A stretch of DNA of 64,000 bases, taken from NCBI GenBank assembly GCA_033065855.1, contig JAVXUO010002897.1:1-64000 (forward strand), in the 5' to 3' direction. The DNA is from Escallonia rubra. Taxonomy: Eukaryota; Streptophyta; Magnoliopsida; Escalloniales; Escalloniaceae. Under the pieces are notes generated by a model. That model did not search any database, was not told the DNA's origin, and worked only from the letters and a program-made list of their open reading frames with translations. Numbering within the stretch: the stretch's first letter is position 1; every line of letters starts with the position of its first letter. Of this stretch, positions 1-64,000 are shown piece by piece. A program made the translations under genes and the position numbers.

Positions 1-930
1 AAGCCATTCCGAAGCCGGTAGCAATTTTTTGCCGAACGAAACTTTTAAGCGCTCGATCCGGACACCGGTTCGGGATTTTTTGACGCAAAATCCCTAAAAT
101 GCTTTTTAGATCAAGGATGGACTCAGCAACCTTAGAATAGCGTCTTAAAGCACTTTTGAGATTTTTCCCGATGCCAGGGGCATTTTCGTAATTCGCCGCC
201 CGACAGGGGTATTTTCGTAATTTTACCCTTTTCAACTTTTTCGAATGTCTGCTCAGTCCGTAAATGTAACCCAACCCTAGCGAAGGCGGGAAGTTCCATT
301 CCCCACGAATTCGGGCCATTCCGAAGCCGGTAGCAATTTTTTGCCTATGAAACTTTTAAGCGCTCGATCCGGACACCGGTTCGGGATTTTTTGACGCAAA
401 ATCCCTAAAATGCTTTTTAGATCAAGGATGGACTCAGCAACCTTAGAATAGCGTCTTAAAGCACTTTTGAGATTTTTCCCGATGCCAGGGGCATTTTCGT
501 AATTCGCCGCCCGAGAGGGGGATTTTCGTAATTTTTGGCGGTCAACTTTTTCGAACGACTTTTCAGTCCGTAAATGTAAGCACAACCCTAGAAGGCGGGA
601 AGTTCCATTCCCCACGAATTCGGGCCATTCCGAAGCCGGTAGCAATTTTTTGCCTATGAAACTTTTAAGCGCTCGATCCGGACACCGGTTCGGGATTTTT
701 TGACGAAGAGTCCCTAAAATGCTTTCTAGATCAAGGATGGACTCAGCAACCTTAGAATAGCGTCTTAAAGCACTTTTGAGATTTTTCCCGATGCCAGGGG
801 CATTTTGGTAATTCGCCGAGAGGGGTATTTTCGTAATTTTAGGCTGTCAACTTTTTCGAACGTCTTTCCAGTCCGTAAATGTAAGCAAACCCTAGCGAAG
901 GCGGCTAGGGTTACTAAGCGTTCGGAGTCG
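1..930. repeat. Left terminal tandem-repeat array of the MULE (~309-bp unit)
   Basis: Three near-identical copies, the first cut by the window edge, recur at a period of about 308-310 bp; the landmark GAAGCCGGTAGCAATTTTTT falls near 12, 323 and 631. The array is the reverse complement of the one at 7640-8935, so it acts as a repeat-built terminal inverted repeat. The open frame on the - strand at 277-645 is a by-product of a repeat with few stops and is not called as a gene. Confidence 0.9.
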
Positions 931-1084
931 TGGGAAGTGAGGAATGGTTTTCATACATTAAAGTAATGATTTAATGACTACTGTTATTGCGTTGGTAAGC
1001 TAGGTTAACGATTCAGTTACAGTTTTGGAATGTAAATATTATGGACGCTAAGTTAATTTACGATTATATTTTGTTTTTACAGAT

Positions 1085-4023
1085 ATGGATTTCAACCCTG
1101 GACCTAATGATACATCAATCCTATACGATGACGATGACCACGTCGCGAGGCACGTATTTAACGGTGTCGATAGGGGTGTTTTGGAAACATGTCAAAGCAC
1201 AAGTGGCCATTCCGAGTGGGTACTGAACGATGAACAAATAGAACTACTACACAATCAAAATTTGACGGTGTTCACCGATTGCGGGATTTGGTCTCGGCAC
1301 GACGATTGCCTTATATCCGCTCTAGTTGAACGATGGAGGGGCGAGACGAACTCATTTCACTTCCGGTTTGGTGAAATGACTATTACATTAGAGGACGTCG
1401 GATTTATACTTGGAATCCCATGTCACGGTAGACCGATTACTTCGAATAAAACGTCTGCTTCCATCGCAAAGATGGCTAGGCAGTATTTTCCGGGAATTCC
1501 GAGGGAAGCTCTTTCAACCAACGGCATAAAACTTAAATGGCTGAGAGAGCAGTACGGCGAGCTACCGGATGAATACACTCCTCATGATTTTTCGGTGTAT
1601 ACGAAGGCATTCCTTTTGTATATTATTGGATCTATATTACTTCCGACGCAAAAGAAAAACACGGTGCATCCGAAGTATATGGTGTTCTTGGAGGATCTTG
1701 AGGAGGTATACTCCTATTCGTGGGGTTCAGCTGTCCTTGCGCACCTATATCGAGCATTGCACAAAGCTACGAGAAAGGGTGCCAAGTCTATTTCCGCCTG
1801 CATCACTCTGTTACAGGTTTGAGCATTTATATTCTTCGTTGACGTGTCAATATATTCGTGATTAATAACTAATTCCATATTATGTTTGCATTCACAGGTT
1901 TGGTCTTACGAGAGGCTACCCACGGGTCGTCCACACCCCGTAGCTGATTCAGACGAGACGTGGCCTAGGGTGTGGGCCTGGGGGCCTAGGCCCAAACGGA
2001 CTAAACGGGTAGACCCTCACCACAATCTAACGTTCTATCGGGGGGAACTAGATATGATGGATGCATACCAGGTGACGTGGCAGCCCTATGGGAATGTGAT
2101 GCATCTGTTGGATGAGACGTGTTGGCAACTGCCGGTGTCGTACGTGCTGGCTGGTTTGGTTCGGGTGCCACTTATTCATTTTGAAGTATGTGAGTTTCAG
2201 ATGCCCGATCGAGCTATGAGACAAGCTGGCTGTCTACAAGGGATACCAAAACCCGCTGTAGACATGAGGCCGTACAGGAGCGGTCGAGGTCCGAATTTTG
2301 AGGTGCCTGATGCCTTGAATTTGCTGACCGACGAGGTGCAACAGTGGAATACTTGGCAAGAAACGTATGGTAGCCTCGTATCGCTCAAGGACGACGGCAC
2401 CAGTACTGAGGATTACCTGCGATGGTTTCTCAAGGTGACGCGCACGAGGGTGAATCGCCCTTCCCAAGTGAGGAAGACATCGTACGCGCCACGTGAGGTC
2501 TATGACCAGTTCTGGGCATTGAGCATTGTAAGTCAACTCTAGTGTTGTTTCAATGTTTAATTTTGCACATTCCCGACCATGCCTGAAATGATGACGGTGA
2601 TTTTTTATGCATTTTTTTTAGGTTGACCAAGGCACTAAGGTGTTCAAGCAGCTTGAGCAGTTTGACTGGTATGTCGCGCATGCGCCTGACAGTCTCAAGA
2701 GCGACGTTGAGAGGTACAAGACTGATCTTCACAACTTTAGTCTTGCGTACCGGGGTTACCAAGGGGAGCCGTCTAGTGGCTTGCCTCCCGACGCGTACGG
2801 CTCTCAGCCCCAGCCCCAGAGTCAGGTGTGGGAGCCGTCTAGTGGCTTGCCTCCTGACGCGTACGGCTCTCAGCCCGAGAGTCAGGTGTGGGAGCCGTCT
2901 AGTGGCTTGCCTCCTGACGCGTACGGGTTTCAGCCCCAGAGTCAGGTGTGGGAGCCGTTTAGTCGCTTGCCTCCTGACACGTACGACTTTGTGCCCCAGA
3001 GTGAATTCTGGGAGCCGTCTAGTCGCTTGCCTCCTGACACGTACGGCTCTCAGCGCCAGAGTCAGGTGACCCAAGTAGGAATCCAGGCCTCGCGCCCAAG
3101 CAACCGGTCGGATAAAGGACAAGCGACAAAGCCATTGAGGCGATGGAAGCGGGATTGGATCGACCGGCACTACTTCGGGCCTGAGCCTGTCGATTCAATA
3201 GACTTTCCTCTTCGAACATTGCTACGTCACACGGATGTGAGAATGTTGGCACCGGAGACAGATATTTCAAATTTTGTCATGAACGCTTATATAGATCTGC
3301 TCCGGATTAGAGAGCTACGTTATAACAAGTGCGAACATTTGAAGCTTAACATGTATCCCACTTATCTTGTCCCATTAATGGTGACCAGCATGAGGGAGTT
3401 CACAGAATCGAGGAGGCGAGGGGCAGGCATGGGTAAGTGGAAACCATCTGGAAACTTGTTAGCCCTGTTGACCGCAGACTATCAATGTCACGCTGCTCAT
3501 GCGAACCTTGTCATGATACCTTGCCATCATGAACACCACTGGTTCCTATTAGTTCTCTATCCAGCGAACAGAGCGGTCAAAATATACGATAGCCTACGGG
3601 AGGACTCTCCTTTCGGTCGCTGGCACAGATATACAGCGAGTACATCACTGCAGTGGTTAGTTTTTATCGGTTGACCTTGGCTCATAGTATATTCTTATTG
3701 TAACATATATTGATGACCTTTTTTATTGTTGGATGCAGACTACTATCTTCTCGCTAGCGTGCCGAGATTATTCGGGGGAATCCATCACCAGGAATTCGAC
3801 GGTAGATCCTTGGACGGTCGAGACGATACAGGACCGACCAAAGCAATATAACAGTCACGATTGCGGGATTTACGTCCTCAAGTACATGGACTACATTGCT
3901 CGGTCGGAGGTGCTCGAATATAAATGGTGGACTAGGAAGGCTGCCTTGACGTTTAGGTATAGGATAGCCTGGGAGCTGAAAAAGAATGAAGCTAGATGCC
4001 TTCATTACCATTATCCTAACTAG
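1085..4023 (+). CDS. Transposon-borne PMD-ULP1 fusion protein, four exons
   Basis: Exons 1085-1816, 1898-2527, 2622-3659 and 3739-4023 join in phase 0 through introns of 81, 94 and 79 bp, all GT-AG, giving 894 residues with no internal stop. Residues ~50-450 match the plant mobile domain (PMD) of MAIN/MAIL1-like and 'PP7 long form homolog' proteins: a TDCGIWSRHD start, then FGEMTITLEDVGFILGIP. Residues ~503-604 are a Pro/Ser/Gln linker of five ~20-residue repeats. Residues ~640-894 are a C48 (ULP1/SENP) cysteine protease: His760 in HHWFLLVLYP, Asp777 in KIYDSL, Gln836 and Cys842 in QYNSHDCG, so the catalytic set is complete. The ATG at 1085 opens the longest frame. It lies head-to-head with the left array, which may supply the promoter, and converges on the transposase. 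Expected role: nuclear deSUMOylase-like protease; the part played by PMD in the element is inference. Confidence 0.85.
2766..3071 (+). repeat. Exonic minisatellite, five 60-66 bp units in the PMD-ULP1 linker
   Basis: Units begin at 2766, 2832, 2892, 2952 and 3012. The first is 66 bp and the rest 60 bp, all multiples of three, so the frame is kept. Each encodes about 20 residues of the form EPSSGLPPDAYGSQ followed by PQSQVW. The later copies have drifted (SR for SG, DTY for DAY). The array forms a flexible spacer between the mobile domain and the protease. Confidence 0.95.
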
Positions 4024-4760
4024 AGCGGCTAAGGTGCAATGAGCAAAGAACCCCTGAAAAAAATGTACATAATTTTTTTATTGTTGCTATGAATTTGGCG
4101 ATACAGTGTGCACGAATATTAATACATTATAGGATTTTCAAAAAAATTATTTGTCTCAATTTTCGCCAAAATTCATATATATGGCCTACTAGCGTGCCTG
4201 AGGTGCAATGAGCAAAAAAGAAATGACAAAAAAAATTACGAGATTTTTCGGAAGCTATGAATTGGGCGATAAATTGTGGGCGAATAGGCCTTTCATAGGA
4301 AAACTCAAAAAATAATGTGTCTCGTATTATGCCGAAATTCTTACGAATGGGCTAACTAGCGTGCCTGAGGTGCATGAACAAAAAAAAAGTGACAAAAAAA
4401 ATTACAAGATTTTTTGGAAGCTATGAATGGGGCCCTAAAGTGTGCCCGAATAGGCATTTCATAGGAAAACCCAAAAAATAACGTGTCTCCATATTCGCCG
4501 AAATTCTTACGAATGGGCTAACAAGCGTGCCTAAGGTGCAATGAGCGAAAAAAAAGTGACAAAAAAAATTACAAGATTTTTTGGAAGCTATGAATGGGGC
4601 CCTAAAGTGTGCCCGAATAGGCATTTCATAGGAAAACCCAAAAAATAACGTGTCTCCATATTCGCCGAAATTCTTACGAATGGGCTAACTAGCGTGCCTG
4701 AGGTGCAATGAATAAAAAAATTTACAAGATTGTTCGGAAGTATTGACGGCGCGAATAGGC
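4024..4760. repeat. ~165-bp tandem repeat between the convergent MULE genes
   Basis: Copies start near 4024 (partial), 4191, 4361, 4525 and 4691 (short), marked by GCGTGCCTGAGGTGCAATGA and a following poly-A stretch. The 4361 and 4525 copies are almost identical over their second halves. No coding potential is visible. It occupies the shared 3' space of the two genes and may contain their polyadenylation signals. Confidence 0.9.
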
Positions 4761-4870
4761 CCTTCCCAAAATATCAATAATCCACAAAACCAAATCACAA
4801 TTAAAGATTCAACAAACCAAATCACAAATTTATGCTCATTATAAAAGTTATTCGTTATACAACTGAAACA

Positions 4871-7176
4871 TTAACCCCAAAAGTCTTCATCATCATCGTC
4901 CTCCTCGACCATACTGCCAGGTTCGAGACCTAACACTTTATAATGGTTTCTCTTGTCATGATCAGTCATCTTATTACACAACGCACACTTTCGCAATTTT
5001 TTTTGACCCGTTGGTTTTTCAATCGGATTCTTCATGCGTATTTCTCGTTTTCGCCCTTTTGTTTGTGCAATAATTGGATCAAAAATGTCGTCCTCCTCAC
5101 CTTGCATGCTAGTGCCGTCAATGACTGGCTGTTTGCCTCGATTGAATCTACCGGCTGGAGTCGTCCGAGTAGTCGGAGTGTCCTGTATTTCTGGATCAGC
5201 CATCCTAAACTCCACATGCTTAGCCTTATCCCGTGCGGCTGCTTCAACCTGATACCTGTACCCATCAAATGTTGACGCTGCATCCATTGATAAACCGTGC
5301 ATGATGTTACAAAGGTGATTATATCGCAGCGCCTCAGATTGCTCGAAATCAACTGAAACATTGGGCACGTAAGGAATGTGACCGTGGACTCTATTGGCTT
5401 CCTTCGTCCACCGGGCCAAGATATACTGTAGAGGGATTTCACGAGCATTCTTGGAGCTCAAAACCCTCAACACGTGTCGACAAAGTATACCTTTATGCTC
5501 AAACAATTGACAGTTGCAATTTACCAACCCGGTGTCCATACATTTAGCCACGGTAAAATGTCTTCTGTTCCTCGGAGCCGACGAAGAGCACGGATTCGGG
5601 AAATTCGTCACATTTGTCAAAGCATAAACCTTGAGCTCCCTGGTGGACTACTCGTGCAACTTTGTCATGCCATATTGATTCGACTTTAGTAGTTCATTCT
5701 GAAACTGTCTAAACATTTCCTTGGTATAGACTTGAGCCGCATGAACCTCCAAAGGTGAAAAGAGTAGTATGGCTCTTTCCCTGTAAACTGTAGCCGCGTC
5801 GGCTTCTCTCTCACGGTACAATTGCCTATCAACGGCTTTCTGCATCTCTAGTACGAACTCCACTATACTGGCGGAGTGGCCTACGTACCCATCAAAGACT
5901 GAATTCATAGCTTCGCTTCTCGAGGTCGTAGTCATTCCGGCTGCAAAAAACTTCTTGGTGTAGGCACCGACCCACTGTGTCTTCATCGCATACAACGATT
6001 TTAACCAGACATGATTGTGCAAACCGTAGTCATCCATTAACGTGGCCCACCTCTCCTCGAACACGTCTACCGTCAACGATTTCTTCACACATGTATTAAA
6101 GTCAGTCTTGAATTCCGGATGGGTTGCATATACATTGTGAAGCCGTTCGGGATATTTGTTGCTTATGTGCCACGTGCACAGGCCATGGTGAGTATCTGGA
6201 AGGACCTTAGCGATTGCATTTTTCATTGCCAGATCTTGGTCGGTGATGATGGTCTTTGGAGGAATATGATACATTGCTTGAAGCCACGTTTCAAATAACC
6301 ACGTAAATGACTCCTCCGTCTCATCCCTAAGCAGGGCAAAGCCAAACGAGATTGACTGATAGTGGTGGTTCACCCCGGTGAACGGAGCAAAAGGCATAGA
6401 GTACTTATTGGTGCGGTATGTGGTGTCAAACGTCACAACATCCCCAAAATTTTGGTAAGCAGCTCTACAACGGGGGTCCGCCCAAAATATAGTACTAATG
6501 CGGTTCTCGTCATCCAGTTGGAGACTGTAGAAAAATCCAGAATTCTCACTCTGAAGGCACCTGAAGAGATCAAGTGTAGCTTGAGAATCACTCCTACCGA
6601 AAGACTCTCTCTTCTGAGCACGAAGTTCATTTCGAAGGTCTACTTCGTTGAAACTCAACCTGTCAATCCCCCCAGCCTGGCTTGAGAAAACCCCATCATC
6701 TTAGAAGGTGGAATTTTAGCCCCGGCCATTGTAAAAATCAGTTGTCTGTGTGCCGCGCTAATTTCTCGGTGTTGATGAATTTGACCAATCTTACTAGGGG
6801 TCATCAACTGATGATTATGGTTCAAATCCACTCCCGTCACAACCCAATGGTTTTCATTTTTCCGGTGTACTGCATACACATGGGCCTTGCAGCCGGTACC
6901 CGGAAATGTGTCGCGTTTTCTTTGTCTTGTTGTCCCTTCGTCACTGATCCGAACGACCGGGGGTACATGCGGTGCTCCTCTATGACACTCAAATAGTCTT
7001 CCACAAATTTGATATGTATTCACCCGTTTTCTAGTCGTCTTAGTTCTAATACCGAAACCTATCGTTTTCGAATATGCTCTATAGTATGCTTCAACTTCGT
7101 CCAGTGTTTGAAAAACTTGACCCAAGTAAGGTGGATCAGAACCTTCACAAAAATTATTTCCTCCAGTTGCATCCAT
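4871..7176 (-). pseudogene. FAR1/FHY3-like MULE transposase with two lesions
   Basis: Reads from 7176 down to 4871 in three adjoining pieces. Piece 1 (7176-6655) starts MDATGGNNF and holds the FAR1/WRKY-GCM1-type DNA-binding fold (zinc ligands around CGRLFECHRG, GTGCKAHVYAV and LNHNHQL). Piece 2 (6658-5648) is the MULE transposase core: acidic residues in VVTFDTTYRT and IITDQDLAMKN and a Glu in RSEAMNSVF fit the DDE triad. Piece 3 (5620-4871) has the SWIM zinc finger (CNCQLFEHKGILCRHVL), a zinc knuckle (CALCNKMTDHDKRNH) and an acidic tail. Pieces 1 and 2 are out of frame at a six-base C run on the + strand (6668-6673); pieces 2 and 3 share a frame but are separated by one TAG at 5648-5650. 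A sequencing slip in the homopolymer is possible, the in-frame stop less so. The protein would bind the element ends and catalyse cut-and-paste transposition. Confidence 0.88.
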
Positions 7177-7269
7177 ATTTATACTGAAATCTAAAAAATA
7201 AAAATTATATCATTCTCAACAAGTCAAATAATTAAGTAAAAGAAGAATAAAAATTATTTCAACGTAATT

Positions 7270-8935
7270 CAGTTACAGATTTGTATAATGTAAAATTACC
7301 AAAATAGCCCCCGATGAGCGGCAAATTACCGAAATGCCCCCGGGGGTTCATTATCACCCTAACGCCCCAAATCAGCTTCAAAACAACCTTTCAGGTGCAT
7401 TGCTTACATTTCTGGACTAAGCAGTCATTTGAAAAACTGAAAGGGGCAAAATAACGAAAATACCCTCTCGGGATGCGAATTACCAAAATGCCCCCTGGCA
7501 TCAGAAAATCTGAATAGTTTTTTGAAACGACTTTTAAGCACACATCTCATCACAACGTTAAAATAACTTTGCGGGTGTCTCACACCCTTTCCTGAACTAA
7601 AAGTCATTCGGAAAATTTGTATAATGTAAAATAAGGAAAATAGCCCCCGATGAGCGGCAAATTACCGAAATGGCCCAGGGTTCATTTATGGACTGAGCAG
7701 TCATTCGAAAAAGTTGAAAGGGGAAAAATTACGAAAATACCCCTGTCGGGCGGCGAATTACGAAGATGCCCCTGGCATCGGGAAAAATCTCAAAAGTGCT
7801 TTAAGACGCTATTCTAAGGTTGCTGAGTCCATCCTTGATCTAAAAAGCATTTTAGGGATTTTGCGTCAAAAAATCCCGAACCGGTGTCCGGATCGAGCGC
7901 TTAAAAGTTTCGTTCGGCAAAAAATTGCTACCGGCTTCGGAATGGCCCGAATTCGTGGGGAATGGAACTTCCCGCCTTCGCTAGGGTTTGCTTACATTTA
8001 CGGACTGGAAAGACGTTCGAAAAAGTTGACAGCCTAAAATTACGAAAATACCCCTGTCGGGCGGCGAATTACGAAAATGCCCCTGGCATCGGGAAAAATC
8101 TCAAAAGTGCTTTAAGACGCTATTCTAAGGTTGCTGAGTCCATCCTTGATCTAAAAAGCATTTTAGGGATTTTGCGTCAAAAAATCCCGAACCGGTGTCC
8201 GGATCGAGCGCTTAAAAGTTTCGTTCGGCAAAAAATTGCTACCGGCTTCGGAATGGCCCGAATTCGTGGGGAATGGAACTTCCCGCCTTTGCTAGGGTTG
8301 GGTTACATTTATGGACTGAGCAGTCATTCGAAAAAGTTGAAAGGGGAAAAATTACGAAAATACCCCTGTCGGGCGGCGAATTACGAAAATGCCCCTGGCA
8401 TCGGGAAAAATCTCAAAAGTGCTTTAAGACGCTATTCTAAGGTTGCTGAGTCCATCCTTGATCTAAAAAGCATTTTAGGGATTTTGCGTCAAAAAATCCC
8501 GAACCGGTGTCCGGATCGAGCGCTTAAAAGTTTCATAGGCAAAAAATTGCTACCGGCTTCGGAATGGCCCGAATTCGTGGGGAATGGAACTTCCCGCCTT
8601 GGCTAGGGTTTGCTTACATTTACGGACTGACAGTCCTTTGAAAAAGGTGGAAAGGGTAAAATTACGAAAATACCCCTATCGGGCGGCGAATTACCAAAAT
8701 GCCCCCTGGCATCGGGAAAAATCTCAAAAGTGCTTTAAGACGCTATTCTAAGGTTCCTGAGTTCATCCTTGATCTAAAAAGCATTTTAGGGATTTTGCCC
8801 AAAAATCCCGAACCGGTGTCCGGATCGAGCGCTTAAAAGCCCGTTCGGCAAAAAATTGCTACCGGCTTCGGAATGGCCCGAATTCATGGGGAATGGAACT
8901 TTCCAACATCCTAGGGTTCTCAAAAAAGTTTCGCG
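7270..8935. repeat. Right terminal tandem-repeat array of the MULE
   Basis: Four ~310-bp copies carry the landmark TTGCTACCGGCTTCGG near 7925, 8235, 8547 and 8857, in the orientation opposite to the left array. A diverged inner zone (7270-7640) repeats ATAGCCCCCGATGAGCGGC twice and resembles degenerated units. The array begins about 100 bp upstream of the transposase start codon, so it may act as that gene's promoter region. Long open frames here (7714-8606 on the + strand) arise because the unit is near a multiple of three and stop-poor; they are not genes. Confidence 0.88.
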
Positions 8936-9480
8936 TGAAATCGCGCTAGCTTGATATTTTAAATTACACTGCGAAGTTACAAGGTTGCGCGTATCAGTTA
9001 ACCCCTTTCCAGTCTTTGGAAAAATCTTAAATTTTTACCTGATACAGATATTTTAAAAATAACTAGGGTCTCTTTTTTGCACTTTGGCAAAATCTAGCTC
9101 TAGCTATTTTTTATAAATTCGTGAAAAATCATAAATTTGACGGCCTAAAAAATCGCTATTTTCGAATCTTTCGAATGTAATACCCCGATTTGTAAAAACG
9201 CAATTTTGACGCCCTAAACACGAATTTAGGCTATGGTAAGAACAATTTAAGCGTAACAACAATTTAAATTAACATTGAATTATAAGAAAATTCAAAATAC
9301 TTACTTGTTTTGACTTGAAAAAAATGACGAAGAAATCCACCGATCTTCTTCTAGCGTAAAAATTTTTTCGCTCGTATTGTTGTGGAGATTATTTAGGTGA
9401 GATAGGGAGACTGATGAGAGTGTAAGAAATAAGTCGGGAGAAGAGGGTTTTTATAGACAGAAAAGTGAGCCGTGGGAGGG
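8936..9480. other. AT-rich flank beyond the MULE repeats, no gene seen
   Basis: After the last recognisable terminal unit the sequence is AT-rich with no convincing frame. The string TGTAATACCCC at 9177 resembles the start of a gypsy LTR but nothing downstream supports that. Part of this stretch could still belong to the MULE end. Confidence 0.5.
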
Positions 9481-9955
9481 GGGGGGGGCAACTAATGGTG
9501 TGACATTTGTCGAAAGGGGGGGTGGGGGTCTAGGGAAAGAATTGGACAAGTGGGGAATGGGGTGGGGGTCTGGGAAAATATTTGGACAAGTGGGGAGGGG
9601 GGTGGGGGCCTAGGGGGGGGGGAATAAACAAGTGGGGAGGGGGGTGGGGGCCTGGGGGGGGGGGAAATAAACAAGTGGGGAGGGGGAAGAGGGGTGGGGG
9701 CCAAGGGGAATTCGGGTGACTGACCCGAAGGGGGGGGGGGCAAGGGAGGGGGTGGGGACACGTGGGGGGGGGGGGGGAAGAGAGGTGGGGGCCACGGGGG
9801 AGGCTGGATAAAAAAAATAAATTGGAGGCAAACTGGACTAGGGGAGGGGCAGGCCAAAAAAAAAAAAAAAGGAGGGGCAGGCACCAAAAAAAAAAAAAAA
9901 GGAGGGGCAGGCAAAAAAAAAGGAAGAGGAAGCAAAAAAAACAAAAAAAAACGGG
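9480..9955. repeat. G-rich/purine low-complexity array
   Basis: Many runs of 4-12 G on the + strand, including imperfect repeats of AAACAAGTGGGGAGGGG about 45-60 bp apart, pass into GGAGGGGCAGGC units separated by A14-15 tracts at 9855-9955. The strand asymmetry is extreme and would favour G-quadruplexes. Proline-rich frames on the opposite strand are a consequence of composition. Confidence 0.9.
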
Positions 9956-9960
9956 GTAGC

Positions 9961-10147
9961 AGGCCAAAAAGGCCAAAATAATGGACGGTCACGATTGGCT
10001 TGGGCCAATCGCCTGACTGTCCAGCGATTGGGCCCAAGGCCAATCGCTTGACAGTCAGGCGATTGGCCTTGGGCCCAATCGCTGGACAGTCAGCCGATTG
10101 GCCCAAGCCAATCGCTGCCGTCCAATTTTTTTGGCCTTTTTGGCCCT
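9961..10147. repeat. ~185-bp near-perfect palindrome (foldback)
   Basis: The left arm (about 9961-10047) is the reverse complement of the right arm (about 10059-10147) with only a handful of differences and an ~11-base loop (TTGACAGTCAG). The arms themselves contain smaller palindromes built on GATTGGGCC and GGCCAATCGC. No terminal repeats of a named transposon family or clear target duplication were found. Transcription would give a long hairpin RNA. Confidence 0.92.
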
Positions 10148-10177
10148 TTTCCAATCGCGGCCGTCCATAATTCCATT

Positions 10178-10256
10178 GTTTTTTTTTTTTTTTTTTTTAT
10201 ACAATCGGTTGATTGTCATGCGATTCGGTGGGAAAATTTTTTTTTCCCACCGGTAG

Positions 10257-10288
<32 letters not shown>

Positions 10289-10366
10289 TAACAGCAACAA
10301 TAAAAAAAATTCCTTTCCTTTTTTTTTTTTTTTTTATGGAATTGGTTTCAAAAAAAAAAAAAAACA
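10178..10366. repeat. Simple repeats: poly-T, (TA)n and poly-A tracts
   Basis: Poly-T at about 10180-10198, a (TA)n run at about 10261-10289, poly-T near 10317-10335 and poly-A near 10350-10364. Nothing else is visible here. Confidence 0.9.
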
Positions 10367-11243
10367 ACAACAAGAATGCCTGCTATCTGTCACGCCAAGC
10401 CAACAACCGACACCTGCCATTGCTCACTGTCAGCACAAGGATATGCGTCCAACACCGGACAACCCAAGAACACATGTCCCCAGACCACCACGCCCCATGG
10501 GCAACTGGCGAGCTGATTTGCAAGCCTTCGCCTTTGCCGCCGCCGTATACCGCCTATGGTGAAGACGGAACTTCCCACCACCACCTCGTTGTTGTACACC
10601 ACCGGACTTAACAGCCACCGGTAATAAAACCTCTCATCCCTGACCAATCGTCCATCTCGCCACCTTCCCCCACTGCGGAACACCACCATCCAACCAACTC
10701 ATCGCCAGTCCTTGCGACCTCCACAAAATATCAATCACCCCAAAACAACCCAAGGCAGACTTCTAGCAGTCCCACAGAACCCTTCAACACCTTCCACCAC
10801 CGCAGTGAGACCCACCATCACCATCTCTGTTCCAATCAACCTTTCTGTAAATAAAAATTGGGGGAAAGGCATCAACTCGGAGGGGGGAAGGACAACCCTA
10901 GAAGAGAATAAAACCCTTTTGAACCAACCCACCCTCATCTCTAACCTGACGCTCACCAATCCACACGGAGATCCCACCAAACCAACCTCACACACCATTG
11001 CTGGTGGTATTTCGCCCACCAAAACCACGTTGAGAGACTCATCAGAACCCGCATGCCCCCAAAGCCACAGTTCCATTTCAGGCAGCAGTTCAGCCGACCA
11101 AACCACAAATAGCAATCCATCCCACCGTACACCACACTTTTCGTAAGCGCTCAACCCACAGCCCACAGGCACAGGTAGATCTCAGCAACAAGGAGTCCAC
11201 TGCATTAAAACACACGAAAATAAAATTAAATATATTTGCAATA
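10367..11243. other. Unassigned C-rich segment with a weak open frame
   Basis: A 144-codon frame at 10712-11146 (+) is rich in Thr, Ser, Pro and Asn and has no domain I recognise; it could be a worn LINE ORF1 linker or chance in C-rich sequence. I do not call it a gene. The outer LTR element starts directly after this segment. Confidence 0.3.
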
Positions 11244-11248
11244 CCATG

Positions 11249-13483
11249 TGTTCCAGATCTACTTTGGTCGTACCCAAGGTTCCACTGAGGGTCCCGTTTT
11301 GCACGACACGTCGACATATTCAACGGTCAATTTTTCAACGTATCAAACTGATCAAAGTACGCGCGTCCAAGTCACGTGCATTCATCATCATCTTTTCGCG
11401 GCAGTTCATGACAATATATACTTTTTCGTCGCCAAAATAGCGACTTTAACTCCACTTCCCTTACAAAAATAACATGAATAGACTTAGCACGCCTCCACCC
11501 TCAAAGGGGGTAAGCCACCTTGCCTCACGGAGAGGGGTCAGCCACCCCATGCCCAAGGGGTCGGCCACCTTGAGCATGGGGGGTCGGCCACCTTGTTCCT
11601 CGAAGGGGGGGGGGGGGGGGGGGTGTCCGCCACCCTAAGCTCGAGGTGGGGGCTCCTTGACACCTTGCTCACTTGTCGCACTAAAACACGCTATGGTTCA
11701 CAATACATCACAATCAATAACTCGCGACGGTAGTCGCCGCGCCCATGCACCACAGTCAATGTCTCGCGACGGTAGTCGCCGCGCCTCTTTCATGCTACGT
11801 GCCCCGGCACCAGGTATGGTCTCCGCGACGTTCGTCGCCGCGCCTGTGCGCCACTTCACCGATACGTGCCCCCGGCACCAGGTATTGTCTCCGCAAAGTT
11901 CGTCGCCGAGCTCGTGCGCCATTTTCATGATACGTGCCCCGGCACCAAGTATTGTCTCCGCGACGTTCGTGGTCGCGCTCGTGCGCCACTTCCATGATAC
12001 GTGCCCAGGCACCAGGTATTGTCTCGCGACTGTCGTCGCTGCGCCCACGCGTCACAACCAATGTCTCATGCCTTTGGCATCGGGCCCATACGCCACAATC
12101 ATGTCTCGTGCTGTAGACACCGTGCCCATGCGCCACAATCATGTTACAGGCCTCCGGGCATCACACTCATTCACCACACCAGGTGCCCATGCGGTGAACG
12201 TGGAACATGCTTCGATCCACTCTCCGGGGTGTACAGCATTTCGAGGGGCTCCGCTCGTAGTGCTCCGGCACGAGGACCCCTCATAACGGGATAACTAGGC
12301 TCGTTACCACAAAGCTATCGCCGTCTTCATTCTGAGGGGCTCCGCTCACAGTGCTCCGGTACAAGGACCCTTCGCAGCGGGTTAGGCTCGTTACCACAAA
12401 GCTATCACCGTCTTCATTCCGAGGGGCTTTGCTCGCAGTGCTCCGGCACGAGGACCCTTTGCAGCGAGATAGGCTCGTTACCACAAAGCTATCGTCGTCT
12501 TCATTTCGGAGGGCTCCGCTCACAGTGTTCTGGCAGGAGGACCTTTCGCAGCAGGATAGGCTCGTTACCACAAAGCTATCGCCGTCTTTATTCCGAGGGG
12601 CTTCGCTCGCAGTGCTTCGGCACGAGGACCCTTCACAGCGGGATAGGCTCGTTACCACAAAGCTATCACCGTCTAGGGTGACTTGCATGACACTAGACAC
12701 TGAGCTGCGACCATGTCCACTCATGTTACCGGTGATCGTCGGCGGCCCCAGGACGATGATCCCCGGGTCACTCCGGGACGGGAGCAGGTCTTTGGAGGGC
12801 ATCGCTCGTAGTCCGCCTAGCAGTTGGCTACAGGGGCAACCCTCACCGCTGTTAAGTTCTCTACGCGTCTCTTGACGCACCTTGTGGGATTCAGTAAGGG
12901 CTTGGACCGGTGGCTGGGGCAACATGCTTACTCTGATCATGCCGTCGTGTGTGGTCAGTCTTTTCAAACAGGTAGAGAGATGTCGCGTGAGGCAAGGCAG
13001 TGCGAATTTGGGAACCAGCAGTCCGACGGAGAACCGGTATATGTGGACCCCCTAGTGACGTGTCACTCCCAGGGGTGACACGTGTCAGCTGATGACACAT
13101 GCATACTTTTGCCGATAAATAGTGGACTTTGGAACTCATTTGCAGGATTCTCTCTCATTTGACATTTTCATTCTCTCTCTCTCTTTCTCTAAGAACCTAT
13201 TCTCTCTGGAATTCTAGAGAGAGAAACACATTTGGACTTCCGACATCGGACCCCTGACGCTGTACCCCTGACTTGGACCCTAGCTTGGATTGGTGACTGC
13301 CGGCTATGTTCGTCTCTGCCTTGTCTGCGCAACACTACCAGCCCTCACGGCCTGTCTGGGGAGCCTTGCTCTCTGCCTTTACTCTGCCCTCACTGTCCCT
13401 CACTTTGCATACTTGGAAGCTGACTCGGACTGCAGCCTTTGTGGCACCTCCTCGTAGGTACGAACCCACTTTCCTTGGCATCA
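11249..13483 (+). repeat. 5' LTR of the 11249-23965 element
   Basis: 2235 bp, TG...CA. Its start aligns with the LTR starts at 53159 and 58083 read on the - strand (CTACTTTGGTCG against CTATTCTGGTCG, then GGGTCCC.TTTTGCA). It contains a CCACCTTG-type repeat zone (11490-11640, with an 18-base G run), ~70-bp repeats (11700-12060) and five to six 87-bp repeats (12230-12680). The primer-binding site TGGCGACTCCGCTGGGGA follows at 13487-13504. Confidence 0.85.
12230..12680. repeat. 87-bp tandem repeats within the 5' LTR
   Basis: About five units marked by AGGCTCGTTACCACAAAGCT. The unit is 29 codons long, so open frames persist on both strands; these are not called as genes. The same array, with more copies, occurs at 22480-23175. 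Confidence 0.9.
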
Positions 13484-13550
13484 TTTTGGCGACTCCGCTG
13501 GGGAGGTGAGCATTGTATTGTAGTCTACCTACCTTCCACACTTAGGCACC

Positions 13551-13790
13551 ATGCCTATGCAGCGGAGAGTTACGAGGGCTACCAGCCAGGGCCTTGTCCA
13601 TACCGTGCAAGAGGAGGACCACTGCGGTGAACAAGAGGGGACTAGTGCCATGCGTCTCCAAGACCAGTCACTGACTACCACACCTGACGTGCAAGTTACA
13701 GTCAATGGGGCCATCCAGCAGTTTACTCCCACTATAGCCAACCTACAAGACTCGCAGACCACTTTTATGACTCTCAGACCGCTTTTATGA
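13551..13790 (+). mobile_element. gag-start remnant of the outer LTR element (fossil)
   Basis: Directly after the primer-binding site, a short frame opens with MPMQRRVTRATSQ. The - strand element at 51087-58083 has a comparable start after its own primer site (MPQQRRATKTT), which supports a shared gag leader. The rest of gag is not recognisable here. Confidence 0.55.
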
Positions 13791-13804
13791 CCGCTTTTAT
13801 GTCC

Positions 13805-14580
13805 CTATGGTTTGTGAATTTTTGAAAGTGTTTCTAGAAGACTTTTGCCTGGTCTTCCGCCAGATAGGGACTTCGAGTTTACTATTGATTTAATTCCTGG
13901 TGTAGCACCTATCCCCAAAGCACCATACAGGCTGGCTCTTACTGAACTTAAGGAACTAAAGGAGGAATTACAAGAACTCTTAGACAAGGGTATGATTTGT
14001 CCTATTGTGTCTCCATGGGGTGCGCCGGTACTATTTGTTAAGAAGAATGATGGGAGCATGCGTTTATGTATTCACTATAGGGACCTTAATTGCCTGACAT
14101 TCCGAAATAAATATCCCCTGCCTAGAATTTACGACCTATTTGATCAACTTCAAAGTGCAAGGTACTTTTCAAATATAGACCTTCGATCGGGGTATCATCA
14201 ACTTAAGGTGAAGAAGGAGGAATGTACCAAAGACTGCCTTTCAGACGCGGTATGGCCATTACGAATTTTTAGTAATGCCCTTTGGTCTGATGAATGCTCT
14301 GGCTGCATTTATGGACCTTATGAATAAGGTGTTTAAAAAGTACATGGATCAGGATCAGTTTGTGATTGTCTTTATAGATGATATCTTGGTTTATTCCAAG
14401 AGCAGGGAGGAGCATGAAAGACATTTGACTATAGTTTTGTAGATTTTGAGGGAATACAAACTTTATGCCAAGTTCAATAAGTGAGAGTTTTGGTTAGAAC
14501 AGGTTTCCTTCTTGGATCATGTAGTGACTAAAGATGGGATATACATGGATCCTACTAAGATTGAAGCAATTTAGAATACA
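13805..14580 (+). mobile_element. Chromovirus-type (Tekay-like) reverse transcriptase fragment (fossil)
   Basis: Protease-RT linker and RT core of Ty3/gypsy are recognisable: [65 protein letters not shown] and further on the [10 protein letters not shown] box. It is an inserted pol piece with several breaks, separated from a matching integrase at 17910-18710 by later insertions. Confidence 0.85.
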
Positions 14581-14589
14581 ACGATAGAT

Positions 14590-17170
14590 TTTGCACCTAG
14601 ACATACAATATTTGACTTAAGCAAAACCATATCGCACCTTGAACAGCTCCACACTCCAGTAGTCTTCATCTAGTAACATCTTCCGCTCGTTACCAGACAA
14701 GGCTCTGTCCGGAGGGCATTCACGAACTACTTCCTGCATCTTTTGAACAACCTGCAAGCTAGTATCCACTGTATCCTCAACCAACCTATTTGCCTTCTTC
14801 TTTTCCTTGAGACACTCTATCTCTATTTTATTTATCTCATTATATGCCTTAGGTTTTAAGGATTCTAACTGATGAACAGTTCATCCCTCTCGCTGGAGAC
14901 CTTTATATACTTTCATTTCCAAAAAATTCATGACCTTCTTCCTAGACCGCTCACTTGGTCCTTCTTCTTTCACCTCTACATCAACTCGATAAGGTTGGTC
15001 ATCCTCTATTTCCTCTATCTCGTGGCCTTACAAATTCATGACCATGGGCTCCTCGTCTGAATCCATTAAGTCCTCCTCAATTTCTTCGGGGTCTTTCTCA
15101 CTGTCCACATCGGGGTTTAACACATCTTCAATCAACCCTCCCATATTTGTTGGTGCACCTGCCATTTCCTGTAACAATGACTGAATGACAATTTTTATAA
15201 ATCAGTTATCCCATAATTGGTCTGACTTATACATCTCGGTCACCCTGTTACATTTTTCCTCCTAATCTCGTATCATGACTTACATGTCTTTCTAAACACT
15301 CCAACAGTCTGTTGAATAATGTATCCTAAGCTCTGATACCACTGTTCCACCCCCAGCCCAAGCGACGTCACCGGAGCTGAGATGTCAATCCTGTCAACGT
15401 CACAACCTTAAATACAACACAGAGTGACTACAACCTTAAGATCATAAAGGAACATCCCGACACATCCTTACGAAAAATTTCCTTGATAATACACATCGTA
15501 TTGCAGCAGAAAACTGCATAACATAACACAACTTAATATATACACCAAATTTACATCATCGTGGCGATATATTTCCTCACAGAACCTCATCATTTACCTT
15601 TATCTGAGGTCTCTCCTCGTTCAAACCTAGTACCTAAAAAACACATAAGATAAAGAATGAGCGGAAGTTGCCCAGAGGAGTAAAACGTACAACCCTTTCA
15701 AAATTATTGAAGAATCGATTATGAATTTTCAAGGAAGGCAATGGATTTAAGGATGCCAAGAACAAACATTTGCAACCATCTTGGTATATCACCTTTGTGC
15801 AGACTAAATGGCTCAAGCAGGGGCGGATCCAGGAAGTTCAACCAGGGGGGACCAAAAAGTTAAAAAAAAAATTGACGGCTAACATAAAAGAATTCGCGTC
15901 ACGATTGAATATGTTAAATGCAAAATAGATTGCTCAATTTGACTAATAATCATATGATATCACTATTCGTAGTGATTTATTTAACTTGATAAAGTTAGTC
16001 AACAACAAACCACTAATCTTGCATGAAAGAAACTTAACTTTTATTGTATATATGTATTATTAGTGCGATTACCAATTGTATGATGACAATAGTCACGTAT
16101 AACATATTATAAGAATTTAAACTAAAAAAAGAAAAAAAATAACTAACTTTGATCTATTAGTGTTTTCTTTATAATCTGGAGATTTAGAATTTGAAAAAAT
16201 GAAGATGGAGAAAGAAACGAGACAGATAAATACTACGACGGCCGGTGGCACAGAAAGTAAAAAATATAACAAAATGAAACTCTAATACATTCATTTATAA
16301 TATAGTGTCATTTTAGTAAATATTTTAAACATAATTACCCATATTTTAAAACAACAACAAAAAATCTCAAATTTTTTTTTTTTTGGGTAGGGTTGGGGGG
16401 GGGGGGGTGCCATGGCCCCCCCTGGTCATGCTTGTGCTCCGCCCCTGGGCTCAAGCCCATAAGAACATCATAATTTCCACTTGAACATACTCATAGACTA
16501 TGCAAGTGTGCAATGCAAAAGAAAATACTAAAGCAAATAATCATAATGAGAATAACAAGATAATAAATACAGCAACATCAAATAAAATCAATTGCAATGC
16601 ATGCTTGACTCAACACGACACAAAGACTCTAGCGCGATTTATCCCTTTTTGACAGTTACTCTCTTTTTTACTGACCGCCAGTTACTTCACTTCACTGGCC
16701 CTCCACTTAATGATGCCCCTTCATACGGGGTGTTGATCTCAGTCTTGTCCAGACTAGGGAGATGGTTTTCATCCAAGGAGCGGACTTAGAGAGTGTTTTC
16801 GATCATAATCCTCAGCAACTTTTTCAGGCTCATCAACGGGTGATCAAAGGGAATTCATTCTACCTTAAGTCCCCAACAACACAAGTCAACAAGAAGTACC
16901 GGGTCATAAAAACAACTAGCGTTCCAACATAAATATAAGAAAATAGATACCATAACGGAACAATACTATCCTTACCTGTTTGGCTTTATAACCAATGAAC
17001 TCCTCGCTTCCGAATTTTCTCAGCAATGGTATCATATATCAAATAAAATCTTTCTTGTTAGATATCCCTATAATACAAAAACACACGCAACCTTACCTCC
17101 CCCTCCCTTACCGCTTATATGTTTCAAACTTACTACGGCTAATCTGTTAAACAAATTTGCCCTACCCCAT
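14590..17170 (-). mobile_element. Minus-strand gypsy fragment: gag-like region, primer site and LTR (fossil)
   Basis: Read on the - strand, an LTR-like region (from roughly 17170 to 15343) ends at GGAACA, followed by the initiator-Met tRNA primer site TGGTATCAGAGC (15341-15330) and then a decayed gag-like acidic frame (MAGAPTNMGGLIED near 15165 downwards). It lies between the RT and integrase pieces of the + strand element and so was probably inserted there. The outer LTR limit is not resolved. Broken in several places. Confidence 0.65.
15818..16447. mobile_element. Non-autonomous hAT element (MITE), 630 bp
   Basis: Terminal inverted repeats CAGGGGCGGATCC at the left and TCCGCCCCTG at the right are flanked by a perfect 8-bp target-site duplication GGCTCAAG (15810-15817 and 16448-16455). 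Eight-base duplications and CAGGGGCGGA ends are typical of a widespread plant hAT MITE group. The interior is AT-rich with a G-run near 16396 and no coding capacity. It sits inside the LTR of the - strand gypsy fragment, so it is younger than that insertion. Confidence 0.93.
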
Positions 17171-17351
17171 AAAGTGCATCAGCCGCACTAGCATCCTTCT
17201 GATGATGAGGTTGGTCGGTCTGCGGACTAGTGATGTAGATTAGGGTTGGGTTTATTGGATTTATGTATTGACTATTTTTATTGTTTTTAATTGATCATCG
17301 GTACTTAACTGTATGAATGCGAGATGTTATTTGAATGAATGCGGGATAAGG

Positions 17352-17417
17352 GGTTGAAAAGGTTTTGAATGAATGCGTTGAAAGCTTTCAACGCATTCAT
17401 TCAAAACCGTTTCAACC
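17352..17417. repeat. 66-bp palindrome without a spacer
   Basis: Arms 17352-17384 and 17385-17417 are exact reverse complements except for one position (AAGG against CCGT), meeting at AAAG|CTTT. No family assignment. Confidence 0.95.
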
Positions 17418-17534
17418 GAGATTAAATCGGTTTTTGGACTAATTTAACCTTGGATTGGTATTGTATTGGATGTGAATTGATATTGGTATTGCGACAGGTT
17501 TTGGACAGGTTATTTGGCTTGCAAATTTTTTTTT

Positions 17535-17611
17535 GTGGCAAAATCAGACTTAGCGACCGCAATGTGCGGCCGCTAAATGAAATTACAGCGGTAGCTAATT
17601 AAATATTTCAA

Positions 17612-17667
<56 letters not shown>

Positions 17668-17909
17668 TATAAAAAAAAATTAGCGATCGGCCTTTGCGGT
17701 CGCTAAATCCTTCGCAAAATATAATAATATTTAAATTTTAAAAAAAGTATTTAGCGACCGCAAAGGGCAGTCTCTAAAATTTAGCAACTTGGTCTATAAC
17801 GACAGATTTAACGACCACTTGTCTACGGTCGCTAAACCCATTTAGCGACCGCGTTTAGCCCTTTAGCCACTGTTCTCTGTGGTCGCTAAAGGCTCGCTTT
17901 CTTGTAGTG
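17535..17909. mobile_element. Terminal part of a CACTA (CMC) DNA transposon
   Basis: The right end reads TTTCTTGTAGTG at 17898-17909, the complement of the CACTACAAGAAA terminus. Inside are about eight subterminal motifs TTTAGCGACCGC or its complement in both orientations, a CACTA hallmark, and a (TA)n run at about 17618-17653. The opposite CACTACAAG end was not found, so this is a truncated or rearranged copy. It abuts the integrase fragment directly. Confidence 0.85.
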
Positions 17910-18710
17910 GACCTTAGTACGGCTTCTCATCCTCAAAGTGACGGACAGTCGGAGAGAACGATTCAGATTTTAGAAGACATGCTTAGGGCTTGCTCGTTAA
18001 ACTTCAAGAATAGTTAGGGTAATCAATTGCCGCTTGTTGACTTCGCAAACAACAATAGCTTTCACGCTAGTATTGGTATGGCCCCGTTTGAAGCTTTGTA
18101 CGGTCGAAGATGTAGGACACCAATTTGTTGGTTTGAGGTTGGAGAGGAGAAAATTTTGGGTACCTTGGGGCCAGAGATAGTACAAGCTACATCAGAGAAA
18201 ATTCATTTGATCAAGCATAATTTGCTAGCTGCTCAAAGTCGTCAAAAGAGTTATGCTAATAATAGAAGACGTGAGTTACAGTTTGAAGTAGGAGATCATG
18301 TATTTCTCAAAGTATCGCCTTGGAAAGGAATAATGCATTTTGGGAAGAAGGACAAGCTTAGCCCTAGATTCATTGGACCATTCGAAATCTTGCGGAAGGT
18401 TGGACCGGTTTCTTATCAAGTTGCATTACCTCCCAGTTTGTCGCGAATACATGATGTGTTTCATGTATCAGCCTTAAGGAAATACGTGCCAGATCCTTCA
18501 CATGTCATTCATTTCGAAGATGTGGAGATTTGGGAGGACCTATCATACGAGGAACGCCCAGTGGAAATTTTGGACCGCAAGGACCAGATGTTGCATAAGA
18601 AAACTATTAAGCTAGTTAATGTATTTTGGCGTTACCATTCGGTGGAAGAAGTCACTTGGGAACTCGAGGATGCAATGCGTGAAAAGCACCCTCAGCTTTT
18701 TGATATTTAA
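17910..18710 (+). mobile_element. Ty3/gypsy integrase C-terminus with chromodomain (fossil)
   Basis: The segment carries the integrase tail motifs HPQSDGQSERTIQ, ALYGRRCRTP, FLKVSPWKGIMHFGKK, LSPRFIGPFEIL and HDVFHVSALRKY, ending in a chromodomain-like stretch (VFWRYHSVEEVTWELE). This is the Tekay-type chromovirus arrangement and matches the RT piece at 13805-14580. A polypurine tract (18745-18756) and an LTR follow. The 5' side is cut by the CACTA end. Confidence 0.9.
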
Positions 18711-18756
18711 GGTACGTTTGTAATTCCGCAGACGGAATAATTTTAAGGGGGGAGAG

Positions 18757-20286
18757 TGTAATACCCCAAAAATTTTCTTTTTTTACGCTAAAATTTTTCT
18801 GTGAAAATAAATAAGTATGTGTTCTTTTCGTAAAATTAAGAAAAAGGGTGGAAATCGTTTCTAAGGGTTTCGGTCGAATGAATCTTGGACTCATTCAAAT
18901 CAAATGGAAGGGGCATAGAATCAAATGGAAGGGGCAGAGACATTTTGGAGTGACTGAAGTTTTCGGTCGAAGGAATAGTTTTCGGTCGAATGAAAAATAG
19001 TTTTTGGTCGAATGAAAATAGTTTTCGGTCGAAGGAATAGTTTTCGGTCGAATGAAACCATTTTGCTTCGAGTGAATTTTGTGTTGATTTGGGGAAGAAT
19101 GAGGACTGAAGTTTTCGGTCGAATGAAAAATGCAAATTTTTGGAAACCCATTTTTCGGCTAAAGTTTTCGGTCGAATGAAACTTCATTTGCTTCAAATGA
19201 ATAGTGTAATTTTCTACTTCCTTATAAATAGTCCTCATATTTTCCTTCCAGCCCTTTTATTCTCTGTTTCTTTCCCTTTTCGACGAAGAGATAGAAAATT
19301 AGAAGACTTGGGAAGCTCATTTGGTATTAAGGTGGTGCCTTAAGGTTTTTCTTGTCCAAAAGCTTGATTGTGGTAAGGGATTTTATCGCTTTTTGCTGTG
19401 GGAAGGTACTTTCAAAATCCAAAATCTTATGCTTTGTCCAATTTTGTTCATCTTTACGGGTTCACTTTTGGTTGTTTGACTTTTGCTTTCATTCATAACA
19501 TTTTTCACCTCCTTTTGTGCCATGATGTGTACATTTTGCATTTGTATAATTGTGGCTGTCAATTTAAGATTGACAATGACTATATGGAACAACTCTCATA
19601 TTGAGAGGTCATTTGGACATATATTTGAGATGTTAGCGAGCAATATACTCCTAGCATGCTACCGGTAGCACATGTTTGATTTTTGTATATTTTGTTCGAC
19701 ATTTGGGTCTTTTGACCAACATAGTCTTCGTATGTTTGTAGCATTCCCGGCATATATTAGCCATATGTTATGGGATTACATGCTTAACTTTGTTGCTTCC
19801 ATATTTGATAATAAGATATGGGTTACTATTTTCCATTTAATAACGCCCTTCGTCTCTGTTTGTTTTGCTCGATAACTTATCATTCTGTTACCTTACTGAG
19901 CTATTCGAGCTCACCCCTTTTCTTTCTACCTTACCTGTGCCACATGTGAAGGAAGTGACAACGAATGATATGGCATCGATGGAGTTTTGGGATAGAATTT
20001 TGCCTTGTAATTGTAACTCGAATATCTCACCCGGATAAGGGTCGTTTAGTTGTAATGTATTGGAATACTTTTGGTTTAGTCGTTGCACATAGACAATCAT
20101 TTTGTAAGGACATATTGTGGGATTGAATTGTGATATACTTATGTTACGTAGAGACGTTTTACATTAGAAGTTTTAGTTGCTCTGTTTATACCGTTACTTT
20201 CGTAAGTATAGTGGTATGTATAGTAGTTTGATAGCAGTCATGAGGTTTGCATTGCAATCATGGCCTCCCGCTTTGGGGGCATGACA
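18757..20286 (+). repeat. 3' LTR of the Tekay-type element (fossil)
   Basis: 1530 bp from TGTAATACCCC, right after the polypurine tract AAGGGGGGAGAG, to GGGGGCATGACA. A cluster of TTTTCGGTCGAATGAA repeats, about 17-21 bp apart and irregular, occupies 18950-19180. A TATAAATAG-type box lies at 19222-19231. No intact 5' LTR partner was seen. Confidence 0.8.
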
Positions 20287-20600
20287 ATGATGGTCACTGA
20301 AGTAAAAAAGAAAAGAGGGGTTTGTGAGACTATGTATCGATTATCAAAAGCTAAATAAGGTGACAGTTAGGAATAATTAGTCATTGCCTGACCTAGATGA
20401 TATGTTGATCAGTTGCGAGGTGCTAAGCGCTTTCTTTCTAAGACTGACCTTGGAACGGAGCATCACCAGTTAAGGATGAAAAAAAAGGATGAAGCTGTCA
20501 AGATTATCTTTAGAAACTAAGATGGGCATTATGGATTTTTTATGATGCCATGTGGATTAATTAAAGCCGCTCAGTTTAACGAAAGAAAAATTATCGTTGA
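20287..20600 (+). mobile_element. Second decayed gypsy RT fragment (fossil)
   Basis: Worn but recognisable RT landmarks in order: VDQLRGAKRFLSKTDL, HHQLRMKKKDE and GHYGFFMMPCGL. Heavily broken. It begins at the end of the Tekay-type LTR, so it represents another element or a rearranged piece. Confidence 0.7.
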
Positions 20601-22085
20601 GAAATTATGTTGATGCTGAAAGTTATTGTATACTCTTGATTCATTGCTATCGTTGAGATGATTATTAGTCATCCGAGTCTCTCGAGTCACTTGTGCACGA
20701 TACTGCTCGTGTTGTCTTTACTGGGCAATTTGTACTCATTCCTTATGTTGTGTTATGCATGCTGTAAGGTTGATCGAAGAGAACCCTCTAAAAAGGGAAA
20801 AGAAACAAGCTAGAAAAGTTCAGTAAGGGGATCAGTTGAGTAAGGTAAGACAAGCTAGAATGATGAGATAAAGATTGAGGTGCAAGATAAGATGATAAGA
20901 GTCACACGACTATAGTCGTATATTAGGTTGTAAACATTCATGTTGTTTAACGACCTGAAAGTCTTCTGCTGCAGTGCGAATTGTATGAATTTTTTTTGTA
21001 AAGACGCATTTTGGGTCGTCTATTAATGATGTATGAGTATGAGGATTTAGTTTATTCAGCACAGGGTTTTGAGTGTGACTATGATCGATAACTCTGACCG
21101 GTGATGTCACCAGGGCTGAGGGTAGTGAATGATGCTGATAATGGAGATGCTTCAGCTTATTTACTAAAGGCCAAAGCCCAGGTTAGCAGAGGGACCTCAG
21201 ATGCCCATAGAAATGTTAGAAACATAACTGTGGTTAATGTCGAACCTCAGACCAGAACATCGTCGGACCACGAAGAATCATTTGAAAATATTATCGCACT
21301 TTTGGAGGAGCCTTCAGAAAAAAAAAATTGAAGATGGCTTTTGGGGGATAGGGGAATACCTGCGGGAGCACACACGCATGATTCAGTCTTCTCTAGCAAA
21401 GATGTTGGTAAAAATGAATCCCCTCAACCCCCGACTCATGATTAAAACGGCGAACACCATGCTCAAAGGTCTTTTCAGTTTCCCGCTTGACATGCGCCCT
21501 TTTCATGCTAATACAAATGACTTCATTGCTCAGTCTTATCAACTAGATAAAGCAAGAGAACATAAGGGCTCAGATTTTGGTCTCAAATTTAGATAAGCAA
21601 GAGCAAGATGCAAATCGCTGACAGATTTAGAATCCCAGGTTATTAAAGCTGAGTCAACCTTAAGAAGCCTTGATATCAAGATTGCCAACTTGAAGCTCAA
21701 ACTCCAGACTTTATAGGAGACTCGAGATGCTACAGTTACGACCTTAGAACATACCCAAGCCGACCTTGGTCATACTTCAAAAGATCTTGAATCTATCTCT
21801 AGCGTTATAGACGAACTTAAACTAACTGCCAATATCTACTTGTCTGCTGATGAAGTTATGACCAACAACATCGCGCGGTTAGATAATGATTTACAAGTCA
21901 CCAAAGAGAAACTTTTTCCATCTTTGACCTAGAAGCATTTTAGAGTAGCAGTAGAGTAGCGTAGATTCTTCAGAGTAACCATTAGCATAGCTTCGAAAAT
22001 GTGCCCCCCAAGGGGTTCCAGATAAAATGTAGTTCAAGAAGTTATTTGGGAGAATATATCTCTCCTTTTTTTGCTTCAAATACAT
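20601..22085 (+). mobile_element. Decayed interior of the outer LTR element with a coiled-coil coding remnant (fossil)
   Basis: From about 21100 to 21950 adjacent frames give a Ser/Glu-rich part (DEESFENIIALL-like), a hydrophilic helical part and a long heptad-rich segment (ESTLRSLDIKIANLKLK, DLGHTSKDLESISSVIDEL). I do not recognise the family. Its place just before the 3' LTR would fit an additional ORF of a gypsy element. Several breaks. 20601-21100 shows an LTR-like string (TACTGGGCAATTTGTACTC) and nothing else. Confidence 0.45.
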
Positions 22086-23965
22086 AGGTATTGTCTCAGT
22101 GACGTTCGTCACTGCGCCCGTGCGCCGTTTTCATGATACGTGCCGCGGCACCAAGTATTGTCTCCGCGACGTTCGTCGCCGCGCCCGTGCGCCACTTCCA
22201 TGATACGTGCCCTGGCACCAGATATTGTCTCGCAACGCTCGTTGCCGCGCCCACACGCCACAATCAATGTCTCATGCCTTTGGCATCGCGCCCATGCGCC
22301 ACAATCATGTCTCGTGCTGTAGGCACCGCGCCCATGCGCCACAATCATGTCTCGTGCTGTAAGCATCGCGCCCATGCGCCACAATCATGTTACAGGCCTC
22401 TGGGCATCACACTCATTCACCACACCAGGTGCCCACGCCATGGACGTGGAACATGCTTCGATCCACTCTCTAGGGTGTGCAGCATTCCAAGGGGCTCTAC
22501 TCGTAGTGCTCCGGCATGAGGACCCCTCGCAACGGGATAGGCTCGTTACCATAAAGCTATCACCGTCTTCATTCCGAGGGGCTCTGCTCGCAGTGCTCCG
22601 ACACGAGGACCCCTCACAACGGGATAGGCTCGTTACCACAAAGATATCGTCGTCTTCATTCCAAGGGGCTCCACTATCAGTGCTCCTGCACGAAGACCCC
22701 TCGCAGCGGGATAGGCTCGTTACCACAAAGTTATCACCGTCTTCATTCTGAGGGGCTCCGCTCGCAGTGCTCCGACATGAGGACCCCTCGCAATGGGATA
22801 GGCTCGTTACCACAAAGCTATCGTCGTCTTCATTTCGATGGGCTCCACTCGCAGTTCTCCCGCACGAGGACCCCTCGCAGCGGGATAGGCTCGTTACCAC
22901 AAAGCTATCGCCGTCTTCATTTCGAGGGGCTCCGCTCGCAGTGCTCCGGCACGAGGACTCTTCACAGTGGGATAGGCTCGTTACCACAAAGCTATCGCCG
23001 TCTTCATTCTGAAGGGTTCCACTCGCAGTGCTCCGGCACGAGGACCCTTCGCAACGGGATAGGCTCGTTCCCACAAAGCTATCGACGTCTTCATTTCGAG
23101 GGGTTCCACTCGTAGTGCTCTGGCACGAGGACCCTTCGCAGCGAGATAGGCTCGTTACCACAAAGTTATCGCCATCTGGGGTGACTTGCATGACATTAGG
23201 CACTGAGCTGCGACCATGTCCACTCATGTTACCGGTGATCGTCGGTGCCCCCAAGACGATCACCCCCGGGTCACTCCGGGATGGGAGCAGGTCTTTGGAG
23301 GGCATCGCGCCTAGTCCGCCTGGCAGTTGGCTACAGGGGCAACCCTCACCGCTGTCAGGTTCTCTACGCGTCTCTTGACGCACCTTGTGGGATTCAGTAA
23401 GGGCTTGGACCGGTGGCTGGGGCAACGGGCTTACTCTGATCATGTCGTCGTGTGTGGTCAGTCTTCTCAGACAGGTAGAGAGATGTTGTGTGAGGCAAGG
23501 CAGTGCGAATTTGGGAACCGACAGTCCGACGGAGAACCGGTATTTGTGGACCCCCTGGTGACGTGTCACTCCCAGGGGCGACACGTGTCAACTAATGACA
23601 CATGCATACTTTTGACTTTGGAACTCAATTGTAGGAATCTCTCTCATTTGACATTTTCACTTTCTCTCTCTAAAAACCCATTCTCTCTGGAATTCTAGAG
23701 AGAGAAACACATTTGGACTTCCGACATCATGCCCCTGACGCTGCACGCCTGACTTGGACCCTAACTTGGATTGGCGATTGCCGGCTTTGTTCGTCTCCGC
23801 CTTGTCTGCGCAGCACTGCCAGCCCTTACGGCCTGTCTGGGAAGCCTTGCTCTCTGCCCTTACTCCGCCATCACTGTCCCTCACTTTGCATACGTGGAAG
23901 CTGACTCGGACTGTAGCCTTTCGTGGCACCTCCACGTAGGTACGAACCCACTTTCCTTGACATCA
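22086..23965 (+). repeat. 3' LTR of the 11249-23965 element
   Basis: Aligns with the 5' LTR from its ~70-bp repeat zone to the CATCA end and is shorter at its 5' side. It carries about eight copies of the 87-bp unit (22480-23175) against about five in the 5' LTR. The - strand frame of 399 codons across the array (22385-23584) is repeat-born and is not called. Confidence 0.85.
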
Positions 23966-24134
23966 CCATGCCACCACGTACGCACCAATGAATACCAGCA
24001 GTGGTGATGGAGGACAGAAGAGAAAGGCACTGAGAGGGAGAAGGGTTTTTTTTTCCTGTAGAAAGAGGAGACCCTACCATGCTTCTAAGCTCGAGCAACG
24101 GCTTAATGGATTAAAAGTTGTTGAAAGTTGTTGA

Positions 24135-24443
24135 AGGTGTTTGGGTAAAAAGAGATTAAAGTAATTTTGGTGTAGCAAAATTATCATATAGTTTCTTCAA
24201 ATTAAAATTGAGCATTTAATGCTGTTTATATGTAAGGATATTTTGGTGAATATCTTGGTCAAACCTGATTTTTTAAAACAGATTAAATCTTAATCCAAGA
24301 AAATGAGGATTATGGATTTAATCAATTTTGAGCACATCGAAGCAGATGTATTTATTTATTTATTTTATTAAACACTTCAAAACTGATTTGATCCTGATTT
24401 AATCAGGTTTGACCAATCTAGAATCAATCTCAAACACCATCTT
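24135..24443. mobile_element. Possible MITE with GGTGTTTG ends
   Basis: GGTGTTTGGG near 24135 pairs with CTCAAACACC near 24433, and inner arms GGTCAAACCTGATT (24257) and AATCAGGTTTGACC (24400) are inverted. The interior is AT-rich. I could not see a clear target-site duplication, so the class (hAT or Harbinger) is open. The remaining bases from 23971 to 24700 hold nothing recognisable. Confidence 0.4.
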
Positions 24444-24705
24444 AACGTGTTAACTATGAAACTGAGATAACTTAACTCTGGTCTAGACCATTCTAGGCTA
24501 GATATTGGAGTCCCTTGTGTTGCAGGTGACCGTATTGTGAAGTCAAGATTTCCGGGCTTCACTTGCATGTAATGCCTAGCTAATTCTGCAAGTCCCAATC
24601 CACCTCATTATTGAATCATAGTCTGTGATCATCATTTACAACCAAGTCCATCTGAGCTAAGAAACGGAAGGCAGAGCATACAGTGAAGAAAATACGATGG
24701 CACTA

Positions 24706-27700
24706 CTAATAATGTGGTTTTGCAACAACTAGTATAGGGGATTTCTTGTGCACGGTGATCCCAGTGGTCTCTGTCATGTCCAAATCCTCTGCTCCATCAG
24801 GCAATGCAAAATCAAACTTGTGCACCATATTAGCCACTGCAAGCTCATTAAGACTCATTGCAAAGAGCGTACCAGGACAACCCCTCCGGCCAGCTCCAAA
24901 AGGAATCAACTGAGAGTGAAACCCTTTGTAGTCTATAGCAGAATTCAAGAACCTCTCTGGATGAAACTCCTCAGCATCTTCCCAGAGCGATGGATCTCTT
25001 CCGATTGCCCAGGCGTTAATAAACACTTGCGTGCCGGCTGCAATGTCGTATCCCATTATTCTGACATCCTGCGTTGATTCTCGAGGAACTAGCAGTGGAA
25101 CTGGAGCGTGTAGCCGCAGGGTTTCCTTGATTACTGCTTTTAAGTAATGCATTTTCTCTAGATCGTCCCCGGATATATTTGGTTTGCCTCTGGCAATCTC
25201 TCGGACCTCATCTTGCAATTTCTTCATGACTTTTGGGTGTCTCAGGAGCTCTGCCATTGCCCACTCTAAAACTGTGTGTGTAGTATGAGTCCCAGCAGCA
25301 AACATATCCTGCAAGAAACTAAACGTCAGTCATGTTGGTGAAATACAGAATTCCATGGTATAAACATCTGCATCTATATTCATCTACGTACTGCATATGG
25401 CGACAAAGGGGCGGACCTGCTTGGACCATATATTGAGGGACGCCAAAGTTTTACAGGGAAATTTTTCGGATAGCGTGTTATACGATGTACGAAGTTGGAT
25501 AAGTAACGTTCACGGTTTTCCTTCTAGAAAACATAAAGGACACTATTTGAAATAAGACTACTGACAGTGGAGTTTGAATGCCATTCAAATAACTTGGAAT
25601 CCAGTATAAAAGATGTTTATGCAAGATATAGCAACTTTTGACTAAATATTATCAATTTTAGCAACTCAATCACACCAGAGAGATTCAAGTAACAACTCAT
25701 GTATTTGCTAATCAGGGTTGTTATCCTTAATTGAAAACTTTATTACGTGGGGTTAGTAGATGAATAACAAGAAATTTAAACCAAACCTCTACGGAAGATA
25801 GCCACATTTTGGGAGGACAGCCCCTCTGGCGGTCCATCCCTGAATTAAACAAGGTTTAGCTACTCGATCGAAAACTAGCCCCGCCTGAACACACTTCTCT
25901 ATACGTTCATTTTCTCAGCTTAAAAAAGTTTGCCTTTGTTCTCCGTTTCATGTATTTTCGTTTTTACCACATCGAAAGTCAGGTGCTTGCATGCATTTAC
26001 GTTTTTGACCCGAAAGCATTACAATAATGGTTCAATACTCGCAGCAGTAAGTCAAGCCATTCGTAAGTAATTTGAACTTTAGCTCCTAAGCAGCCTACAA
26101 ACCAACCTGTGCCGTACGAAACTCATCTTTCTTTTCGAGGTGTTATGTTCACGTTTTCAAAAAGAAAAGTAAGTCTGCTACAACATTCCAACTCTTGATT
26201 GTTATGGATAGAGATTGAATGTCATATCAGAAAGAATAAAGATTCCGTTTTCCTACTTGATTTCATGAAAATACATGGAAGGGTGTGTAAATGATAAAAA
26301 GCTACGTAATCAGCCTTACCCCAAAAAAAGGTGTAATTTACCCACAGAGATTTTCTTACCAAGATGAGAGCTTTGATGGTGTCCACATGAACAGGAGAGC
26401 TATTCATGTTTTCCCTTTGAAATTCAAGCAAAATGTCCACAAAGTCTTGGCCTTCTACTTCATCATCACTTTCACCACCATTCTTCTCTCCTTTATTTTG
26501 ATCAATGTGCTCTTTGATCACACCCTCCAAAAACTCATCAAACTCTTTAGCAACTTTCTCCGCTTTACCATGCAAACCCTTAACTTTGTCCACCCACCCA
26601 AGCCATGGAATGTAGTCCCTAATACTGAAAACACCCAGTAGCTCAACAAATTGCTCCAGCAGCTCCTTAAATTTCCTCCCACCTTCCCCTCCACTGTACT
26701 TTCTCCCCAAGGCCACCCTGCACACTGTATCATTTGTAAGTGACATGAACAGCTCACTCAAGTTAACCAGTGAACATGATGAACTAATCTTCCCAATTTT
26801 CTCCAGCATAAGGGCTGCCTCTTCTTCCCTCACATTGCCATACGATTGGATTCTTTTGTTGCTTAAAAGCTTGAGCACACAAATGCTTCTTACCTACAAG
26901 TACAAGGAGAGAAAGCGGCATTATACTTTGATAGCGCATTTCTTGGGTAGCTTTATTGTCACTCGATTTAAGCTATTTGTTACACGCTTATGTATGAGTG
27001 TACGACCAAATGCTGGTGCATGTTACGAATATGCGTTGCTTTAGTGCTATTAGCCAAAAATGAGCGCCTATAACAAGCTTTTTCTGAAACTTTTTGACCA
27101 ACAATGTTAACCGTCGCTCGGACCAAATTTGTAAGATATTCTCAATTTCTTACGTGCAAAGGCCTAGACAATTTGTCTTGTTGGTTTGAAACTGATGTTT
27201 CAAGGAAAAACTATATCTAAAAAAAGTTTTAATGATAAACTATTGGAAAATGTATTTCTACCACTATTTATTTTTTTTTCATTCTTTTTGTCGCTAAAAA
27301 TATGCTTTAGCGACACGTGTAAGCCTTTTTTTAACAACAAACAAAGGGTAAATTAGATGAGGACGTGAAAATAGCATCTTTGTAAGCTATTAATAATACT
27401 AGACTCCTGTTTTTTCTCTATCGGACAATGAAACGACGAACGCATCTTGGAAAAAATGGAATGTCTGAAAAACATCATGGCATACCTGCCTCCAGTAATC
27501 ACCATAGGGACTGAACGCTACGTCCCTGGAGCCATAGAGAAGCCTATCAGGAATAGTTGCTTTTGGCCGGTTTGAGAAGGCCAAGTCATGGTTCTTCGTG
27601 ATCTCTCGAGCTCCATCAGCCGAGGAGACAAGCAGCACGGGAACACTGCCGAGGTGCAGCAGCATGAGAGGGCCATGTCGTCGAGATAAGGACCGGAGCG

Positions 27701-27881
27701 AGCGGTGAGGGCTGGAGCCGAGCTGGTGAAGGTTCCCGATTATGGGAAGTTTTCTCGGCGAAGGTGGTAGGTTTTTGTGGGTTGTCCGAGTTGGTGACCA
27801 CCTCTTGATGAAAAGGAAGGCCAGTGAAATGCCAAGGATGAGCAGAAGTGACAAGACTGTAGGCTGCAACAAGAACAACAT
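24706..27881 (-). CDS. Cytochrome P450, CYP71 clan (CYP71A-like), three exons
   Basis: Exons 27881-27486, 26893-26360 and 25308-24706 join in phase 0 across GT-AG introns of 592 and 1051 bp to give 510 residues, normal for the family. An N-terminal membrane anchor (residues ~1-27) is followed by the Pro hinge [18 protein letters not shown], the C-helix YWRQ-VRSICV across the first junction, the I-helix AAGTHTTHT (residues 314-322), the K-helix ETLR (372-375), the FHPERF motif and the haem loop [11 protein letters not shown] with Cys454. These indicate an ER-anchored monooxygenase of specialised metabolism; the substrate cannot be told. One oddity: the I-helix consensus (A/G)GX(D/E)T(T/S) has His318 in place of the acidic residue, explained by one base change (GAT to CAT). 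All else looks intact. The neighbour on the same strand is the Mpv17-like gene. Confidence 0.93.
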
Positions 27882-27924
27882 ATTGCTGCGACTCTTGGGG
27901 CATGTATGGCTAAAGGCTAAAGCA

Positions 27925-27934
27925 TTATATATAC
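27925..27934 (-). promoter_or_regulatory. Likely TATA box of the P450 gene
   Basis: On the - strand GTATATATAA lies 44-53 bases upstream of the ATG at 27881, a plausible core-promoter distance with a short 5' UTR. Confidence 0.5.
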
Positions 27935-29087
27935 ATTGAATTTGTTTGCCCTCAAATAGACAAGTGGCTTCTATGTGTTTACGAGAACTGCCGTTTTCTT
28001 TTGCGGCTGCAGAGAGTCCAAGCGACCAAGCCCCACTATAGTAGACAATTTTGAAAACGTGTTGGTTTTGGTGGCAAAGTAAGGGTAGTGTTTGTTTTTT
28101 CTTAGTCTTATCTTATTTTTAGGCCATAGTTATCCTGGATTTGCTTCGTTTTTTTTTTTCCGTTTATATCACGTTTTTAGTTCTTAGTTGGTAGGTGATA
28201 TTGTTTTATTAGTTGCTTACTTTCTTTTGTTTATCAGTTGCTAGCTCAGTTGAATGGGATGTCATCCAATTAATTTGTTTTTTTACTTTTCAGATCCTCC
28301 TTGTATATTCAGTCTCAAAAATATTCTGGTATATATTTTTTGAATATTTCCAAAAAAAAGTAAGGGCAGTGCAAACTATTGCTGCCGCAAAGTGGATTGA
28401 ACTTTTAGGACCTTTACTTTCGTGTTATCTTGATAGTTCAAACGTAGTAGTCAGATTCAAAGGTTGAGTCAATTTTTCAATATGTAAACCGGAACAAAAG
28501 AAATGGTCGGCGAGGGTTATGATGTGTACGGCCAGCAATAGTAACCGCATGTGCCAAAGGACTATGAATAGGCAACTCTTCGTTTGGCCGAGCAACTCAG
28601 TTACGTACACGGTGCTGCTAGTCCATTCTGAAAAAAAAACCCTCTTCTTTTTCTTTTTCTTTTTACTCTTTCAGACATGTCAGCAAATATTTAATGATCG
28701 AACTCTAATGCTATCAATCCCGAGAACTCAGAGCGCATACAGTTTTACCTACTGAAAAATCTTTAAAGAAAAAATTAAGGGAAAAAAGACATTTGAGGAA
28801 ACAAACAAAAATTTTCAGTTGATTTGATACAAGGACGATGTGAAACCACAGCCCAGCAATGAGACTTGGGGGGACAATAAAACCACTATTCAGCAATGCT
28901 GAATATTGATGATAGCCTTGGCCGTGCGAGCAATGAGACCTTGAGAGCAATTTCTCTCACTTCCCCAAATTTCCAACTTCAAAACCTTCGTCGGCATTTG
29001 GAATCTCTCTTATAAGTCGTACACACCTCTCTGACAAAAATACAATGCCTGCGAAGAAATAAAAGCAATATTGGGGAGACGCAAGCA
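27935..29087. other. Intergenic: P450 upstream region and 3' UTR of the Mpv17-like gene
   Basis: AT-rich with poly-T and CTTTTTCTTTTT tracts near 28650. No further gene is visible. The last ~130 bases next to 29088 probably include the 3' UTR of the downstream-strand Mpv17-like gene. Confidence 0.5.
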
Positions 29088-32000
29088 CTATCTGCCTTGG
29101 CCTTCCTTTTCTTTCAGAGAGACGAGAGACTTGAACCATTGCTTCCATGGAGCATCCTGTTGTTGCTCAATCCATGACAAAAAGCAGCTATCCAACAGGC
29201 AGAAGAAGTTAACATAGAGTAGTTGATACCTCACTGGAACAAAACGGAAGTTAGCCACCTGAACAATTGGCCATATGCCTCCTTCAAGAATCAAAGCTGG
29301 GAGGAAGTCCCTCTTCACGTCTTCCTTGACTTGATCAGCACTCTTTCCGGAAGCAAAACCCATGTAAGTGAAAAAAACGAGTAAATCCAACGGCCCAAAG
29401 ATGATCCCATCAACTGCTACTTTAGTAGCAACAAAGCGCAGTGATTTCGGTTGTAGTTGAAGTCGCAACCTTATAAACCTGTCCAATCCTTCATACCTAT
29501 CAAAAGCGGGAAAATTTTGCATCAATTTCTCTCGAGGCAAACACTACTGATATCACAATGAAACTGGAATTTTCAGAACCATGTTGCTAACAAAAGCATA
29601 CAAGTACCTTCTTCCTTTTCCTTCTTTGTTATTTAAATGTATTCCTTCCGTCCCAAAATAAGTGCAAGCATCTCCTTTAGGGGATGTCCGAAATCAAGTG
29701 CTAGCTTTTTCAATTAAGCAATACTTTTCACTAGTTTTCCCATTCTGCCGTTTCTATAGTACTCTCTGTTCTCTTTCGCTCTCCTCAACTTTCTTCTGCT
29801 GCTTCCTCCTCTCCTCATTTTTGTCCTCCAGTCCTCACCGCCCTCCCCTTTCTCTCTCCTCTCCTCTCTCTAACTCGATATATTATTGCATATCTTTTCT
29901 ATCTTCTTTCCCAAATGTTCCCTGGTAACATCAATCAACTGCACCACCACAAGGCCAATTTCAAGCAGATCTGAGAGGTGAACTCCATGGCCGGACATAA
30001 ACATGTTAATTTAAGCCCAAGGGCAATTTTGAGCATAGATCAGCGATGTGAATCCATGGCTGGACTGAACCAAATGGTGACGGGGTCAAATTTTGGCCAT
30101 CGACTAGGCGGGCAAGGCAGTTGAGTTACGCCTTCAGCATACCGTATCAACACCAAGTCAACTCAGCGGCTACATCCTAATCTACAGAAATCAAAGCTTA
30201 ATTCTAGTCAATTTTGCAGTTTATTGGTAGGGCACTTGCACAATCAGCCCAACTTGAATTCCAAATTTTTTTCAGGCCAAATTATTTCCTGTTTCAGCTG
30301 GCCGTGATACGGAGGTGTGATGTGTCAATACTGATTAAAGAGTCACTTTCTTATTCTTCTAATTTGGCTGGACTCATAATGCTGAGAGATGAATTATCTG
30401 GTTCAGCCTACTGGATGGAACTTCCACTGAACCTGACATGATGTATATTTCCCTTTTCTAAAGATGTTTAATGAGATTTTTCTCTACCATTTTGAAGGGG
30501 GGAACTGAACTTGTATATGCACATATATGCATTTTAAAAGGGAAAGAGAGAAAGAGTAGGAGCACAAAAGACAGACAAGATGGGGGACAGTGGTAGGGCC
30601 ATGACCATGACTTTGTCTGTTTCAAGTGATGAAACTATTCAGAGAAGGGTACGATGGGAACAATAGAATTCTTGACCAGAATTATATATGCATGCAAAAT
30701 TAAACGTAGCATTTATAGAGGGACGGAGGGACTACTAAGTGAAGCTAAATAATCTCACCAGGCATTGTGGGGGCAAAACAAATGATATTTTATGACGTGA
30801 ATGTTTTCGTAGACAAACTATGCAGCAGCCAACAAAGCAAATCAGTAACCTCATGTCCCCAACTCTGCACCAAACCTCAGTGAGGAACTGAACTGTTCCC
30901 GCGTTTTGAAACTAGTTACCTCCAGGCCACCATCGAGCGACTTGACCATTGCACCAAGTCTCGTCCTATATGCATACTCAGATATACATGTATATACATG
31001 TATCACTAACGGGTATTATCTTTCTAGCTCATCTTGAAAACCTCAACAAAATGCACAAAATATCAAGGAGTTGGTAAGAGATATGTTTGCTCAGGGTCTG
31101 GTAAGTTCTTTTCTGTTTTTTTTTTTTTCTAGATCTAGGAGTTCATTAGGGAAGGAGGCTTCCACAAATACATTTCTGCAGAGCCAAATTCGTGGTAGTT
31201 AGTCCTAAAACCTAAGCCTCCTTCACATTTAGGATTGCAGGGACCAGTCCATGAAACTTTAGCTTTAGCTTTTCCTGTCAGGCCAAAACCACAAACTTCT
31301 AGATAATACTGATGCAACCAACTGCAATGTAGCAGCATAGGGGATGAGTTTAGCCGTCCAGCTCTATATTCTGCTACTGCTATGTTAATAAGGTCCTTGG
31401 AACCAGTGTTCTTAACCATTTAAAATGTTCTATTCCGCTTTTTAGATTAGGAAAAATCTAAACGAAAGAATCCAAATTTTTGCCTATGTACGACTATACT
31501 TTTCCTGATCTTCACCTGTTTGTAGCAATTAAAATATTTTACCAGAATCGTTACAGGCGGCTAATGGCAATATCATATGACTCAACCACACTTTGAAGTT
31601 TAGGCCTTCATGACCTAACTATGGGCTTAACTGGCAGAACCAAAATCATGGCGCAATCCCATTGACCCAAGGTATTGGATAATGCATGGGAATCAGTAGA
31701 ATAAAGGCAAAATATCTCCACCCGTATTCTTGTTCGTAAATTTTTGTGCACTTCTTTTTGGAGTTTCTAAGTATAAGTACAAACGATAATGGTGTATACT
31801 AAGCACGTGTTCTTGTAAATTAAGAAAGCAACCACCTCTTTTAAAAAATATATATATAGTAAGGCATCCATACTATGACTTCAGTTAAAACTTCATTCTT
31901 TTCTAAGAGCTGCACAACTAGTCTCGTAAGCACCTCTAGTTACAAATAAGATGAGAACGCGAGTCCTCCTGGCATCCGTCCAATCAGACAATGCTATGTG

Positions 32001-35000
32001 AAAAATGATTCGTGACGCTGGAATATGTATAGATAGAAGTAACCCAAAATATAACCACCCAAAGGAATCACCTTAAGGAAAAGATACAAAGCTTACCACC
32101 AAAGGAATCTACGTAAGACATACATAGCAGGAAAAAAAAGAACCATCCTCCTTTTTCGGTGAATGGCAATCAATCTTGAAAAAGCCTAAGGCACAATATT
32201 ATCTTATTTAAGATGCTTGTTGCTTCAAAAACCTCAAGCACCACCTTTGCTTGGGACAACCCTCCAACTACGTGAAACAAAAGTCTGCCTCTGTTTCTTA
32301 ACAAGTTAACATTGGTAGCTTTTTAATAATGACTCGAGATAGGTGAAAGAAAACTCTAATGCTGATGCTTTATAAGTACTCTCTACCTTTGGAATCTTGA
32401 CCATAGATAGGTGAAACAAGACTATGTTGCTTAACAAGTCAGCATCTGTAGCTTCTGATTCTTCCCCCAAAAAACGTAATCAAAATAAAGCGACTAACCC
32501 TAGACAACTCAAAAATCTCCTACTAGACGCAAAGAACAAGTTATTTCGCAAACCCACTCTCAAAGTCAAGCTAGGGCAGCTAGAACCTTAAGCAAACAAA
32601 TTAACTTACTGTAGCAGTCATCTTGGAGTTTCGGCTCTAGCTGCTTGCTGATCTTGGCTTCCACTTAATGTTCCAGTTCTAGACTTATGTAGCTCTTCAA
32701 CCATATATGGCTTGTCTACTTGAACTATGTGAAACATCCAAATGTCGCTCCAAAGTCACCCCAAAATCTGAAATACTAGAAGATTTTCTGCATGCTGAAA
32801 AAATGGACAACCTTGACGAAAATGTTTATTCTTCCTTGCTCAGTTATGCAAATCATGCTCCCTTTCTGATTTCTATTCGTTAGAAAGTAGGCCTAGAAGA
32901 CTTCTAAGATTTTTAGGGCTCACTTCCAAGATAGCTCTCCAGCTTATTGCTTGGAATTGGGGCTATTTTCTGACTTTGTCTTTCTTCACAGCTAGGGTGT
33001 TAACACTAGCTTTCTTGCTTGAGGCCACTTCTTTCTTGACAAACTCACCATCTTTCTTTCTTTCCCGTAGTTGAAGATAACTTGCCACAAGTCTAAATCA
33101 GATTCGTCATCATCTGGGAATAGGTCAACCATAATTAAAGTTGCAGAAACACTCTTTTCACCGGGGAGCTCAACCTTAGAGAAATCTTCACAAATTCATT
33201 TTAGTACTTTAAAGGGACCATCAGTTTGAGATCTGGTCCACTACGTTCATATCCTCTCCTTCATCATGCAAGAAAGAAACCTTTAGTGCCTTCCTCGAAG
33301 AGTCAAATAATAAGCCCAACAGGCTGCATCTCATATGGGGTCTCTCCAACTCCAAGTCTTGAATGAGGGCCAAGCCTGTGCCGCAAGCTCCTGGGGCCAA
33401 GGGTCTAATGCATGAATTTTTATTTGTATGTTCTACGAAAGAGTATTAAGCCCGGAGTCCAGTCTCAAAGATTCAATTCATGTCAATCGTATTGGTTATT
33501 GTCAACTCCGGGTAACCAGAATCCTGGTGCTCTGGCATACTGGCTCCATACATACATCTAGTGACTGTAATCTGTTTACACCAGATTTTAGTGAGATGGT
33601 GATTCTTTTAATATATTAAGTATAAAGCTTCGGATCTTTCTTTTCTCCCCCTCGTTTTTCATGGCAACCAAAGTGATGTATGCCCGTAACTCTATATGAA
33701 TATTTGACTATATACATATATCCTGCCAAGGGGAAACAAAGAAAAGTAGATAAGCAAACCACACTTCAGGGAACCAACTAAGCCTACACCACATGGACCA
33801 CGTAATCCAAAAGAGCCACGCGCCATCAACGCCTACATATATTACATACCGAAGCAAACAAAAAACCGGGTAGTATTGGTATCAGCTAACCTGCAGGGTT
33901 AGTCCAAGCAAAGACCATACCAGACAATGTTCTAAGGAGTTTGAAGTATTAAGTAATGCTTTAAGAAACAATTTAAGCTTTAGACTTGTAGAGAAGGAGA
34001 AGGAGACTTTTTCTTGTTCTTGCTTGCTATCTCTTCGTTGGATTCCTTGGAGTGTTTTGAGCTTTACTTTTTATGCTTAGGTAGATTACTTTTGGTGATT
34101 AGCTGACCTAACTTTGAGCTTTTGTGTTTACTGCTGGTTCTCCATATTACAGCGTCGATTTCAAAGCTTCAATTGAACGCAAAAACCTTGAATCAAACCT
34201 TTGATCAACTAGAATTAGCTTTAAACCACTGCAACCCCGGATAATGGGGTCTCCTATTGATGTTTTTCAGTACCATATTACCTATCAAGAAAAGGTTTCA
34301 TGGGGGTTTCAAGAATAGGCCCCTTACAAACAACAAATACTGAGGAACAAAGATTCTAATACTTTTCCACAGGAGACGACACAAGCATGAATAAGTAACT
34401 TCACAAAGCAGCCAAAGAAATCCACGCAATATCCTAAATGTGATCAATCATGAGAAGCTTAGAAAAGACAACATTAACTAAGAAAAGGAAAATTTTGTAA
34501 CTGCCAACCGATCGCAAAAAAAAACTATAGAAGGAAAAACTACTCTAGGCTCAACCAATAGTCATGAAAAGCATGCCTAGGAACAAAGCCCAGCGAAGCC
34601 CACCCTTACTGCTCCGATTGGGATAGGTGAAGCGCCTTCAAGGAAGCCCACGCTTTATGCACTTTAAACTGAAACCCTTTTGAAGCAAGCTTTTTCACTA
34701 TAAGCCGCAATTTGAACTTTCTGTTCCTGGCTTTTTTTTTTTTTTTAACACGGACTAAGTTGACCAAAAACTATTACTACATCCATGAAATGTTAAAAGA
34801 AGTATCCTGCCCTAATACCTTATTGACAAACGTCAAAAAGAACCAACTAAAACAACATGACCCTCTGGAGGAAGGAAAAAGAAGCGGCAGCAGGCAGTCG
34901 CTCATTTGGTTTAGATATATGACCAATTTCCCCCCCACAGTCAATTAAGTAACAGAGTTCATAATGAAATCCTGTTTTGGTATCATCAAACACAGTATAA

Positions 35001-38000
35001 ACCCATATTCCCCTACAATCCTCCATTAAAATCTTCCTAAAGAGTGCGAGACAACGTATCTCAGATCCCAATGCCTCCCATCTCAGGTTAATAAACTCAA
35101 AAAAAAGATCTACTACCTGAGAATTGTTCTATGCTGCATCAACATATAAATTGCACATGTATCATCCCAAAACAATTTACTACTACCATCCTTCCCTTCA
35201 AAAGCCACAACTTCCACAAGAACTGTCATAATAGGCTTCTCTATTCCTAAGCAATGATCCAGAAGTAGTATAGAATATGTGTATTTGGTGAGCTAACATA
35301 TAGGCTTGTAAATAAACTCCACCGAAACAAGCCTAGCCCAAAATTCTTGATTTAGGCTAAGTAACCTTGTTTTCTTTCTCTGCCAACAAACACTAAAGTT
35401 TTCTTTATTTGGTGATTTTTTTTCCTCTTTCTTTTGCTCTATTTCTTTGGATGAGTGATATTGGATGATGCCTAATGCATTAGTGACTCGTGTATAAATG
35501 AAAACATGTGAAAGAGAAGTTTCACTCGAGCATCCAGCCAAAAACTCCTGACATGTACTGCTAAATAAACCAGATCATTAGCTGAAAATGTGCTGGAGAT
35601 TCTTAGCATTTGAATTACACCCTACCGTCAGTATGTAATGACATGCTCATTCCGCGTTACCAAGAAACATAATCGCAGAAAAAGTGAAGAAGCACCTAAT
35701 ACCTAGCAAATGCCTTTCTCTGCAGGATGTCAATCAAATTTGGGTAGTATACCTGTAGATGATGGCCAAAACCTAACACTTGAGACCAAGTATGGCTCAA
35801 AAGACAAACTTGGTACATCGATATCGAGTGATCCTCTACCAAATGTGTTAGAAACTGCTCTTCTAAGATTTGTTTACCCACCTAATGCCAAGGTTTACAG
35901 TCAATAATTTATATCTTTCCAACTAGAACTCAAAAATAAATTCATTGTTAAAAATATAATCTTGAAGGGAACCGCTGTAGTCAGCTTCTACCTCATACTG
36001 ATCACCAAGTTTAGCAGAAATCTTTAACACAAGTTTGACTCTAAAATAAGCAAGAATCACTAACCAGAAGTGGCCAACTGGTCCAACAAATCCAAGCCCA
36101 AATAAGCTTGTGGTTGCCACTCGTCTCCAGTTGATCTTTAAATCCTTATCGTCATCCTTTGATATGAAGGATATAAATAAAGTACATTGGTTAATATTCA
36201 ATGAGTAATTCCGCAATTTGATAAGGACGCATTTAGCAGCATAAGAATATAAACCAACATACCAGGATGCTAAACTTCATGACTGTTTATCACACACGAA
36301 AAAAAGCCAAGCATACCATAATAGGAAGCCCATGAGCAGTGGTTGTGCTCGCACATAAGAGCGAGATTGATAAATCATTAAAAGTAAAGTGATTCGATGA
36401 GAACGAACAGTTTGTCCATTACAAGGATCTAATGTTTATGACAATTCATAAAAGATGGCCCGATTATGCTGAAGACGTGAGCGTCATAGTTCAACCCTTT
36501 TTAACCAATAACAGTAGGCCCAAGCCTGCAAACATGCACTTAGAAACTCGTAATGGATCACAGAATACATCCCACCCCCACCTCACCCCTCAGGGAGGCG
36601 CGGGAAAGTGTTCATCCTTCTCAGGAACTAAAAACTAGTGTCGCTACATATGCAAATACCTATATGTAACAAGGTTACCTATTAAGTGATGAGTCTCAAA
36701 GAGTTGCGTTTCATATGGAATATAGTTCAAGAAGACTTGATAAAATATTTTAGTTGCGTTGCAGACTACTGAGAAACATGAAAATTTTAGCAATGCAGAA
36801 ACGGAGGCCAGGAGAGCAAAGGGGATCTGCTACAATCGACGGTATGTCAGTGCAATACCAGGCGACATCACATGTTCATGGCAGATGAAAGAGGAGGAGA
36901 ACTGAAGACCCTACTTTACCAACCGAGATGGAGACAAAAGTAAAGGTCCATGAGAAAAGGAGAGGATCACGAACAAGCATCACCAAATGCATCACAATAA
37001 TTATTGTGTCTTCTTCATTAGCTTCAAACTTGCCCTAGTTAACTGTAGTTTAAAGCATCATTGCACCCTATTTATCTCTTGTACCCTTTTCCTTTACTTG
37101 CAACTGCTAGAGCTAAATCTAGGGTTTTGATTGTGTCTACATTTCACTAGGGCTGTTTCTGTCTTGTGTGCAGATGCGGTTTTTTCATAGTCCATATATT
37201 GAACATAGCAAGATAGAATAGAGATTATAGAATAACGTCCAATATACACTCCCTCCACTTCATAATCCGTCACCCTTGACTTTTTGCAAATCATTAGCAT
37301 AGAGTTCTGTTGCTAGCTCATCTTGGCAACACACATAGTGCCATGATCAGGGCCCACTTTCCGCAACACGCCGAGTAATTTTCAATGGTCAACCATCAAC
37401 GCTATCGACCTTGTCAACCGAAAGTGCACAACGTCCGTCACATGCCACTGAACTTGTACAAAAATGACTGAAGTCATGAACTTGTCAACTCCCAGAGGAG
37501 GAAAAACATTAGTGTGCCCCACTTTATGGAGCTGCCAGCCCAAAGACACTCCACATAGGCTTGCACCCTCCAAGAAGACCTCATTACACCTTGGTACTGA
37601 CAATGCCCAAGGGTACTTCCACCCTTTGGACTCGTGATATACTTGGACACATGGGTATCTTAAACCCACGAACTGTTCTAGATACTGAGAGAATCTTAGT
37701 GCTTGGACACCGATGTCCCATGGCATGCCATTATGCCCCCTTACCACACCAAGTAACATGACATCCACCGGTCGCGCCCATGCCTCGTCCATATGCCATG
37801 TGCCCAAACACTATATCCATCGGTCGCACTCATGCATTGTCTGTATGTTACGTTCCCCTGACACTGTCCACAAGTTGCACTCATGTGTCGTCCATATGTT
37901 ACGTATCCCGGCATTGCATGTGCCATGCCAGTTTCCATGCAATGTGCACCCCACGTCGGCACTTATCTTCACCACACCATGGCCCTTGGCCTTGGTTGCG

Positions 38001-39047
38001 GAACAAGCTTCTACCCACTCTCCAAAGTGCGGCGTTCCGAGGGGGCTCCAACTGCTCTGGCGCGTGAACTCCTCATCAGCACCTCTAAGGAAGGTCACTC
38101 TGAGACATACGAAGGTCTCTGGAGGCTAGCCGACCTAGCTATCAGTGCAGGCTTCTCCACAATGTCTGGTTCTTCACGTCTGTTGACGCTTCTGTGGGAC
38201 TCAGTGAGTATGGACATGTTCTGTGTTGGACCGGCCAAGTGAGTATGGCGGTTCAGCAGAACACCGGCTCGTGCAAGTCCTCGGTGAGGTGGCCTCTCCC
38301 ACGTGTCACTTGATGAGAAGGCATTCTTAGCTGCCTATCGATAGAGGACTCCAGGAGTTATTTGAATGATAATTCACAACACTTCATATATTAGCTCCCC
38401 ACTCTAAACCTCAAGCTCTAAAACTCTAGAGAGGTAAAGCAGTCCTGCTGCATACCTTAATATTTGGCCCTAACTCCAGACCTAAGTATTGGACATTGGA
38501 CTTGTGACCATCATCTCGTCGTCACGCACCCTCACCCTCACCCTTGCAGCAATGCAGTCCTCCAGCTTAGTCTACTTTGCATCGTTTCTTGCCCTTGCTC
38601 CTATTCTTGGTCTGTCCGACGGTCTCATACTTGGCATCCGCCTCGAGCTATACCCTCTGTGGCACCTCTACGCACTTCCTTGCATCAAGTTTTGTACAAT
38701 ATAAACAGCGACTTTCCTTATGGTTCTTGCCCTAGTTTGACACGTCAAACAATGCTCCTTTGTTCTCTTGTTACTGTTTGATCTACATGGGTCAATTATG
38801 ACTAAAGAAATCCGCAACCATTCAAAAGGGGGCGAAAACCACAAAAAACAAAAAAACAAAGGGGGCAAGCGTTGGGAGTTTGTTGACGAGCACTTACCGT
38901 AATTTGGCGGCGTTTCTTGGCGGTGGAGTGAGTGACGGCCTGAGCGGCAATGTCGCCGAACCCCCAAATCAGGCCGGAGCTAATGACCTGAGTCTTAACA
39001 GGATGCACGGCCAAGCAGTTCTGGTACCATTTCCACGCCCTCAACAT
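29088..39047 (-). CDS. Mpv17/PMP22 family membrane protein, three exons over 10 kb
   Basis: Exons 39047-38898, 36156-36065 and 29496-29088 join to 216 residues, with donors GTAAGT and GTTAGT and acceptors AAAG and ATAG. Exon 1 encodes MLRAWKWYQNCLAVHPVKTQ and the first membrane helix; exon 2 INWRRVATTSLFGLGFVGP; the W codon is split between exons 2 and 3; exon 3 carries the signature WPIVQVANFRFVPVRYQLLY...FLSW. Four membrane segments fit the family (yeast Sym1, mammalian Mpv17/PXMP2), which sits in mitochondrial inner or peroxisomal membranes and acts in pore or metabolite-transfer roles; which organelle cannot be told here. The reading frame is intact and splice sites fit, so the gene is likely functional despite introns of 2741 and 6568 bp filled with transposon debris. 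A TATA-like CTATACAAAC lies about 70-80 bases upstream of the ATG. Confidence 0.93.
29642..30732. mobile_element. Possible mariner/Stowaway-type element in Mpv17-like intron 2
   Basis: TTCCTTCCGTCCCAAAATAAG near 29642 and its rough complement GGGACGGAGGGAC near 30720 are inverted, the CTCCCTCCGTCCC type of plant mariner ends, with TA next to each. About 1.1 kb with a pyrimidine-rich zone (29750-29880) inside. No transposase is seen. Confidence 0.45.
30733..36064. other. Remaining part of Mpv17-like intron 2
   Basis: Apart from the LINE scrap at 31135-31425 I see no coding sequence. A TTGGTATCAG string at 33878 resembles a primer-binding site but has no supporting LTR. Short CG-containing stretches near 34590-34640 look like a dispersed repeat without a name. 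Confidence 0.4.
31135..31425 (-). mobile_element. LINE reverse-transcriptase tail fragment
   Basis: A 94-codon frame includes KVSWTGPCNPKCEGGLGFR, the zf-RVT region of plant L1-type LINEs (consensus W..C.PK.EGGLG), followed by WN-A-like residues (EFGSAEMYLW). It is a short, isolated remnant lying in intron 2 in the same orientation as the host gene. Confidence 0.6.
36157..38897. other. Mpv17-like intron 1
   Basis: 2741-bp intron. Its centre-left part is featureless AT-rich sequence; CTCCCTCCACTTCATAATCCG at 37251 is one mariner-like end without a partner; a solo LTR fills 37308-38687. Confidence 0.7.
37308..38687 (+). repeat. Solo LTR of the 11249/51087 family, inside Mpv17-like intron 1 (fossil)
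   Basis: Starts TGTTGCTAGCTCATCTTGG and ends CTTGCATCA, parallel to the family LTRs, with shared internal strings (TTCACCACACCA, CCACTCTCC, GAGGGGGCTCC, GTGGCACCTC). Flanks AGTTC and AGTTT form a near-perfect 5-bp duplication. More diverged and shorter (1380 bp) than the others, so probably the oldest copy. It lies antisense to the host gene, ending about 210 bp from the exon 1 donor. Confidence 0.8.
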
Positions 39048-39180
39048 TTATCATCCGATTTCTTCGAATTTGTGTTGCGCTTCTGTTGGCTGTGTGTGGG
39101 GTGGGTTGGGCTGCTGTTTGTATAGAGAAGATGCCCCTGTTGTGCGGAGACTTTAGACGAACTGAATATTCATGTATACT

Positions 39181-41309
39181 AGTTTTGATCCCGTGCGTCG
39201 CGCATGGGAGTAACAATTATTAAAATAGTTATTAAGAGATCTCGTATTTGTATATCTAATAATAATTATAAAATTGGTAATGACAATAAGATAATTAAAT
39301 TTTAATTTTACCTTTTTATATGAGTTCTCTTATCATTTTTTATCGTTAAAAATGAATTTGAGTAATAATTGTTAGTTTTTAGTGACTAATGAAGATGAAA
39401 AATAGTGTATGAAATAAGAGAAATAGTCTCTCCCAACTAATTGCAGTTGCAGTGATAATACTAATACTAATAATAATAATTTGTGTGTTGAGGTTGTATT
39501 ACTCAAGACAACCAAGAAAATAGTAACAATACATAATAAATAATTAAAAAAAATGAGAGAGTAAACAATATATAAAACTTATAATAAAATTAAGGGATAA
39601 TACCATTTTACTCCCCTGAACTATCCCCATTTTGTTATTTTGGTTCTTGAACTTTAAAATTCTTTAAATCAGTCCATGTACTTTGTGCCGTTATCAATTT
39701 AGTCCTTCCGTTAGCATTTCTGTTAAAACTCGGGAGTATTTTAGTCAAATCATGAAAAAATATGGGATAATACCATTTTAGTCTCCTGAACTATCCCCGC
39801 TTTTTTATTTTGATCCACGTACTTTAAAATGCGTTAAATCAGTCCATGTACTTTGCATCGTCATTAATTTAGTCCCTCGTTAGCATTTCTGTTAAAATTC
39901 GGGGGTATTTTAGTCAAATCATAAAAAAAATATTTCATATCTCTTCCCTTTCTGCCTTTCCCCAACCCACACCACCCCCCCCCCCCCCCCCGGGCCGCCT
40001 TTCCACCATTGCTATCACCACCATAAATCAACCATCACCACCAGCCGTTCGATCACCACCATTCTCAGCCACAAGAAGACATGTTCATCATACCTGCCAT
40101 TAACCCCTCACTCTTCCCCATTCTTCTTCCCCCACATCTGTTGCGACCACCGTAAATCAACCATCACCGCTTCCGCCTTTTCTCTAGCAATTGGTGGAAT
40201 GCATAAGCCCTCCATAGAGATGGGTGACCTTCCTGGGTTTCCTTTGCAGATTCTTGTCATTTTTCGTTGCAGATCTGAGAATGGAAGGAATTGGGTGGGC
40301 TTCCTAGTTTCCTTTGTTGTAATTGGGGTGTTGGTGTTGGGAGGGAGGAGGAAGGGTATGTTAAATCAGGTAAGGGATGTTCCATGTGGTGAGTCATATG
40401 TAATTGTAGTGGCTGATGATTGATGGGTTTAGTTTTAAAAGGATGAAATTTGGAGTTCATGATTTTGGTGGTGGCTGCTAGGATGGAGAAGAGAGGGAGG
40501 AAAGGAAGATGGGGAAGGGAGAAGAGGGAGAAAGTTAAGGGGGAGAGGTTGAGGACTATAAGGCTAGGGCTTGACTGAAATATCCCTAAATTTATAACAA
40601 AAATGCTAACGGAAGGACTAAATTAATGACGATGCAATGTACAGGGACTGATTTAACGAATTTTAAAGTATAGGGACCAAAATAAAAAAGCGGGGATAGT
40701 TCAGGGGACTAAAATGGTATTATCCCATATTTTTTCATTATTTGACTAAAATACCCCCGAGTTTTAACAGAAATGCTAACGGAGGGACTAAATTGATGAC
40801 GGCACAAAGTACATGGACTGATTTAACGAATTTTAAAGTTCAAGGACCAAAATAACAAAACGGGGATAGTTCAGGGGAGTAAAATGGTATTATCCCTCAA
40901 ATTAAAGGAAGGAGATTATGGTGGTTTAAGGAAAAAACTAATCGAGATTATTGTATTCTCCTAAACAATGAAAAAGATTTAAGATTAAAAAGAAATATAT
41001 AAAGAATTACTTTTGTCAAAATCTAGAAATTAATGGAAATGTAAAGATATAAATAAAATTTTTAGTGGGACACATAGACATAGAAGAGAGAGAAATGTAA
41101 AATCTATATAATTGGTTGAATTTCAAGTGAAAAAAAACGAATTCAAATCAAATTGAGAGAGGGAGAGAGAGAGAGAGAGATCAAAATCATTAAATATAAA
41201 GGTAAGTAATTTAAAATTGTTTAAAAATTCAAAATAGGAAAGTCCACATGGCGAAGTAAGAGATTGTCGAAGTAAGCGATGACTGGATAACATTCTCTCA
41301 GCTTCGGCT

Positions 41310-41343
<34 letters not shown>

Positions 41344-41345
41344 TT
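39181..41345. mobile_element. Possible non-autonomous Helitron, with a MULE inserted
   Basis: TAGTTTTGATCCCGTGCGTCGCGCATGGGA at its start (hairpin arms CCCGTGCG / CGCATGGG) and a (TA)n run ending in TAG at 41310-41342 resemble ends of common plant Helitron families. Neither end is proven and no Rep/helicase is present. The interior outside the inserted MULE is AT-rich and featureless. Confidence 0.3.
39594..40896. mobile_element. Non-autonomous MULE, 1303 bp, with doubled long terminal inverted repeats
   Basis: GGGATAATACCATTTTA opens each inverted end, and each arm holds two tandem copies (about 180 bp each) of the same sequence (CCTGAACTATCCCC ... TTAGCATTTCTGTTAAAA). Flanking 9-mers TAAAATTAA (39585-39593) and TCAAATTAA (40897-40905) match at 8 of 9, the Mutator signature. 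The interior (39960-40560) is a CCACCA-rich tract, a 19-base C run and a GGAGGAAGG-rich tract, not clearly coding. Confidence 0.88.
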
Positions 41346-42751
41346 TTGTATTTCCTCTCAACTAGACCTAGCAAACGAGTAAATCGGCCGGGTATGGGTA
41401 AAAATCGATCGGGTCAGAGAATTGATGTATTGTCGTTTGATTCTCAAAATATAATCGTCTTTGAGCCTATTATTGATCATCACGCTTTTTGTAACGTTAT
41501 TAATACATATTTTTTACTGTCTTATAATTTGCGTTAAAGACGGATCTATAATTTTAAAAAATTCTTTTATCGGAAGATGTTATTCATAATTATTTGAGTG
41601 CTCCGTTCACTTTCACAGCCAAGAAGGTAGCTTTCTAAAGCTTCAATTGGCACGTGTCGATCTTCTGTTGGTTCTTGGTTAGTTTATAATTCTCCTCTAA
41701 CCAGATTTGTTTCAACCGTGTACTCCTTTGCCATGTGTCACGTTTCTGCTGGCCCTTTGGTTATTGACGGTATTCTTTCATTCTCTCGGTTTTCGTGTCA
41801 TTAAGTTTTCATCAAAAAACTTATGTTGACAACGTCTTACTCATCTGATCTCTGATTGAGCTGATTTTTGTCCCGCTGAACTCGTATTTTCATTTTCTTC
41901 AGTTTGAGTCTACAATAATTTTTTTTAAACATCGATTGAATATTCATTATATTTATAAAATTATTTTGTATGTAATATTTGTGTTCGAAAGTCATTTTTG
42001 ATGATCGTGACTTATATGTGACTCGTCGGCTACGATATTTGAATGGTATAATTATAATTTTTTATACTTAATAATAAGCAATTATGTATGTGACAGTCAT
42101 AAGATTTGGTTAATGTATTTTGATATTCGACTTATTGGTTATGTAACCCCGTTTCGATAGCTTCTATTATTCGCTTGTGAAAATTGATTGAGTTATCTGA
42201 ATTCCTATTTATTGGTTCTATTCGATAACTCAAATTTGTTATTCGTTTTTGGTAACCCTCTTTTGGTCACCTTTGTTATTCGCTTGTGAAATTTGACTGA
42301 GTTTTCTAGAATTTCTATTTATTAGCTCTACTCGATAACTCATGTTTCATAATCATTTTGCCCCTATGTGTGTAAAATCTCTTACTGGGCGATTCGTGCT
42401 CACCCTGTACTTTTTGTTTCCTTCCCCTTCCAACCCAATAGTATCACGAACGGCAAGATGTTAGTACAACAATGGAATTGCTTTGGTGTTTGATATTGAG
42501 AATAATAAAGGTCATGAATTCTTTAAACGAATTATTAGTTAGTTAATTTTCTTTTACTTTGGATTCAGATAGTTAGTCTAAGAGAATGGTTATTAAGTTT
42601 TGGATTATTTTGGAGTGAAGTATTTAAGATTTAGATGATTATGTTTGTGGTACTTTAGATAATCTGCTCTACCTTAATAATAGTTACGTCTTGAACGTGA
42701 TTGGATTTTGGTTTAAAGACTTTTACAGACGCTTGGGTTCGGGGCGTTACA
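41346..42751 (+). repeat. Decayed gypsy LTR (fossil)
   Basis: TTACTGGGCGATTCGTGCTCACCCTGTA near 42382 and the end GGGGCGTTACA at 42741-42751 are typical of chromovirus LTRs. The start is not resolved and no target duplication is visible. Confidence 0.5.
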
Positions 42752-43985
42752 TCCATCTACTCCCTTGTATACTCGGTTGAATGTGTTGGCTTCTTTGCCA
42801 GAAGTACAAGAAAACAAATTAAAGTTGGGTATTTACTAGTAAACCAGGAAAAATTCGACCAACACCGGTGGGTAGACCCTGCCCGCTACCTAAAATGCAT
42901 GTATGGGTAGCAGAAATGACTACCAGCAAGAAATTAACCCGTACCTGGCCTAGACCATTTGAGAGAACCCGTCCCTATTGGGTGCGGGTTAAACCGCAGG
43001 TCAACCAGTGACTTATTATATATATTGGATTTTGTTATTAGGGTTTCATTTTACTTTTGTCCTCAAACCTCGGCTGCCAACCACAAAGACTTATCTCTCG
43101 CACTTAGAGTCTCTCAGCTGCCCACCATATGTCCATCTCATCTCCCACTCCGACCACAGGTTACCTTTTCTTTCTCTCTTAGTCTCTGGCTTACCACCTC
43201 TACCTCTGTGCAGCCTTTGACCTCTACCTAACCAAGCCCTCCACCTCGCAGAAACCGACCATCGCCACCATCAGAGTCCCGCCACCATTATGATGACCCG
43301 CCACCACAAAACTAACCACCACCGCGGGCCAAAAATTCCACCACTACAAACCGCCGACAACCACATAAGAAGCGGCAAGCTACCGACGTGCCTCTCTCCG
43401 ATCATCCTTATCTACAATAACTGAAATCTATCTTCATCGTATTTTTCTTGAGTTCTTTATTGTCCTTGTGTAATCTCATCTTTGAAATAATATATCTCTT
43501 CTTTTTTAAGTTTATCGATATGGATCTGGTTGTCACAAAAGTAAAAATTGAAGGGTGGAATTAATTAATGGCGAGAAGTGGACTTGCAGTGTTAAAGGGG
43601 AACATAAAATCACAAGTTTGTGCTGGGTTACCCACGTTTAGCTGGAGCATGCGGGCCTGGTGCAGGTGCATAATTTAACTACTCAAAATTTCATGTAATT
43701 TTTTACACCTACCAGAGCGGGTTAGACCCGTACCCGGTGGGTTTATAAGCAATAGCTTTTGTTGTAGTGGCAAGCATTTAATCCTAACAAATGGTGTAAA
43801 GCAGGTCATGGGTTTGAGTTCATGAGGTGTATATGGGGGAGGGATTCTTGACAAATCGGAGTTTGGCGGCATCCATCCACTCCTTTGTGTATTAGACTGT
43901 GTGCCCTTGCTGTTGTGTTAGGAGTATAAGAAAATAAAATTGCTTCTTTACAAATAACAATTTCTTTTGGTGCAGTGATAAACGT
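42752..43985. repeat. Mixed repeat debris with a SINE-like unit
   Basis: Near 43760 TTGTTGTAGTGGCAAGC resembles a pol III A box and near 43807 CATGGGTTTGAGTTCATG a B box. Their downstream part (43870-43935) is similar to 42752-42820, suggesting two related SINE tails. CCGCCACCA-rich sequence fills 43250-43400. No host gene. Confidence 0.4.
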
Positions 43986-44368
43986 TTAATCATAATGAAT
44001 GTATTTCTTTATACTCGAAATAAGAAATTTTCTTGCACATGCGAAAACTATGGTAGTAATGCAACTGTGTAAGCCACCGACACGACTTTCTCCAAATGGC
44101 ACAGCAAACCTAAGGCTAAGTCTGCCATTCTCATCAAAACGCATCACCCCCTTCCAGGGTGAAACACAAAATCGGTTGCCTAAAAACTCAGGGTGTATAA
44201 ATTGGTGAGATGTATAGCTACCATGCTTGTCCCTAGAAATTACGATGCTTGCCCAAATTAAATGAACTTCCGAAGTAGCGGAGTGTATTAACTCAGGTCC
44301 CAGTCTGAATAAATGTTTGCCTACCTCATCCTGCATAGTGTCCAGGACCTTCGTCCATTCATAGAACG

Positions 44369-44424
<56 letters not shown>

Positions 44425-44780
44425 CAACTCTTTACATGTCTAGTAACTGTTCTAATACATGCAAACTCAACCAAGGTAGATGTTTATGCCAACTACCATG
44501 AAGATCTATCATCCAAGCTCTCGATGTCCTATAAGGTCTGAATGGTATGCTCGGATTGCCTGACAGTCTGTGGGTGATACACTATGCTGAAAGGAAGATT
44601 CTTGCAGAGAGATTTATGAAAACTCCTTTAGAACTATGAAGTAAAATCTTTGATTTCGATTTGGCAATATAAATAGTTATACCTCGTGCAATTTTACTAC
44701 CTCATCAATTCCCAAGCGAGTCAACTTAGATGATGACGTTGTAGCTCAAATCTTAAAGACGTGTGTTGTATTCGTCAATC
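43986..44780 (-). mobile_element. Ty3/gypsy integrase fragment (fossil)
   Basis: On the - strand, degraded integrase motifs are in order: YHPQTVRQSEHTIQ (near 44570), LGPELIHS, CVSPWKGVMRFDENGRLS and LRFAVPF. It is interrupted by an (AT)n tract and has several breaks. Confidence 0.75.
44373..44422. repeat. (AT)25 microsatellite
   Basis: Uninterrupted AT dinucleotides lying within the integrase fossil. Confidence 0.97.
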
Positions 44781-45544
44781 TGTCAGCAACAACTCAATTA
44801 GTATCAAAACCTTTGGTTGTCCTTTGCAACTCTTCCACAATAATCAGTTGTAGAATTCTCCCACTTCCACTTGGGGTGGGGGTAGGGGGTGGGGGTTGGA
44901 ATCTCAAATGTCTAGAGTTGCCCACCAGGATTCTAATTTTCATTCTTGGCTTTCTGTCCTTGGTAACCCTCCAAAAGTTTCTTCATAATACCTCATTGCT
45001 CCTTATAAGTTTGTTATGTTCTTAAGTAAACCCCAATGTTATTATACATAGAGCTTCAAGACTTTAAAATGCAATAATCCCCCAAAACATTTCCCATTAC
45101 GTCCAAAATATATTTACCCTGAGCCTAAAGATTGTAGCATTTTTGTCTAGAAATTGAGATATATGCCAATGCCCTACAATCTACAAAAGTAAGTACAACA
45201 CTAACCTTAATAGACTAAATAGCAAATTGTGATCAACAACTTGTGGGACTGATTAAGAGATCTCATGGCACCCAAAATAACTATTGAATGGTTCTACAAT
45301 CCAATTATCATTCATACTCTCTAATGGGCACACTCATAGTGTCTTCCCAACATAGTTTGATAAGCAGGACCTCACGAAGGATCCCCTCACTATACTTGTT
45401 GTTTAGGAAAAGAGAAGACAAGTCATTAACCTCAAAGCTGTAAAAGGAAGCCCTAGTTACTACTCATGAATGACTCCTGCAACGAGATGATTAGTTAACT
45501 AAACCGCCAACCCAAAATGCCCATCTCATTTTATAAACAATCAG
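44781..45544. other. Intervening sequence, nothing recognised
   Basis: AT-rich apart from a G-rich patch GGGGTGGGGGTAGGGGG at 44873-44897. No coding or repeat end identified. Confidence 0.4.
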
Positions 45545-48150
45545 TTGGCCAACTATGGTGACCCTCAAGCATTTGGTGGAAGACAGGCTGCCCACTACAA
45601 ACCTTCATCCCATGCACCACTCCTCCACGTAGAAAGAGATCCTGCCCCCAAGGGGCTTAGGCGCCCCTGTCATGATTATGCGCTAGCTTTAAAAGTCAAA
45701 GTCTCCCATGCAAAGCACAATCATGCACAGGCTGAATCGAAGTGTCCACATGACAATATAAAATATGGAAAGATGCACGGGGACTCTTGACACTCTTTTC
45801 AGGATTTTATGTCTAATGATTTAAATAGGAGACATCCTCGTAATCGTCAGCATGGCACTGATTATTACTTAGAAACTTGTTCGTATACCCAATAGATCTT
45901 TATGATCAGATCCTCGAAGAGATAAACCTCACCCAAACACTGGCGGTGGGCCATTATGCTAGCCAATCAAATGACTTTGATTCGAGAAGTCACCCCTTTA
46001 GAGAAGCAATCATGCATGCTTCTCTCATGGTCGGGTTCAAGATGCCTAGTCGTGACCTATGTGACAACACTACGGAGCCTCAAGATCATGTTCGCACCTT
46101 TAGTTCCAATATTCTTTTCCATTAGGTTACAAATGCAGTCAAGTGTCGTTCTTTTCCAATCACTTTTACACAAGGCTACTATGACTTGGTTTCAAAACTG
46201 AAACCCTTCAACAGTCACTTTGCTAGCAGCCGAAGGTACAACAAGACATCAGCTACGGTACAACATAAGGAGGAGTCATTAAGCTCATATGATATACGCT
46301 TCAGTGAAAGGCCTTACAGATCGAGATCTAAGACCAAACGGTTACATTTATAGCCATGATTGTCGGTGTCCAAAATAGATTGCTCGCTCGGTCCCTCTAT
46401 AAAAATCCCCCTAGAAATATGGTTGAACTTCATAAGCAGGTTCATAAGCACCTCTAAGCGAAAGCAATCATATCTGACCAGACACAAAGGGATAATGATA
46501 AGGTCAGCGACGCATGCAATGGGCAAGAGGACCAAGCATTCATAGACAATGAGTCTAAGAAGATGCCACTGATTCGATATAGGTTGTTCTGGCAAGCCAA
46601 GGAACCCGTTACAAGAGTTTGGGAAGTTTGCTTTGAACGCTTCTAAGGCCTAAATTCTCAACGAGATTAAAGATAAGGAACTAGCTAAAGAGCCTAGACC
46701 TATGAAGACCCATTTTAACATAGGGGACAAGAACAAGTATTGTTGATTCCACAAAGAGGTTGGACATGACACCGAAGACTATAGGCAGCACTAGTTGCAG
46801 ATTGAGGAGATCATTGAGCGAGGCTATCTGTAACATTATCTTTGCAACCCTAATACAAGAAAGTTTGACGGTCACCCAAGCCATAAAGGCACTGTCTGGA
46901 GCTAAAAGGTGACAATAATCATCAAGGTTTGGTGTTATACATACTATCTTGGGAGGATTTGAGGCTGGCGGCCCTAATTGGCAATCTTGAATGGTGTTTG
47001 CTTGAAGGATCCAAAACACCGAGTATCCCAACAAGAAGATGTGGGTTAACCCACTATATCTCTCGTGGACGCCGCCTTAAAAGGTGTTTAGTTCTTGAAT
47101 GATGATCCTTTAAGATTGTTAATATTCAATTAGCCAACTTTCTTGTTCGTTTGGTGTTAGTTGACAATGGGAGCTCTATCGATATTTCATTATACAAGGC
47201 ATTCAAGAAGATGAAGCTTGTCATCGATCGCCTTAAACCTGTCGATTGCCAATTTTATAGTTTTTTTGCAAAGCCAGTTCGGGCTAAAGAAACTATAGCC
47301 CTACTAGTGGTAATAAGGACATATTCTCATAAAGTACATTTTATGTTAGGCTTCACTGGCGTTAAATTCCTTTCCTCCTACAACACTACTCTTTGGAGAA
47401 CCGAGCTTAACAAGATGAAATCCGGTAGTGTCCATGTACGACTTGAAAGTAAAGTTTCATACTGAAACTGGTAATAGGAGGCTCCGTGGAGACCTAATGA
47501 TGGCACGATACTGCTATTTGGCATCCATTAGCAAAGAAGCAATGAGAGTATGCCCATTGAGGACTCTTGCGATGAAGCAAAATTGTAACAAGGTCAGCCC
47601 GCAGAAAAGCTTGATGCTATTGAACTTCTCGGATGAGAGGAGTCCCAAACAGTATGAATATGCTCCTCTCTTCATGAAGAACTTTGACTCACCCACTTTT
47701 TGTGTGATAAAGTTGACATTTTTACTTCGTCTGTCACATATGCCTGGTGTCAATGCAATGTGATGATATCTACTTGCTCAATTTTGATTCAACCCATATA
47801 CCTATTAAGTAGTGATGCACCTGAGCGACAAGAAAAAATTGACGAAGAGGTGGAAAAGCTTCTTTAGGCAAAGTTTATTAAGAAAATTGAGTACCCTGAC
47901 CGAATCTTTAATGTCATCATTCCGAATTCGAGCGGCAAGTGATAGATCTACTTTGATTTAGAGATCTCAACAACGCCTGTCCCAAGAGAAAGCTTCCTGC
48001 TTTGCGAGATTGACATCATAATCAACACCACCTCTGGTGATGAGTTGCTTATCTTTATGGATGCCTTCTCAGGCTACAACCATATCCGTACGCACAGAGA
48101 AGATATCCCCAATAACTTGTATGTAACAAACAAATGATGTATTGTTACAA
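45545..48150 (+). mobile_element. Tat-lineage Ty3/gypsy gag-protease-RT fossil
   Basis: In order: a gag piece (HPFREAIMHASLMVGFKMP, then EPQDHVRTF) at 45877-46125, an aspartic-protease piece (MVLVDNGSSIDISLYKAFKKM) at 47151-47465, and RT pieces (EEVEKLL, GDELLIFMDAFSGYNHIR) at 47790-48150. These follow the Tat/Retand pattern in which the protease reads VDNGSS and RT has FMDAFSGYNQI. Broken in many places; LTRs were not found. Confidence 0.85.
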
Positions 48151-49140
48151 AGCAAAGGGAAAATACATCCGTTGTCATTTAACTCTGATGTAAGTGCACA
48201 CCTTCAGGCCCATTTGTTCCCTTGTAGTGCTTATTGTGTTGCATCCGTTAAAATTTGATCACATATTAGAAAAAATGGCTATTTTGCCTTGATTATAAAA
48301 CCAAACCCTACTCATCATTGCCGCTTCATCTCAACCACCCCAGCTGTACCCCAAACCACCAAGCTCTCTACCTTCAATGACCTCAACCCCTGCCAAATCA
48401 AACCCTAGATGTTGCCTAATACAATGACCCCAACCCCACCCAAATAAACCCCTAGCCACCATTTCGCAGCTCCCTACCTCGAATAAGCCTAGACACAGAG
48501 ACATAAACATGCCATGTCACACACAATCCCAAGGAAATAGAGGCAATTACACACACACACATAGAGCCCCATACACATGCACAATTCTATATACACACGA
48601 ATATGCACAAGTCCAGAAACTCAGACACACATATCCAGACACACAATTATAGGCAAAGTAACACAAACATAAGCATAAGGTGGTGGTCAGATTTGGGCAA
48701 GGGTGGTAGTGGTGGTCAAGGAAGAAGATGGTGGGGATGAGGAGAGATGTGGAAGAGAGAAGGGTGGTGTGATGAAGAGAAAGGCAGATGGAGGCTAGTT
48801 AGATGGGACTCCAGGTTGAAAGGGTTTGGATATGGGTGTCCCGCGGGTCAGGGAACGATGTTGGGGCTGGTCACAAAGGTGAGGTGGCTGGGGTGATGGT
48901 AGACAGGGGTGGTAGAGGTGTTGAATAGGGCTGGATAAGAAAGGTGGCAGCTAGGGTCTTTTAATTGGAGCAGAGAAAAGTAGGGACATAAATGGGAAAT
49001 AGAAACATAATCAGAGAGTACAATAGTCATTTTATTTTTCCACACATGTCTATCACACTATTTTAACTTGAAACACTTTTCTGAAGGTTGCAACACTTTA
49101 TTAATAATAGGGGTGATTTGTAACAAATGGCAGAGTTTGG
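48151..49140. other. Unassigned segment with CA-rich and TGG-rich zones
   Basis: ACACAC-rich tract at 48545-48660 and GTGGTGG-rich tract at 48680-48770. The layout (C-rich first half, G-rich second half) resembles the interiors of the MULE-like elements elsewhere in the window, but I found no matching ends. Confidence 0.35.
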
Positions 49141-49189
49141 CTAGCAAAATATTGTCCTTCAATCCCATTCATATGTGCCATAAAACATA

Positions 49190-49310
49190 TGATGGGTATC
49201 TGAGGCAGCTATTTGATTCCTAGTGGGTAGCAATATCATCATCCAGGGCTCTCGATGGTGGGTAATGATAGAATAATTTCTATCTGAGGCAGCTATTTGA
49301 TTCCCAAAAC
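49190..49310. repeat. Short direct repeat
   Basis: TATCTGAGGCAGCTATTTGA occurs at about 49197 and again about 84 bp later, both followed by TTCC. Confidence 0.8.
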
Positions 49311-49914
49311 ATCTCCAGTGGAGATGGCTCTTTTCCGCTCAGTGAATCAGTTGATTAAAGTTGTGGCTGATCTAGCCTTTTTAAGAGTCTGGGATTTGAA
49401 TTTGGTTTATCAATATTCCCAATTCACATTGCCTTAGGTATTCTAGCTCATCACCTTTTCTTTTGCTTATTACAAGGACACATTGATATGAGATCTCACC
49501 GAGGCCAGTCATTTTTCAGTTAAATTTGTCTACCTTCTTTCACATAAAATAAAAAATAATAAAAAATAACAAAATCACGCCTGCCACAAAGTAGGGGACT
49601 CTAAGTGAGTGTTAACCCAATAGCTTCGGATATTTGAAAATAACTTTGGGTCTTAACTGCCTCTCACAAGCTCATATTCTTCCTTTCGTAAGCTTTCTAG
49701 GACCACCTTCCTCTTAAATCACCTCACTTCAAATTTCATGGTGGAAGTGGTGATGTTTGCCACTTTTGTTACGATGCATGTGTGGTCTTCACCTAGGGTA
49801 TTTGCCTTGCCATTGATGACTCCTTTTTTTAGAACGACTCATACCCTGAATTCGTAGCTCAAGATCTGTAATATGACACAATTCAAAATCAATCTCCACA
49901 CTTTTTTAACTTTG

Positions 49915-50085
49915 TTATGTATTTGGCTGCATGGAAATGAAATTGTATTCCTTGATGCATCATTCGACCCTTATCTTGTTATTAAGAAATCTACTCTTGT
50001 GGTATATTTGGCTGCATTGAAATGAAATTGTATTTCGTAATGCATCATTTGACCCTCATCTTATTATCAACAATCCACCCTCGTG
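49915..50085. repeat. ~87-bp tandem duplication
   Basis: TTTGGCTGCATGGAAATGAA near 49922 recurs as TTTGGCTGCATTGAAATGAA near 50008, with matching continuation to CTCGTGG / CTTGTGG. Otherwise 49310-50540 holds no gene that I recognise. Confidence 0.85.
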
Positions 50086-50555
50086 GTCAACAAATTTACG
50101 AAGTTAGCAGTTTCACTTAATCGTAGTACTTGTAAATCGCTCGCCCATCCCCTTGTTCACGCATTACCTAGTTTTTTTTTCACCAAAGTTAAGATAGTTG
50201 TGTATGTACTCATATTGCAAGCTTTTATCAATGCTTTGGTGTTCCTTTGACGTAAAGTTAGCATGGGGTTGGTGATCCATCTTGCCTTGGGAGAATCCTT
50301 ACATGCTTGGCCCACGTTTTCAAGTCTTTGAACCACATACTTCTCCGAATACGATTATCCCGTTCTGGATGTTGAGCTCAAAATAGACACATTAAAAGCG
50401 TTATCTACCACACTCACTTACAATTTACTCTAACCCAGATGGCAGGTACATGTAATATATCGGTCATGGTAACTCCAATATTATTCGACACGTGTTTTGT
50501 CTGTGCAGAATTTTATAAATTTTATAGATTCATGTGCATAAGGACGCTTTCGAAA

Positions 50556-50674
50556 TCGTAAGGGGTGGTGGAGTAGTGAAGGGCCTTGAGGAATAACCTT
50601 AAAGTTTAGAGTTCGAATCTTCATACCAACGGGCCATATAAATTGTAGTTCTGACTATTTCAAAAAAAAAAAAA
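50556..50674 (+). mobile_element. SINE with poly-A tail and target-site duplication
   Basis: Begins near TCGTAAGGGGTGGTGGAGTAG (A-box-like), has a B box at GAGTTCGAATCTTC (50613-50626), and ends in A13. The 13-mers GACGCTTTCGAAA (50543-50555) and GACGCCTTCGAGA (50675-50687) flank it with two differences. No coding capacity, as expected for a tRNA-derived SINE. Confidence 0.85.
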
Positions 50675-50687
50675 GACGCCTTCGAGA

Positions 50688-51086
50688 AGCAAAGAGTTGC
50701 CCCATTATCATGTTAACACATATCTTCCTTACTTCAGGAATAACTACTTTATGACACTGTTATACATTACCCTTTCCTCTTTGTTTGGTGCTATCTTCTA
50801 TTTGATTGTTAAAAAAAAGGTTAATTTTATTTGTTTGGCTTTTGTAGCCAATTTGTTCTATGCTTTGTTATATATGGACTAGAAACTAATCATGTACTTA
50901 TCTTTCTTATTTGTTATTCATGAAACTCTACTATCAAGAAAAAATGAAACCAAAAAATTGAGAAGAGACGTTACTTTTTGCCTCCTTAAAATTTTGTCAG
51001 CCTCACTTTACTTCCATTATCTTCTGCTTGCACTATCACGAGTCCAAGAATGTTTGTGGATAAGATATCGGAGAGAGATTCCCTAC
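50688..51086. other. AT-rich spacer, nothing recognised
   Basis: T-rich sequence between the SINE and the LTR element; short frames only. Confidence 0.5.
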
Positions 51087-53159
51087 TGATGCCAAGGAAA
51101 TTGGGTTCGGAGTCGACATTGAGGTGCCACAAGGAATGCAGTCCGAGTCAAATGCCAAGTATGCTGATGCAGGACACAGCAAGGGTGAAATAAGGGCAGA
51201 GACCAAGGGATTCCCAGACAGAGCTTGAGGGTGGCAGTGCTGTGAGGGCGATAGCACAGGATGAATACACGACGACAGTCACAGTTCGATGCTTAGGTCC
51301 AGAGTCAAGGTCCTGTATGTTTCTCTCTCTAGGATTCTAGAGTGAGAAAGTGAAAATGTGAGAGTCCTGAAAATGTCCAACTTTCCAAATGAATTCTCAA
51401 GACCTCTATTTATAGAGATTGAGAAGATGATGTCATTACCCGGCACGTGGCGCTCCCCCGGGAGTGACACGTCACCGGAATGTCCACGGGTGCTGGTGCT
51501 CCACAGACCGTCGGATCGCCTCTTCGCCCGGCCTGCCCCGTACAGCGTCGCTCTGATTGTCTAGAAAGACCGGCTCCCACAGCATCGGTGTGGCCAGAAG
51601 ACCCCTTTGACATAGCCTCCAATCCAAGCCCTTGTAGAGTCCCACCGGCCTGGCAGCGCTGGAAAGCGCCCGACGCCCAACTGCCAGGCGGACTAGGCGC
51701 GATGCCCTCCGAAGACCTGATCCCGTCTCGGAGTGACCTGGGGGTCATAGTCCCTAGGGGTGCCGATGCAAGCCCCTAGTGCCGGAGCACATAGGCCAGT
51801 CACGCAGGCACCCTGGCGGAGATAGTGTCCTGGAGGATTCGCCTATTCTGCGGGCCGAGGTAGCATCGCGGATGAGCCGTCTACCTAGCGGAAGTGGAGT
51901 CTTCATGCCAGATCACTTAGAGCTCACTGGCAGAGATAGTGTCCCGGAGGAGTCGTCTATCCCCGCAAGTGAGTCCTTGTGCCGGAGCACTCAGAGCACA
52001 TCAAGGTAGCGTCACGGAGGATCCGTCTACCCGAGGTAGCATCTCGGAGGAGCCGTCTACCTGGCGAAAGGAGAGTTGAAGAGCTCCCTGGCAGAAATAG
52101 TGTCCTGGAGGAATCGCCTATCCCCGCGGGTGTGTCCTTGTACCGGAGCACTCAAAATGCGTCAAGGTAGGATCCTGGAAGAGTCGTCTACCTAGCGGAA
52201 AGGGAGTTGAAAAGCTCCCTGGCGGATATAGTGTCCCGGAGGAGTCGCCTATCCCCGCGGGTGAGTCCTTGTATCGGCGCACTCGGACCCCTTCAAGGTA
52301 GCATCCCGGAGGAGCCGTCTAACTGGCAGAAGGGGAGTTAAAGAGCTTCCTAGCGGAGATAGTGTCCTGGAGGAGTCGCCTATCCCCGCGGGATGTTGCA
52401 CACTCCGGAGAGTGGGTCGAAGCATGTTCCACGACCAAGGCAAGGTGTGCATGGTGTGGTGAATGAGTGTGGTGCCCGGGGGGCATGTAACATGATTGTG
52501 GTGCATGGGCGCGATGAAGTGAGTAAAGTGTCGGGGGCACATCTGTGTTAGTGGTGCGGCGCATGGGCGCGACGGAATGTGTATGGTGCCTTGGGCACAG
52601 TAGTGTGACAGAGAGCCTGGGGGCATGGCTATATTAGCAGCGCAGCACACATTCGCTGTGGAGTGTTGGAGTGCGGCGCCCAGACGCCGACGATGGGGGT
52701 CGTGGAGATGACATCCGGGCGACGGACGATGAGCGTCGCGGAGTGAAAATGCTAAGTATGGAAGCCAAAGGCCAACCCTTAGGGGAAGGCCAAGGCCAAC
52801 CCCAGGGGAAGGCCAAGGCCAACCCCAGGGGAAGGCCGAGGCGGAGATCGACCCCAAGGGGGAGGCCAAGGCCGAGACCGACCCCAATGGGAAGGCCAAG
52901 GCTGACCTCCTTCGACAAGCTCCAAGGTGCGCTGACAGGAAACAGATGATGTGCGACGGTCGGAGCGTGATGGGCAGTCGCGCAAGGATGAGTTTCTTGG
53001 TGACGAAGTCACGTAGAAGAAGTAAGAAGTGCACGTGACTTGAGCGTGCACGCTTTGACCGGTTGTGAGCGTTGAATATTGAATGTTGTTTGTGCGGATG
53101 TGTCATGCAAAATGGGACCCCAGTGGGCCTTTGGGTGCGACCAGAATAGGTTGGAAACA
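51087..53159 (-). repeat. 3' LTR of the LARD element
   Basis: 2073 bp. Contains a plant-type TATA box (CTCTATAAATAGAGG read on the - strand, near 51403-51418), irregular repeats of GGAGGAGTCGCCTATCCCCG, and a GGCCAAGGCC-rich zone (52770-52910). Confidence 0.88.
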
Positions 53160-55610
53160 TAAGCCCCCTGTGTGTGGTGTGCGCAGAGAGGCAACCCGAC
53201 CGGGCATCGCACGCATAAACACTTAGCAAGATTTTATGTTGTTTGGCCGAAGAGTGGCTGATGTCGTCTCTGAATGACGAAGTTGAAGAGTTGGTGGCTC
53301 GAGCCACCTCGTGCACCACCTACTGAAAGCTTGGAATGCTTGGGGGTTGAGACAAAGGCACGATGATAGGGCGCAGGGGCGCGAGCACGTAAACGGCACC
53401 CGGGCGACGAAAGACGAGTGTCACGGAGATGTCACCCGGGCGATGGGCGACAAGCGTCGCGGAGACGGCGCACGGACACTGGCGATGGGGTCGCAAAGAC
53501 GACACACGGGCGATGGGCGACAGGAGTCGCGGAGAACGCGCTCGGACGCTGACGACGGGGTCGCGGAGACGACGCGCGGGCGACGGACGACGAGTGTCAA
53601 ACAATGTGTAGGAGTAGGTGGTTCGAGCTGCCTCGCGCACCACCTACCAAGGATGTTGATGTCAGAGACGTCGCGACACAGGGCATGATCAAATTTGCAA
53701 AAAAACGTTCTAAGTGTATAAATGTATGAAATGGGTAGGGCGCAATGTGCGCGATCAGGCGTCGCGATGGGAGGATAGTCCACGACGGGCGCAGGGGCGC
53801 GGGCAATACAAGACGGTCAATGTTGCAAAAAACTCTAAGTATGAAAAAGTGAGGAAATGGGTAATAGAGGAAGTCAAGAAGTGCTACCCCAAAGCATATG
53901 AAGTTTTAGTTGTTGTAAAATTGGTATGTTAGTTTTTGGTCTGGTTAGATAGAAAAAAAAATGTTAAGTGTTGTGTCTGGTGAGTATAATGGAATATGAG
54001 AAAGAAAAAAAGTTGAGTATGAGGGGTGTTGTATTTATGAAGTAGTGTAAATAAAGTATGTGTAAGTATGAAATTGGGGTAGTATTGAAGGGAGTTAATG
54101 GGGGTGAGGTAGGAGAAGAGAAAGAGGGAGGGGGTGGGGAGGCCAAGGCTGAGGGGTGTGGGAAGAGGGGGTGATTAATGTGAAGAGAAAGAGAGAGGTG
54201 AAAGGTGAGAATTAATGTGAGTGAGAGATAGGGTGTAATGATGAGTGAAAAGGAAGAAAAATAAAGGGGTTGGTGGGAGAACCCACGTGAGGGGTGAAAG
54301 AGAGGAGTGTGTTGGGTGAGTTAGAGAGAGAGAGAGAGAGAAAATGTGTAAGATAATGTGTAAGATAATGAGAGAATGCATTTAATGTGATAAGAGAGAG
54401 ACTGTGTAAAGTGGGGAAATTGGGGGATGGTGTCTCGGGTAGAGAGGGAAGATAAAGAAGTGTGTGGGAAATGGGTGAGTTTTTGTCCTAAATAATTTTT
54501 TTTTAATACTTAATTACTCATTTATCCGATTTTCAATCTTATTTATCTATCTAACCCATTTTTTGAAATCTCACTTTCAAACAGAGATTTCAAGCTAAGA
54601 AACCACGTTTTCAATATATTTAGTAACGTTTGCTTGAAAACGTGGTTTGGAACCACGTTTTCTTAACTTGAAATCTCTGTTTGAAAGTGAGATTTCCAAA
54701 AATGAGTTAGATAGGTAAATAAGGAGTTGAAAGTGATTGGAGAGAGAGAGAAAGGGAAAAAATGGGGCAAAGGGAGAGAGAGAGAGAGAAATAGATAATT
54801 AAAATTGAGAGGAGAGTGGAGGGAGTCCCACATGGAGGGGTGGGAAGGGGGTTGCCCAGACGCCTGGGTGGGGGTAGAGGGTGGCGTGGGGTGGCGTGGG
54901 GTGGGTTGGGGGAGGGGGGCAAATGTTTTTTTTTTTGTTGGCCTCCCTAAGGAGGGAACCCCCAATGAATTTTTTTTTTTCATGATGTACAAAGAGAGAA
55001 AGATAGGAGTTGTGTATAATGTGGGGAAGTGGTGAGGGAAGAAAGAAAGATGTAGTGTTGGATCATGTGAGAGGGAGAATGAATGAAGATATAGAGAGAG
55101 TGATGAGAGCATGAATGTTGGGAGTAAGTAGGGAAGATGAAAACTTTGAAATTTTTTCTAAGTGTTGAAAAAAAAATTTGAGCTCGGGCAAGGGTGGTGA
55201 GGGAGGCCGCTCAGGGTGGTGATCGATGATCGGCTGCGAAAAAGTGAAATTTTTTCTAAGTGTCAAGAAAAGTGAATGAGGGATGATGATGCGACCGTAG
55301 TAGCAAGGCTCCAGCCACCCCGCGCATTACGTACCAAGTCGTTGCAATGTGAGACCAAAGGGGGTTGGGAAGGGGTGAAGCCCTCAAGGGGGTAGGTGAT
55401 GGTATGAAGGGTGGTGTCAATAGACTTGTGCAAAAGCAATATAGCTTGAAAAATTTCTAAGTCTGGAAATGACGACCTCTTGGATGACTGGGTTGAGGCA
55501 GTGATTGGTAGTCTTGGTAGCCCTGCGTTGCTGAGGCATGGTTGCTTGGATGTGTCAGGCAAAGGACAAACTGCACTGTGATGCTCACCTCCCCAGCAGA
55601 GTCACCAAAA
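53160..55610 (-). mobile_element. Interior of the LARD element
   Basis: GC-rich CGGGCGACG repeats at 53380-53600 recall LTR sequence. 53990-55100 is strongly purine-biased (GAGAGAG and TGGGG runs). A foldback lies at 54534-54730. Near 55561-55263 on the - strand the short leader following the primer site begins MPQQRRATK. No pol domain is recognisable. Confidence 0.7.
54534..54730. repeat. Foldback (~197 bp) in the LARD interior
   Basis: Left arm (CTATCTAACCCATTTTT, GAAATCTCACTTTCAAACAG) and right arm (CTGTTTGAAAGTGAGATTTC, AATGAGTTAGATAG) are reverse complements over about 75-80 bases, with an extra small palindrome AAACGTGGTTTGGAACCACGTTTT at the centre-right. It resembles a MITE without identified ends. 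Confidence 0.88.
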
Positions 55611-58083
55611 TGATGTCAAGGAAAATGGGTTCGCAGTCGACGTGGTGGTGCCACAAGGAATGCAGTCTGAGTCAAATGCCAAGCAAGTATGTTGATATGG
55701 GACACAGCAAGGGTGGAGCAAGGGCAGAGACCAAGGGCTTCCTTGACAAAACCTGAGGGTGGCAGTGCTGCGAGGGCGATGGCGCAGGATAAATACACGA
55801 CGACAGTCACAGTCTGATGCTTAGGTCCAGAGTCAAGGTCCTGTATGTCTCTCTCGAAGATTCTAGAGTGAGAAAGTGAAAATGTGAGAGTCCTGAAAAT
55901 GTCACACCTCCCAAATGAATTCTCAAGACCTCTATTTATAGAGATTGAGATGATGATGTCATTAAATGAGACGTGGCGCTCCCCAGGAGTGACACGTCAT
56001 CGGGGGGGGTCCACGGGTGTCAGTGCTCCACGGACTGTCGGATAGCATATTCACCTGGCCTGCCCCGCACAGCGTCGCTCTGTCTGTCTGGAAAGACTGG
56101 CTCCCACAAAATCGGTGTGGCCAGAGGACCCCCTTGATCTAGCCTCCAATCCAAGCCCTTGCAGAGTCCCACAGGCCTGGCAGCGGTGGGGAAGACCCGA
56201 CGCCCAACTGCCAGGTGAACTAGGCGCGATGCCCTCCGAAGACCTGCTCCCGTCTCGGAGTGACCCGGGGGTCATAGTCCCTAGGGGTGCCGACGCAAGC
56301 CCTCAGTGCCAGAGCACGTAGGCCAGTCACGCAGGCACCCTGGCGGAGATAGTGTCCCGGAGGAGTCGCCTATTCCGCGGGCCGAGGTAGCATCCCGGAG
56401 GAGCCGTCTACCTGGCGAAATGGGAGTCTTCATGCCGGAGCACTTAGAGCTCCCTGGCAGAGATAGTGTCCCGGAGGAGTCGCCTATCCCCGCGGGTGAG
56501 TCCTTGTGCCGGAGCACTCGGAGCGCGTCAAGGTAGCATCCCGGAGGATCCGTCTACCTGACTGGCCGAGGTAGCATCCCGGAGGAGCCGTCTACCTGGC
56601 GGAAGGGGAGTTGAAAAGCTCCCTAGCGGAAGGGGAGTTGAAAAGCTCCCTGGCGGAGATAGTGTCCCGGAGGAGTCGCCAATCCCCGCGGGTGAGTCTT
56701 TGTGTTTCGGAGCACTCGGAGCGCGTCAAGGTAGTATCCCTGAGGAGCCGTCTACTCGACTAGCCGAGTTAGCATCCCGGAGGAGCCGTCTACCTGGTGG
56801 AAGGGGAGTTGAAGAGCTCCCTGGCGGAGATAGTGTCCCGGAGGAGTCGCCTATCCCCGCGGGTGAGTCCTTGTGCCGGAGCACTCGGAGCGCGTCAAGG
56901 TAGCATCCCGGAGGAGCCGTCTACCCGACTGGCCGAGGTAGCATCCCGGAGGAGCCGTCTACCTGGCGGAAGGGGAGTGGAAAAGCTCTCTGGTAGAGAT
57001 AGTGTCCGGGGGAGTCACATATCCCTGCGGGATGTTGCGCACTCTGGAGAGTGGGTCGAAGCATGTTCCACGACCAAGGCAAGGTGCGCATGGTGTGGTG
57101 AATGAGTGTGGTGCCCGGGGGGCATGTAACATGATTGTGGCGCATGGGCGCGATGAAGTGAGTAAGGTGTCGGGGGCACATCTGTGTTAGTGGTGCGGCG
57201 CATGGGCACGACGGAGTGCGTATGGTTCCGTGGGCACAGTAGTGTGACAGAGAGCCTGAGGGCACGGCTGTATCAGCGTCGCGGCGCACGGGCGTGGCAG
57301 ATTGTTGGAGTGAGGCGCCCGGACGCGGAGACGACGTCTGAGCAACGGACAACGAGCGTCGTGGAGTTGGCGCACGAGCGCAGCTGACGGGCGACGGGGT
57401 CACGGAGTGACGTCCGGGCCACGGGGTCACGGAGTGACGTCCGGGCGACGTGGTCTCGGAATGACGTCCGGGCGACGTGGTCTCGGAGTGACGTCCGGGC
57501 GACGTGGTCGCGGAGTGATGTACGGGCGACGCGGTCGCGGAGTGATGTCCGGGCGACGCGGTCGCGGAGTGATGTATGGTACATGAAGAGTAGTGAAAAT
57601 GCTAAGTATGGAAGCCAAAGGCCAACCCTTTGGGGAAGGCCAAGGCCAACCTTTGGGGGAAGGCGGAGGCCGACCCCCAGGGGGAGGCCTCGGCCTTCCC
57701 CAAGGGTTGGCCTCGGCCTTCCCCCAAGGGTTGGCCTCGGCCTTCCCCCAAAGGGGAGGCCAAGGCCGAGGCCGACCCCAAGGGGGATGCCATGGCCGAG
57801 GCCAACCCCAAGGGGAAGGCCAAGGCCGACCTCATTCGACAAGCGCCAAGGTGCGCCGACAGGTGACGGGAAATATGCGACGGTCAGAGCGTGATGAGCA
57901 GTCACGCAAGGATGAGTTTCCTTGTGACGAAGTCACGTAGAAGAAGTAAGAAGTTCACGTGACTTGAGCGTGCACGCTTTGACCGGTTGTGAGTGTTGAA
58001 TATTGACTGTTGCTTGTGCGGATGTGTCATGAAAAATGGGACCACAGTGGACATTTGAGTGCGACCAGAATAGGTTGGGAACA
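55611..58083 (-). repeat. 5' LTR of the LARD element
   Basis: 2473 bp, 400 bp longer than the 3' LTR through extra internal repeat copies. Notable arrays: GGAGGAGTCGCC / GGAGGAGCCGTC units (56340-57010), a 27-bp CGGGCGACGTGGTC unit about seven times (57405-57570), and GGCCAAGGCC / CCTTCCCCCAAGGG inverted units (57610-57830). Confidence 0.88.
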
Positions 58084-59451
58084 CCTACCTTCTGTTTCTT
58101 TCAAATAAAACCAATCACCCCTCTTCATTACTCCCAACTTGTCTTCATCACTCAACTGTTCCTTCCTGCTCTGAGCTCCACAAGTACCAGTACGCACCCA
58201 TGTCTTTCTTCATCACTCTTTTACTTCCATTTTTCTCACATTCTTTTCTAGAATGTGAGAAAAATGCATTAATTAGAAAGTGAGAAAATACATGTTTCGA
58301 AACGTTTTTCTAGTGTGGTTTCTTGGTATCTGAGGGTTGGTGCTTAGGCAGAGTTATCTCTGATTATGTTGATTGTGGTGCTATGGTTTGATGTTGCTTC
58401 TATTCTCGACCTATTGCATTGCATGTGGTGCATGGCTCTCTTCTTTCTTCTTGATTTTTGTTAAACAACATCGTTTTTTGCCTCGAAATATCATTTTTGG
58501 TGTTCTTTTTTAAACATCAATTTTAGTTTTCACAATTCAAATGGGTGATATGTACCGAGGAGGCCTATCCCAGGAAAAGAGCCCTTTTGTGGAAAGTCAT
58601 TCCCTCTAAATACATTGGACATGTTTATTTTACAGACTAAAGAAGATCACTTTTATACATATTCTGAAAACTGATGGGAATCAGGCCTAGTATTAGCAGT
58701 GGTACGCACGATTTATTGTTCTCCAAATTTATTTACTCTTATCAGCTAGCATATTTGTTCCTTAAATTACTGGCAGCTATTGCCAGTAGTTTGGTCATTT
58801 TTATCATCATTGTCTGCTCTTTTATGCAGGGAAGTGATATAGCCCCACTTTGAGCATCTATGTTCCACTAGTGTCACCAAAGTGATTATATAGCAACACT
58901 TGAGAGACCTTTAGCGACAAAAGCGAAGTTCAAACATCTTTTGTCATTGTCAATGAACCACAGACCTTACAAGTTTGCATCATCCATATGAATGCTTACG
59001 CATGCACATTGACATTTAACATTCCACACATTCATCGTTGTTACGATTTCAACCAGTCCGGACAACCATTCCACACATTCATCATTGTTTCCATTTCAAA
59101 GTCTGGACAAACGTGGAACTGCCCCCATATTCCGATGTAGGGCCTCAGTGGGCTTGGTTGCCTAGGGCTGGGTCAGCTATATGGGTCGTTTATTCTATTG
59201 ATATAGACCAATGCGATGTAACGAGATGTCCTTATCCGTGTTTGTAGCTAGAAAAATGGCCTATTTTTATCCTCTCAGTATTTGTCGTGTAAAAAAACTT
59301 GAGCATCTGATATGAACTTAGGACTATAACTATTTTTTCATGCTAAGAGATTTGGGTGCTAAGAACAACATCCTCAATTATCTCTTTCTATTCTTACCTA
59401 GATATTTTCATCGTAGTTAGTCCTGAGAAGACCTTGAAGAAATTGTGAAAA
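58084..59451. other. Unique-looking sequence beside the LARD element
   Basis: No domain, terminal repeat or simple repeat recognised. It could contain introns or 5' parts of the gene whose possible 3' exons start at 59452. Confidence 0.4.
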
Positions 59452-59877
59452 TTGAGTTTTATTGAAGTTCTAGCACTGGCACAAAGCCCTGTGAAGTTGA
59501 GTGTACCGTATTCAGATTTGCAGCACGAGACTGAACGACGTTCAATTGTCCACATGGGCGAGTCTGGTAAAGAGAAGATTTTCTCTGGGACTACCAGGGG
59601 GCATCTTGGAGGTACTCCGGCTATAAAGGAAGAACGGGTTCAGCTATTACCTAGCAAGGTACATAACTGCCTAGAAACTAATTTCTTTGTTGGCTGCCTA
59701 AATTACTGCTAAAATTATAACGACTCGTATGTGCAGGCGCTTACAGGCACATGCTTTTCTTCATTTCTATCTTCTAAGATGTTTTCTCATTCCTAGGATT
59801 ACAATCAAATATCTAAGTCAGATTTGTATGCTTCGAAGTCAAATCACAGTTCGAGTTCAAAGATTAATGTTATTTAG
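59452..59877 (+). CDS. Possible last two exons of an unrecognised gene (partial)
   Basis: An open stretch to 59658 ends in a good donor (AAG|GTACAT) and joins in phase 0 to 59797-59877 (acceptor TTCCTAG), which ends in TAG after a Ser-rich tail (DYNQISKSDLYASKSN, HSSSSKINVI). The first exon reads HETERRSIVHMGESGKEKIF and GTTRGHLGGTPAIKEERVQL. Its true 5' boundary is unclear, possibly at an AG just before 59455. I do not recognise the family. The upstream part may be missing because of the element at 51087-58083, or may lie in 58084-59451. It might equally be chance. Confidence 0.35.
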
Positions 59878-60486
59878 CTGTTGGAGTCTCAAAATTGTTT
59901 TTCTGAGTGGAAATATAGCGCTAATATGTTCTATTATGACATGATGCACTTGCTTATATTGCTATCGTAAAGATGATGTATACTCTAGGTCACAAATCTC
60001 ATATAATAACTCGCAACAACCTTAAAAATAATTTGATTAGAACCTCATCAGCTTCAAGTTTAAGCTGCAAGGCTGCAACCTACTGCAATTGTTGGCCAAC
60101 TTATAAGCAACCAAGTCTTCAATCCCTTCATGGAATTTCAGGCTATAGCCCAACTGATGTGACGGACGCATTGTGTCCAAAATGCATTTCTTGTTTTGCA
60201 CCTAAGCCCCTAAATGCATCTAATTAAGGCCCCAAGAACTGCTTTTATTTCATTATATTATCAGGAAGCTTGTAATACAATATTTAATCGGAACAAGAAG
60301 GGTTCACAACATGAAAGGCATTAGCTTCCTGACCTTCTGTTAATACATGAATTAAAGACATGCCTCTTCACCTCTACTATCTGTTTTCATGCTTAATAAG
60401 TAATAGTAATGACCAAGTGCACATGCGTGATGCTTTTCACAAGTGTAACTAGTTCCTTTAAAGTGTGGCAATCTCTTACTTTGCAG
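59878..60486. other. Intergenic or intronic, nothing recognised
   Basis: AT-rich, ending in the TTTGCAG acceptor of the PPR exon. No gene seen. Confidence 0.5.
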
Positions 60487-61399
60487 GAAAAAAGTCCAAT
60501 AGATAAGATTGAGTTGTACCCTATTCTAGAATCTACCCTCTGCACCTTTTGTAGTGGCACAGATAGTTGCCGAACTGTTGGCTCCGGAACAAAATTAATG
60601 AACATACTAATAAATGAACATACTAGTTGAAAGAGGGAAACCACAAGAGGCACAGTACTCCATTTTCAATAGTCTAATTGAAGGTGGTCACAGACCATCC
60701 CTTATAACATATACGACCCTTCTAACAGCTTTAACCATCCAGAAGCGCTTCAACTTCATAGAATCAATCATCTCTAGAGTGATAGATAATGGAATGAAGC
60801 CCGATTCAGTTTTCTTCAATGTTGTTGTTAATGCTTTCTCTGAAGCTGGGAACATGGAGCGAGCCATGAAAACCTTCCGGCAGATGAAGGAGAGTGGAAT
60901 TAGACCGACTACCAGCACTTTCAACACATCGATTAAAGGGTATGGAATTGCTGGCAAGCCTGAAGAATATTTGAATGTGCTGGAGCTATTGTGTCGGGAG
61001 GAAAATGTGAAACCGAATCTCAGGACTTTCAATGTGCTTGTCAGAGCACGGTGTAACAAGAATAATATCACAGAGGCATGGAACGTGCTACATAAGATGG
61101 TAGCTTTTTGTTTACAACCCGATGCTGTTACTTACAACACAATAGCAACTGCTTATGCTCAAGCTGGAGAGACCAAACAACCAGAAGGGATGATTCCACA
61201 GATGCAAAATAATAATGTGCTGCCTAATGAACGAACTTGTAGTACCATAATAGGCGGATATTGCAGAGAAGGGAAGATAAAGGATGCCTTGAGATTTGTG
61301 TACAAGATGAAGGATCTCGGTGTGTCTCCTAACCTTGTTGTTTTCAGCTCATTGATCAAAGGATTCCTGGACAATGCAGACAGGGGTGGTGTTGATGAG
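60487..61399 (+). pseudogene. P-class PPR protein exon, frame broken by a 16-bp duplication; 3' part missing
   Basis: From the acceptor TTTGCAG the exon reads EKSPIDKIELYPILESTL, CTFCSGTDSC, RTVGSGTKLMN, then the frame is thrown by a tandem duplication (ATGAACATACTAATAA / ATGAACATACTAGTTG, period 16 bp, 60598-60629). From the second ATG at 60614 it runs open to the donor GAG|GTTAGT at 61399. It holds about seven 35-residue PPR motifs (for example [57 protein letters not shown]). The closest remembered relatives are the Arabidopsis At5g21222/At5g25630-type proteins, in which CRTVRS-TKLMNIL is the normal sequence and more PPRs follow VDE. No following exon was found to 64000. P-class PPRs bind organellar RNA. 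Either a pseudogene or a truncated protein starting at 60614. Confidence 0.8.
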
Positions 61400-61543
61400 G
61401 TTAGTGATTTTTATTCTGACATTTGATTTCTTTCGTTCCCATATATCTGGCAGTTACGATGTTAGAGCAATTTTCAATACATGGAGCACTAGGTCCACTC
61501 CCTCGCCCACCCTCCATCTCTTATTTCCCATCCAAAAGAAAAA

Positions 61544-62472
61544 GGGTTAAGTAGCTAATGACCCCCTCTACTATACATAATATGCGATTTTACCCCTCTG
61601 CTACGAAAAGATGTACTAAAACGCCCCACAACTCACGAAATTGGGCTCCTAAGCCGAAAACCATTAATTTTCAACAGCATGTTAGCTACACGTGCGTTGA
61701 CTAGCGATTACTTTTTAAAATGACTACTTTGCCCTCTTCTTCATTTCCACCAGCAACCACTCCCACAGCACCACCCATTTCCACTTCCATTGCCGTCCCC
61801 ATTACCCACAACCAAAGACACCCTACCCACACGCGCACACACCTCTGCAGGCATACACACCCAAATATACGCACAATCACCCACACAAACACACACCCAT
61901 TTCCACTGCGTGCAGTGTGTAGGTGTAGGGTGTGTATGGTGGTGGGGGATTGTGGGGGGGAGGATACATGGTGTTTATGAGTGTGTATTTGTGTGTGTTC
62001 GTGGTGATGGGGGATGTGGGGTGGGGTGAGAGGGAGGGCAACCGGGGGTTGTGTGTGTGTGGTGCGGTGTGGGGGAAGGGGGAGACAACCGAGGTTTGTG
62101 TGGGTGTGTGTTTTTTATGCTCGAGTGTGTGTGCGCGCGCGCATGCATGCGTGTAGTGTGAATGTTTGTGCATTCGTGCAGTGTGTGTGTGTGTAGGTTG
62201 ATAGGGATAGGGAAGGGACAGGGCCGGGGCAACCCGTGGTGTGTGGGGTGGGGTGATTGATGTGTGGAAGTGAGAGGGAAAGAGGGGCTTGGAAGGATGA
62301 CATTAATCTAAAACTTAATAAGAAGAGAGGAGCATTTATCTCAGTCCAAAGAGTTCCTAACCGTTCCATCTAAGGAACCGTTAACTGTGGTGGTTTTTAG
62401 TACATCTTTTGTAATAAAGGGGGTAAACCCACACATCATGTATAGTAGATGGTGTCATTAGCTATTTACCCC
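61544..62472. mobile_element. Non-autonomous MULE, 929 bp, downstream of the PPR exon
   Basis: Inverted ends of about 80 bp: GGGTTAAGTAGCTAATGACC at the left, complement of TGTCATTAGCTATTTACCCC at the right, including TACTATACAT and AAAGATGTACTAAAA. Flanking 9-mers AAAGAAAAA (61535-61543) and GAAGAAAAA (62473-62481) match at 8 of 9. The interior is CA-rich in its first half (61740-61915) and GT/GGG-rich in its second (61920-62260). No transposase. Confidence 0.87.
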
Positions 62473-62481
62473 GAAGAAAAA

Positions 62482-62754
62482 ACACGCACACACGCTTCTA
62501 ACATGTGTTCCACTTTATGGGAGACTTTGGTAATGAAAGGTATCATCTGCCATAATGGCATGTACATAACATTTATCCATTTTTTGTTGGTTCTTCGGGA
62601 TGAGATTTTTTTGTTTGAGTAAGAACAGTGATGCAATCTAGGTAGTACGGACACGGTGTTGGATACCGACACCGATGGGGACACCGGACACCGTAATTTC
62701 TAAAAAAATAGATTTTGAACACCGCAGAACACCACAATTTTTTTAATATATTTT

Positions 62755-62800
<46 letters not shown>

Positions 62801-63113
62801 AATACATTCCACAATCTAAAATGACAAAATAACTAAGTCAAAAAAACATTTCTGAAATTAAGTACTGGACAAAATAACTAAGTAAAAAAGAGAGAGGGAC
62901 TTTCTTCACTTAATCAGTACAAATGCAAGAAACGAGTCAAACGACTCTTGAGAGAGGGAGAAAAAAAAAACAAATGGAGAAGAAAAAAACAAAAAAAAGC
63001 TCCTAATAGTAGAAAAATGAGACAAGATGGAGACTTTCAGAATAGAAGAAAACGAGACTTTCAGAATAGAAGAAAAAAGAGATGAGATGAGGAAGAAGGT
63101 GTCAATGACAACT
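62482..63113. repeat. AT-rich and purine-rich spacer with (TA)n and short repeats
   Basis: (TA)n at 62757-62798; ACACCG-type short repeats at 62650-62695; the direct repeat GAGACTTTCAGAATAGAAGAAAA at about 63030 and 63053. No gene. Confidence 0.8.
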
Positions 63114-63316
63114 CACTACAAGAAAAAAGGGTTTTAGCGACGGACTTTTAGCGACGGAACGACTTCCGTCGCTAAAGGTGTTTTCAGCGACGGAATTTCC
63201 GTGGGTAAAAACGTTGTCCAAAAAAATCTTTTACCGACGGACTAATCCGTCGGTAAAACCATTCCCGACGGACTTTTAACGACGGTCTTTTAACGACGGT
63301 ATAAACCGTCGCTAAA

Positions 63317-63838
63317 TTGTTTTACCGACGGATCTTTAGCGACGGGACAAGTCCGTCGCTAAAATGTGTTCTTAAATACACAGATTTCTCTCTCTCTCTC
63401 TCTCTCCCCGTCTTCCTCCCCACCAGCCCTCCACGCCGGCGACAGGCCCCCGCCTTCGTCCCTCCCCACCAGCCCCCACGCCGGCGACAGGCCCCCGCCT
63501 TCGTCCCTCCCCACCAGCCCCCACGCCGGCGACAGGCCCCCGCCTCCATCCCTCCCCACCAGCCCCCCACGCCGGCGACAGGCCCCCCCCGCCACCACCA
63601 CACCGCCCTTCCCTCTCCCCTCAGATCTGCCGTCCCCATTGCCACCTCGCCGCCCCGCAGCTACCCCACTACTGCCACAGCCACCTCACAGTCGCACCAC
63701 CATCGCCACAGTTCGTCCCCCTCCGCCGCACCACCACCCTCTGCCGCTGCCTTCCGTGCGCCACTGTCGTCATCCGCCTCGCACCACCACTGCCTGAACT
63801 CACTTTTTTTCCCGGTTAGAAATTATTTATCATATTGA
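63317..63838 (+). CDS. Doubtful Pro/Arg-rich open frame in the CACTA element
   Basis: 173 codons rich in Pro, Arg, Ala, Ser and His, built partly from four 45-bp repeats (15 codons each). No recognised domain. Composition alone could keep it open; an overlapping frame on the same strand and one on the opposite strand are also open. Possible captured host sequence or chance. Confidence 0.2.
   Translation: MFYRRIFSDGTSPSLKCVLKYTDFSLSLSLPVFLPTSPPRRRQAPAFVPPHQPPRRRQAPAFVPPHQPPRRRQAPASIPPHQPPTPATGPPRHHHTALPSPLRSAVPIATSPPRSYPTTATATSQSHHHRHSSSPSAAPPPSAAAFRAPLSSSASHHHCLNSLFFPVRNYLSY
63421..63602. repeat. 45-bp tandem repeat, four copies
   Basis: CACCAGCC followed by CACGCCGGCGACAGGCCCCC recurs at 63421, 63467, 63512 and 63557. 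Confidence 0.95.
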
Positions 63839-64000
63839 ATTAATCTGTTGTTATAATGTAATTGTATGCTAGAAATTAATCTGTTGTTATAATGTAATTG
63901 TATGCTAGAAATTATTTATCGCATTAAATCTATTGTTATAATGTAATTGTATTTAATCTATTGTAATGTAATTGTATTTGATTTGCTATAATGTAATTGA
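63824..64000. repeat. AT-rich tandem repeat at the window end
   Basis: Imperfect units ending TTATAATGTAATTGTATGCT or TGTAATTGTAT recur about every 30-45 bp up to the last base. Confidence 0.9.

Follow-up and report, generated by a model that had tools for sequence, protein, structure and literature searches.

A plant mobile domain-ULP1 gene convergent with the transposase in a multicopy MULE family of Escallonia rubra

Introduction

One of the closest described counterparts of the gene reported here is VANC, the accessory protein of VANDAL MULEs. As far as the accessible text of the papers on this protein goes, VANC binds short motifs in the tandem-repeated noncoding regions of its own VANDAL element, which leads to methylation loss, and it combines DUF1985 and DUF287 with variable regions carrying tandem peptide motifs, its conservation being below that of the transposase (PMC5735166, PMC10398659). 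A Ulp1 domain is present in some VANC genes, named KIU, according to the available part of a review (PMC13317346).

ULP coding sequences have also been reported from melon and grapevine, where Jittery-like and TIR MULEs carry them downstream of the transposase, some in the same and some in the opposite orientation (Benjak 2008, PMC2528002); that study cites melon and rice work and, for ULP-bearing MULEs, van Leeuwen 2007. These elements share with the one described below a ULP sequence beside the transposase in a Jittery-like, TIR-bearing context; the term 'plant mobile' is absent from that paper. In the gene here, a plant mobile domain (PMD) is joined to ULP1.

The PMD is itself recorded in numerous groups of plant MULEs, frequently on the strand opposite the transposase, and VANDAL is entered as 'PMD and/or DUF' (PMC6446971, Table 1). 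The same table places PMD under groups 42 and 45-50 and none under group 36, that of Jittery; the text of that paper nowhere contains 'ulp'. Other accessible accounts mention PMD-C fused to MULE transposases (PMC5418596), the capture of PMD by MULEs with speculation on an anti-silencing use (PMC5418596, PMC8616336) and, in passing, genic PMDs fused to protease, kinase or phosphatase domains (PMC7156037), while PMC4583175, in its available part, merely lists enriched gene classes and does not describe a PMD-ULP1 gene. The host proteins MAIN, MAIL1 and MAIL3 have the PMD in common with PMD-ULP1, but theirs is standalone or fused to a PP7-type phosphatase. Earlier publications thus cover ULP in Jittery-like MULEs, antisense PMDs in MULEs of other groups, and the idea of counter-silencing; a paper describing this PMD-ULP1 gene was not found in our searches of the open-licence literature.

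Results

The window analysed here is the first 64 kb of one contig (C1518) of the 566-Mb Escallonia rubra assembly. Most of one MULE spans positions 3 to about 10,261; its outer left end is cut off by the start of the contig. Inside the element, a PMD-linker-ULP1 gene (1085-4023, plus strand) converges on a FAR1/MULE/SWIM transposase (7175-4871, minus strand), and both lie between tandem arrays detected by TRF at 3-904 (period 309, 2.9 copies) and 7683-8901 (period 311, 3.9 copies), which are mutually inverted at about 95% identity. The gene coordinates, the four exons and the convergence on a FAR1-like transposase within inverted arrays, as given in the original prediction, were thus all recovered. 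A further noncoding array (4141-4720; period 167, 3.5 copies; TRF) separates the two genes. Elsewhere in the window, judged by eye, a 270-residue open frame at 60614-61423 looks like a pentatricopeptide-repeat protein and a 230-residue open frame at 18018-18707 like a fragment of a Gypsy retrotransposon polyprotein.

Beyond the right array, the right terminal inverted repeat continues outwards from 8902 to the tip at 10,261, as delimited by alignment to both ends of a sister copy on contig C2579. In this sister, an element of about 12.3 kb with tips at 47,417 and 59,679, the two ends align at 94% over 1,424 columns up to the edge of the fetched sequence, and the TIR is at least 1.4 kb long. 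Long G-rich and purine-rich tandem stretches were noticed at 9480-9960 of the window, within the outer terminal repeat.

The right tip is followed by a (TA)n microsatellite at 10262-10288, identified as the insertion site by TRF and tip comparison. Such microsatellites abut all four tips seen (the right tip in the window, both tips on C2579 and the left tip on C333), the sites being 10262-10288 in the window, 865-960 in L055, 1640-1740 in L056 and 690-800 in L057. This suggests that the element prefers microsatellites for insertion. The target-site duplication is unreadable because the tips sit inside (TA)n.

The transposase (4871-7175, minus strand) was scanned in pieces, giving FAR1 at 6655-7173, MULE at 5651-6700 and SWIM at 4871-5647. 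The order of a FAR1 N-terminus, a MULE core and a SWIM C-terminus is that of the Jittery group, group 36 of PMC6446971, for which the table available there lists TIRs of 39-292 bp or none and an 8-bp target-site duplication; the TIR of at least 1.4 kb found here falls outside the listed range. The window's transposase frame is broken, its longest frame being 350 residues, and a 767-residue frame is uninterrupted in all seven other copies examined. Kaonashi-type MULEs had been named in the original prediction as carriers of ULP1-like genes. The element does resemble the Kaonashi KI-MULE in having a ULP gene opposite the transposase, but KI-MULE is described, in the accessible text, as non-TIR (PMC2528002), whereas this element combines TIRs over 1.4 kb with a FAR1-type transposase, and its long TIRs rule out membership.

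We also considered AATTACGA as a candidate target motif in the arrays. It occurs 13 times in the counted noncoding stretches of the element, is absent from both coding regions and appears a single time in 10401-64000; it was rejected as a target motif, being one among several such words whose occurrences are mostly explained by the repeat units themselves.

The PMD-ULP1 gene has four exons on the plus strand. Exon 1 (1085-1816) and exon 2 (1898-2527) match positions 15-180 and 181-346 of the PMD profile (PF10536) with E values of 3e-45 and 2.2e-18 (155.3 and 67 bits; cut-off 34.9). Exon 3 (2622-3655 if the donor consistent with the sisters is used, or to an alternative end at 3659) encodes a linker of five 60-bp, 20-residue repeats (2764-3068; TRF) and the N-terminal half of ULP1 with its His and Asp, and exon 4 (3739-4023) encodes the C-terminal half with Gln, Cys and the stop, out of frame in the window copy if exon 3 ends at 3655. 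Peptidase_C48 is split across exons 3 and 4 (E 2.5e-5 and 8.9e-9; 24.6 and 35.9 bits; cut-off 20.7). The predicted succession of PMD, repeat linker and ULP1 domain therefore agrees with the Pfam and repeat data.

For comparison between copies, the gene was aligned over 30 genomic copies, namely the window and 29 sisters (L010-L038), which represent 30 of 40 scored places from 1158 first-look candidates. The splice signals are identical in 30/30 aligned copies, and exon 3 measures 975-1149 bp across the 31 copies read, broken ones included. The series His-Asp-Gln-Cys, which we take to be the Ulp1/C48 catalytic motif, is encoded in 30 of these 31 copies, whatever the frame, the exception (L038) being without Gln; in a copy of another subfamily (L051), the catalytic Cys is replaced by Tyr.

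Among solved structures, exon 4 of an intact sister copy (L061) has SENP2 as its best relative (E 8.5e-6), and the first ULP1 part of the same copy matches SENP5 weakly (E 0.13). PMD exon 1 found no relative among solved structures, its sole match having an E value of 0.29, and AlphaFold2 applied to a PMD of this genome (L001, with 11 other rows in the alignment) gave a mean pLDDT of 40.4.

The PMD exon match to DUF1985, one of the two VANC domains, reaches E 9.4e-8 and 32.6 bits, 2.5 bits under the Pfam cut-off of 35.1. In the second family described below, the match is at E 0.025 only. Three further PMD proteins from this genome were taken as host-like: L008 matches DUF1985 at E 5e-4, and L001 and L003 gave no match to it. 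A genome-wide DUF1985 search gave 145 matches, many of which lie in exon 1 of PMD-ULP1 genes, including that of the window. DUF287, the second VANC domain, was not matched in the Pfam scan of the window gene at E up to 0.01 or in that of further proteins at E up to 1. It should be noted that L001-L004 lie together on contig C922 (1278226-1296817), in a stretch of some 19 kb; each of the four matches the PMD over its full length in one open frame (643-689 residues), and they may form a cluster of host PMD genes.

The window copy had been called intact, which now appears doubtful. Alone among the 30 aligned copies, and against 29/29 aligned sisters, its exon 3 is shifted in frame by one base near 3610, downstream of the catalytic Asp codon and upstream of those for Gln and Cys. 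GTTAGT stands at the place of 3656 in 30/30 copies; when exon 3 is ended before it, 21/29 sisters are intact, but the frame of the window copy terminates at codon 799, ahead of Gln and Cys. The 894-residue frame that was originally read does exist, provided that exon 3 ends at 3659, before GTTTTT (GT at 3660). This is a lawful GT four bases downstream, with which roughly 16 residues of the protease domain are read in another frame. The complete catalytic series claimed for the window is likewise encoded, but the 3659 donor is needed to bring its Gln and Cys into frame.

The window copy of the PMD-ULP1 gene is thus probably broken, judging from this comparison. An assembly error is a possible source of the damage, because the window sits at the contig start. 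With the sister-fitting donor, nine of the 30 copies are not intact (L009, L015, L017, L021, L022, L030, L031, L037 and L038); the additional copy L061 is intact, which brings the total to 22 of 31. Most sister copies examined look undamaged, unlike the window copy.

The original prediction expected the gene in other copies of the element, and this is borne out. A 33-bp ULP1 segment around the catalytic Cys occurs 797 times in the genome and a 34-bp transposase segment 707 times (each with at most 3 mismatches), and reversed control patterns for both segments gave 0 occurrences. Among the first 100 transposase places listed, at least 28 have the exact ULP1 segment in convergent orientation within 8 kb, and at least 70 have, convergently, either the ULP1 segment within 8 kb or a PMD/DUF1985 marker within 9 kb; these linkage counts are lower bounds, and a marker could belong to a neighbouring element. 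The family, hereafter family A, has multiplied to several hundred copies, and the PMD-ULP1 gene is no one-off capture.

Moreover, a second family (B; L062, L063 and L064) was found: of 1479 first-look candidates, 40 places were scored, at 97-100%, and 36 of these match over the full length without interruption. Its gene consists of a PMD, a linker repeat that differs from that of family A, and ULP1, and is followed by a tandem array (noncoding, at 4210-4960 in L062). In the one family B copy that was followed (C457: L062, L063), a FAR1-MULE-SWIM transposase is again convergent. The two families are 52% identical in PMD exon 1, 42% in PMD exon 2, 25% and 41% in the first and second ULP1 parts and 46-53% in the transposase; the catalytic residues are legible by eye in family B.

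Eight loci were cut from the genome's best C48 matches (of 150 scored), and all eight carry ULP1 of the family A or B type, with PMD exon 2 within roughly 1.5 kb upstream at six of them and not at L049 and L051. Subfamilies seem to have recombined, to judge from the mosaic structure of L061 (979-3951 on contig C159): compared by eye, exon 2 of this intact copy is like L026, and its exon 1, exon 3 end and exon 4 are like L010.

Selection was examined within family A on variants common to at least two copies (30 copies for PMD, 31 for ULP1), setting aside the variant codons that had changed more than once (19 in PMD, 11 in ULP1). The shared PMD variants comprise 33 nonsynonymous and 27 synonymous changes, against neutral values of 41.7 and 15.9 (ratio 0.47, P 0.001). 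Those of ULP1 (29 nonsynonymous, 11 synonymous; ratio 0.76, P 0.21) are not significantly below neutral, and singletons do not depart significantly from neutral in either part (0.87, P 0.23 in PMD; 0.74, P 0.18 in ULP1).

Between subfamilies, dN/dS was calculated by the Nei-Gojobori method with bootstrap. PMD exon 2 gave 0.27-0.39 in five bootstrapped pairs, among them L010/L054 of family A with 0.27 [0.17-0.43] and L062/L007 of family B with 0.39 [0.26-0.57]; over unsaturated pairs, the ranges are 0.18-0.72 for exon 2 (18 pairs) and 0.26-0.84 for exon 1 (6 pairs). The linker gave 0.63-1.31. The ULP1 part ranged from 0.68 to 1.09 across eight subfamily pairs (e.g., L010/L054, 1.09 [0.77-1.63]; L010/L048, 0.93; L026/L048, 0.68 [0.43-1.09]), and the raw counts of PMD versus ULP1 in L010/L054 differ with a Fisher P of 3.4e-5. 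The family B value for ULP1, 0.72 [0.54-0.97], points to mild constraint and was set aside, as it takes in part of the linker, which L062 reads in a shifted frame. Comparisons of family A with family B were not used, their synonymous sites being near or beyond saturation.

The PMD is under purifying selection, clearly so in the deeper pairs and more weakly in some, and ULP1 is fast-evolving or relaxed, yet its catalytic residues are retained. The dN/dS check proposed with the original prediction thus gave a divided answer: PMD is not near 1 in most comparisons, but much of ULP1 is. With dN/dS near 1 over much of ULP1, a strictly constrained SUMO protease is not supported.

Discussion

Our data establish the architecture of the gene, its copy number, its linkage to the transposase, purifying selection on its PMD and the retention of its catalytic residues; the PMD-ULP1 gene is real, widespread and selected. 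We infer for its protein DNA recognition, deSUMOylation and an anti-silencing function. The best explanation, which we hold tentatively and at somewhat less than even odds, is that PMD-ULP1 is a selected accessory gene of a Jittery-type TIR-MULE and most likely acts as a VANC-like anti-silencing factor through array recognition and SUMO removal. The predicted protein consists of a conserved PMD module, a fast-changing linker of tandem peptides and a ULP1-type cysteine protease domain. Its PMD/linker part may recognise the noncoding tandem arrays of the element that encodes it, or a silencing complex bound there; the ULP1 part would strip SUMO from silencing proteins at these arrays, and the element would stay expressed. 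The original prediction had offered the PMD as a targeting or decoy module of a counter-silencing factor; the present data lend the decoy role no support.

In the accessible accounts, VANC and KIU share with PMD-ULP1 the character of a MULE accessory protein, tandem peptide repeats in a variable region and fast evolution (PMC5735166, PMC10398659, PMC13317346). They also share noncoding tandem arrays in the element (here 3-904, 4141-4720, 7683-8901 and, in family B, 4210-4960 of L062, all as putative targets) and, in some VANC members, ULP1. Unlike PMD-ULP1, VANC has DUF1985 and DUF287 rather than a clear PMD, and its function has been tested experimentally, whereas PMD-ULP1 is known from sequence. 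We propose a VANC-like role by analogy, not VANC membership. The explanation is supported by the same convergent layout in two families whose PMD exons are 52% and 42% identical, by the copy number and linkage, the 22/31 intact copies, the constraint on PMD, the retained catalytic residues and the parallels with VANC; it is weakened by the ULP1 dN/dS of 0.68-1.09, some high PMD pairs, the sub-cut-off DUF1985 match, the lack of a DUF287 match and the repeat-derived nature of most AATTACGA occurrences. A bolder version, which is conceivable but doubtful, takes PMD-ULP1 as a second lineage of sequence-specific anti-silencing factors, one that was elaborated separately, in which the PMD, as a distant DUF1985 homologue, and the linker would target the element's own arrays and a rapidly diversifying ULP1 would remove SUMO there.

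An unlikely alternative is that the protein aids transposition itself, for example end pairing or integration, in a way unrelated to silencing, the terminal arrays being binding sites of this protein or of the transposase. We are not aware of any SUMO-protease domain that takes part in transposition, and we count this, though not decisively, against such a helper. The PMD resembles host silencing factors (at the family level) and, weakly, the DUF1985 of VANC, which also speaks against it without being decisive; the frequent pairing with the transposase and the long repeat-bearing TIRs are what a helper would lead one to expect, and the maize mudrB protein is apparently required for integration, according to the text available (PMC6446971).

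It is rather improbable that the PMD is the working part and ULP1 a relaxed or structural passenger whose protease activity is no longer relevant. The difference in dN/dS between PMD exon 2 (0.27-0.39, five pairs) and ULP1 (0.68-1.09, eight pairs), with the Fisher P of 3.4e-5 in L010/L054, fits this, as does the Tyr at the catalytic Cys in the sister subfamily of L051. However, diversifying selection on ULP1 would give the same picture, and the catalytic residues are retained in 30/31 family A copies and also in family B, despite an identity of 25% in the first ULP1 part.

MULEs often capture host genes, which counts for a last reading, in which a host gene fragment was picked up by chance, as in a Pack-MULE, and is carried neutrally. 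Although 9/31 copies are broken and repeated ULP capture has been proposed in the accessible text of PMC2528002, this is very improbable given the identical splice signals (30/30), the intact frames (22/31) and the purifying selection on PMD, which, together with the linkage at no fewer than 70 of the first 100 listed places and the presence of a transposase (767-residue frame uninterrupted in 7/7 other copies), led us to reject a Pack-MULE.

The selected accessory gene described here joins two published observations that were loosely connected, ULP in MULEs and PMD in MULEs, into one gene with a repeated architecture, several hundred copies and measured selection. If PMD-ULP1 does act in anti-silencing, it would offer a tractable case outside VANDAL and a direct test of the role of the plant mobile domain, which papers call unknown for MAIN and MAIL1. 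If it is indeed a second anti-silencing lineage, the MAIN/MAIL silencing factors and VANC would be one old family traded between transposons and hosts.
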